Shown piece after piece: positions 1 to 38,787 of a stretch of 38,787 nucleotides of DNA (within the stretch, counting starts at the first letter, position 1; every line of letters starts with the position of its first letter). Under the pieces are notes generated by a model, which was not told where the DNA came from, searched no databases, and saw nothing but the letters and a program-made list of their open reading frames with translations. The DNA is from Thermoproteus sp. CP80 (lineage in GTDB: Archaea > Thermoproteota > Thermoprotei > Thermoproteales > Thermoproteaceae). Location of the stretch: contig NZ_LCWM02000014.1 in the NCBI RefSeq assembly GCF_002077075.2, positions 1 to 38,787 on the forward strand, written 5' to 3'. The translations under genes and the position numbers were made by a program.

Positions 1-1
1 C

Positions 2-142
2 AGGTGGGCCGAGAGGAGGGCGGTGGGTCTGGGAGAGAGGGAGACGGCGAAGCTCCTCAACCACCTCTCGAACTTGGCCTTCGAGGCCATGTTGACGCTC
101 CCCCACATAGAATATAAATCGCGGCCGTTAAGGGGCTGGTGA
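2..142 (+). CDS. C-terminal fragment of an unidentified protein (cut by the window edge)
   Basis: An open frame runs from the window edge to a TGA at 140-142 and gives 46 residues containing ERETAKLLNHLSNLAFEAML and ending PLRGW. Third codon positions are almost all G or C, as in the confident genes of this window, and the segment has an amphipathic helical character, so I read it as the true 3' end of a gene whose start lies outside. I do not recognise the family. The TGA stop overlaps the C box of the sRNA that follows, a common arrangement for archaeal C/D sRNAs, which often sit on gene 3' ends. The other two forward frames give lower-quality translations. Confidence 0.5.
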   Translation, partial: RWAERRAVGLGERETAKLLNHLSNLAFEAMLTLPHIEYKSRPLRGW

Positions 143-186
143 TGAGTCCGCTGAGCGGCGACGATGAACGCTTTTTAGCCGTCTGA
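139..186 (+). ncRNA. Candidate C/D box sRNA (2'-O-methylation guide)
   Basis: Box C GTGATGA is at 139-145, a D'-like CTGA at 151-154, a C'-like CGATGAA at 162-168 and box D CTGA at 183-186. The span of 48 nt is typical for archaeal C/D sRNAs. A TATA element (TATAAATC) begins at 113, 26 nt before box C, so the RNA seems to have its own promoter. Only 5 nt separate C from D', too few for a guide, so only the D guide (about 168-182, ACGCTTTTTAGCCGT) is likely to work; its target would contain ACGGCTAAAAAGCGT. The 3' part overlaps the end of the oppositely oriented regulator gene (stop at 175-177). The target RNA cannot be identified from this window. Confidence 0.5.
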
Positions 187-1014
187 ACACCTCCTCAGAA
201 GCTCGACCCTCTGGGCCCCTCCCTCCGAGACCAGCCTCAGATAGCCGTATCGAGAGAGCTTGTGCAGATGTTTATGCAGAGTTGAGGCGGGCAGACCCAG
301 CCGGCGCGCCAGCTCTGCCCTCTGCATACGGCCGCCCGCCTCCTCCAGAGCCCCCAGGATCAGCCGGTCGGTGTCGCCCAGATGGCCGCACCGATCGCCG
401 CGCCTCCTGGCCAGCAACGCCGCCGAGGCTGCGACGGCTATGGCGGCCGCAATAAGCGCGATGGGCGCGACAGACGGCGCCCCGCCGGAGGGACCCGACG
501 CGACGACCGTCGCGACGGCCGTCGGCGTGGATGTGCCGGTGTTCGCATAGCTCCCGGTCTGGGCCATGGACGTGGCGGCTGTAGGCGGAGCGGCCGTTCT
601 GTTGGTCTTCGAGGTGATTATTTTAGCTGGATAAAATATAATAGATATATTATTAGCTTTTATAAATATGTATAGACCTGTTCTATTTATAGATATTAAT
701 GTATAGTTATTCGGGCTCAGCTCCGCGATTATGCCGGGCGGGATCGCCACCACCGCGCCGTCGGGCGCGCTGATAGATATCGAGTACGTTCCAGAGGCGT
801 TGAGGAACTGCGGCACGTATTCGACGTAGGCTGGTTCGCCGTTTTGTAGCACGTAGAGCCTATCTTGAAGCACCCAGCAGGGTATCGGCGTGTTGTTGAG
901 CCAGAAGGCCGCGACGGCCGAGGCGGGTTGCGCCGGCAGCGATACGTTGGAGAAGACGGCGGCTCCGAGGAATATGGCCAATAGGGGCGGCAACGTCAAG
1001 TTGAGCACTATCAC
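175..1014 (-). CDS. Membrane-anchored winged-helix transcriptional regulator
   Basis: This 279-residue protein starts with GTG at 1014, with a TATA box (TTTATAG near 1040) at the leaderless distance. The N-terminus is a hydrophobic signal or anchor (about residues 1-32). A roughly 130-residue outer domain and a Ser/Thr/Ala/Gly-rich linker follow. A second membrane segment (APIALIAAAIAVAASAALLA) is closed by RRRGDR. The last 70 residues form a winged helix-turn-helix (LILGALEEAGGRMQRAELA, then LGLPASTLHKHLHKLSRYGY). The expected topology puts the sensor outside and the DNA-binding domain in the cytoplasm, a known archaeal one-component membrane regulator design. The signal and target genes are unknown. 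The stretch 607-717 is markedly AT-rich compared with the rest. The next gene upstream, the HAD hydrolase, ends at 1033. Confidence 0.75.
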   Translation of the reverse strand: MIVLNLTLPPLLAIFLGAAVFSNVSLPAQPASAVAAFWLNNTPIPCWVLQDRLYVLQNGEPAYVEYVPQFLNASGTYSISISAPDGAVVAIPPGIIAELSPNNYTLISINRTGLYIFIKANNISIIFYPAKIITSKTNRTAAPPTAATSMAQTGSYANTGTSTPTAVATVVASGPSGGAPSVAPIALIAAAIAVAASAALLARRRGDRCGHLGDTDRLILGALEEAGGRMQRAELARRLGLPASTLHKHLHKLSRYGYLRLVSEGGAQRVELLRRCSDG

Positions 1015-1032
1015 GGCCCTATAATAGGGGGG

Positions 1033-1716
1033 CTATAAATAGCCTGTCAGCTCTTTTACCGCGCCCAGGGCTTCCGCGAGGCTTGAGGCGGCCCTATCGG
1101 GCTTTACGTCGGATAGATCTACGCCTAGCAACTCGCCGTATCTCCGGGCGGCCTTATGCCAATCCCCGACGAAGACGGTCCTCAGGCCGAACTTCTTGGG
1201 GAAATATACGTCGAACACGGGGTTGTCGCCTATCATTAAGGACGCCCCCTCGAAATACTCCCTGCAGTTCTTCACGCAGCCGTAGTCGTCAGAAGTCCTC
1301 AGCCCGACTATATATCTAGAGAAGCCGAGCGCCTCGACCACGATAGACTGGTATCTACGGAGCCCGTTCGTGGCTATCGCGGCCCTCAAGCCGAGGTCGT
1401 TGATTCCCCTCAAGAACTCGTACGCCCCGTCTATGACCGGGAAGCCAGCCACGTATTTAGCCAACACGTCCTCGATCCTCGGCGCCTCGTATATGCCGAA
1501 GCTGGAGGCGACCGACTCTATCAAGTACTGCCAATCGAAGGCCCTGGGGCTAAACCGCCTCATGAGCTGGTAGTGCAGGGCCTTCACCAAGCTCCAGAAC
1601 TCGCCCGGCTGTATACCGATTTTACCTGCCATGGTGGCCGAGATCTCGTAGAACACGGGGTCCCAAGCCTCGAGCGGTATCAACGTCCCGTCGAGATCCA
1701 CCAGGACCAAGCCCAT
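1033..1716 (-). CDS. HAD-superfamily hydrolase
   Basis: I place the start at the ATG at 1716, giving 227 residues beginning MGLVLVDLDGTLIPLEAWDP. This puts the HAD motif I (DLDGT) at the N-terminus as expected; the longer open frame upstream adds only unlikely sequence. Motif II is in IATNG, and the late acidic motif is MIGDNPVFDVYFPKKFG. An alpha-helical cap domain lies between motif I and motif II. The fold indicates a phosphatase or phosphohydrolase; the substrate cannot be deduced. It begins 14 nt after the UbiA-type prenyltransferase gene and is surely co-transcribed with it, so a role on a phosphorylated isoprenoid or lipid intermediate is possible but speculative. Confidence 0.85.
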   Translation of the reverse strand: MGLVLVDLDGTLIPLEAWDPVFYEISATMAGKIGIQPGEFWSLVKALHYQLMRRFSPRAFDWQYLIESVASSFGIYEAPRIEDVLAKYVAGFPVIDGAYEFLRGINDLGLRAAIATNGLRRYQSIVVEALGFSRYIVGLRTSDDYGCVKNCREYFEGASLMIGDNPVFDVYFPKKFGLRTVFVGDWHKAARRYGELLGVDLSDVKPDRAASSLAEALGAVKELTGYL

Positions 1717-1730
1717 GTGAGATTCCCCAT

Positions 1731-2564
1731 CTAAAATATTGCGACGATAACGCCCTGCGCCAGAAGAGCCACCAGCGTGGCTCCAAAGGCGGCGAGCGAG
1801 CCCCTGCGGAATAGTTGCCACTTGCCGTCTATGCACAGGACCGAGAGGACTATTAGGAGGGCCGTCGTGAGCGCTACGCCGGCCAGCAGGACATACATTC
1901 CGCTTGATGCCAGCGCATAGGATAGGTAGGCCCCGACCGCGGACGAGGCCAGCGCGAGGTAGGCGCCGAGGCCCGCCGCCCGCTCTGGGCCTAGAACCAT
2001 CGCGGCGGTCCTCACTCCAGCCGCCAGATCGCCCCGATAGTCTATGGCGGTCTTGACGAGCTCTCTGCCGAAGTTGGCGAGCAACGACGCCGCGAAGAGC
2101 AGCGCCAGATAGGCGTCTACGGCGCCCGCGGCCGCCATGCCGTACGGATAGACCATGGAGGTCAGGAAGGCCACTATGAAGTTGCCCACAAACGGTATGC
2201 GTTTGCCCCGCTCGTTGTAGAAAGCGCCGAGCGACGCCGCCGCTACGTATACAGCCAGGGCCTGCCAGGTCAGAAGGGACGCCAGCGCGAGGCCCGAGAG
2301 GTAGGACGCGACGGCCACGGCCTTGGCCGCCCCAAGGCTCACGGAGCCCGCCACCAGCGGCGCGTCCGGCCTATTTATTCTGTCCTCCTGCAGATTCGCT
2401 ACGTCGTTATGGGCGAACATGCCGGCCTCGGCGAGAAACGCGCTGATGCCCACCAGAGCCGACGTCAGCGGGCTTCTGCCGCCGGCGATGAGGTAGGAGG
2501 CCACGCTCGATATTGCGGTCAAGACGCCGTGTTCCCCCCTGATGAGCCGCCAGTACTGGCGCAC
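1731..2564 (-). CDS. UbiA-family prenyltransferase (likely digeranylgeranylglyceryl phosphate synthase)
   Basis: This 277-residue polytopic membrane protein starts with GTG at 2564. The two aspartate-rich UbiA motifs are clear: [15 protein letters not shown] near residues 52-66, and DYRGD in the second half ([12 protein letters not shown]). Around eight or nine hydrophobic segments fit the family. In archaea, UbiA members of this size commonly transfer geranylgeranyl to geranylgeranylglyceryl phosphate in ether-lipid synthesis; other UbiA enzymes act on quinone or heme precursors, so the exact substrate is inference. It is the first gene of an operon with the HAD hydrolase and is divergent from uL22, with which it shares one TATA element (2584-2594). 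The start was chosen because the TATA box lies 27 nt upstream. Confidence 0.85.
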
Positions 2565-2583
2565 GCCGTCACCGACGCTAAGA

Positions 2584-2594
2584 CTTATAAATAA
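2584..2594. promoter_or_regulatory. Shared bidirectional TATA box between ubiA-like gene and rpl22
   Basis: The element CTTATAAATAA reads as a good TATA box on both strands (TTATAAAT forward, TTTATAAG reverse). Its first T is 26 nt from the uL22 GTG at 2611 on the plus strand and 27 nt from the UbiA-family GTG at 2564 on the minus strand. The gap between the two starts is 46 bp, and no other TATA-like sequence is present in it. A single near-palindromic element therefore probably drives both leaderless transcripts. Confidence 0.6.
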
Positions 2595-2610
2595 TCCTAT
2601 ACCCGCCCCC

Positions 2611-3162
2611 GTGGCGAGGCTTCACTACAGCATGTCGGACGAGGATGTGATACAGCTGGTCTTCGAGAAATACGGGGTGAAGATCTCCGAGGATCAAATA
2701 GCGAGGGCCTACGGCAACGAGTTCAGGATGTCGTGGAAGAAATCGGTCGAGGTGGGGCGCTTCATAAAATACATGACGTTGAGGCAGGCGAGGCAGTGGC
2801 TTGAGGACACGGTCAGCCTGAAGAAGCCGATACCCCTCAGAAGGTTCACCAAGAAGCAGGCCCACCACGCGACGCCCTGGGGCAACTGGCCTGTGGCCAA
2901 ATGGCCCGTGAAGGTGGCGGAGAACTACCTAAGGGTGTTGGAGAATCTCGAGAACAACGCCAAGTTTAAGGGCCTCGACGTGGATAGAGTCGTGATAATA
3001 CACGCGGCGGCGCATAGGGGCATAACCATCAGGAACTATATGCCGAGAGCTTTCGGCAGATCTACGCCGTGGAACGAGCAGACCGTGAACATAGAGATCA
3101 TAGGCGTCGAGCTGCCCCAAGGCGTGGCGCCGAAGAGGCTTAAGCTCAAGGTGTTCAAGTAG
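2611..3162 (+). CDS. rpl22: Ribosomal protein uL22 (archaeal L22)
   Basis: The 183-residue product begins with the archaeal-type start ARLHYSM, reads through a GTG start at 2611, and contains the family core: [38 protein letters not shown], and the [19 protein letters not shown] tail hairpin that lines the exit tunnel. It binds 23S rRNA in the large ribosomal subunit. An open frame extends further upstream but the GTG gives the expected N-terminus and sits 26 nt after the TATA box. It is not inside a large ribosomal operon here, consistent with the scattered ribosomal protein genes of Thermoproteales. Confidence 0.93.
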
Positions 3163-3209
3163 CTGCCGTCGATATAAAAGTTATATATCACATAGTCCTC
3201 GGGGAAGCC

Positions 3210-3656
3210 ATGCATATAGAGGTCAAGGACCCATCCCTAGTGGAGCGTCTCCGTAGGCTCCTCCCGAGGCCCGACGCGCCTTACGACGACGCCATCAAGC
3301 TCCTGTTGGAGCAGCCCTGCAAGATAAAGCTGATAGACGTGGCCAGGGAGGCCCTCAACGAGTTCGTCAACGACAAGCGGCTGTACGATCTATTTAAGAA
3401 GGCCGTGAAGGACTCGCTCGCCGAGCAGTTGCCCGAAGTCCTGCAGGAGATAAAGCCGGAGCTCATGGCCGAGGGATATGAGGGAGGCTGGGAGGCGGTG
3501 ATAAACCAGGCCCTGAAGAGGCCGGATAAATGCCTCACGTTCTCGGAGGTGAGGAAATACTACGGTAAGAACCTCAACAGCGTGATGTTGAGACGGAAGG
3601 GCTTCATCCAGAGGGAACGAGGCATCTGGTGCTATCAAGGCGAGGCGCGCTCCTAG
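3210..3656 (+). CDS. Conserved-looking hypothetical protein, 148 aa
   Basis: ATG start at 3210 with a TATA element (TTATATAT about 3180-3187) at leaderless spacing. The protein is soluble, charged and mostly helical, with a C-terminal segment that could be a small winged-helix-like unit (CLTFSEVRKYYGKNLNSVMLRRKGFI, followed by RGIWCY). No catalytic motif is visible and I do not recognise the family. Codon use matches its neighbours. Its stop codon overlaps, as the four bases CTAG at 3653-3656, the stop of a possible relic gene on the other strand; the same CTAG convergent junction occurs between prpD and the flavoprotein gene. Confidence 0.7.
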   Translation: MHIEVKDPSLVERLRRLLPRPDAPYDDAIKLLLEQPCKIKLIDVAREALNEFVNDKRLYDLFKKAVKDSLAEQLPEVLQEIKPELMAEGYEGGWEAVINQALKRPDKCLTFSEVRKYYGKNLNSVMLRRKGFIQRERGIWCYQGEARS

Positions 3657-3985
3657 TTGCTGACCGACTCGATCCTTTTGGATATGGCCTGCCCCCAGCA
3701 GATCCCCAACGCCGAGTATCCGTCCGCGAGCCGGCTTGATACCCCTCAGTACCGGGCGCGTACACCGAAGTAACCAAGATATTCCCGCTCGCCAGACGCC
3801 GCGCTTCTCAGCACTTGGGTCGACTCCTCGAACCAGGCTGTCGCAGGCGGGGCCTCTGAGCATGCCGGCCTCGGCCAAAACCTCAGCCTATAATTTCGTC
3901 CCAGTCTAGCCCAGGCGCCTTGCCCACCTCCTAGAAGGGCCCACAAGCGGAAAGCCGTACTGCGCCCGCATCGATAGCTCGGCAT
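3653..3985 (-). pseudogene. Possible decayed gene (C-terminal remnant with an in-frame stop)
   Basis: The 384-bp stretch 3657-4040 has no convincing intact gene. On the minus strand one frame reads from 3985 to a TAG at 3653-3655, interrupted only by TGA at 3746-3748. After the TGA it reads GVSSRLADGYSALGICWGQ and then AISKRIESVSN, which looks protein-like. The terminal stop forms a CTAG convergent overlap with the hypothetical gene, like the prpD junction, which suggests that a real gene once ended here. Parts of the other two minus frames also look protein-like (for example SGNILVTSVYAPGTEGYQAG), which would fit frameshift decay. Spurious open frames are common in GC-rich DNA, so confidence is low. 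The family is not recognised. Confidence 0.3.
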
Positions 3986-4040
3986 CTATACGGTCCATGG
4001 GCGTTTTCCGCATAATTAATATAGGGAGCTGGTCTATGGC

Positions 4041-4991
4041 GTGAGGGCCCCCATTTTGAGGAAAGACAGGAAGGACGTCGTCGCTGAGCTGAGGGCCGAG
4101 CTGAAAAAGCCAGGGATAGTCGTGGTGCCGGGCGTCTACGACGTGATAACCGCCTTGCTCGCACAATCTATGGGCTTCAAAGCCGGCTACGTCTCTGGCG
4201 CAGCCGTGACGGCCTCTCTAGGGCTCCCCGACTTGGGCATAGTAACCATGGACGAGATGGTCCGCGTGGTTAGATATATAGCGTCCTCGGTAGATATGCC
4301 TCTTATAGTTGATATAGATACAGGTTACGGCGAGGCCCTCAACGTCGTGAGGGCCGTGGTCGAGTTCGAGAGGGCGGGCGCAGCCGGCGTCCAGATAGAG
4401 GATCAAGTGTTGCCCAAGAAATGCGGCCATCTCTCCGGCAAGGCCTTGGTCTCTCCCGACGAGATGGCGAAGAAGATAAAGGCCGCTGTCGAGGCGAGGC
4501 GCAACCCGGACTTCGTGATAGTGGCGAGGACCGATGCAAGAGGCGTCGCGGGATTCGACGACGCCGTGGAGAGGGCTCGGCTGTACCTAGAGGTCGGCGC
4601 CGACGTTATATTCCCCGAGGCTCTCGAGAGCGAGCAGGAATTCGCCGAATTCGCCAGGAGGGTAAAGGCCCCGTTGCTGGCCAACATGACGGAGTTCGGC
4701 AAATCGCCGTTGATCCCAGCCAAGAGGCTGGAGGAATATGGCTATAAGTTTGTCATATTCCCGGTAACTCTGCTCAGAGTGGCGCTGGGCGCCGTGAGGG
4801 ATGCCCTGAGGACTATCGCCGAGCTGGGCACGCAGGAGCCCTTGGTGCCGAGGATGTTGACGCGGAAAGAGCTCTACGAGCTGATAGGCTATTACGACTA
4901 CGAGGATTTCGACAAGAAGATCGCCGAGGAGGTCGACAGAAGGCTAGCTGTTAAATTAAGGCCCGATAAGGTCCATGGACAGGATAACTAA
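4041..4991 (+). CDS. prpB: 2-methylisocitrate lyase / isocitrate lyase family
   Basis: This 316-residue TIM-barrel protein starts with GTG at 4041, about 26 nt after an AT-rich TATA element (TAATTAATATA). Family landmarks are PGVYDVITALLAQSMGFKAGYVSGAAV, the metal-binding DIDTGYGEALNV, IEDQVLPKKCGHLSGK (the KKCGH catalytic loop) and VARTDARGV. Members of this clade cleave 2-methylisocitrate to pyruvate and succinate, the last step of the methylcitrate cycle of propionyl-CoA use; related enzymes include isocitrate lyase and phosphonopyruvate enzymes. The immediate downstream gene is prpD, overlapping by 17 nt, which strongly favours the methylcitrate role. Length fits PrpB (about 300) rather than classical isocitrate lyase (over 400). 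Confidence 0.88.
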   Translation: MRAPILRKDRKDVVAELRAELKKPGIVVVPGVYDVITALLAQSMGFKAGYVSGAAVTASLGLPDLGIVTMDEMVRVVRYIASSVDMPLIVDIDTGYGEALNVVRAVVEFERAGAAGVQIEDQVLPKKCGHLSGKALVSPDEMAKKIKAAVEARRNPDFVIVARTDARGVAGFDDAVERARLYLEVGADVIFPEALESEQEFAEFARRVKAPLLANMTEFGKSPLIPAKRLEEYGYKFVIFPVTLLRVALGAVRDALRTIAELGTQEPLVPRMLTRKELYELIGYYDYEDFDKKIAEEVDRRLAVKLRPDKVHGQDN

Positions 4992-6336
4992 GGCGTTGGC
5001 CCAATACGCCGAATCCATAAATTACGACAGGCTGCCCACCGACGTAGTCCACGAGGTCAAGAGGAGGGTGTTGGACTCCCTGGCGGTCGCGTTCGCGGCC
5101 TACAACAACGAGCCCGTCGCGCTGGCGCGTAGAGCCATCTCGAGGGCCCAGTCCCAGTGGGGCGCCAGGGTGCTGGGCACTAGGTATAGGGTCGCCCCCG
5201 ATTGGGCGGCCTTCGTCGACGGGCTGATGTTAAGATACCACGACTTTAACGACACATATCTCTCCAAGGAGCCCCTCCACCCCAGCGACATGATAGCGGC
5301 TGCCTTCTCGCTAGGCGACGTGCTGGGCTCCGACGGCAAGTCGGCAATTACGTCGATAGCCATCGGCTATGAGGCGGCCGTGTCTCTATGCGACGCGGCC
5401 AGCCTCAGAAAACACGGCTGGGATCACGTCAACTATCTGGGCGTAGGCAGCACGTTGGTCGCCAGCAAGCTGTTGGGGCTAGACAGCGAGAAGACGCAAC
5501 ACGCGCTCGCCATATATGCCGTCCCCCACGCCGCGATGCGGCAGACCCGCGTGGGGGAGCTGAGCATGTGGAAGGGCGCGGCCGCCGCAAACGCGACCAG
5601 AAACGCCGTATTCGCGGCCCTGTTGGCCGCCGAGGGGTTCACAGGCCCCTTCAAGCCGTTCGAAGGCGAGATGGGGTTCATAAGGCAGCTGCTATCGGGG
5701 GAATTCGACTACGGCCCTCTGGCGGAGATCGAGAGGCTGGTGCCGCCGCATAGAATTCTGGATACCTACATAAAGCCGTACCCAGTGGAGTACCACGCCC
5801 AGACGGCCGTCGAGGCCGCGTTGAGGCTCAGGGAGAAGGTGAGGGCTGAGGAGATAGAGAAGATAACCATAGAGACCTTCCAGGCCGCCTACGACATAAT
5901 CGGGCCCAAGGACCCCGAGAAGTGGAACCCATACACGAAGGAGACCGCCGACCACTCGATAATGTGGGTAACCGCCGCCGCGTTGCTCTACGGCCCCATA
6001 ACTATAGACAGCTATGAGAACATCAGAGACCCGCAGATCCTCTCCCTCATGAAGAAGATGGAGGTGAGGGTCGACCCGGAGCTCGACAAGATGTATCCCA
6101 AGGCCCATCCCAACAGGATAACCGTCGTCGCGAAGAGCGGAGCGCGATACACAGAACAAGTGGACTACGCCAAAGGCCATCCGAAGAATCCGCTGAGCGA
6201 CAGGGAGCTCGAGGAGAAGTTCCTCGCGAACACCAGGAGAGTTCTGCCGAGCCGTCTACAGAGAGAGGTCGTGGAGTTCGTGTGGCATCTGGAGGACAGA
6301 AATATGGCAGAGCTACTGGATCTGTTGGCCAGCTAG
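4975..6336 (+). CDS. prpD: MmgE/PrpD family 2-methylcitrate dehydratase
   Basis: The 453-residue protein starts with ATG at 4975, inside the end of prpB, so the two are translationally linked. PrpD features include the N-terminal helical domain (VKRRVLDSLAVAFAAY), DGLMLRYHDFNDTY, HPSDMIAAAFSLG, the repeated all-helical segment SMWKGAAAANATRNAVFAA, and a C-terminal domain with KPYPVEYHAQTAVEAAL. It should dehydrate 2-methylcitrate to 2-methylaconitate, or act directly towards 2-methylisocitrate depending on partners. The third cycle gene, methylcitrate synthase prpC, is not in the window. The stop codon overlaps the stop of the convergent flavoprotein gene as CTAG at 6333-6336. Confidence 0.9.
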   Translation: MDRITKALAQYAESINYDRLPTDVVHEVKRRVLDSLAVAFAAYNNEPVALARRAISRAQSQWGARVLGTRYRVAPDWAAFVDGLMLRYHDFNDTYLSKEPLHPSDMIAAAFSLGDVLGSDGKSAITSIAIGYEAAVSLCDAASLRKHGWDHVNYLGVGSTLVASKLLGLDSEKTQHALAIYAVPHAAMRQTRVGELSMWKGAAAANATRNAVFAALLAAEGFTGPFKPFEGEMGFIRQLLSGEFDYGPLAEIERLVPPHRILDTYIKPYPVEYHAQTAVEAALRLREKVRAEEIEKITIETFQAAYDIIGPKDPEKWNPYTKETADHSIMWVTAAALLYGPITIDSYENIRDPQILSLMKKMEVRVDPELDKMYPKAHPNRITVVAKSGARYTEQVDYAKGHPKNPLSDRELEEKFLANTRRVLPSRLQREVVEFVWHLEDRNMAELLDLLAS

Positions 6337-7298
6337 GCTTTTTCGGCGCGCCAGTCGGTCAGAGAGACGACCTTCCTGCCCTTTAGCCCCATCACGTATG
6401 CGGTGGCCGACAGAGCCGCCGCCACTCCCTGCGCAGCGGCTATGACGGCCTGCTTGTAGGGGTATTGTATCACGTCGCCTGCGGCGAAGACGCCCGGCGT
6501 CTTTGTCCTGCCCTCCCAGTCGGCAATTATCTCGCCCCTATCGTTGAGGTCGACCAGATGCCTGACGAAGTCGGTCTTGGTGACGTAGCCGACCTCGACG
6601 AACACGGCGGCTACCTTCAGCTCCTGTACCTCGCCCGTCTTTCTATTCTTGACGGCGACCGCCTCGACCTTGTTGGCGCCCTTTATCTCGACCACCTCGC
6701 TGTTGGGCACCAAGACCGCCCTGCCGGCGCCGAGCACTGTCGACAAGAACTCCTCGTCCTGTATCGGCCTCTCCCCGGGGAATATCCAGTAGAACCTATT
6801 CGAGGTTGAGGAGAGAATGGTGGCGGGCTCTCTGGCCAAGTCGCCCCAGCTCACGAGCGCCACGTCTTGCCCCTTGAAGAACGGGGCGTCGCATATGGTG
6901 CAGTAGGAGACGCCCTTGTTCTTAAGCTTCGCCTCCCCCGGCACTCCCAATTCCCTCGGGGTCTTCCCGAACGCGAGTATTACGGCCAGCGTCCTATACT
7001 CATCGCCGCCGTAGGTCTTGACCTTGAAGATATTCCCCTCCTTCTCCACGCCGGTGACCTCGTCGAATATGACCTCGGCGCCGAACCGCTCGGCCTGTTG
7101 ATGCACCCTGGCCACAAGCTCGGGACCCGATATCTTCATTATGGCCGGGTAGTTCTCGACCAACGTGGTCATGTTCAGCTGACCCCCCACGTCCTTCGCC
7201 ACTACGAGAGTCCTAAGCCTCTGCCTCGCCGCGTACAGCGCGGCTGAGAATCCAGCTATTCCGCCTCCCACCACGACGACGTCGTAGTCGGCGTTCAT
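6333..7298 (-). CDS. Thioredoxin-reductase-like FAD flavoprotein lacking the NADPH motif
   Basis: The 321-residue protein has the N-terminal FAD-binding motif VVVGGGIAGFSAALYAA, the redox pair CTIC (C133 and C136) followed by DAPFF, and the second FAD motif GVFAAGDV. These place it in the thioredoxin reductase family. The usual NADPH-binding GxGxxA sequence after the CxxC is replaced by VALVSWGDLAREPATIL, and no HRRxxxR-type basic motif is present (YWIFPGERPIQDEEF instead). FAD and disulfide chemistry look intact, but the electron donor is probably not NADPH. Flavin thioredoxin reductases using ferredoxin or other donors are known in other lineages; which applies here is inference. No thioredoxin gene is adjacent. 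The promoter is weak (CTTCTTAAC region near 7325). Confidence 0.85.
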   Translation of the reverse strand: MNADYDVVVVGGGIAGFSAALYAARQRLRTLVVAKDVGGQLNMTTLVENYPAIMKISGPELVARVHQQAERFGAEVIFDEVTGVEKEGNIFKVKTYGGDEYRTLAVILAFGKTPRELGVPGEAKLKNKGVSYCTICDAPFFKGQDVALVSWGDLAREPATILSSTSNRFYWIFPGERPIQDEEFLSTVLGAGRAVLVPNSEVVEIKGANKVEAVAVKNRKTGEVQELKVAAVFVEVGYVTKTDFVRHLVDLNDRGEIIADWEGRTKTPGVFAAGDVIQYPYKQAVIAAAQGVAAALSATAYVMGLKGRKVVSLTDWRAEKA

Positions 7299-7368
7299 GG
7301 ACGTGTAGACGATGCGCAGTTAAGAAGTTAATGTCCGCAGACCCCAGCCGGGCCGCCCGGACGGCCCC

Positions 7369-7968
7369 CTAATGCCCCCCGTCCTGGGCCTGCTTGATCT
7401 TGCCTATACGTTCCTCCAGGGCCTTGAGGAGGTGTTGGTCGTCCTTCTCGTCGTTGGGGTACATGTACACCTCCTGCTCGGGCCTCACGCCGCCTCTCTC
7501 CTCGACGAAGTAGATGAGCCGGATTGGGTAGTCGTAGCCGGCCTTGCGGTACAGCATCCTCATGACCTTAGCCGCGAATGACCACTCGGCCTTCACCCTC
7601 CACTCGCCCCTCTTGAGGATGTGGCTCTTCAGCTCCACGATCTCCCTCCTGCCGTCCTCGTAGGATATGAGGAAATCGGCTTGGGCCGTCAGGACGGCGT
7701 CGCCTATCTTGGCCACCACAGGCGGCGCCTCCGAGACCTCCCTCACCCTCTTCGCCCAGGGGATCAACATCCTTATCTTGTTGAAGGCGCCGGAGTGGGG
7801 CTCGCCGTAGCTCTCTATGAAGGTCTTTAACGCCGCCACGGCGTCTTTCGCCTTAAGCAACATCAAGACTGCCCTCTCGAAGGCTCTGCCGTACCTAGAG
7901 CTAAGCTCGTCCGGCTTGGGCAAGCCCAAGGCGTCGCTGAGCCTCAGCCTCAATCTGCGTAGCGACAT
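7369..7968 (-). CDS. PD-(D/E)XK-type nuclease, possible restriction partner
   Basis: I choose the ATG at 7968 (199 residues), 25 nt from the TATA element; a TTG two codons upstream is the alternative. The core signature is ADFLISYEDGRREIVELKSH, with D98 and E112-x-K114, matching the D...ExK active site of PD-(D/E)XK nucleases; E31 in YGRAFERAV may supply the N-terminal acidic residue. The remainder is helical. The gene is head-to-head with an m5C DNA methyltransferase and shares a single TATA box with it. This arrangement suggests a restriction endonuclease, but a stand-alone housekeeping nuclease of the RecB/Cas4-like fold is equally possible from sequence alone. The C-terminus ends with charged helices. 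Confidence 0.65.
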   Translation of the reverse strand: MSLRRLRLRLSDALGLPKPDELSSRYGRAFERAVLMLLKAKDAVAALKTFIESYGEPHSGAFNKIRMLIPWAKRVREVSEAPPVVAKIGDAVLTAQADFLISYEDGRREIVELKSHILKRGEWRVKAEWSFAAKVMRMLYRKAGYDYPIRLIYFVEERGGVRPEQEVYMYPNDEKDDQHLLKALEERIGKIKQAQDGGH

Positions 7969-7985
7969 ACCCAACTAGGGATATC

Positions 7986-7995
7986 TATATAAAAA
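7986..7995. promoter_or_regulatory. Shared TATA box between nuclease and DNA methyltransferase
   Basis: TATATAAAAA at 7986-7995 reads forward as TATATAAA, whose first T is 28 nt before the methyltransferase GTG at 8014, and backward as TTTATATA, 25 nt before the nuclease ATG at 7968. The starts are separated by 45 bp. No second equally good TATA element is present, so one site probably sets both transcripts, which would keep nuclease and methyltransferase doses coupled. Confidence 0.55.
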
Positions 7996-8013
7996 GGTTA
8001 CTATAGATCCTCG

Positions 8014-8952
8014 GTGTATAACGTACTGGATCTATTCGCTGGAGGCGGAGGATTTTCGAGGGGGTTTGTAGATGCCGGCTTTAGGGCTGTGGTGGGGGTG
8101 GAAATCGACGCAGATGCGGCGAGGACGTACAGCTATAACTTCCCCGGCGCCGTCGTCCTGGAGGAGGACGTAGCCGCGATAACCTATAGGGATGTGGAAA
8201 GACATGGCGGCAGGATCGATATAGTGATAGGCGGGTCGCCCTGCGAGCCGTTTACGGCCACTAACCCGAGACGTATGGAGGATCCGCTGGACAGGCTCTA
8301 CACGGATCCCCTCGGCCAGTTGACTCTCCACTTCATAAGGCTTGTCGGCGAGCTGCAGCCCAAGGTATTCGTGCTGGAGAACGTGCCCGGCATAGCCCAA
8401 GGCCCGCTGAGGGAGGCCCTGGAGAGGGAGTTCAAGAGGGTGGGCTTTGATGAGATATATTTCAATATTTTATTTGCAGAAGACCATGGAGTACCTAGCC
8501 ATAGAGAAAGAGTATTTGTCTCTAACATAAAAATTACGCCCAGACGGGGCAAGCCGATGACGGTTAGACAAGCCCTAGCCGGCTTGCCGCCCGTGGATTC
8601 CGGCCTCCCGAACCACGAGACCGTGACGTTGAGCGCGTCGAAGGCGGAAAGGATAGCCGCCGTGAGGCCCGGAGAGGCGTTGATGAAATTCAGAGGGGCT
8701 TCTGGCACGTACGGAAACTACATAAGGCTCAGATGGGACGAGCCGGCCCCCACGGTGATGGGCAGCAGGCGGTTCATACATCCCGAGGAGAACAGGTTGC
8801 TCACGGTGAGGGAGCAGGCGAGGCTGATGGGCTTCCCCGACCACCACGTCTTCTTCGGGCCCAAGGACTCCCAGTTCAACCAAGTCGGCGAGGCCGTCCC
8901 GCCTCCGCTGGCGCAAGCCATCGCCGAGTACATCAAAGATATATTGCACTGA
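8014..8952 (+). CDS. DNA (cytosine-5) methyltransferase
   Basis: The 312-residue protein carries the ordered m5C methyltransferase motifs: I, DLFAGGGGFSRGF (residues 6-18); IV, GGSPCEPF with catalytic Cys77; VI, ENV (122-124); VIII, HRERVF (163-168); and X, QVGEAVPPPLAQAIAEYI near the C-terminus. The region between VIII and IX that carries target recognition is short, so the recognition site is probably short. GTG start at 8014 fits the TATA spacing. About 90 bp in the middle (8450-8537) switch to AT-ending codons, unlike the flanks, without breaking the frame. It is divergent from the PD-(D/E)XK nuclease gene and could be its protective partner; an orphan regulatory role is the alternative. 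Confidence 0.92.
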   Translation: MYNVLDLFAGGGGFSRGFVDAGFRAVVGVEIDADAARTYSYNFPGAVVLEEDVAAITYRDVERHGGRIDIVIGGSPCEPFTATNPRRMEDPLDRLYTDPLGQLTLHFIRLVGELQPKVFVLENVPGIAQGPLREALEREFKRVGFDEIYFNILFAEDHGVPSHRERVFVSNIKITPRRGKPMTVRQALAGLPPVDSGLPNHETVTLSASKAERIAAVRPGEALMKFRGASGTYGNYIRLRWDEPAPTVMGSRRFIHPEENRLLTVREQARLMGFPDHHVFFGPKDSQFNQVGEAVPPPLAQAIAEYIKDILH

Positions 8953-8964
8953 CGCCTCTCCGCA

Positions 8965-9963
8965 GTGCCCACGGTCGTCTGTCCGATATGCGGGCGGCCT
9001 ACGGATAGGCTCGTGGAGGGCATGTGCGAGAGTTGCTACCTGGAGAGACACCCAGTCCTCGAGATCAAGAGGTTCAACGTGGTCAAGTGCAGGTACTGCG
9101 GGGCGCTGTACGTTAGGGGGCGCTGGATAAGGCCGGGCAGAGAGAGCGAGAGAGCTCTGCTGGAGAGACTGCTCAGAGACAGCGTCAAGGCCGGCGGCAG
9201 GTTGCTCTCAGTGGACGTGGAGGCCAGCGGCGATAAGGTGGTCTACAGAATATCGGGCGTGGGGTCGCCCCACGAGCTCATAGAGCCGCGCCGGTTCTCG
9301 GCGCAATACATCGCCGACGTGGTCCTGGACGTGTGTCCCGACTGCAGGAGGAACATCTGGGGCTCTGAGAGAGGCCTCCTGAGGATCAAGGGGTTCCCCG
9401 ACGAGCTCGACGACAGGGATTTCGTCAAGATAGAGTCCATCTTGGAACATATAGCCTTCGAGGCGAGGGGCAAGAACCTCGGCTCGGTGATATCGGTGGA
9501 GCGCGTGGGCAGATCCCTAGAGATATCCACCACGGAGCCTAGGCTGGCCAGGCACATGGCCCATAGAATACACGAGATAGTCCCCAGCGACTACGTAGAG
9601 AGCTATAAGAAGTTGGGGAGGAGGAAAGACAGGGAGATCTACCACTACACGGCAACGGTCTATATAATAACCGTCAAGAAGGGCGATGTGGTGAAGAGGG
9701 GGTCTAGCCACTACCTAGTCCTCGACGTTGGGCGCGACGGCGTTTACGTCGTGGATATATCGAGCGGCGGCCGCGCGAGGATTCCGCTCCATCGATTCAC
9801 CGAGGTTAAGACCGAGAGGATCGGGACGGGCGTGAAGGGCGAGGTGAGGGGCGGCGTGTTCGCCGACACCGAGGGCAGAATAGAGGTGGACGCCGGCGGC
9901 TCCAGAGACGGCGCGGCGTATTACGTGGAGATAGGCGATAGGCGCTATATAGTTCCAATCTAG
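8965..9963 (+). CDS. nmd3: NMD3-family 60S/50S subunit export or maturation factor homologue
   Basis: The 332-residue protein starts with GTG at 8965, 12 nt after the methyltransferase stop. The N-terminus has repeated CxxC zinc-binding pairs: CPICG (C6, C9), CESC, CRYCG and later CPDCRR. The central part (EHIAFEARGKNLGSVISVERVGRSLEISTT, then HEIVPSDYVESYKKLGRRKDREIY) and the beta-rich C-terminus (GSSHYLVLDVGRDGVYVVD) match archaeal NMD3. In eukaryotes Nmd3 is an adaptor on the large ribosomal subunit; in archaea a role in large-subunit maturation is inferred from homology. The following 39 bp hold the promoter of the acetyltransferase gene. Confidence 0.88.
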   Translation: MPTVVCPICGRPTDRLVEGMCESCYLERHPVLEIKRFNVVKCRYCGALYVRGRWIRPGRESERALLERLLRDSVKAGGRLLSVDVEASGDKVVYRISGVGSPHELIEPRRFSAQYIADVVLDVCPDCRRNIWGSERGLLRIKGFPDELDDRDFVKIESILEHIAFEARGKNLGSVISVERVGRSLEISTTEPRLARHMAHRIHEIVPSDYVESYKKLGRRKDREIYHYTATVYIITVKKGDVVKRGSSHYLVLDVGRDGVYVVDISSGGRARIPLHRFTEVKTERIGTGVKGEVRGGVFADTEGRIEVDAGGSRDGAAYYVEIGDRRYIVPI

Positions 9964-10002
9964 ACGTAGCATTGCTTTAATACAGTTCTGGCGGTCCTTG
10001 CC

Positions 10003-10476
10003 ATGTATCCAAACATAGTGATCCGAGCCGCGCTGGAGAGCGATGTAGATGCTCTGGCCGACCTGATAGCCCGCCTGAAGAGGCTCAACGGCGAGTTCGA
10101 CCCCCTGCTTAAGCCGGCCGAAAACCTACTTGCGGCGTCCAAGGAATACGTGAAGTCGAAAATATCGTCCCCCAGCTCCGTCGTGCTTGTCGCCGAGGTG
10201 GACGGCAGAGCCGTAGGGGTTATAGTGGGCGACGTCGAGGACCGGCTCTTCTACGAGCCGAGGATGGCGGGCATAATAAGGGAGTTTTACGTGCTGCCGG
10301 AGTTTAGACGCAAGGGTCTGGGCAAGAGGATGATGTCGGAGGCCATGGACGCCCTGAGGCGCAAGGGCGCGCAGATGATCATGGCCGACTTCCCCGCTCT
10401 CAATGAAATAGCTATAGAATTCTATAAAAAGATGAACTTTAGACCTATTGAATCTATATATGCAAAAGAGGTATAG
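10003..10476 (+). CDS. GNAT-family N-acetyltransferase
   Basis: The 157-residue protein has the GNAT fold: N-terminal IRAALESDVDALADLIARL, the acetyl-CoA-binding motif A in IREFYVLPEFRRKGLGKRMMSEAMDAL (R/Q-x-x-G-x-G/A region), and motif B ALNEIAIEFYKKMNFRPI. ATG at 10003 lies 28 nt after a TATA-like CTTTAATAC. The acceptor could be an amine or a protein N-terminus and is not predictable. The last 25 codons are abruptly AT-rich and end in A/T, unlike the first part. The stop is only 3 nt from the convergent isocitrate dehydrogenase stop. Confidence 0.85.
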   Translation: MYPNIVIRAALESDVDALADLIARLKRLNGEFDPLLKPAENLLAASKEYVKSKISSPSSVVLVAEVDGRAVGVIVGDVEDRLFYEPRMAGIIREFYVLPEFRRKGLGKRMMSEAMDALRRKGAQMIMADFPALNEIAIEFYKKMNFRPIESIYAKEV

Positions 10477-10479
10477 TTT

Positions 10480-11799
10480 TTAGAGCTCAGTTTTTATTAT
10501 CTCGGCGACCTTTTCGGCGAACTCCTGGGTGCCTAGAACCTCCTTTACTACCTTCCTCTCCTCTTCGGTCATCTGCCTGGCCAGATCGCCGGTGAAGTAG
10601 CCCGCCTCGTAGGTCTTGCTGACGCCCTTAAGTATCATGTCGGCGGCCTCCCTCCATCCGATGAATCTGAAGAGCAGTTCAAGCGCCAGAATGGTGGCTG
10701 TAGGATTGACGTAGTTCTTGCCGGTGTACTTGGGGGCCGTGCCGTGGACCGGCTCGGCCATCATCCCCCAATCCCCTACGTCTATGCCGGGCGCTACGCC
10801 GAGGCCGCCCACCAAGCCGGCGGCCTCGTCGCTTACGTAGTCGCCGTTTAGGTTGGGCGCGAGAATCACGTCGTACTCCCCGGTGCGGGTGAGGAGTTGC
10901 TGGAGCATATTGTCGGCGATTCTGTCGTTGACGAGGACCTTGCCGGGCGGCACCTTCCCGCCGTACTGCGGCAGCTCCTCCTCGAGCACCACGTGGTCTC
11001 TGAACTCGGTCCTAGCGAGCTCGTAGGCCCAGTCCCTGAAGGCGCCCTCGGTGTACTTCTGGATATTGCCCTTATGCATTATGGTTACCGACCTCCTCTT
11101 GTTCTCGATCGCGAACTTCAACGCCAACCTCGCTATCCTCTGGGTGCCGAACTTGCTTATGGGCTTTATGCCTATCCCCGCGTCGTCTCTGATGTTCACC
11201 TTCAGCTCTCTCCTCAAGAAGTCGCGGAGCTTGGCCGCCTCAGGCGCGTTCCAAGGCCACTCTATGCCCATATACACATCCTCGGTGTTTTCCCTGAATA
11301 TAACGAGGTCCACCTTCTCCGGGTTCTTGAGGGGCGACGGCAGGCCCGGGAAATACTTCACAGGCCTTATATTCGCGTATAGGTCGAATATCTGCCTAAG
11401 CGTCACGTTCAAGCTCCGGAAGCCGCCGCCCACCGGAGTCTCCAGAGGAGCCTTCAGGAACACCCTGACCTTCTTGAGGACCTCCACGCTCTGGTCGGGC
11501 AACCTGCTCCCCAACAGCTTCTCCGCCTTGGAGCCCACAAGGACCTCGTACCACAGCACCCTGCGGGCTTTGCCGTACGCCTTCTCGACAGCGGCGTTGG
11601 CGACCTTTATAGCGGCGTAGGCCACCTCGGGCCCCGTCCCGTCGCCCTCTATGTAGCCTACCACGAGCCTATCCGGCACCTTGAGCTGGCCGGGCCCTGT
11701 GTAGACGACGTACTCGCCCTCGATAGGATCGGCGTACTTTCCGGCGTAGGCCTGTAGGTTGGGTATCTGCGACTTTATCTTCTCTAGGTAATCTGACAT
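10480..11799 (-). CDS. icd: Isocitrate dehydrogenase (probably NADP-dependent)
   Basis: The 439-residue protein matches prokaryotic isocitrate dehydrogenases: IEGDGTGPEVAYAAIKVANAAVEKAYG at the N-terminus, LKAPLETPVGGGFRSLNVTLRQIFDLYANIRPVKYF (substrate SxNxxLR-type motif), VIFRENTEDVYMGIEW, the metal-binding segment around LAPNLNGDYVSDEAAGLVGGLG, and HGTAPKYTGKNYVNP at the nucleotide site. The Lys-Tyr after HGTAP is typical of NADP-preferring enzymes. It converts isocitrate to 2-oxoglutarate in the citric acid cycle, which Thermoproteus uses oxidatively or reductively. ATG at 11799 is 26 nt from TTTAAAAG, consistent with a leaderless mRNA. It is monocistronic here. Confidence 0.93.
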   Translation of the reverse strand: MSDYLEKIKSQIPNLQAYAGKYADPIEGEYVVYTGPGQLKVPDRLVVGYIEGDGTGPEVAYAAIKVANAAVEKAYGKARRVLWYEVLVGSKAEKLLGSRLPDQSVEVLKKVRVFLKAPLETPVGGGFRSLNVTLRQIFDLYANIRPVKYFPGLPSPLKNPEKVDLVIFRENTEDVYMGIEWPWNAPEAAKLRDFLRRELKVNIRDDAGIGIKPISKFGTQRIARLALKFAIENKRRSVTIMHKGNIQKYTEGAFRDWAYELARTEFRDHVVLEEELPQYGGKVPPGKVLVNDRIADNMLQQLLTRTGEYDVILAPNLNGDYVSDEAAGLVGGLGVAPGIDVGDWGMMAEPVHGTAPKYTGKNYVNPTATILALELLFRFIGWREAADMILKGVSKTYEAGYFTGDLARQMTEEERKVVKEVLGTQEFAEKVAEIIKTEL

Positions 11800-12076
11800 G
11801 ACGGAAATCGTTTCGCTCTTTTAAATTCTTATCTTTCGTCTAGTGTGTCTCGAGTTAAACGACAAGATAGCATGGAGAGCTCAATATAAATAACTAGCAT
11901 TATAAAAATGTATTTTTCTAGGAAATAACGAAGAATTTTCATATTTATCGAATCGTACTAACTAAATATATAAAGCTCATGGCCGAGTAGGCCAATAACC
12001 ATACGCATGGGGCCTAGGCCGAGAGTTAAACATGCCGGCCCGGAGAAGCCCTAATATATCCGTTGCATAGACGTAT
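11800..12076. other. AT-rich intergenic region with two promoters and a possible small transcript
   Basis: This 277-bp gap contains the icd promoter (TTTAAAAG near 11818-11825, minus strand) and the TATA element of the downstream P-loop gene (TAATATATCC about 12052-12060, 25 nt from its GTG). Between them 11826-11970 is AT-rich and I see no gene. A further strong TATA box (AATATATAAAG, 11964-11974) points to a start near 11990, followed by about 65 nt that include a 15-codon open frame (12007-12054, MGPRPRVKHAGPEKP) and GC-rich self-complementary pieces. This may be a small RNA or a minigene; neither is proven. Confidence 0.4.
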
Positions 12077-13225
12077 GTGCCCGCCAATCTGCCTGCCGAG
12101 GCTAGGGCCAAGTGGCTGAAGGTCGTAGAGGCCAAGACGCCGGAGGAGAAGATTAGGGCCATGGAGGAGTTCCTCTCGTCCGTGCCTAGACATAAGGGCA
12201 CGGAGAAGCTCATCAAATTCGTAAGGCGCAGGATGGCCGAGCTGAGGCGGGAGACGGAGGAGCGTAGGGCCAAGGAGCGCGGCGTACGCGGCGGTGGCGG
12301 GCACTATGTGAAGAAAGACGGCGACGTCCAGCTGGTCGTCGTAGGTCCGCCGAGCGGCGGGAAGACCGCTCTGCTTAAATGCCTCACGTCGGCGCCCCTG
12401 GAGCCGGACGAGGTGCCCTTCAGCACGGTCGAGCCCGTCCCTGCTATGTTTGTCGAGGATAATGTATATATACAGTTGATAAAAGCGCCCAGCCTGGTTC
12501 TCGGCGATCCTTCAAGCGATATAAATTCGTCGGCGTACGCCCTCGCGAGAAACGCAGACGGCCTCCTCCTGGTGTTGAGGGCCGACATGGAGCCCAGGAA
12601 GACCCTCGACGCCGTGATCAAGCTTTTCGACGACGCCGGAATATCGATCTATAGGCCTAGGACCATGGTGAGGATAGAGCGTAGGGGGCTCGGCGGGATA
12701 CAGATAGTGGGCCGCCTCAAGGACGCCACCCTCGATGACGTCAAGAGGCTTCTCCACGAATATGGAATACACCACGCGGCCGTCTACATAGAGGGCGAGG
12801 CGACCCTAGACGACGTGGAGGACGCCGTCTTCTCGGAGCATCTCTACAAGCCGACCATAGCGGTGCTCTCAGGCCGCGACGAGGAGGCCGAGGCGGCTCT
12901 GAGGGACCTCGGCATTGCCTACCTCAACGTGGACCTGCCCAGATGCGAGATAGACAGGGGCCGCCTCCTGTCGCTCGCGCTGAAGTCCCTAGGCCTCATG
13001 AGGGTCTTCACGAAGCAGATACATAGCGACGGCTATACGCCCAAGCCCCTCGTGGTGAGGGAGGGCAGCACCGTCGGAGATGTGGCGAAGCTCATACACA
13101 GCTCGCTCTACGAGAACTTCAAGTACGCCGTGGTGTGGCGCCGCGAGGCCTACCCCAAATGGCCCAAGAGGGTGGGGCTGGAGTATAGGCTTAAGGACGG
13201 CGACGTGGTGGAGATACATGCCTGA
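12077..13225 (+). CDS. P-loop protein with TGS domain, degenerate DRG/Obg-type GTPase
   Basis: The 382-residue protein starts with GTG at 12077. Residues 1-75 are a basic helical N-terminus as in DRG GTPases. The P-loop GPPSGGKTALL is at residues 90-100, the C-terminal 80 residues form a TGS domain (PLVVREGSTVGDVAKLIHSSL through [16 protein letters not shown]). In contrast, the G3 DxxG motif is replaced by IKAPSLV and no N/TKxD G4 motif is visible (MVRIERRG at the expected place). Nucleotide binding via the P-loop is likely, but GTP specificity is doubtful. DRG proteins are ribosome-associated. It is the first gene of an operon with the winged-helix gene and rfcS (8-nt and 4-nt overlaps). Confidence 0.8.
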   Translation: MPANLPAEARAKWLKVVEAKTPEEKIRAMEEFLSSVPRHKGTEKLIKFVRRRMAELRRETEERRAKERGVRGGGGHYVKKDGDVQLVVVGPPSGGKTALLKCLTSAPLEPDEVPFSTVEPVPAMFVEDNVYIQLIKAPSLVLGDPSSDINSSAYALARNADGLLLVLRADMEPRKTLDAVIKLFDDAGISIYRPRTMVRIERRGLGGIQIVGRLKDATLDDVKRLLHEYGIHHAAVYIEGEATLDDVEDAVFSEHLYKPTIAVLSGRDEEAEAALRDLGIAYLNVDLPRCEIDRGRLLSLALKSLGLMRVFTKQIHSDGYTPKPLVVREGSTVGDVAKLIHSSLYENFKYAVVWRREAYPKWPKRVGLEYRLKDGDVVEIHA

Positions 13226-13688
13226 AGACGAATGCGCCAGAAGGCTGAAGGAGCTTGAGGAGAGGGTGGAGGCCCTGGAGGGGCTGGTCAACCTAGCCCT
13301 AGAGGAGCTGAGGGATATAAGGAGCCTCTTGGAGCAGAGAGGCGGCGCGGCGAGGGCGCGTGACGAGGGCGGACATCCCCTGCTCAGAGCCATAGAGGAG
13401 AGGAAGTTCCTTGACACCAAGGAGATCCGCTCCAAGAACGCCTTGAGGGCGCTCCTCGAGCGGGGCGTGGTGGTATTACTCAGAGATGAGGGGGCCAACA
13501 GGGAGGTCGCGACGACCAAGAAGATCGTGTCCGATTTATTAAGCCGCCTACCGCTAGATGTGGAGAAGGCCGAGAGCCTCGGGGAGAGGGAATACGAGCT
13601 GTTGGAGATCCTCAACAGACTCGGCTACGTAATAAAGAAGGACAATAAATACGTGGCGACGCAGCTGGCCGAGGAGTTTAGGACATGA
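13218..13688 (+). CDS. Coiled-coil plus winged-helix protein of unknown function
   Basis: ATG at 13218 lies within the last codons of the P-loop gene and gives 156 residues. Residues 1-45 form a short coiled coil ([24 protein letters not shown]). The remainder reads as a winged-helix-like module ([34 protein letters not shown] and [24 protein letters not shown]). Its stop overlaps the rfcS ATG as ATGA. The position between a P-loop protein and the clamp-loader subunit suggests a nucleic-acid-related role, but the family is not one I can name. Confidence 0.75.
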
Positions 13689-14653
13689 GCGAGCTCTTCT
13701 GGTTCGAGAAGTATAGGCCTCGCTCCTTTGAGGAGGTGGTCGACCTGGAGGAGGTCAAGGCCAGGCTTAGGGAGTTCGCCAGGGCCGGCAACATGCCGCA
13801 CCTCATCTTCTACGGCCCCCCGGGCACGGGCAAGACGACGATGGCGCTCGTGCTGGCGAGGGAGCTGTACGGCGCAGCCTGGCGCGAGAACACGCTGGAG
13901 CTCAACGCCTCGGACGAGAGGGGCATAAACGTGATCAGGGAGAGGGTGAAGGAGTTCGCCAGGACGGCCCCGGCCGGAAAGGCGCCGTTCAAGCTGGTCG
14001 TCCTCGACGAGGCCGACAACATGACCTCGGACGCCCAGCAAGCCCTGAGGAGGATAATGGAGATGTACGCAAACACCACAAGGTTCATACTGCTGGCAAA
14101 CTACGTATCCGGCATAATCGAGCCCATACAGTCGAGATGCGCCATATTCAGGTTCTCCCCTCTGCCCAAGGAGGCGGTTACGTCTAGGCTGAAATTCATA
14201 GCGGAGCAGGAAGGCGTCAAGGCCTCGCAGGAGGCGCTGGACGCGATATTCGATTTCACGCAGGGCGATATGAGGAGGGCAATAACGGCGCTTCAGATAG
14301 CCAGCTCCATGACCAAATCCGTAGACGAGGAGGCCGTCGCCAAGGCCCTCGGCTACGTCAGCCCGTCCATGTTGCGCCAGATAATCGCCGAGGCCGTAGG
14401 CGGCAGCTTCAGCAAGGCCATGTCGCAGATATATGGACTGGTGGCCGACGGCGGAGTAGGCGAGCTGGAGCTCGTGAGGCAGATCCACCGCGAGGTCCTC
14501 AGGCTAGACGTCCCGGAGCACCTAAAGCCGGACCTCGCGTTCGAGGTGGGGAGGTCTCATTACGCGATCCTGCGTGGCGCAAATGGTTTACTTCAAATAT
14601 ATGGATTATTAGCAAAAATAAGGAAGACAATTAATACATATAAGAAAAGTTAA
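13685..14653 (+). CDS. rfcS: Replication factor C small subunit
   Basis: The 322-residue AAA+ protein begins [15 protein letters not shown], has Walker A GPPGTGKT at about residues 44-51, ELNASDERG, Walker [10 protein letters not shown], the SRC arginine-finger motif ([10 protein letters not shown]) and a C-terminal collar domain. It is the clamp-loader subunit that loads PCNA onto primed DNA. No intein is present. The large subunit gene is not in this window. The final 25 codons become strongly AT-ending (from about 14580), and the next 75 bp to the TFB promoter are AT-rich. Confidence 0.95.
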
Positions 14654-14728
14654 ATATAATATAGCATAAATAAAATAATTATACTAAATAAACGAAAAAT
14701 TTATATATGGATAAACTATTTATAAGGG

Positions 14729-15727
14729 ATGTCTTCCCAGTCCGGCTCCCAAGGCGTGCCCCACAAGCTCCGAGTGGCCAAAAGTACCGATGGATATTTA
14801 AGCTTGATCACGGAGACCGGAGAGCCGTATATATGTCCCGTTTGCGGAAACGATAAGTTCGTCTACAACTATGAGAGAGGCGAAATTGTATGCGTCGTCT
14901 GCGGCACCGTGATCTCGGAGAACTTGGTCGATCTAGGCCCCGAATGGCGAGCCTTCACCAATGAGGAGAAGGGACAGAGGGCGCGTACAGGCGCGCCCAT
15001 AACGCGTCTGGTCTCGGAGGCCTTGACCACGGTCATCGACTGGAGGGATAAGGACGTCTCGGGGAAGGAGCTAGACCTCAGGCGGAAGCTGGAGGTCATA
15101 AGGCTGAGGAAGTGGCAGACCAGGGCCCGCGTGCAGACCTCCTACGAGCGCAACTTCGTCCAGGCTGCGCAGGAGCTGGAGAGGCTCAAGAGCTCCATGG
15201 GGGTGCCGAGGCCCTGCGTGGAGCAGGCGCTGGAGATCTACAGACAGGCGTTGGAGAAGGAGCTCGTCAGAGGGCGGTCGGTGGAGGCCATGGCGGCCGC
15301 CGCGCTGTATATGGCCTGCAGGATGCTCAAGACGCCCAGACCTCTCGACGAGCTCATGAGGTTCACCAAGGCCTCCAGGAGGGAGGTCGCCAGATGCTAC
15401 AGGTTGTTGTTACGCGAGCTGAACGTCAGAGTGCCCATAAGCGACCCGGTGCTGTATATATCTAGAGTGGCTGAGCAGCTCAAGCTGACAGGCGACGTCG
15501 TCAAGACCGCCATCGAGATAATAAACAAGGCCAAGAAGGCCGGCTTGACCGCGGGCAAGGACCCGGCGGGTCTTGCCGCCGCGGCTGTCTACATAGCCTC
15601 TCTGCTGCACGGCGACAATAGGACCCAGAAGGATTTCGCCATAGCGGCCGGCGTGACCGAGGTCACTGTCAGGAATAGATACAAGGAGTTGGCGAAGGCG
15701 CTCGATATAAAGATACCCATCAAATGA
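14729..15727 (+). CDS. tfb: Transcription initiation factor TFB (TFIIB homologue)
   Basis: The 332-residue protein has a zinc ribbon (CPVCG...CVVCG; Cys 36, 39, 55, 58), the B-finger/linker region (LGPEWRAFTNEEKGQRARTGAP) and two cyclin folds (AAAALYMACRMLKTPRPLDELMRFTKASRREVARCYRLL; and AAAAVYIASLLHGDNRTQKDFAIAAGVTEVTVRNRYKEL). It binds TBP-TATA complexes and recruits RNA polymerase. A strong TATA box (ATTTATATAT, about 14699-14708) lies 26-30 nt upstream of ATG at 14729, so it has its own promoter. Its stop overlaps the next start as ATGA, so the HIT-like and membrane genes are likely in its transcript. Confidence 0.96.
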   Translation: MSSQSGSQGVPHKLRVAKSTDGYLSLITETGEPYICPVCGNDKFVYNYERGEIVCVVCGTVISENLVDLGPEWRAFTNEEKGQRARTGAPITRLVSEALTTVIDWRDKDVSGKELDLRRKLEVIRLRKWQTRARVQTSYERNFVQAAQELERLKSSMGVPRPCVEQALEIYRQALEKELVRGRSVEAMAAAALYMACRMLKTPRPLDELMRFTKASRREVARCYRLLLRELNVRVPISDPVLYISRVAEQLKLTGDVVKTAIEIINKAKKAGLTAGKDPAGLAAAAVYIASLLHGDNRTQKDFAIAAGVTEVTVRNRYKELAKALDIKIPIK

Positions 15728-16038
15728 TCATAAAGAGCGACGACCTAGTGACGGTAAAGCCGGCGGAGGTGCCGCTCAACAGCGGCCATGTGGTCATGTA
15801 CTTGCGTAAACAGATCGTCGAGATGTCAGACGGCGAGCTCGTCGGCCTGGCCAGAGACGTAAAGGAGCTGATAGCCAAGATGAAGCGCGCCTACAGGCCG
15901 GAGGCATACAACGTGGTGCTGTGGGACGACAAGGTGGAGATAGTGCCTCGCTGGTGCGGCGACGTGAGCTTCAATGCCTTCTACGGGCTTAAGACCACTC
16001 CGCAGACTCCTTCGATGATTTTTGAATCATATAGATGA
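15724..16038 (+). CDS. Small HIT-like protein without the histidine triad
   Basis: The 104-residue product is translationally coupled to TFB (ATGA at 15724). Its C-terminal half, YRPEAYNVVLWDDKVEIVPRWCGDVSF, resembles the end of HIT-family nucleotide transferases or hydrolases (which typically read PDAFN...HLHIVPRW.GD.NF), but every histidine of the HxHxH triad is missing, and the N-terminal half of the HIT fold is reduced. I infer a structural or binding role rather than catalysis. The resemblance is by eye and rests mostly on the PRW-G-D-x-x-F segment, so the family call is tentative. Confidence 0.6.
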   Translation: MIIKSDDLVTVKPAEVPLNSGHVVMYLRKQIVEMSDGELVGLARDVKELIAKMKRAYRPEAYNVVLWDDKVEIVPRWCGDVSFNAFYGLKTTPQTPSMIFESYR

Positions 16039-16382
16039 ATATCACGTTAGATTTAATTTTCTTTATTTTTATTTTTAGTATAGGTTTATATGTTGTTTAC
16101 AAGATTGAGCATGATGTAAAGATCTTGAGGATCCTGAAGGCCTATCCCGTAGCGGCGAAGGTGAAGGGCGAGGGCCTTATCGACTTCTCCAACCTATCGG
16201 TTCTGATCAGGGATTACGACATAGAGTACTCGGTGGATGGGCCTGTCGACGTGGAGAGGGTGGGCGAGGGCGTATATAGGATAAGGGCCAAGTCGGGCGG
16301 CCGGGTGACGTTCAGGATAGTGGCTTACGGGAACTTCGACGAATACTCCGTGGAGAAGACCGTGGAGGTGCTAGGCGGATAG
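16035..16382 (+). CDS. Single-pass membrane protein with extracytoplasmic beta domain
   Basis: The 115-residue protein starts with ATG overlapping the previous stop (ATGA). Residues 5-25 form a transmembrane helix (DLIFFIFIFSIGLYVVY). The rest is beta-rich (SVDGPVDVERVGEGVYRIRAKSGGRVTFRIVAYG) and could be a small Ig-like domain. No catalytic motif is seen. The first 25 codons are strongly AT-rich, whereas the second half has the usual GC-ending codons. The end overlaps the convergent membrane protein gene by 12 nt. Confidence 0.7.
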   Translation: MNITLDLIFFIFIFSIGLYVVYKIEHDVKILRILKAYPVAAKVKGEGLIDFSNLSVLIRDYDIEYSVDGPVDVERVGEGVYRIRAKSGGRVTFRIVAYGNFDEYSVEKTVEVLGG

Positions 16383-16751
16383 GGTGCGCGACAGCCTGAA
16401 CACCTCGACGTCCCACGCCACGGCCGCCAGATAGAACGCTATATATGGGGCGGTGTCCCCGGCGATGGCGCCAGCTATGCCGGCCAGAGACGACAGGGCG
16501 AGCACGAGGCCCACGGAATCCACAAGCGCGATGAGGGGCACTATGACCACGTAGATCTCGGGCTCCCTCGCTATGGAGAGCACTAGGGAGGCTATGGCCG
16601 TTATCACTATGCCCACGACGGCTACTGGGTCCAACAAGAGCGTGGCGAAATATATCGCCAATACGGCGACGAATCTATATATGGCCAGGGATGCCAACAG
16701 CCTCTGCACGTCGGAGGTCGCGGAGGAGTATTTCAAGCTTTCCGGCCCCAT
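16371..16751 (-). CDS. Small multi-spanning membrane protein, unknown function
   Basis: I place the start at the ATG at 16751 (126 residues, MGPESLKYSSATSDVQRLLA), because a TATA box lies 23 nt upstream; the longer frame would run through that promoter. About three to four hydrophobic segments are seen: AIYRFVAVLAIYFATLLL, VAVVGIVITAIASLVLSIA, VVIVPLIALVDSVGLVLALSSLAGIAG and APYIAFYLAAVAW. No known motif is found. It is divergent from eL13, apparently sharing one TATA element. Confidence 0.7.
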   Translation of the reverse strand: MGPESLKYSSATSDVQRLLASLAIYRFVAVLAIYFATLLLDPVAVVGIVITAIASLVLSIAREPEIYVVIVPLIALVDSVGLVLALSSLAGIAGAIAGDTAPYIAFYLAAVAWDVEVFRLSRTLSA

Positions 16752-16765
16752 CGCGGCGGGGAATA

Positions 16766-16775
16766 CTTTATAAAT
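16766..16775. promoter_or_regulatory. Shared TATA box between membrane protein gene and rpl13e
   Basis: CTTTATAAAT reads as TTTATAAA on the plus strand, 28 nt before the eL13 ATG at 16795, and as TTTATAAAG on the minus strand, 23 nt before the membrane protein ATG at 16751. The gap between starts is 43 bp and contains no other TATA-like sequence. Confidence 0.5.
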
Positions 16776-16794
16776 CGGTCCTTGCGGGGTGCCC

Positions 16795-17283
16795 ATGGTC
16801 GACGCCGCAGCGGCGACGCCGCCTCGACCGCTCGTGAGGGAACCCGCCGCCATAAGTAAAGGCGGAGTCGTCAAGTGGAGGACAGGCAGAGGGTTTTCAG
16901 CCGGCGAGGTGGAGAAGGCCGGCTTAACCGTGGAGCAGGCTAGGCTGCTCGGCCTCTACGTGGACGCCAGACGCAGGTCCGTCCACGAGGCCAACGTTCA
17001 GGCGCTTAGGGAATGGCTGGTCGAAATATTGGAGGGACGGGCAGCTCCCCCCAGGCCCAAGACCGCGGTATCGACGTCGATCAAGCCCAAGAGAGGGCGC
17101 GCATATAGGGGCCTAACCTCGGCGGGTAGGAGAGCCAGAGGCTTGTTGGGCGCTAGATATAAGGAGACCCACGCCAGGAAGTGGAAGAAGAAGGCGGCGG
17201 AGAGAGCCGCCAGGAAGCGGCACGAGGCGACCAAGGGCCTGGGCAATCTGCAGAGAATTTCAAAAATAATATATAAGAAATAA
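16795..17283 (+). CDS. rpl13e: Ribosomal protein eL13
   Basis: The 162-residue basic protein has the eL13 core GRGFSAGEVEKAGLTVEQARLLGLYVDARRRSVHEANVQAL, then a lysine/arginine-rich tail (RKWKKKAAERAARKRHEATKGLGN). eL13 is present in many crenarchaea and binds 23S rRNA in the large subunit. The ATG at 16795 is preferred from the TATA spacing; a GTG two codons earlier (16789) is possible. An N-terminal extension of about 20 residues precedes the conserved KWRTGRGF segment. The stop at 17281-17283 directly abuts the stop of the convergent regulator gene. Confidence 0.87.
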   Translation: MVDAAAATPPRPLVREPAAISKGGVVKWRTGRGFSAGEVEKAGLTVEQARLLGLYVDARRRSVHEANVQALREWLVEILEGRAAPPRPKTAVSTSIKPKRGRAYRGLTSAGRRARGLLGARYKETHARKWKKKAAERAARKRHEATKGLGNLQRISKIIYKK

Positions 17284-17943
17284 TTATTTAAATCTACGCA
17301 AATTCTCTATCAATATCTCTATTTCTAAATTGGTTATAGCCAATGGTATATATTCACGTTTACATATCTCTAGTGCAAGGTTGTCTATCTCCTTAACTCC
17401 GTGTAGCACAATTACGGCAGGCTTTAGGTTCACCACGGCGGACATGGACTTGACGGCTATGACGGGAGATCTGCCGGTCGACACCTTTGTGAATATGGCG
17501 GCTCTCTGCGACGTCGTGCCGTATAGGCGCAGATATTCGTTCGAGGGAACCTCTAGGACCAGCTTTATGCTGTCGACCAGGGTATAGCCGTATATATCCA
17601 CAGTCGGCGGCTCTATCAAGACCTCCGCATCTATTGCGTTTAAAAACTCCTTGATGGGGACGGGAGACGTGAAGTCCCGCATGTCGAGCACGGCTATCCA
17701 GTACTTCTCCTTCAATATCTGCCGCATCAGGAGGTTGACGATAGGGCTACCTCGCTCCAGGTCGGCCTCTATGAGAGCCTGGACCAGCCTCTTCACGAAC
17801 CTGGCGCCGGGGAACTTCCTGCGGCCGGACTCATAATCGCTGATAACGCTCGGCGACGTGTTGAGCCGCACCGCCAACGCCGTCTGGGTCAGCCCGAAGA
17901 CGAGACGCCACCTTTTTATCGCCTCGCCGGGATTCTCAGACAT
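17284..17943 (-). CDS. HTH (XRE/Cro-type) transcriptional regulator, COG1709-like
   Basis: The 219-residue protein starts at ATG 17943 (MSENPGEAIKRWRLVFG), 26 nt after a TATA element (TGTATATTG), rather than at the longer ATG at 17994. The N-terminal 60 residues form a Cro-type HTH (LTQTALAVRLNTSPSVISDYESGRRKFP). The remaining alpha/beta domain (PPTVDIYGYTLVDSIKLVLEVP; VIAVKSMSAVVNLKPAVIVLHG) resembles the ligand-binding part of the archaeal COG1709 regulators. The ligand and targets are unknown. The last 35 codons are AT-rich. Confidence 0.8.
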   Translation of the reverse strand: MSENPGEAIKRWRLVFGLTQTALAVRLNTSPSVISDYESGRRKFPGARFVKRLVQALIEADLERGSPIVNLLMRQILKEKYWIAVLDMRDFTSPVPIKEFLNAIDAEVLIEPPTVDIYGYTLVDSIKLVLEVPSNEYLRLYGTTSQRAAIFTKVSTGRSPVIAVKSMSAVVNLKPAVIVLHGVKEIDNLALEICKREYIPLAITNLEIEILIENLRRFK

Positions 17944-18052
17944 AATTATATCGCCCGCAATATACATCGCGACGTCCCTATACGGCTGAGTCATTGTGAA
18001 GAAATACGCATGGGAATATAATCATTTCTTTTTTGTAAACAGAGGACGTGCC

Positions 18053-19087
18053 GTGCCTCAAGCAAGAAAAGCTAAATATCGCTGGTACTCCCCCCACGTG
18101 ATCAACAAGGACGAGCTTTTGAGCAAGATACGCGAATTGAGCTCCTCGATGGACCAGATAGAGGGGCAGATAGCCGCCATAACCAAGGAGATAGAGGATA
18201 AACGAAACGCTCTGGGCGAGGTCAGGAGGAGCCTGGCCGAGATCAGATCCCAGATAGACGGCGTAAGGGCTAAGTTCCAGAAGATAAGGGAGGATCTAAA
18301 CCAACTGAGGGCCAGGCGGCAGGAGATAATAGATTCGATACGTAGGGCCAAGTCCCAGATCCTGGAGCTGAACATGGAGGCCCAGAGGCATAGGGAGAAG
18401 CTCGACGCCTACAGGAAGGCCCTCAGCGCGATCAACGAGTACGTGGGGGGCAGGCCGCTGGACAAGGAGAAGATGAAGATGCTGGTCGAGCGGCTTGAGT
18501 ACTACTTCGAGACTTCGCCGACCGACCCGGAGTGGGAGCGCCAGTTCATCAGGACCATATCCGAGATAGAGGAGGAGTTGAACTTGGCGGATTCCCTCGA
18601 GAAGCTGAGGTCCCACATACAGGAGATAAGGAATAGGCTGGACGAGCTGAGGAAGAGGAAGGACGAGATCAGGCAGAACATAGCGAACCTGGTGAGCTCT
18701 CTGAACTCGGTGAAGGAGGAGATAGCTAGGCTCAAGAAGGAGAGGGAGGAGGCGTATAGGCAGCTGACGGAGCTGAAAAAGAAGAGAGAGGAGTTGAAAC
18801 AGGCTAGGGACGAGCTGAAGAAAGCCATCGTGGATCTGGCGGTCAAGAGGAAGGGGCTGAGGGCCCAGCTGGCCCAACTCAGGGACGAGCTCAATAAGTA
18901 CACCATACTGCTCAAGGCCGCGGACCTCTCGGAGAGGTACAAAAACGCCGTGGAGGTCCAGAACGCCAAAAGAGAGAGCTTAAGAGCGAGGGCCGAGGAG
19001 ATATACCAGAAGCTGTTGAGAGGCGAGCGCCTGACCCACGAGGAGATGAAGGTGCTGGCGGAGGCCGGCTACCTAGCTGAGGAGTAG
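18053..19087 (+). CDS. Long coiled-coil protein (COG1340-type)
   Basis: I prefer the GTG at 18053 (344 residues, beginning PQARKAKYRWYSPHV); an in-frame GTG at 17996 is the alternative, but the added 19 residues look non-conserved and AT-rich. From about residue 20 to 310 the protein is an almost continuous charged coiled coil (for example RNRLDELRKRKDEIRQNIANL and QLTELKKKREELKQARDELK), broken once near residue 130-180. The C-terminus has a short conserved-looking helix-turn-helix (YQKLLRGERLTHEEMKVLAEAGYL). COG1340 proteins are widespread in archaea, of unknown function, perhaps chromosome- or ribosome-linked. No ATP-binding site is present, so it is not an SMC. Confidence 0.8.
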   Translation: MPQARKAKYRWYSPHVINKDELLSKIRELSSSMDQIEGQIAAITKEIEDKRNALGEVRRSLAEIRSQIDGVRAKFQKIREDLNQLRARRQEIIDSIRRAKSQILELNMEAQRHREKLDAYRKALSAINEYVGGRPLDKEKMKMLVERLEYYFETSPTDPEWERQFIRTISEIEEELNLADSLEKLRSHIQEIRNRLDELRKRKDEIRQNIANLVSSLNSVKEEIARLKKEREEAYRQLTELKKKREELKQARDELKKAIVDLAVKRKGLRAQLAQLRDELNKYTILLKAADLSERYKNAVEVQNAKRESLRARAEEIYQKLLRGERLTHEEMKVLAEAGYLAEE

Positions 19088-19354
19088 TGAGGAGGCCCCG
19101 GCAGAACTTTAGGCGTTTGCCTCTTGTAGCCGACTTGGATGGCGCATCAGTTCAATTTGTGTTTTCTACCGTCCTTCCTTCGGCGCATTGATTCGACTAA
19201 GTCTCACTAGGATTTCTCTCTCCAGATGGTTTAATTGTATCCCTCCGCCTAGAACAGTCGATATGGAACCCCCTTCGCGGGAAATCCCGTATGTGTCGAA
19301 GCGGTGTGGAAATCGAGAAAAGATTCAATAACTTATGGATGATGATGGCCATGT
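19088..19354. other. Non-coding stretch beside the PaRep2 gene
   Basis: No credible open frame or RNA gene is seen. Composition is close to 50% GC, lower than the flanking genes. Around 19262-19290 a short hairpin (CGGGAAATCCCG) follows GGAACCCCCTTCGCGG. A similar CCCCTTCGCGG occurs at 22397-22407 beyond the other end of the PaRep2 gene, a weak hint of related ends. The region probably holds the 3' flank of the mobile or repeat-family segment. Confidence 0.35.
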
Positions 19355-22291
19355 TCAGAATCTGAATGTCAAGAAGAAATTCAATGTGTTATAATTGAAA
19401 GAAAAAGAGAAAGAAAAGAAAGATTTTGTTTCCGCCAACCACCTCATAACGGCGTCCGCGAGTTCTGAGTAACGCATGAGACCGTACAGGTGTTCTCCAT
19501 TGCATATAGTCTCTACAGTGCCGTCGTTTCTGCGGCGCACCCTCGGCTCCCTCCCCGTGAGGGCCCTCACCAATGCGGCTAGTCTCTCGGCGTCTGCCTC
19601 CCTGCCGCCGGGGGCGTCCGCTCTGGCGTAGGCGCGGCCCAAGGCCGCGTTGTCGGATCCGCGCCTGCTGAACGTCATCGTGTACTCGCGCCGTACGCCG
19701 TCAACCTCAGCCGTTATTTTGATCCTCAGGAGGGTCCTGCCGCCTCTTCCCTTATCAAACTCGGCGCCTCCGCCGAGGACGACAATCACGTGCCTCTTGC
19801 CCTCCACCTCTACCTCCACCCCCTTGACGTCCGCAAGACTTAGGGAGCTCCTCGCCCTCCCCTCCTCCACGATTTCCGCGGCTTTTTCATAGACCTCGTC
19901 GCCCTCCTCCCTGGCCCTCTGGAGTATGTACTCCACGAACTCCGCCGCGAGCCTCCGCTGTTCTTCGGAGCCGTGTATGGAGAGCCGGGCGGCGTACGCC
20001 AAGCCCTCCTTGAGGATCGAGACGTAGCCCGCCTTCCCGCCCTTCGGCATCTTGACCGTGAAGTGGACGCCCTCCACGAGACCCATGGCCCTAAGCCGCT
20101 GAACCTCCCGCTCTATGTTGTGGGGATTGGTGGATTGATATCTGACCTCGAACGTACCCTCTACCAGCCTCGCGTTGTATTTCGGCCATCCCTTCTTTAG
20201 CGTGATGCCGCCCTCCAGCTTCTCCAGCCAGCGGTTGGCCGTGTCCGCGTCCACCCAGCCGTTGCTACGCGCTGCCTTAACGATATCGACGAGGGCGCCT
20301 CTGAGCTTCTCATGGCCGGCCGCCAGCTTGTCGGTAGTAGCTTCGACGTACCACACATCTCTGCCGCCCTTCCTCTTAACCTCGGCGTCTACGCCTATAA
20401 GCTTGAGGAGGCGGGCCGCGAGCTCGGTGCGGCCGCGGTCAGTCGAGTTGAACTGGAGTTCGATTGCGTCTTTGCGCAGATAGACGCTGTATTTGACCTC
20501 GGCGCCGCCCTCCGATATGGTCAGATCTGCGGCGACGCGATCGCTTTTGGTCTTCCTCAAAACCTTCCAGCCGATGTTGACAGTCGTCTTGATACCCAGC
20601 TTTATGGCCTCAGCCAGCTTGTGGTTTATAGTCCTTTTGTCCCCTTTAAGCAGAGGAGGCCCGTAGAGGACGTAAAGACGGGCCAACTTGACCGCGTCAT
20701 CGCCGGATACGACTATATGGAACGTCTTTTCGGCATCCTTAACTTTGGCCTTTATACCGTAGGCCACGAGGACGGCTCTCCAGAGCAATGCAACAGTGCG
20801 ATTACCGATAATTAAGACAACCTTCCCCCTTCCTGCCGCGGACACATATCCGTCACCACCTATAGCCGCCGAGACCACCATGGCGAAGTATTTAACAGTC
20901 TCCTTGTCTATGCCCAACTTCTCCGCCTGTATAAGCAGAAGGGCCGGCGCAATAGCCTCCCTAGCCACCTTGTCGTCGTTAAGTCTCTTCACCAGCGCAT
21001 TAAGCTCCCCCCGTACACCTCCGCCCAACCACCTCGTCGCGGCATCCACGACGTCACGCCAGTTATCGATTGCCCAGCGCTTGAGATCCTCCCAGCCCCC
21101 CGCCTCCACGCCCAAACTCCTGAGCCATCTACTGCTCTTGACGGCTTCGTCAAGCTTGCCGATGGGAGCATGAACCAGAAGCTGGAGCTTCGGCCCCTCT
21201 AGAGTCAAACTCATGCGGAGTCGCACGGCATCAGACCAGCCGAACAAAACCTTAGTCTCCGCCACTTGCCAGAAGTGGGAAGAAGACATGTGCAACACCT
21301 TGTTTCTCCTTCCGACTACCGCATCTATCGACACGTCAGAGGCCAGCCATCCAAGCATATACGGCAGAGGATCCTCAAGAGGCCAATGTTCTTTAAGCTC
21401 CTTTACCGCATTATCTACAACCGCGAGCTCATGCTTGAAGACTTCCCGCCATCTTGCGCCGAACATCAAGACATAGGTCTTCACCTTCTCCCTTTCGCCC
21501 TTCAGCTTTACGTCCTTAAGCCCGACGACCCTATACACCGGCGTCTCTTCGGCTCCTCTCTCCAATATGAGATGACCTCTCTCTAGGAACTTCTTGATGA
21601 AGCCGCGGTAGTACTCAGCGCCAGGCTTTAAGAACAAGCGACGAAGGGCCTCGGCGATAGTCTCCTCGACCGTAGTGGCCCCCTCCACCTTAGTCCTTTC
21701 GGCCTTGTTGTATGCTGTATTTGGTGCGTAGTAGAGAAGCCGGGCCGCCCCGCCCTCCTTAAGCCAGTACCTAGCTATTGTGCCGTATGCACTCCTTCTG
21801 CCTACAGCATAATCTCTATATGCCAGAAGTGCTGCGTATGCCTTCACGCCAAAGTTGGTGTTGTTGAATTTTGAAAACTCTGTTGCCTTCGCATCTGCCA
21901 ACCTTCTCGCTATGTCTTCATCTACATTGAGGAAACTTCTCAGATCATATTTGACTATGTATTCGTTAAGCCTCTTCCTAAGAATCCTCAAGGCGTCCTC
22001 GAATGCCCTTTCCTCCTCCTCGGCCAGCCGCCTTAACGCCACGAGGTCGACCACGTATCTAGCCCTCTTGAGCAGGGACACATCGACTTCTTCCTTCCAC
22101 ACGGCCCTCTTCAGCCCTGTCGTCACTCTTTTCGATGTGGATTCGTAGATATCGAAGGCCTCCTCCAGCGCAAGTGTTGCATAGAAGAGGGCCCTCTTCA
22201 TCCTCTCGTCCGCGGCGTATCTGCCGTATAGTCCGACGCCTCCCTCCGCCCTAAGCTCCCTCTCCGGTGTTTTATACACGGTTGTCTCCAT
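19355..22291 (-). CDS. PaRep2b-like repeat-family protein with LAGLIDADG-like units
   Basis: The 978-residue protein resembles the PaRep2b family, a large paralogous family first seen in Pyrobaculum aerophilum and spread through Thermoproteaceae. ATG at 22291 has a TATA-like CATAAAG about 27 nt upstream. Residues 1-250 are helical and charged. Four similar alpha/beta units can then be seen at about 310-375, 470-545, 590-680 and 710-780, each with a short helix, a strand pair and an ...W..LL/R.LG pattern. The second (AAIGGDGYVSAAGRGKVVL...VALLWRAVLVAYGIKAKV) looks like a LAGLIDADG half-domain, and the first (YMLGWLASDVSIDAV) is a weaker version. DNA binding or endonuclease activity is my inference. 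The final 20 residues are a low-complexity FSFSFSF tail read from a pyrimidine tract. Its function is unknown. Confidence 0.7.
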   Translation of the reverse strand: METTVYKTPERELRAEGGVGLYGRYAADERMKRALFYATLALEEAFDIYESTSKRVTTGLKRAVWKEEVDVSLLKRARYVVDLVALRRLAEEEERAFEDALRILRKRLNEYIVKYDLRSFLNVDEDIARRLADAKATEFSKFNNTNFGVKAYAALLAYRDYAVGRRSAYGTIARYWLKEGGAARLLYYAPNTAYNKAERTKVEGATTVEETIAEALRRLFLKPGAEYYRGFIKKFLERGHLILERGAEETPVYRVVGLKDVKLKGEREKVKTYVLMFGARWREVFKHELAVVDNAVKELKEHWPLEDPLPYMLGWLASDVSIDAVVGRRNKVLHMSSSHFWQVAETKVLFGWSDAVRLRMSLTLEGPKLQLLVHAPIGKLDEAVKSSRWLRSLGVEAGGWEDLKRWAIDNWRDVVDAATRWLGGGVRGELNALVKRLNDDKVAREAIAPALLLIQAEKLGIDKETVKYFAMVVSAAIGGDGYVSAAGRGKVVLIIGNRTVALLWRAVLVAYGIKAKVKDAEKTFHIVVSGDDAVKLARLYVLYGPPLLKGDKRTINHKLAEAIKLGIKTTVNIGWKVLRKTKSDRVAADLTISEGGAEVKYSVYLRKDAIELQFNSTDRGRTELAARLLKLIGVDAEVKRKGGRDVWYVEATTDKLAAGHEKLRGALVDIVKAARSNGWVDADTANRWLEKLEGGITLKKGWPKYNARLVEGTFEVRYQSTNPHNIEREVQRLRAMGLVEGVHFTVKMPKGGKAGYVSILKEGLAYAARLSIHGSEEQRRLAAEFVEYILQRAREEGDEVYEKAAEIVEEGRARSSLSLADVKGVEVEVEGKRHVIVVLGGGAEFDKGRGGRTLLRIKITAEVDGVRREYTMTFSRRGSDNAALGRAYARADAPGGREADAERLAALVRALTGREPRVRRRNDGTVETICNGEHLYGLMRYSELADAVMRWLAETKSFFSFSFSFNYNTLNFFLTFRF
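19397..19423 (-). terminator. Polypyrimidine tract at the PaRep2 gene 3' end, possible terminator
   Basis: The plus strand has 27 consecutive purines, so the minus-strand transcript carries a 27-nt C/U-rich run. It lies just before the stop codon and is translated as FSFSFSF. Archaeal terminators are often U-rich tracts without a hairpin, so the tract may end transcription or mark a boundary of the element. This overlaps the coding end, which is unusual. Confidence 0.35.
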
Positions 22292-22615
22292 GTCTGGAGA
22301 GGAGGTGGTCTTTATGTTGATCTGGTGCGCCGTCGACTAACTGAGTCGGGCGTTTCGGCGCATGTGGAGCGCCCGGCATGTTTCGAATCCGCCGGCCCCT
22401 TCGCGGCGTATCGGCCGCGGGGAGCATCTGCGCATACCGTCAAGTTGAGCCGCCTCGTCCGCCCCTCGGCGAATCCGCCGGCGCTTACAGGGAACATCCA
22501 TGAAAAATCCGACAGGGGGCTAGCCCCCTGTCAAGCCTTTCTCGTGTACTCCCTGTAGGCGTCGAGAAAACCCGCCGAGGGGCGGTTTAATTTGTTTGTA
22601 TGCCGCGGAACGTAC
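22292..22615. other. GC-rich non-coding region with repeats upstream of the PaRep2 gene
   Basis: This 324-bp stretch includes the PaRep2 promoter on the minus strand and the promoter of the Cys-rich gene on the plus strand. Between them lie two copies of a 13-mer, CGAATCCGCCGGC (22384-22396 and 22470-22482), and a perfect palindrome (22511-22532). Short open frames of 60-77 codons exist on both strands but have no recognisable content. It looks like non-coding flank of the repeat-family element rather than a gene. Confidence 0.4.
22511..22532. repeat. Perfect 22-nt palindrome
   Basis: GACAGGGGGCT is followed directly by its exact reverse complement AGCCCCCTGTC, a two-fold symmetric 22-mer with no loop. 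As RNA it would form a very stable stem with a strained tip; as DNA it would suit a dimeric protein. It stands between the divergent PaRep2 and Cys-rich genes, about 50 nt upstream of the TATA element of the latter. Confidence 0.8.
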
Positions 22616-22792
22616 ATGGAGGATGACGCGTTCGGGCGGTGCTACGTCGCATGCATGAACCGCTGCGCGGACGACCGCCGCAGGGACCCCGCGATATGCC
22701 CTGGCGCCCCGGAGGCCGCGGAGTGCGACGAGCTCCGCCCCGCCGAGTGCAGGCCCGCCGACATCGACATGGAGCCGGCAGACTGGGAATAG
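22616..22792 (+). CDS. Cysteine-rich miniprotein, 58 aa
   Basis: ATG at 22616 gives MEDDAFGRCYVACMNRC... with cysteines at 9, 13, 17, 28, 37 and 45, an acidic C-terminus, and no signal peptide. TTTAATTTG about 30 nt upstream serves as TATA; a TTG at 22592 would extend it by 8 residues. The first three cysteines follow CX3CX3C. Thermoproteales use many intracellular disulfides, so a disulfide-bonded fold is plausible, but a metal site is equally possible. No homologue family is recognised. Codon use is GC-rich like the rest. Confidence 0.5.
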   Translation: MEDDAFGRCYVACMNRCADDRRRDPAICPGAPEAAECDELRPAECRPADIDMEPADWE

Positions 22793-22888
22793 CCCCCTCT
22801 TTTTCCCCTACCTCCGCACGGCGGACGCCGGCCCTAAGCCGAGGCGAGGGGGAGGCGCCGAAAAAGTCGAACCAACGCCGTCAAGGCC

Positions 22889-23110
22889 CTATAAAAGGGA
22901 AAAAGGGGAATTATTCCGGGGAAACACCAGATCGTGTACCAAAGTTCTTAGTATCTTCATTTCGGCGTCCATAAAGGCATATAGGCCGTGTCTCGCGAAG
23001 GGGTCGTCCTCATCCGCCAGCATTTTGGCCATCTCCATTATCTTATCCGCCTCGTCCAATATCTCCAACGCTATTTTCCTTTTCTCCTTCCTCTTTCCCT
23101 CCATGCCCAT
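22889..23110 (-). CDS. Small helical protein, unknown function
   Basis: I start at ATG 23110 (73 residues, MGMEGKRKEKRKIALEIL...); a second ATG follows two codons later. The open frame continues upstream for 59 codons of Arg/Ser/Pro-rich sequence running through direct repeats, which I regard as non-coding. The product is a charged helical hairpin: KRKIALEILDEADKIMEMAK, then RHGLYAFMDAEMKILRTLVHDLVF. Such small helical proteins often accompany repeat-family or toxin-antitoxin-like loci, but no specific assignment is possible. No clear TATA element lies at the leaderless distance; a TATA (TTTTATAC) near 23319-23325 on the same strand would give a leader of about 190 nt. Confidence 0.5.
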   Translation of the reverse strand: MGMEGKRKEKRKIALEILDEADKIMEMAKMLADEDDPFARHGLYAFMDAEMKILRTLVHDLVFPRNNSPFSLL

Positions 23111-23187
23111 AAGGCCCTCCGGCCGCAAGACGATCGGCGGCCTCGTGCGCCGGGCCGGAGGGGGGACACGCCGGCGGGAGGCGCAAG

Positions 23188-23312
23188 TGGAACCGAGGCG
23201 GCTGAGGAGGGAGGTACAAGTGGAACCGACACGCCGTGGGGGTGTCGGCGAAGCGCCAAATATGGAACCGATGCGCCGAGCATACAATCGGCGGCAAAGG
23301 CAAATGGAACCG
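23188..23312. repeat. Four spaced direct repeats of TGGAACCGA
   Basis: TGGAACCGA occurs at 23188-23196, 23221-23229, 23263-23271 and 23304-23312, preceded by A-rich CAAGTG, CAAGTG, AAATATG and CAAATG contexts (RTGG or similar). Unit spacing is 33, 42 and 41 bp, so it is roughly periodic with about four helical turns. Between copies 2 and 3 a hairpin (CCGACAC...GTGTCGG) is present. The repeats lie upstream of the small helical gene (minus) and the DUF373 gene (plus). They may be operators, iterons or a structured leader. Spacers differ in sequence, and no CRISPR features are present. Confidence 0.65.
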
Positions 23313-23372
23313 AGAGCGTATAAAACAACGGCTCAAGGGACTAATTGATAAACCCGCTCCACAGATGGCCAT

Positions 23373-24416
23373 GTGAGGGTACTTGTCCTCTATGTCGATC
23401 GCGATGGGGATCTCAAACAAGCCGGTATAAACACCCCTGTAGTGGGCAGGGACAACGTACTGCGTCTGGGGATTCAGTACATCTTGAGGCATCCCGACGA
23501 TTCTGACGCCAACGCGATATTCGCGGCGGTCAAGACCTACGACAGCCTGGAGGAGAGGTTGGGCAAGGGGAACGTCGAGGTCGCCGTCGTCTGCGGCTCG
23601 CCTGACGAAAGCGTGGCGAATCTGGCGGTGCTCGACGAGCTGGGCCAGGTCCTCTCCGTGTTTGACGCCGACGCGATATACTTCGTGTCGGATGGCCCGT
23701 CGGACGAGGCGGCCGTGATGGCGGTCCAGACGCGTAGGCCCGTCATATCGGTTGAGAGGGTCGTGGTGAAGCAGTCCAGGTCTGTGGAGGAGACCGTGTC
23801 CTTGATAAGGTACTATCTGGCCAAGGCGGTGAAGGAGCCGGAGTACAGGAGATACACCGTGGGCATACCATCATTTCTTCTGTTTTTATATGCACTATCT
23901 ATATTTATAAATATTTCAATAATTTCATATATTTTAGAATTAGGTGTATTATTTTTGATGTTTTTACTTATGATGTATGGATTTGGGGTCTACGACTTCC
24001 TGAAGACGACGTTAAGGAAGTACGAAGTCACCTTCGCGGTCTCGGTTATATCTCTCTTCGCGGTCACGGTCTACTTCACACTTGCCCTCTCGGGATATAT
24101 CGGCATAAAGGTGCCGCAGAGCCTATCCATACGGTACGACAGGCTGGTGCCCGCCGTGGCGCTGGTGGCCCCGATAGCCAGCTACGCCGTCGAGGGCTTT
24201 CTAAGGACGCAACGTATATCGCGTAGCGTGTTCGTTCTGGCCGCGTTCGTGTTCTCGTTCTTCTACTTCATAATACCTCCGATCGTTGAGGCGTTCGGGG
24301 GGTCCCTCGACGTGAGGGCCCTTTTCGAGGGGGTCGTGTACTTCCTGGCGGCCACAATACTGGGGATAATAGCCGCGCTTGCGGCGTCGCGTGCGCTGCC
24401 GTCTGTCGTTAAATAA
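23373..24416 (+). CDS. DUF373-family membrane protein
   Basis: The 347-residue protein starts with GTG at 23373, about 26 nt after TTGATAAACC. The N-terminal domain (VLVLYVDRDGDLKQAG...VVGRDNVLRLGIQYILRHPDDSDANAIFAAVKTYDSL...VAVVCGSP) matches the cytoplasmic part of archaeal DUF373 (COG2237) proteins. The C-terminal half has about six or seven membrane helices, beginning IPSFLLFLYALSIFINI. The function is unknown; it is broadly conserved in archaea. About 115 bp (23868-23985), encoding the first membrane helices, switch to AT-rich codons, then return to GC-rich usage. The end overlaps the next gene by 38 nt. Confidence 0.85.
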   Translation: MRVLVLYVDRDGDLKQAGINTPVVGRDNVLRLGIQYILRHPDDSDANAIFAAVKTYDSLEERLGKGNVEVAVVCGSPDESVANLAVLDELGQVLSVFDADAIYFVSDGPSDEAAVMAVQTRRPVISVERVVVKQSRSVEETVSLIRYYLAKAVKEPEYRRYTVGIPSFLLFLYALSIFINISIISYILELGVLFLMFLLMMYGFGVYDFLKTTLRKYEVTFAVSVISLFAVTVYFTLALSGYIGIKVPQSLSIRYDRLVPAVALVAPIASYAVEGFLRTQRISRSVFVLAAFVFSFFYFIIPPIVEAFGGSLDVRALFEGVVYFLAATILGIIAALAASRALPSVVK

Positions 24417-25071
24417 ACGTCATGGTTGCCTGTCGAGGGAGGAGGCCGTCTCGCTTGCCGAGGCCTACGGCTGTAGCCTCGGCGAGGAGGGCCCCGCGGT
24501 CGTGCTGGAATGCTCCGACTGCGCCGTAGCTAGAAGGGCCGCGTTCGCCCGGCCCGCGGAGTCGCCTAGAGATAAGCCCCTGGAGATGAGGGAGAGGAGC
24601 GTGGTGACCATGGACGCCCTGACGGCGCGGCTGCTGGCAAATCTGGCCATGTCCAGACCTCTGTCGAGGGTCCTGGAGCCCTTCGTCGGGTCCGGCGCCA
24701 TAGCGGCGGAGGCCGAGAGGTACGGGGCCTACGTGGTGGGGGTCGATATAGATATATCCATGCTGAGGAGGGCCGCTAGGAACACGTCGGCGGATCTCGT
24801 GCAGGCCGACTCGCGCATCTTGCCCTTCCGGAGGGCGTTCGACGCGGCGGTGGGCGACGCCCCATATGGCAGAATGTCGGTGGTGGAGGGCGACGTGGAG
24901 GGCTTGGTGAGGCAGTTTCTAGATGAGGCCATGTCAGTCGTGAAGGGCCGCGTGGTGCTGGCGCTTCCCATATACTTCGACGCGCCCCAGCTGCGCAGCT
25001 GCGCTATGTATATCCACGGGGGCCTGTATAGAGTGATAGCGCTGGCTCAATCGGGAGGGGGGCCCTCGTAG
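24379..25071 (+). CDS. Trm11/TrmG10-like class I methyltransferase (no THUMP domain)
   Basis: The frame starts at TTG 24379; a GTG at 24391 is the alternative, and a TATA-like TTAAATAA at 24409-24416 could even support a later start, for which no standard start codon is seen. The catalytic domain is clear: RSVVTMDALTARLLANLA, the SAM motif VLEPFVGSGAIAAEAERYG, VVGVDID and GDAPYGR in place of the usual DPPYG. This resembles the tRNA guanine-N2 methyltransferases (Trm11/TrmG10, COG1041), but the usual N-terminal THUMP region of about 150 residues is reduced to some 70 residues. Target position on tRNA is inferred from family only. The end overlaps the convergent UPF0201 gene by 25 nt. Confidence 0.7.
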   Translation: MRRRVRCRLSLNKRHGCLSREEAVSLAEAYGCSLGEEGPAVVLECSDCAVARRAAFARPAESPRDKPLEMRERSVVTMDALTARLLANLAMSRPLSRVLEPFVGSGAIAAEAERYGAYVVGVDIDISMLRRAARNTSADLVQADSRILPFRRAFDAAVGDAPYGRMSVVEGDVEGLVRQFLDEAMSVVKGRVVLALPIYFDAPQLRSCAMYIHGGLYRVIALAQSGGGPS

Positions 25072-25478
25072 AAGACCCGCCCCCTGTAGGTCCGCGGCGC
25101 TATCCAGTCGAGGAAGCGCCTGACGTCGGACGTCTCGACGGAGAATATTATCGGCCCTAGGGGGGATTCGTTGGGCTCGGTGGCGAAGGAGACCACGCCG
25201 ACGTACGCCGCCTGTTTATGTAGGTTGAAGACCAGACGCCCCTCGCCGGCTATAGACCTAGAGAGCACCGAACGCGCCGAGTCTTGGATCCCCTGGCGCC
25301 ATATGGCCTCCTTCAGCTTCAGAAGAGATCTGTGGCCATGCCCCCTGGCCACCAACAACGTCGTATCGCCCTCGCGCCTTATCTCGACCTCGTCCGGCTC
25401 GAAGACGTTGAGGACGGCGCGCTTCACCTTCTCGGGGTCCTCCGTGGGCCTTATCTCGGCTATCACCTCGATCTTCAC
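25047..25478 (-). CDS. UPF0201 (DUF54) family protein
   Basis: The 143-residue protein begins IEVIAEIRPTEDPEKVKRAVLNVFEP and contains LLKLKEAIWRQGIQDSARSVLSRSIAGEGRLVFNLHKQAAYVGVVSF, both hallmarks of UPF0201 (COG1931), thought to be RNA-binding. It starts with GTG at 25478, overlapping the stop of the UPF0200 gene by 4 nt. In many archaea UPF0200 and UPF0201 are neighbours or fused, so the pair probably acts together. The role is not established. Confidence 0.85.
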   Translation of the reverse strand: MKIEVIAEIRPTEDPEKVKRAVLNVFEPDEVEIRREGDTTLLVARGHGHRSLLKLKEAIWRQGIQDSARSVLSRSIAGEGRLVFNLHKQAAYVGVVSFATEPNESPLGPIIFSVETSDVRRFLDWIAPRTYRGRVFYEGPPPD

Positions 25479-25987
25479 AGCCTCCTCGCCACCGCCTCTA
25501 CCTCGGCCTCCAGCTCCTCTACGCTCTTGTCCTCGTTGACTATTATTGCGTCGGCCCTCATGAGGAGCGCCGTGACGCCCAGCCTCATCTCTCTGTAGTC
25601 GCGCAGGGCGAACTGCGCATATGTGGCCGGGTCGTCCTCCCTGCCCCTTGCGGCGAGGCGCCTCAGACGCGTCTGCCGGGACGCCACGACGTAGACGAGG
25701 AACAGCCGCCCGAGGGCCTCCTCCAGCGCCTCGACCTCCTCGGGGCTCCTCAGCCCGTCTATCACTATCCTGTGGTCGCCCCTCACGCCGAGCCCCCGCA
25801 CCACGGCCCTCATGCCGCCCTCAAGCCTTATCAAGACGGCGGCTTCGTCCGGCGTCACGCCCCTCTCCTCCGCGTACCTCCTTATTACGTCGCCCATGGT
25901 GTAGGGCTTGAAGCCGCGTTTCACGAATAGGGATGTGATCAACGTCTTTCCGCTGCCCGGCAGGCCGGCTATGCCGACAGCTACCAC
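25475..25987 (-). CDS. UPF0200 P-loop nucleotide kinase-like protein
   Basis: The 170-residue protein has Walker A GLPGSGKT at residues 8-15, followed by LFVKRGFKPYTMGDVIRRYAEERG and a lid-like RQTRLRRLAARGREDD. This matches UPF0200 (COG0237-like) proteins related to dephospho-CoA and adenylate kinases. Its substrate is unknown. GTG start at 25987 overlaps Trm1 stop by 7 nt, so it is the third gene of an operon with the regulator and Trm1. Confidence 0.85.
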   Translation of the reverse strand: MVAVGIAGLPGSGKTLITSLFVKRGFKPYTMGDVIRRYAEERGVTPDEAAVLIRLEGGMRAVVRGLGVRGDHRIVIDGLRSPEEVEALEEALGRLFLVYVVASRQTRLRRLAARGREDDPATYAQFALRDYREMRLGVTALLMRADAIIVNEDKSVEELEAEVEAVARRL

Positions 25988-27066
25988 CGCCCAAGCCTCT
26001 GGGCAAGTATTAAAAGTTCTCCGTAGTCGGCCTCGGCCTTGAAGCCTTGAGGCGACATATGCGTCGGCGTGGCGTAGATCCCGTGCTCGCGCAGCCGCCG
26101 CACCAGCTCGGAGACGCCGACCTTTAGATCCCCCAGCTCATGGGCCAGGTAGTACCAAGGCCTCGACACCGTGTACTCGAGGGCCAGGGCGCCCAACAGA
26201 CGCCTAGCCCCCTCCTCCTCGGCCCCGTCGGCCAGCTCCGACGCGAAGGCCGCGTCGCCCAGCTCTCCGACCCAAAGAGGCCCGATGGAGGACGTCCCCT
26301 CGGTCTTCGAGACGCGTCTATATCCCCCCTTGATCTCGACGTAGGCAAGACTGCGGAGCGAGTCCGAGGCGTCTCTGGCGCCCTTCACCGCCCTGCCGCA
26401 GAACCTGAAGTAGTGCCTCTCCCAATAGGCTATCAACGGCTGGAGCGCGAAGTCGTTGGCCGCCGCCACTCTGGCCAAGAAGCCCAGGAGCGCCCTCAAG
26501 CCCACCTCGACGTAGAAGGGCGTCTTGAGGAGCCTCACGCCGTATCTCCTCAACGCCTTCTCCCTATAGTTGCCCACAAGCACGGCCGTGTCGGTGGCGG
26601 TGGCGCAGAGAAGGCCGCCGTCCCTGATGGCCTGGAACGCCGACTCGGCAAAGGGGGCGGGGGAGCCGAAGGGGTCCAGGTCGACCACGTCGCACTCCCC
26701 CCTCAGCCGCCTCAACAAGATCGAGGCGTCTTCGTTGTACACCTCGGCCGATACGCCGTTCAGCTCGAGGTTCTTCCTCATCAGCTCAACTGCGGCCTTA
26801 GATATGTCGTTAAGGACGAGCCTCCCTACGGCGTTTGTCTCCAGGGCGTACCTTATGCCGCGTACGCCGGTGGCGCTCAAGGGCTCGCACACGTCGAGCC
26901 TCCTGCCCTCCATGCGCGAGAACGCGTCGAGGACCAGGACAGATATATATCTATTCCTGGACATATATCTATTGTAGAACACGGGGGCGTTCGCGGGATC
27001 TGCGTACTTGGCCGGGTCGGGCGCCCAGAAGCGGGCCCTGCCCTCCTCCAGGAGGATAAAGCTCAC
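25981..27066 (-). CDS. trm1: tRNA (guanine26-N2)-dimethyltransferase Trm1
   Basis: The 361-residue protein has the Trm1 signatures VFYNRYMSRNRYISVLVLDAF, EPLSATGVRGIRYALE (SAM site), NDISKAAVELMRKNLELNG, and the catalytic VVDLDPFGSPAPFAESAF. Near the C-terminus GPLWVGELGD and the HGIYATPTHMSPQGFKA segment are typical. It forms m2,2G26 in tRNA. ATG at 27066 overlaps the regulator stop as ATGA. Confidence 0.94.
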   Translation of the reverse strand: MSFILLEEGRARFWAPDPAKYADPANAPVFYNRYMSRNRYISVLVLDAFSRMEGRRLDVCEPLSATGVRGIRYALETNAVGRLVLNDISKAAVELMRKNLELNGVSAEVYNEDASILLRRLRGECDVVDLDPFGSPAPFAESAFQAIRDGGLLCATATDTAVLVGNYREKALRRYGVRLLKTPFYVEVGLRALLGFLARVAAANDFALQPLIAYWERHYFRFCGRAVKGARDASDSLRSLAYVEIKGGYRRVSKTEGTSSIGPLWVGELGDAAFASELADGAEEEGARRLLGALALEYTVSRPWYYLAHELGDLKVGVSELVRRLREHGIYATPTHMSPQGFKAEADYGELLILAQRLGRW

Positions 27067-27815
27067 CTCTTCACGACCTCTACGCCGAATATGTCGGCGA
27101 GCTCCTCGGCCTTTTCGCGCCTCTCCTCGCTCTTGACTATGAACACAGGCTTGTCCTCGTACGCTATGCCGTTGGGGTGCGACTGCTCCAGCTTATAGGC
27201 GTTCGCGCCCATGGCCCTGCTCGCCTTATCTATGGAGTCGGCCCTGACGGAGACGAATATATCTATCCGCTTGAATATATCGGAGCCGAAGAACCTCGCC
27301 AGAGCCGCCGCCGACTCCTCAGGGACGCCCATCTCCCCCCGCTCGTACCTATAGACGGTCTCTCTGGAGACGGACAGCATCTCCGACAGGGCGCTCAAGC
27401 TGAGGCCGGCCTCCTCCCTGCGCTCCCGCAGGGTCTCTCCGTCCACCAGGGCGTAGCACCTTCCCCTGATCTGGAGAAACGTGGGCGCGCTTCCCCTGAA
27501 GGCCTTGGCGAGAGTGGCCAGAGAGACGAAGTTTACGTTATCGCGCCTATAGACCACGCCCTCCCTCAACACGCGGCCTCTCGCGGACGACGCCACGCCG
27601 AGGGCGGGGACGCCCAGGAACTCGGAGAGGAGCCTAACGTCGCGGAGAGCCCCTGTGGGGACGTCGTCCGCGTCGGCGGCCACCTTGACCAAGATCTTCT
27701 TCCCATCGTGCTCTACGACCATGGTGTAGGCATACGGCCTAGAGACGTCTACGAAGAGATCCACCCCGTGTTGCCTCACGACGTTCAAGGTGGCGTTGAG
27801 CAGCTTCTCCTCCAC
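27063..27815 (-). CDS. Archaeal HTH regulator (COG1395-like)
   Basis: I prefer GTG at 27815 (250 residues) because TTTATATA at 27838-27846 lies about 29 nt upstream; a TTG at 27833 would add 6 residues. The N-terminal domain (FVDVSRPYAYTMVVEHDGKKILVKVAAD) is a nuclease-like alpha/beta fold found in COG1395, the central HTH is GLSLSALSEMLSVSRETVYRYERGEMGVPEESAAAL, and a C-terminal alpha/beta part follows. It leads the trm1 operon. Family members are conserved archaeal regulators with unknown targets. Confidence 0.85.
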   Translation of the reverse strand: MEEKLLNATLNVVRQHGVDLFVDVSRPYAYTMVVEHDGKKILVKVAADADDVPTGALRDVRLLSEFLGVPALGVASSARGRVLREGVVYRRDNVNFVSLATLAKAFRGSAPTFLQIRGRCYALVDGETLRERREEAGLSLSALSEMLSVSRETVYRYERGEMGVPEESAAALARFFGSDIFKRIDIFVSVRADSIDKASRAMGANAYKLEQSHPNGIAYEDKPVFIVKSEERREKAEELADIFGVEVVKR

Positions 27816-27950
27816 TGAAATAAATGGATCCAAAAATATATAAAGCTTAAGGGCGTATCATCGCAATGGGGAATACCCGGCAAGCCTGACCCTTGATGAG
27901 CCATTCATGGACCGAGAAAGTTATTTATCCGGAGGCCTTCTCTCCTCTGC

Positions 27951-28466
27951 GTGAGGCGCGTGCGGCTCAGCAACAAGGAGATCAAGGGGCTCGTCGGCAG
28001 TCTAGGCAAGGCGGGCGAGCTCATCAAGGATGCCGATGCCGTGGAGGTCATGGAGATAGAGGGAGGGCGCGTCATCTATATCGCAGACCTCCGGCCGGTG
28101 CTCCTGAAGGTCCAGGCGGCCAACTTCGGCGAGGTCTTCCTGCCCACCCTCTACTTAATACATAAGACCCCGCTGGGGCAGAAGGCGCTCTCGACGTATC
28201 CGCTGGTCTTGGTGGACGCAGGCGCCGTGAAGCATATACTCAACGGCGCAGACGTCATGAGGCCCGGGGTGAGGTCCATAGAAGGCGAGTTCGAGAGAGG
28301 CAGCCCCGTACTGATAGCCGACGAGAAGAGGAGGGTCATAGCCGTGGGCGTCGCCCTGTATCCGCGGGGCGAGATGGAGGCCATGGATCGCGGCAAGGTC
28401 ATACACAACGCCCACTACCTCGGCGACAAGATATGGAAGCTATCGCTTGAGCTGGCCGAGAAATGA
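27951..28466 (+). CDS. PUA-domain RNA-binding protein
   Basis: The 171-residue protein starts with GTG at 27951, about 26-28 nt after TTATTTATCC. The C-terminal PUA domain is clear: PLVLVDAGAVKHILNGADVMRPGVRSIEGEFERGSPVLIADEKRRVIAVGVAL. The N-terminal part (VRLSNKEIKGLVGSLGKAGELI) resembles the pre-PUA domain of MCT-1/Tma20-like proteins, which act with ribosomes. The end overlaps the convergent kinase gene by 27 nt. Bases 27847-27920 upstream hold the divergent promoters and no gene. Confidence 0.85.
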   Translation: MRRVRLSNKEIKGLVGSLGKAGELIKDADAVEVMEIEGGRVIYIADLRPVLLKVQAANFGEVFLPTLYLIHKTPLGQKALSTYPLVLVDAGAVKHILNGADVMRPGVRSIEGEFERGSPVLIADEKRRVIAVGVALYPRGEMEAMDRGKVIHNAHYLGDKIWKLSLELAEK

Positions 28467-29123
28467 CGACAGCAGCTCGTCGAACGACCGGTCGTCGCGC
28501 CTGTCGGCGTACCTCCTGAGGGCCTCCAGAGGCGGCGAGAGGCCCAACGCCCTCAGCAGATTGGCGACCTGCGTGACGTTCTGCGCCTTCCCGAGACGGG
28601 CCGACTCGAAATCCAGAATGACGGCCCTCCCGCCCCGGACGACGAGCACGTGCCTCCCGGGTCTGGACAGCTCGCCGTGCGAGATCCCCGCCAGATCCAG
28701 CGCCCGCGCCTGTCTGAGCAGATCGGCCACAAGCCCGGCCCTCTCCTCAACTCCGGCGGCCCTCCACCACTCGGCGATGGGCACGCCCTCGACGTACTCC
28801 ATAACCAGCACGTCCCTGGTATATGCATACAGCCTAGGGCCTACGCCGGCTCTGTTGGCCATCTGGAGATGGCGGGCCTCGTCCAGCAGATGCGGCCTCT
28901 GGGCATCCCCCCTCCTTATCTTGCAGGCGTAGACGTCGCCGTAGGCGGATCTGCAGAGCACCACGACCCCGTTGTTGCCCTTGCCCAGAAGGCGCACGGG
29001 GCCCCACATCACGCCGCCGCCCAGCTCTGCCCTCAGGCCCAGCGAAGACAGCTGCATGGCCACCTCCGCCAGATGGGCCAGATCGCCGCCTATAGCCAGC
29101 GCAAGGGCCTCCCTCAACTTCAT
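28440..29123 (-). CDS. Atypical Ser/Thr protein kinase (COG2112-like)
   Basis: The 227-residue protein has a glycine-rich loop GKGNNGVVVL, the ATP-binding lysine in YACKIRRG, helix C glutamate DEARHLQMA, hinge VMEYVEGVPI, catalytic-loop HGELSRPGRHVLV and DFESA in place of DFG. The catalytic loop has E and H where classic kinases have D and N, as I recall for the archaeal COG2112 clade; activity is therefore likely but not certain. ATG at 29123 is head-to-head with the zinc-ribbon gene with only 23 bp between. Confidence 0.8.
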   Translation of the reverse strand: MKLREALALAIGGDLAHLAEVAMQLSSLGLRAELGGGVMWGPVRLLGKGNNGVVVLCRSAYGDVYACKIRRGDAQRPHLLDEARHLQMANRAGVGPRLYAYTRDVLVMEYVEGVPIAEWWRAAGVEERAGLVADLLRQARALDLAGISHGELSRPGRHVLVVRGGRAVILDFESARLGKAQNVTQVANLLRALGLSPPLEALRRYADRRDDRSFDELLSSFLGQLKR

Positions 29124-29150
29124 ATATACACAGTCAGTGCCGGTATATGA
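29121..29150. promoter_or_regulatory. Interlocked divergent promoters (kinase / zinc-ribbon gene)
   Basis: CATATATAC at 29121-29129 is both the ATG of the minus-strand kinase (complement of 29121-29123) and the TATA box of the plus-strand gene, starting 24-26 nt before its ATG at 29147. Reciprocally, GTATATGAG at 29142-29150 includes the plus-strand ATG and reads CATATAC on the minus strand at the TATA distance for the kinase start. Only 23 bp separate the two start codons, so the two preinitiation complexes would exclude each other. Confidence 0.55.
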
Positions 29151-29503
29151 GCACTAGGAGAGATCTCGTGGTGAAGCGAATCGCCGAGCTGGTGAGAGCC
29201 GGCGCTACGCTTACCTCCTACACGTGCCCCGCCTGCGGCACCGTCCTAGTGAGGCTCAAGACAGGCGAATACTACTGCGCCAACTGCGAAAGGACCGTGG
29301 TCGTGGTTAAGTCGGAGGAGGAGGCCCAGAAGGTTTCCGAGGTATACAGCCTCAGAGAGGTCAGGCAGACCGTCTTCAACAAGATATTGACGCTCGGCAG
29401 AGAGATAGGCGAGCTAGACGGCGAAGAGCTCTACGACAGGCTGAGGACGCTCTCGATTCTATTGGATATCTACGAGAAGCTCAGCAAGATGAGCGGCTCG
29501 TGA
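29147..29503 (+). CDS. Zinc-ribbon protein of the Sjogren/scleroderma autoantigen 1 (p27) family
   Basis: The 118-residue protein has one zinc ribbon (CPACGTVLVRLKTGEYYCANC), preceded by the helix RDLVVKRIAELVRAGATL and followed by a helical tail. This is the architecture of the SSSCA1/p27 family, broadly conserved in archaea; its function is unknown, possibly linked to RNA or ubiquitin-like processes in eukaryotes. ATG at 29147. Confidence 0.85.
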   Translation: MSTRRDLVVKRIAELVRAGATLTSYTCPACGTVLVRLKTGEYYCANCERTVVVVKSEEEAQKVSEVYSLREVRQTVFNKILTLGREIGELDGEELYDRLRTLSILLDIYEKLSKMSGS

Positions 29504-29544
29504 CGCCGCCCCTTCACGGATCTGAGGGGGCTCGTCCTCTTTTG

Positions 29545-29593
29545 TCAGCGCTGCATACCTTCGTCATCTATAGGGAGCGGTGATCCTCATCAC
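29545..29593 (-). ncRNA. C/D box sRNA, minus strand
   Basis: Reading the minus strand, box C GTGATGA is at 29593-29587 and box D CTGA at 29548-29545, a 49-nt span. A C'-like AGATGA lies about halfway; D' is weak. The D guide is CGAAGGTATGCAGCG just before CTGA, so the target would contain CGCTGCATACCTTCG. A TATA element CATATATAC (29621-29613, minus) lies 26-28 nt upstream of box C. The RNA is head-to-head with the plus-strand sRNA, box C to box C 26 bp apart, in the same interlocked layout as two protein-gene pairs here. Total length, boxes and promoter agree, which raises confidence. Confidence 0.65.
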
Positions 29594-29621
29594 GTTAAAA
29601 GGCGTGCTCCAGTATATATGT
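29594..29621. promoter_or_regulatory. Interlocked divergent promoters of the two C/D sRNAs
   Basis: GTTAAAAGG at 29594-29602 is the TATA box for the plus-strand sRNA (box C at 29620) and touches the 5' end of the minus-strand sRNA. GTATATATG at 29613-29621 read on the minus strand is the TATA for the minus-strand sRNA (box C at 29593) and touches box C of the plus-strand sRNA. The layout copies the kinase/zinc-ribbon promoter pair. Confidence 0.55.
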
Positions 29622-29669
29622 GATGACGTGGTCCTACTGCGAGGCGTGAGCGGACCCCTACCCGTCTGA
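29620..29669 (+). ncRNA. C/D box sRNA, plus strand
   Basis: Box C GTGATGA is at 29620-29626 and box D CTGA at 29666-29669, a 50-nt span. Internal boxes are degenerate: D'-like CTGC at 29637-29640 and C'-like GTGAGC near 29646-29651. The D guide includes GACCCCTACCCGT (target ACGGGTAGGGGTC), the D' guide is CGTGGTCCTA (target TAGGACCACG). A TATA box GTTAAAAGG starts about 26 nt upstream of box C. It ends about 10 nt before the TATA box of the alcohol dehydrogenase. The rRNA or tRNA targets are not assigned. Confidence 0.7.
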
Positions 29670-29703
29670 TAAAAAGGTTATATAGGTAGGAAAAGTGGCT
29701 TAT

Positions 29704-30726
29704 ATGAGGGCGGCTAGATTCTACGGGCCGGGGAGGCCCTTGGTCATAGAGGATGTGCCTAGGCCTAGGCCCGGGCCCGGCGAGGTTGTGGTCAAGGTTA
29801 AGGCGGCCGGCGTCTGCCATACGGAGCTCCACTTCCTCGAGGGGGTGCTCAACCTCGGGGTTGTGCCCGTGACGTTGGGCCACGAGATAGCCGGCGTGGT
29901 CGAGGAGGTGGGTCCGGGCGTGGAGGAGCCTAAGCCGGGCGACAGGGTACTCGTATACTACTATGTGGGGTGCGGCAAGTGCAGGTTCTGTCTGAGAGGT
30001 GAGGAGAACCTCTGCGAGAGCCCTAGGGCCGAGTACGGCTTCATAACTGACGGCGGATACGCCGAGTATATAAAAGTGCCTGCGAGGAACGCGGTGAGGC
30101 TTCCCGACAACATAACGTTCGAGCAGGCGGCGCCCATAGGCTGTAGCGTCACGACGGCGATACACGCCACTAGGAGGGCGAGGCCCGAGGTAGGCGAGTA
30201 CGTAGCGGTCTACGGCGTCGGCGCCGTGGGCTTCGCCTTGATACAATACAACAAGCTGATCGGCGCGAAGGTCATAGCCATAGGCAGATCCGAGAGAAAG
30301 CTGCAGCTGGCCGAGGAGCTGGGAGCCGATTACGTCATCAACGCGAGGTCTGAGGACGTCGTTGAAAGGGCTCTGGAAATAACGGACGGCCGGGGCGTCG
30401 ACGTGGTCTACGAGCTGGTGGGCATTAGGGAGACCATGGACAACTCGCTGAGGATGTTGGCGAAGAGGGGCCGCCTGGTCCTAATAGGCTATTGGCGCGA
30501 CAAGCTGGAGGCTAACCCCCTCGACCTGGTCGTCAAGGAGGCGACGATAACGGCGTCTGTGGGCAATACCCTCGAGGAGCTGGTGGAGGCCGTGCGTCTG
30601 GTTTCCGAGGGCAAGGTAAAGGTCGTGGTGGACAGAGTCGCGGGTCTCGGCGAGATAAACAACGAGCTCGAGAGGCTTAGAAGGGGCGAGGTTGTAGGCA
30701 GAGTGGTGATCAACCCCGAAATCTGA
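29704..30726 (+). CDS. Zinc-dependent medium-chain alcohol dehydrogenase
   Basis: I prefer ATG at 29704 (340 residues, MRAARFYGPGRPLVIEDV), 26 nt after TTATATAGG; a GTG at 29695 adds three residues. Landmarks: catalytic zinc ligands in AGVCHTELHFLEG and GHEIAGVVEEVGPGV, the structural zinc cysteines GCGKCRFCLRGEENLC, and the Rossmann motif GVGAVGFALIQYNKLIGAKVIAIGR. It should oxidise alcohols or reduce aldehydes/ketones with NAD(P). Family is certain, substrate is not. The end overlaps the convergent epimerase gene by 17 nt. Confidence 0.93.
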   Translation: MRAARFYGPGRPLVIEDVPRPRPGPGEVVVKVKAAGVCHTELHFLEGVLNLGVVPVTLGHEIAGVVEEVGPGVEEPKPGDRVLVYYYVGCGKCRFCLRGEENLCESPRAEYGFITDGGYAEYIKVPARNAVRLPDNITFEQAAPIGCSVTTAIHATRRARPEVGEYVAVYGVGAVGFALIQYNKLIGAKVIAIGRSERKLQLAEELGADYVINARSEDVVERALEITDGRGVDVVYELVGIRETMDNSLRMLAKRGRLVLIGYWRDKLEANPLDLVVKEATITASVGNTLEELVEAVRLVSEGKVKVVVDRVAGLGEINNELERLRRGEVVGRVVINPEI

Positions 30727-31507
30727 AGGAGATTTCGAAGGAGAACTCGGCCGCCTCGCCTGGCCGTAATATCTTCAGCCCCATGCCGTTGTGATAGGCA
30801 TCAGGCGCCCCCGACATCGGCTCGACCGCCACGGCGCCCTCCACGCCCGTGTATACCTGTATATACGGCATATTGTATCTGCGGACCTCGACGACCGAGT
30901 AGGGCGACTCGAGAACGACGGGGTCGCGGCCCACCAGGAAGCAATCGTCGTAGACGCCCTCGACCCCGAACTCGTGCGGGGCGAGCTCCCCCGTGGGGAT
31001 CTTGTCGACGGCGACGCATCTGAGCGGGCCCTCGGCCCTCAGCCTCCACGGGCGCGACACGACGAAGTAGGGATGTGCGCCGACCACCAAGGGCGCCCTC
31101 CTCTGGCCTATGTTGACGACCCTTAACGAGACGCTGAGCGAGCTCCCGGAGAGCCGGTAGTCGGCTGTGCACGAGATCGCCGAGGGATAGCCCGGATGGA
31201 GGAGGCCCAGCTGGAACTCGGCGAAGTCGTCGCCGTGTTTGGCCAACGTCCAGTCCATGGCCATCGCCAGGCCGTGTATGGCGTGGCCCTCCGCGTTTCT
31301 CGGAAGCTCGTAGACCACGCCGTCCAGCTCGTAGACGCCGCCCCTGACCCTATTGGCGAAAGGCACGAGCAGCGCCATGCCGCCCCTGGTCTGCCTATCG
31401 ACGGAGCCCGGCAGAACCACGTCCCTGCCGCCCTGTCTAAGCGAGGATAGATACGCGCCCCTCGCATGGAGGACAGCCTCCGTCGAGCCCGCCCTGAGCG
31501 TTATCAT
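30710..31507 (-). CDS. Aldose 1-epimerase-like protein (mutarotase fold)
   Basis: The ATG at 31507 gives 265 residues; the longer open frame is the antisense of the coiled-coil gene and is rejected. The mutarotase features are LVPFANRVRGGVYELDG, GHAIHGLAMAMDW (His), VVGAHPYFVV (second His), and the acidic VAVEPMSGAPDAYHNG near the end. It interconverts sugar anomers or acts on a related sugar. A TATA element on the minus strand (GAAAAAATACC, 31523-31533) overlaps the start of the divergent gene. Confidence 0.87.
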   Translation of the reverse strand: MITLRAGSTEAVLHARGAYLSSLRQGGRDVVLPGSVDRQTRGGMALLVPFANRVRGGVYELDGVVYELPRNAEGHAIHGLAMAMDWTLAKHGDDFAEFQLGLLHPGYPSAISCTADYRLSGSSLSVSLRVVNIGQRRAPLVVGAHPYFVVSRPWRLRAEGPLRCVAVDKIPTGELAPHEFGVEGVYDDCFLVGRDPVVLESPYSVVEVRRYNMPYIQVYTGVEGAVAVEPMSGAPDAYHNGMGLKILRPGEAAEFSFEISFRFRG

Positions 31508-31535
31508 AAAAATAAGTGAGGGGTATTTTTTCATG
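31504..31535. promoter_or_regulatory. Interlocked divergent promoters (epimerase / coiled-coil gene)
   Basis: TCATAAAAATAAG (31504-31516) contains the complement of the epimerase ATG (31505-31507) and the TATA box of the plus-strand gene, whose ATG is at 31533. On the other side TATTTTTTCATG (31524-31535) contains that ATG and reads as GAAAAAATA on the minus strand, at TATA distance from the epimerase start. The starts are separated by 25 bp. Confidence 0.5.
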
Positions 31536-31931
31536 CTCAAGAGGGAGCTCGTAAGGCTGTTGGAGGAAGATGCCGAGTTCAGAGATCTGGCGAGAGCTAA
31601 GCTGGGTATCGCCGAGCTGGCGCAGGGCCTCCAGAGGCTGACGCAAGTCCTCGAGGGCCTCGCGGCGGAGATAAGGGAGCAGAACGCCGTAACGAAGGCG
31701 CTCGCCGAGGCCTGTAGGAACAGCTCCTCGGATATAGCTGCGCTCAAGTCGTTGGCGGAGAAGGAGGTGGAGGCCATAGGGACGCTCGCGAAGATCGTGG
31801 AGCAAGTTGCCGAAAGGCTTGAGAGGGGACAGGCCGAGGCGGCCAGCTCCATCGGTGCGAAGGTCGTCGAGGCGACCGAAGCAGTGAGGAAGTTAGACGA
31901 GGCTCTACGAAGACTTATCGCCACCATCTGA
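31533..31931 (+). CDS. Small coiled-coil protein, unknown function
   Basis: The 132-residue protein begins MLKRELVRLLEEDAEFRDLARAKLG. The rest is one continuous heptad-rich helix (IAELAQGLQRLTQVLEGLAAEI, ATEAVRKLDEALRRLIATI). No membrane or catalytic motif is seen. Similar small proteins with an N-terminal EFR-type helix and a long coiled coil are common in Thermoproteales, with unknown function. The ATG at 31533 fits the TATA position; the long upstream part of the frame is antisense to the epimerase. Confidence 0.75.
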   Translation: MLKRELVRLLEEDAEFRDLARAKLGIAELAQGLQRLTQVLEGLAAEIREQNAVTKALAEACRNSSSDIAALKSLAEKEVEAIGTLAKIVEQVAERLERGQAEAASSIGAKVVEATEAVRKLDEALRRLIATI

Positions 31932-32044
31932 CGTAGGCGCCCGGCTGCGCCGACCTCCGGGCCTAGGCAACCGCGCGGCGGGGACGGCCGTCCCCTCTAC
32001 ATGGAGGGGATACACTGGGGAGCCTAGATGCCGCAGAGAGGAAG
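31932..32044. other. GC-rich inverted-repeat region downstream of 5S rRNA
   Basis: The stretch has several inverted repeats: CTAGGC (about 31971-31976) with GCCTAG (about 32022-32027), GGGGACGGCCGTCCCC, and TCCCCTC with GAGGGGA. The last two compete for the same bases. No gene is seen. It lies between the 3' ends of the coiled-coil gene and the 5S gene and may act in RNA 3' processing or termination. Confidence 0.4.
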
Positions 32045-32176
32045 TGCCCTCCTGCCAGCACGCCGGTTTCCCGGGCCCTTGCGGAGCCCAGTACTCCCGC
32101 GCGCGGCGCCGGCCTTAGCTTCCGGGTTCTGACGAGTCCGGGCGAACACCGGCGCCTGTGGCCGGCTCAGAGGGCA
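32045..32176 (-). rRNA. rrf: 5S ribosomal RNA
   Basis: On the minus strand a 132-nt segment starts TGCCCTC and ends GAGGGCA, which pair as helix I. Inside are the universal 5S pieces CCGGACTCGT, GAACCCGGAAGCTAAG and GAGTACTGGGCTCCGC followed by AAGGGCCCGGGAAACCGG, all in order. This is unambiguous for an archaeal 5S. The ends are estimated from the pairing of helix I and could differ by a few nucleotides. It is not linked to 16S or 23S here, as usual in crenarchaea. Confidence 0.93.
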
Positions 32177-32192
32177 TCTGCCACAAGAGCTT

Positions 32193-32204
32193 GGTTTTTT
32201 AAGT
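32193..32204 (-). promoter_or_regulatory. 5S rRNA promoter (TATA element)
   Basis: On the minus strand ACTTAAAAAACC begins about 27 nt upstream of the first base of 5S rRNA. This is the standard archaeal promoter distance and suggests that transcription starts at or a few nucleotides before the mature 5' end. Confidence 0.6.
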
Positions 32205-32312
32205 ATTTTGTCCGCCGTACGTGCCGACGCCATGCCGGCGGAACGTACACAGCCCTGGCGCAGGCCGTTGCGCCTAGGCAAGCCCGCCCTCGCGTCAGAC
32301 GGCTCCACGCCT

Positions 32313-33851
32313 CTACGGCCTTCCGTATCCCCCTCCGCCGGGGGTCTCGATAACCACCTCGTCGCCCTCGGCCAGCTCGACCGTCTCGCTCCCTATGGTC
32401 TTGACCCCGCCGCGCCTCCTCACGGTCACCCTCCCGGGCCTGCCGGGCTCTCCGCCCTCGAGGCCCCAGGGCCCTATCTCCAGCCTGCTGGCTATTATCG
32501 AGAGCGTCGTCGGCGCGAGGACCTTGAACGCTCTGACTATGCCGTCTCCGCCCGGATGCCTCCCGCGCCCCCCGCTGCCCTCTCTGATTGTATATGCGGT
32601 GAATCTGACGGGGTATTCCCGCTCCGCGATCTCTATGGGCGTGTTGAGGGTGTTGGTCATGTTGACATGGACTCCCGACACGCCGGGGCCGTTCGGCCTG
32701 CCGCCCGACCCGCCGCCTATGGTCTCGTAGTACGACCAATAGCGGCCGCGCCAGACGCCGCCCATCATGACGTTCATCATCGTGCCGGAGCCCGCCGCCG
32801 GTATTCTGCCCGGCAGGGCCTTGGAGAGCGCCAGGAAGGTCACGTCGGCGACCCTCTGGCTGGTCTCGAGGTTGCCGGCGCCTACGGCCGCGGGCTTCAC
32901 GGGATTTACCAACGTGCCCTCGGGCGCCTTGACCTTCACGACGCTGTAGAAGCCGTGGTTGGTGGGCAGATGGCCGCCTATCGCCGACCTGACGGCGAAC
33001 GAGACCGCCGAGAAGGTGACGCCCAGCACCGCGTTCAGCGGCGCCTCGACCTGCCGCGCGGTGCCCTCGAAGTCGGCGGTTATGCCGCCCTCGGATATCT
33101 CGAGGGAGAGCCTTATGGGGAGGAGCTCGCCGGCCCAATCCAAGCGGTCCTCGGCCTCGTATCTACCCGCGGGCCATTTGCCCACCTCGGCGAGCGCGAG
33201 CCTCCTGCCGTATTCGACCGCCTCGCGCCACTGTTCCGACACGTCGCCGAATTTCTCGAAGAGGTCCCTCACCCGGGCGGCCCCCACGCGCGACGCGGCG
33301 AGCTGCGCCTCCAGATCCCCTCTGGCCACCGCCGGCGTCTTGAAGTTCTCGAGGATGAAGCCCAGCGCCTCCCTGTTGATCTGGCCGCGCCTAAGTATCT
33401 TGACGGGCGGCACCACGACCCCCTCCTCGTATATGGTCTTGGCTCGCGGGTTCAATGAGGCGGGGAGGGGCCCGCCGGCGTCGACGTAGTGCGCCTTCGA
33501 GGCTATATAGGCGACGAGCCTCCCGCGCCAATACACGGGGTAGAGCACCATGACGTCGTTCAGATGCGTGCCCGAGATGTAGGGATCGTTGGTGAGCACG
33601 GCGTCTCCATCCTCGAGATCGACCCCCTCGCCGGCCAGACGGCCCAGCAGATTCGCCACGCCTATGTGGAAAGACCCGAGGTGGACCGGTATGTGCTCGG
33701 CCTGCGCTATTATGCGCCCCTCGGCGTCGACTACGGCGACGCTGTGGTCCATGCGCTCCCTTATATTCGGCGAGAACGCCGAGTTCCTCAACGCTATCCC
33801 CGCCTCCTCGGCCACGTACTCGGTCGCCCTGTGCACTATCTCCCACCTCAT
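32313..33851 (-). CDS. hyuB: Hydantoinase B / oxoprolinase family protein (HyuB)
   Basis: The ATG at 33851 (512 residues, [35 protein letters not shown]) overlaps the hyuA stop as ATGA and gives the family's usual N-terminus. Family segments: [46 protein letters not shown], and the C-terminal glycine-rich [13 protein letters not shown]. HyuB works with HyuA in ATP-dependent opening of cyclic amides such as N-methylhydantoin or 5-oxoproline; acetone carboxylase subunits are also related. The actual substrate is unknown. Confidence 0.92.
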
Positions 33852-35794
33852 AGCCTGAGCTCCAACACGCCGAGCTTCCCGACGGTCGCCCTCCACCGCG
33901 GCGGCACCACCGTGGTCGAGTAGTCCTCGATTATCAACGCAGGCCCCCTCACCTCGAACCCCAGCGGCAATTCCTCCCTGACGTACACAGAGGCCTCAGT
34001 CCAGCCGTCGAAGTAGACCTCCTTCTCGGACGGCTCGGGGGAGCCGGACTTCGGAGGATCCCTGAGGCGCGGCTTGGCTCTCTTGACCACTGCGAAGACG
34101 CGGATCGTGACTATCTCAACGTCTCTGTCCAGCTTGAAGCCGTAAGTCGCCGCGTGCCTCTCCTCGAAGGCCTTCCTTATGGCGTCGCGGGACGCGTCGG
34201 CGCCGACGGGGACCGTGAGCTCCCATCCCTGGCCGGCGTAGCGCACGTCGGCGTATCTCAGGAAGTAGTCGGGGCTGTGCCTGGCGAGCCGCCTTTCCAG
34301 CTCCTCGAAGCCTGCCGCGGGGTCCCTGGGATACGCCATCCTCGCCTCGAACTTGAAGTCGGCCATCAACATGCCCAGCGACGTGAAGACGCCCGGCATG
34401 GGCGGTATGAGGACTCTGTTTACGCCCATCTCCTCCGCCACCTCCGCCGCATGCTGGGGCCCAGCTCCGCCGAAGGCCATCAGGGCGAACTGCGCGGGGT
34501 CCAAGCCCCTTTCAACCGTCACGAGCCTTATGGCGCGCGCCATCTCCAGGTCCACAAGCTTTATCGCAGACGCCGCCACGTCCACCGGGTCGCCCAACTT
34601 GGCGAGGGCCCTCTCTGCGGCCTCCACGTCCAGCCTCATGCGGCCGCCCGCGATCGCGCTGGGTATCCTCCCCAAGATCAGGTTGGCGTCCGTTATCGTC
34701 GGCTCGCTCCCGCCCCTGCCGTACGAGACGGGGCCCGGCTCCGCGCCCGCGCTTAGAGGCCCCACCCTGAGCGCGCCTCCGGCGTCCCTCCAGATTATGG
34801 TCCCGCCGCCCGCGGAAACCTCGGCGAGGTCCACGAAGGGGAACCTCACAGGATAGCCGGATCCCTTGACCGTCCTCCCCCTATGGCTCTCTCCTCCGAC
34901 CTCGTACTCGGTCGTTATGGCCGGCTCGAAGTCGACGACGGTGCCGGCCTTAGCGGTCGTGCCGCCCATATCGAAGGAGATCACGCGCCGCTCGCCCAGC
35001 ATCCTGGCAAGCTCCGCCGCCGCCACGACCCCAGCAGCCGGCCCCGACTCGACGAGCTGCACGGGCCTCCTGGCCGCCTCGTCGATGGTGATGAGGCCGC
35101 CCGAGCTGGCCATAGCGTAGATCCTTCCGCCGCGCGCCTTCACGTAGTCGTCCAGTTTAGCCAGGTACCTCCCCACGAGCGGCATCAACGCGGCGTTGAC
35201 CACAGCCGTGGAGAACCTCTCGTACTCCCTGGCCTCCCACGCCGCCTCGTAGGAGGCCGTCACGTACTCGAAATGCCTCCTCAACACGCCCGCCGCGGCC
35301 TCCTCGTTGGACGGGTTGGCGTAGGAGTGGAGGAAGCCCACGGCGACGCTGACGACGCCGGCGGACTTGGCCCTCCGCGCCAGCTCCTCGACCTCGCGGA
35401 GGTCCACCGCCCTCTCCACGGTCCCGTCCGGCAGAGTCCTCTCGTCGACCTCGAAGCGGAGCTCCCGCGGCACTATCTGCCTCGGCTTCTGGAAGTAGAG
35501 GTCGTACAGCCTGGGCCTGTTCTGCCTCCCTATCTCTATCACGTCTCGGAAGCCCCTCGTGGTGAAGAAGGCCACCTTGGGGAGCTCAAGCCCCACCTGG
35601 CCCAGCAGCGCGTTGGTGCCTATGGTGGACGCGTGGAGCACCTCAGAGAATTTGACCGACGAGAGGCCCTCGACGACCGCCCTCTCGGGCTCTCTGGGCG
35701 TCGTCAAGATCTTGAGCGTCTTTATCTCGCCGTCCCCGCCGACTATGACGAAGTCGGTAAAGGTGCCCCCCACGTCGACTCCAACCAGGCTCAT
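33848..35794 (-). CDS. hyuA: Hydantoinase A / oxoprolinase family protein (HyuA)
   Basis: The 648-residue protein starts with [20 protein letters not shown] (ASKHA-type ATP-binding), has [19 protein letters not shown], the second nucleotide loop [14 protein letters not shown] and [17 protein letters not shown], all HyuA hallmarks. It activates the cyclic amide with ATP. ATG at 35794 overlaps the transporter stop as ATGA, so transporter, hyuA and hyuB form one operon. Confidence 0.93.
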
Positions 35795-37065
35795 GTCCCT
35801 GCGGTGCTCAGCCCCCTGGGCCTATATGCGACCACCCCGAGGAGGCCTATCAGGGCGAGGGCCGCCAGATAGACGCCAGCCCAGATGCGGCCGTAGGGGA
35901 GGATGACCGTCATGATGTACGGCGCCGTGCTCGCAAGGACGGTATTGCCTATCTGGTAGGCTGACGAGACCCCCGTGTTCCTCACAAGCGTCGGGAATAT
36001 CTCAGCGAGATACGCCGCCTCGGGCGTGTAGACTATGCCGTGGGCGAGCCCGGTCAAGGCGACCAACGCCGTCAAGACCGCCGCGTTGGAAAGACCCTGT
36101 TCGACCAACAGGGCCGCTATTATGAACATGACGAACCCGACCGCTATGGGCACCACGTTGCCGAGACGCTCGGCGAAAAAGCCGCTGATGATCACCCCGA
36201 CTAGGTCTAGGACTGCGAACAGAATTATTATCGTGAATTTCTCGGCGGCCGATACCAGATTTATGGCGCTGGCCACGTTGGGGAGGAAAGTATTGCCGTA
36301 GTAGAACACGGCCCCGGCGGCTCCGGCCAGAAATATGCCGACAAGCAACGGCGCCCAGTGCCTGAGGAAGACGCCGCCTATCGGGTTCTCGGGCTTAGCG
36401 ACAGCGCGTCTGGCCTCGAGGTATTCGATAGTCTCGCCGAATCTAATCCTGAAGAGGATGCCTATGATGGCTATGATGAGGGATAGGAGAAACGCGATCC
36501 TCCAGCCCCACGCCGCCACGGCGCCGTTGCCCAGGGCTACGGTCAAGCCCAGCATGACGGCGGCCGCCAGCAGCAGGCCGAGAGGCACGCCGCTCTGGAC
36601 GAATAACATGAACAGACGCCGCCTCTTGACGTTTTCAAACAAGTAGTTGACCGCAGAGCCCCACTCGCCGCCGAGCGCCAGGCCCTGCAGAAGCCTCAAC
36701 GCGACGACGGTTATGATGGCGGCCGAACCCCAGGCCGAGTACGAAGGCACGGCGCCTATCAGCGCGGTGGCCAACCCAGCGAGAGTCAAGGTCCAGAACA
36801 TGGCTTGCCTCCTGCCGTAGCGGTCGCCAATGTATCCAAAGAGCAACGCCCCGATTGGACGCGCCAGATAGCCCAGGAAGAATGCGAGAAATACGCTGGC
36901 CAGCTCCGCCAGAGGGTTCTTGGAGGGGAAGAAGGCGGCGCCCACGTAGGTGGCCGCCACTACGAAGAGAAACGCGTCGTACCACTCCAGGAGAGTCCCC
37001 GACATGACTCCGGCCACGAGCCCCGGTCCCACCTTTAGACTCGGTCCCACCTTTGGTTGGGCCAT
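35791..37065 (-). CDS. MFS transporter, metabolite:H+ symporter type
   Basis: The 424-residue protein has twelve hydrophobic segments and the MHS-type signatures LEWYDAFLFVVAATYVGAAFFP, FGYIGDRYGRRQAMFWTLTLAG (loop 2-3 motif), LRLLQGLALGGEWGSAV, and a second-half ERLGNVVPIAVG. It is first in the operon with hyuA/hyuB and most likely imports their substrate, possibly an organic acid or cyclic amide. ATG at 37065. Confidence 0.88.
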   Translation of the reverse strand: MAQPKVGPSLKVGPGLVAGVMSGTLLEWYDAFLFVVAATYVGAAFFPSKNPLAELASVFLAFFLGYLARPIGALLFGYIGDRYGRRQAMFWTLTLAGLATALIGAVPSYSAWGSAAIITVVALRLLQGLALGGEWGSAVNYLFENVKRRRLFMLFVQSGVPLGLLLAAAVMLGLTVALGNGAVAAWGWRIAFLLSLIIAIIGILFRIRFGETIEYLEARRAVAKPENPIGGVFLRHWAPLLVGIFLAGAAGAVFYYGNTFLPNVASAINLVSAAEKFTIIILFAVLDLVGVIISGFFAERLGNVVPIAVGFVMFIIAALLVEQGLSNAAVLTALVALTGLAHGIVYTPEAAYLAEIFPTLVRNTGVSSAYQIGNTVLASTAPYIMTVILPYGRIWAGVYLAALALIGLLGVVAYRPRGLSTAGT

Positions 37066-37082
37066 ATTAGGCTGAAAGAACC

Positions 37083-37093
37083 AATTTAAATAG
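37083..37093. promoter_or_regulatory. Shared TATA box between transporter operon and DUF998 gene
   Basis: AATTTAAATAG contains the palindrome ATTTAAAT. The centre at about 37088 is 23 bp from the transporter ATG (37065) and 24 bp from the DUF998 ATG (37112), and the gap between starts is 46 bp. A second TATA-like string (GGTATAAAG, 37100-37108) is too near the plus-strand start to serve it. Confidence 0.5.
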
Positions 37094-37111
37094 AACTATG
37101 GTATAAAGTAC

Positions 37112-37672
37112 ATGAATTTAGGTAGACCTAGGTCTCCCTTCAAATATATGGGGCTTATCGCCTCGGCGATCTTCTGGACAACGGCGGCCCTGTCCATAGC
37201 CGTCAACCCCTGGTTCGATTTCTTCAGGGACGCCTTCAGCGACCTAGGGGGGCCCGGCGCCGGCGACCCCTGGATCTACAACACGGGCTTGATCGTGGCG
37301 GCCGCATTCCTGGGACTTTTTTCGATGGACATAATAGCGTCTTCGTCCAACAAGCTGGAGGCGGTGGGCGGCGCCTATATATCCATATCGGCCGTCTTCC
37401 TCGCCTTGATAGGTATATACCACGCGGGCACCCGGCCTCACGTATTTGTCTCCACCTGGTTTTTCATACAGGCCTTCCTCGGCTTCTTGATATACGGGCT
37501 GGGCCTAGCCCTCGCCGGAGGGGAACGGCTCGGTCTGTCGTATGCGGCCGTATTCCTGGCCGCCCTGGCGGGCGCCCTAGCGGCGCCTTGGCCCTCGGCG
37601 GCCGCGTTGGAGGCGTACGAGATAGTGCTCCTCACGGCGGGAGCCGCCCTATATGTCGTGGGCCGTCGATAA
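37112..37672 (+). CDS. DUF998-family membrane protein
   Basis: The 186-residue protein has six hydrophobic segments. The family's early loop NPWFDFFRDAFSDLGGPGAGDPWIYNTGLI is present, as well as GIYHAGTRPHVFVSTWFFIQ. DUF998 proteins are membrane proteins of unknown function in archaea and bacteria. ATG at 37112. A hairpin follows 22 nt after the stop. Confidence 0.85.
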   Translation: MNLGRPRSPFKYMGLIASAIFWTTAALSIAVNPWFDFFRDAFSDLGGPGAGDPWIYNTGLIVAAAFLGLFSMDIIASSSNKLEAVGGAYISISAVFLALIGIYHAGTRPHVFVSTWFFIQAFLGFLIYGLGLALAGGERLGLSYAAVFLAALAGALAAPWPSAAALEAYEIVLLTAGAALYVVGRR

Positions 37673-37693
37673 AGCGCAGAGCCGTAGGGAGCC

Positions 37694-37717
37694 GGAGCCG
37701 CGCTCACAGCGGGCTCC
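37694..37717 (+). terminator. GC-rich hairpin after the DUF998 gene
   Basis: GGAGCC pairs with GGCTCC and, inside, CGCT with AGCG around a 3-nt CAC loop, with one bulged G. It starts 22 nt after the DUF998 stop. It may be a 3'-end stabiliser or attenuate readthrough; there is no adjacent T-run, so archaeal termination here is uncertain. The rest of 37718-37845 shows no gene. Confidence 0.35.
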
Positions 37718-37852
37718 GCGGCCCTCTCGGCGGCCGATCCTGCCGTATAGCTGGGCCGGCCGGGATAAAAGCGTTTCGCCGATCTGCTGAGCCAGTGCAC
37801 GGAGCTCCGAAAATCTTCGGTTAACATCGCTAATTGCGTGCACAAGTTTTTA

Positions 37853-37866
37853 TAGGGAAATCCCTA
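37853..37866. promoter_or_regulatory. Candidate operator of the metal transporter gene
   Basis: TAGGGAAATCCCTA is an inverted repeat (TAGGG, 4-nt spacer, CCCTA) just after and touching the TATA box (TTTTTATAGG, from 37846) and 9-22 nt upstream of ATG at 37875. The position would let a dimeric repressor block TBP/TFB or polymerase. The regulator is not identified. Confidence 0.45.
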
Positions 37867-37874
37867 CTGGTTCC

Positions 37875-38774
37875 ATGAATTGGCTCCAGCTATTGCTGAA
37901 CCCTCCAAGCGGCCTACATCTGGGAGAGATACTGCTGATATCCTTCATATTGGGCATCCTGCACGGCGCGACGCCGGATGAACATACCTGGCCCATAACG
38001 TTCAGCTACGCCGTAGGTAAATACAGCACCCGCGGCGGCATGAAGGCCGGGTTCCTATTCTCGCTCGGCTTTACCGTACAAAGGGCGCTCTTGACCACGC
38101 TGGGATATCTAGGCCTCGCCCAGATATATAACCAGTACAACCTCGACGGGCCTGTATACGTGGCGGTGGGCGTCGCCATGGCGGCCGCCGGCCTCTACGT
38201 CATTAAGGGCAGGTACGTCCACCTACCCATCGACGTCCTGCTGGGAGGACGTAGACATCACAGCGACGAGGTCGGAGGAGTTCCCATGCACGAGCTCGAG
38301 GAGAGGGACGTCCCGTTGGGCATGACCGTGGTGCACGGCCTCATAGCCGGCTTCGGCTTCGGCGCCTACGCGAGCGTGATAACCTTCGTCTTGGCCCCCC
38401 AGACGGGGTCTATCGCCTACGCGCCGCTCCCCGGCCTCTTCTTCGGGCTCGGCACTATGGCCGTGCAGGTGGTCTTCGGCGCGTTATTCGGGGCCATCAT
38501 GAGGATGAGGGGCCTCACCGAGGAACAGATAAGGAGGGCGGCGAGGCGGACTGCCGGCTTTACGCTCTACTACGGCGGCCTCCTCTTCATAGCGGCCGGC
38601 GGCCTGATCGTCGCGTTGCCGGAGGTCGACGCGTGGGCCGTCGCCACCGGAGTCCCCGTCCCCAACCTCGACTCGATAAACATAGGCACGATACTGGTGC
38701 TCGCCGTGGTCGGCATCCTGGGCATAGGCACCATGTTGAGGGAAATAGGCATTGGAAGAGGACGTAGGCCATAG
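37875..38774 (+). CDS. Nickel/cobalt-type transporter (NicO/UreH-like)
   Basis: The 299-residue membrane protein has about six or seven segments. Residues 20-40 contain the signature ILGILHGATPDEHTWPI, with H and D/E-H as in NiCoT/UreH/RcnA transporters (HX4DH-like). A His-rich cytoplasmic loop (GGRRHHSDEVGGVPMHELEE) lies between the halves, and TVVHGLIAGFGFGAYAS repeats the HG motif. This supports a divalent metal, probably Ni or Co, transporter; direction (uptake or export) is unclear. ATG at 37875 lies 29 nt after the TATA box. Confidence 0.75.
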   Translation: MNWLQLLLNPPSGLHLGEILLISFILGILHGATPDEHTWPITFSYAVGKYSTRGGMKAGFLFSLGFTVQRALLTTLGYLGLAQIYNQYNLDGPVYVAVGVAMAAAGLYVIKGRYVHLPIDVLLGGRRHHSDEVGGVPMHELEERDVPLGMTVVHGLIAGFGFGAYASVITFVLAPQTGSIAYAPLPGLFFGLGTMAVQVVFGALFGAIMRMRGLTEEQIRRAARRTAGFTLYYGGLLFIAAGGLIVALPEVDAWAVATGVPVPNLDSINIGTILVLAVVGILGIGTMLREIGIGRGRRP

Positions 38775-38787
38775 GCCCTTACCCACG

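Follow-up and report, generated by a model that had tools for sequence, protein, structure and literature searches.

In the 38,787-nucleotide stretch of Thermoproteus sp. CP80 DNA analysed here (the window), the regions between ubiA and uL22 (site 1), between a 199-aa protein and a C5 cytosine DNA methyltransferase (site 2) and, probably, between an MFS transporter and a DUF998 protein (site 4) are likely to be bidirectional core promoters, in which one TATA box would stand between two leaderless divergent genes; a fourth region, between a BphX-like gene and eL13 (site 3), is excluded from the set. This reading builds on the positions of the boxes, on a peak in the spacing of divergent genes, on the shift of this peak between lineages and on a spacing that is kept while the sequence changes, and from these we infer TBP/TFB occupancy of the common boxes and their activity in two directions. 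The sequences of all four sites stand where the initial annotation placed them, and its core idea (one TATA box for two leaderless genes, with a spacing set by geometry) passes a genome-wide sequence test in Thermoproteaceae.

The window, contig C60, comes from a draft genome of 1.56 Mb (77% complete) which, together with its nearest relatives (G001-G005), belongs to a single genus, Thermoproteus, of the family Thermoproteaceae (six Thermoproteus genomes in all). Sequence was sampled from this genome (550 kb), from G005, of the same genus (800 kb), from G012, of the same family (800 kb), and from G021, of the sister family f2 (400 kb). Gene calling relied on a hexamer model blind to promoters, the promoter model was trained solely on co-directional genes with >60 bp upstream, and the predicted start codons were used as a proxy for transcription starts. 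Additionally, palindromes of the form CAY-N-YTTATAAR-N-RTG were searched, independently of gene calls, in 19 Thermoproteaceae and 25 f2 genomes.

Upstream of co-directional genes, the A/T maximum lies at -26 to -21 in the CP80, G005 and G012 samples, and the promoter model places a BRE-like AA near -31 and the TATA centre 23.5 nt before the start codon in Thermoproteaceae. A TATA box ~24-26 nt before the start codon, with no space for a leader, was found in these same three genomes, and by this geometry the transcripts of Thermoproteus look leaderless. Promoter spacing should thus be visible as gene spacing since, with the TATA centre ~23.5 nt from each start codon, the gap imposed by a perfectly common box is 2 x 23.5 - 1 = 46 bp. 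For f2, where the TATA centre is placed at ~-25.5 to -26.5, the predicted gap is 50-52 bp.

The genome-wide peak near 45 bp that the initial annotation had anticipated is present in Thermoproteaceae. For pairs whose promoter-blind and promoter-aware starts coincide, the histogram of divergent gaps has its peak at 43-49 bp (pooled p = 0.001); the peak is stronger with promoter-aware starts and modest with promoter-blind starts alone (p = 0.018 pooled; not significant in the CP80 sample, which is too small, or in the G012 sample taken singly). With promoter-blind starts, a midpoint A/T box is present in 23/25 divergent pairs with gaps of 43-49 bp, against 20/98 of the remaining pairs with gaps of 29-77 bp (p = 4e-11); by class, it occurs in 11/22 pairs at 36-42 bp, in 7/11 at 50-56 bp and in 2/50 at 57-77 bp. 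The palindrome search gave, for gaps of 34, 42, 46, 50 and 58 bp, 2, 2, 23, 5 and 2 matches in Thermoproteaceae (~18 at 46 bp once orthologues were removed by eye) and 4, 5, 10, 22 and 14 in f2, a difference between the 46 and 50 bp classes with p = 9e-5. The f2 maximum at 50 bp is the one predicted from the TATA offset of that family, so the peak follows the TATA-to-start distance of each lineage. Nevertheless, the 43-46 bp spacing, which had been called fixed, was overstated: gaps with a common box cover ~40-52 bp, with a mode at 45-47. The arrangement recurs genome-wide above chance, but it makes up only ~10% of divergent pairs (40/410), common without being dominant. A special concentration in the window was also considered and set aside, as 3/9 divergent pairs against ~10% (p ~0.05) is not remarkable.

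Table 1. Genes and TATA elements at the four divergent sites, in window coordinates. L185 is a locus of Thermoproteus sp. UBA157 that agrees almost exactly in coordinates with G001, and L186 a locus of Thermoproteus sp. AZ2, apparently G004; genus g3 is probably Pyrobaculum.
Site	Feature	Position	Strand	Remarks
1	UbiA-family prenyltransferase (left gene)	1731..2564	-	Pfam UbiA 5e-27; start kept in Thermoproteus relatives
1	Putative common TATA box CTTATAAA	2584..2591	.	23.5 nt from both starts; exact match to the palindrome pattern
1	Ribosomal protein uL22, GTG start (right gene)	2611..3162	+	Pfam Ribosomal_L22 1.9e-23; aligns from residue 1 across the genus
2	199-aa protein, nuclease-like by eye only (left gene)	7369..7968	-	Orthologues in Thermoproteus and g3 genomes
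2	Putative common TATA box TATATAAAAA	7986..7995	.	Promoter calls on the two strands 2 bp apart; kept in G005, L185 and L186
2	C5 cytosine DNA methyltransferase, GTG start (right gene)	8014..8952	+	Pfam DNA_methylase 1.4e-47
3	Weak BphX-like match (left gene)	16371..16709	-	Start moved from 16751 to GTG 16709 (promoter-aware start); in G005, stops close the frame upstream
3	TATA-like box belonging to the minus-strand gene alone (plus-strand sequence TATTTCAAG)	16729..16737	-	DNA sequence kept in G005 despite a frame shift
3	TATA box TTTATAAA, eL13 gene only	16767..16774	+	24.5 nt before ATG 16795; kept in G005
3	Ribosomal protein eL13 (right gene)	16795..17283	+	Pfam Ribosomal_L13e 1.2e-9
4	MFS transporter (left gene)	35791..37065	-	Pfam MFS_1 3.4e-23; start kept in G005
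4	Candidate common TATA box TTTAAA	37085..37090	.	Distances to the two starts 22.5 and 24.5 nt; promoter calls on the two strands differ by 2 bp
4	DUF998 membrane protein (right gene)	37112..37672	+	Pfam DUF998 6.1e-22

A single TATA element midway between the divergent starts was found at sites 1, 2 and 4, and not at site 3 (Table 1). Of the four pairs to which a central TATA had been attributed, sites 1 and 2 are therefore retained as strong candidates for a common-TATA promoter and site 4 as a plausible one, while site 3 drops out. At site 1 (starts 2564 on the minus strand and 2611 on the plus strand, gap 46 bp), a gap of 46-47 bp, with the TATA calls of both strands on one centre, is found in all six Thermoproteus genomes and in G009, a member of the Pyrobaculum clade. 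In six other genomes (G010, G011, G018, G013, G016 and G007) the ubiA/uL22 pair has two boxes, 21-38 bp apart, and in G015 the box distance was called as 12 bp with a weak score.

At site 2 (starts 7968 and 8014, gap 45 bp), the gap is 44-46 bp in 5/6 Thermoproteus genomes (CP80 45, G005 44, G001 45, G004 46 and G002 45), the remaining one, G003, having ~980 bp, and the starts are kept across the relatives. The left-hand protein gave no family match in Pfam or NCBIfam. The methyltransferase is 50-60% identical to copies across Thermoproteota, and a scan of contigs with it returned just two further Thermoproteus loci. Relative to G005, a 5.7 kb segment of the window (6340-12036) is inverted, and the methyltransferase pair and its intact promoter have moved as a unit.

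Site 4 (starts 37065 and 37112, gap 46 bp) is probably a common-TATA promoter in the CP80 genome. Its DUF998 start is made plausible by the lack of an alternative start with a box at the right distance. The initial reading of this pair is not borne out in the closest relative, G005, which has no common box: the DUF998 frame starts elsewhere there, the gap is 69 bp and two boxes lie 22 bp apart. In G001 the MFS match is full length, and the adjoining DUF998 gene (C1:65758-66198; L183, L184) looks decayed, with several stops in its match. Just past the DUF998 gene, an Rfam match to the Pyrobaculum H/ACA sRNA PyrR209 occupies 37680-37744 on the minus strand; the window also contains a 5S ribosomal RNA gene (32050-32169, minus strand).

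Site 3 was rejected as a member because the start at 16751 on which it depended is unsupported, a start-codon error. This minus-strand ATG is not conserved; the G005 frame is interrupted by stop codons a short way upstream, which leaves the GTG corresponding to position 16709 of the window as the earliest start available. An element TATTTCAA, 24 nt from this GTG, is kept as DNA in G005 across the frame shift, and 16709 is very probably the true start of the gene, which would have a box of its own. This start gives a gap of 85 bp, with two TATA boxes ~38 bp apart; in G005 the gap is 93 bp, also with two boxes.

Among 37 divergent pairs called in both CP80 and G005, the gaps of those with a common box in both genomes differ by 0-2 bp (45/45, 45/45, 45/44, 48/49 and 45/47 bp, and 46/46 bp for ubiA/uL22), and in one of them (L013:1744) the flanks of the box have been largely replaced and the length is exactly 45 bp in both. 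This retention, together with that over seven species at site 1, speaks against the explanation that fares best among the alternatives, namely that the gap is simply the minimum room for two ordinary overlapping promoters and the common TBP site a by-product of compaction, with no coordination of the genes. Such an explanation accepts that the common box is real and disputes only that it is a favoured regulatory design; it is favoured by the lack of functional relation between the paired genes at sites 1 and 4, by the two-box form of orthologous pairs among relatives and by the ordinary TATA core (see below), and we give it somewhat less than an even chance. A kept spacing implies that the box must serve both genes and does not, by itself, show that they are coordinated. 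A second alternative, that the box serves one gene only, the other being read from a different site or in a longer transcript and the midpoint position being accidental, describes what site 3 turned out to be and could draw on the two boxes of site 4 in G005. As a general account it is improbable, given that the midpoint box is the sole A/T run of at least 6 in the gap of 14 of the 25 pairs at 43-49 bp, and that shuffling predicts 2.5 midpoint boxes where 23 were observed. Finally, starts picked 23-28 nt from an A/T stretch could themselves generate a spacing of ~46 bp, as promoter-aware calling can do and as happened at site 3, an artefact that is very improbable for the set as a whole because central boxes appear with promoter-blind starts and in the search without gene calls, and because the starts of sites 1 and 2 are kept across relatives.

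A more palindromic TATA box was rejected as the distinguishing mark of a promoter common to two genes: the TATA core is near-palindromic in all promoters, and that of common boxes is no more so than that of ordinary ones (2.12 vs 2.10 matched pairs of 4, p = 0.43). What seems to distinguish the common boxes, modestly, is a mirrored BRE-like flank. TT on the mirror side, at the position expected for the opposite BRE, is enriched among them (24/50 vs 110/412, p = 0.003; individual sites vary), and their own-side AA is similar to that of ordinary promoters. A comparison of reverse-strand scores was discarded as evidence, being biased by the selection of pairs. In the mechanism that we propose for the common boxes, TBP would bind the TATA box and TFB would dock on the BRE-like flank of either side, pointing RNA polymerase at one of the two genes; with TFB on one flank and the polymerase leaving one way per event, initiation towards one gene should preclude simultaneous initiation towards the other.

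Other divergent pairs of CP80 and G005 have other spacings. A second mode, at gaps of 64-73 bp, corresponds to two TATA boxes 20-23 bp apart and is kept in several orthologous pairs. The pair at 29123/29147 of the window has a gap of 23 bp in both genomes, which would put each predicted TATA at or beyond the start of the opposite gene (crossed boxes, with a centre distance of -25). It is conceivable, and we suggest it only tentatively, that divergent spacing in Thermoproteus is quantised, the boxes being either identical (centre distance of a few bp at most) or separated by 16 bp or more, mostly 20-23, and none at 9-15 bp. Distances of 9-15 bp occur in 0/196 Thermoproteus pairs vs 4/92 in G012, so this void is not general. 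Promoter pairs also appear to move between the one-box state and a two-box state of ~21 bp, as at ubiA/uL22 (Thermoproteus vs G010 and G011), site 4 (vs G005) and L013:358 (vs G005). If true, quantised spacing would reflect a steric constraint on how closely two TBP-TFB complexes can sit next to each other, and this constraint could be read from genome sequence.

Where transcripts are leaderless, the TBP sites that serve two genes should be recognisable from gene spacing by itself, which would yield sets of naturally occurring, conserved bidirectional promoters (one of them serving the genes of a ribosomal protein and of an enzyme unrelated to it) as material for measuring the choice of direction by BRE and TFB and the competition between directions. 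The same spacing provides a check on start-codon annotation, as illustrated by site 3. A literature search of limited coverage found no description of bidirectional promoters that serve two protein genes in leaderless Thermoproteales and show a spacing peak specific to the lineage.

Compared with the ordinary one-way leaderless promoters of Thermoproteaceae, the common boxes have an identical TATA core and the same 23.5-nt start distance, and differ in that the far side of the former is less rich in mirrored BRE-like sequence. Symmetry-driven divergent promoters have been described in bacteria and archaea (Warman et al. 2021, as presented in PMC12825309 and PMC10268837). According to these accounts, they resemble the present ones in that a single near-symmetric core element, in many cases located between divergent genes, drives transcription both ways, whereas the bacterial form uses a -10 element with start sites ~18 bp apart. 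The closest parallel is found in Pyrococcus furiosus, in which bidirectional BRE-TATA-BRE promoters, with the TATA midway and opposite start sites 49-50 bp apart, were shown in vitro (Grunberger et al. 2019, PMC6640164). The single central TATA is common to both organisms and the mirror-side TT enrichment reported here agrees with the BRE-TATA-BRE motif; however, the second transcript analysed in P. furiosus was mostly antisense RNA (PMC6640164), while in Thermoproteus both directions lead to protein genes. As bidirectional TATA promoters are thus known in archaea, the Thermoproteus examples would represent a conserved set built on a known principle.
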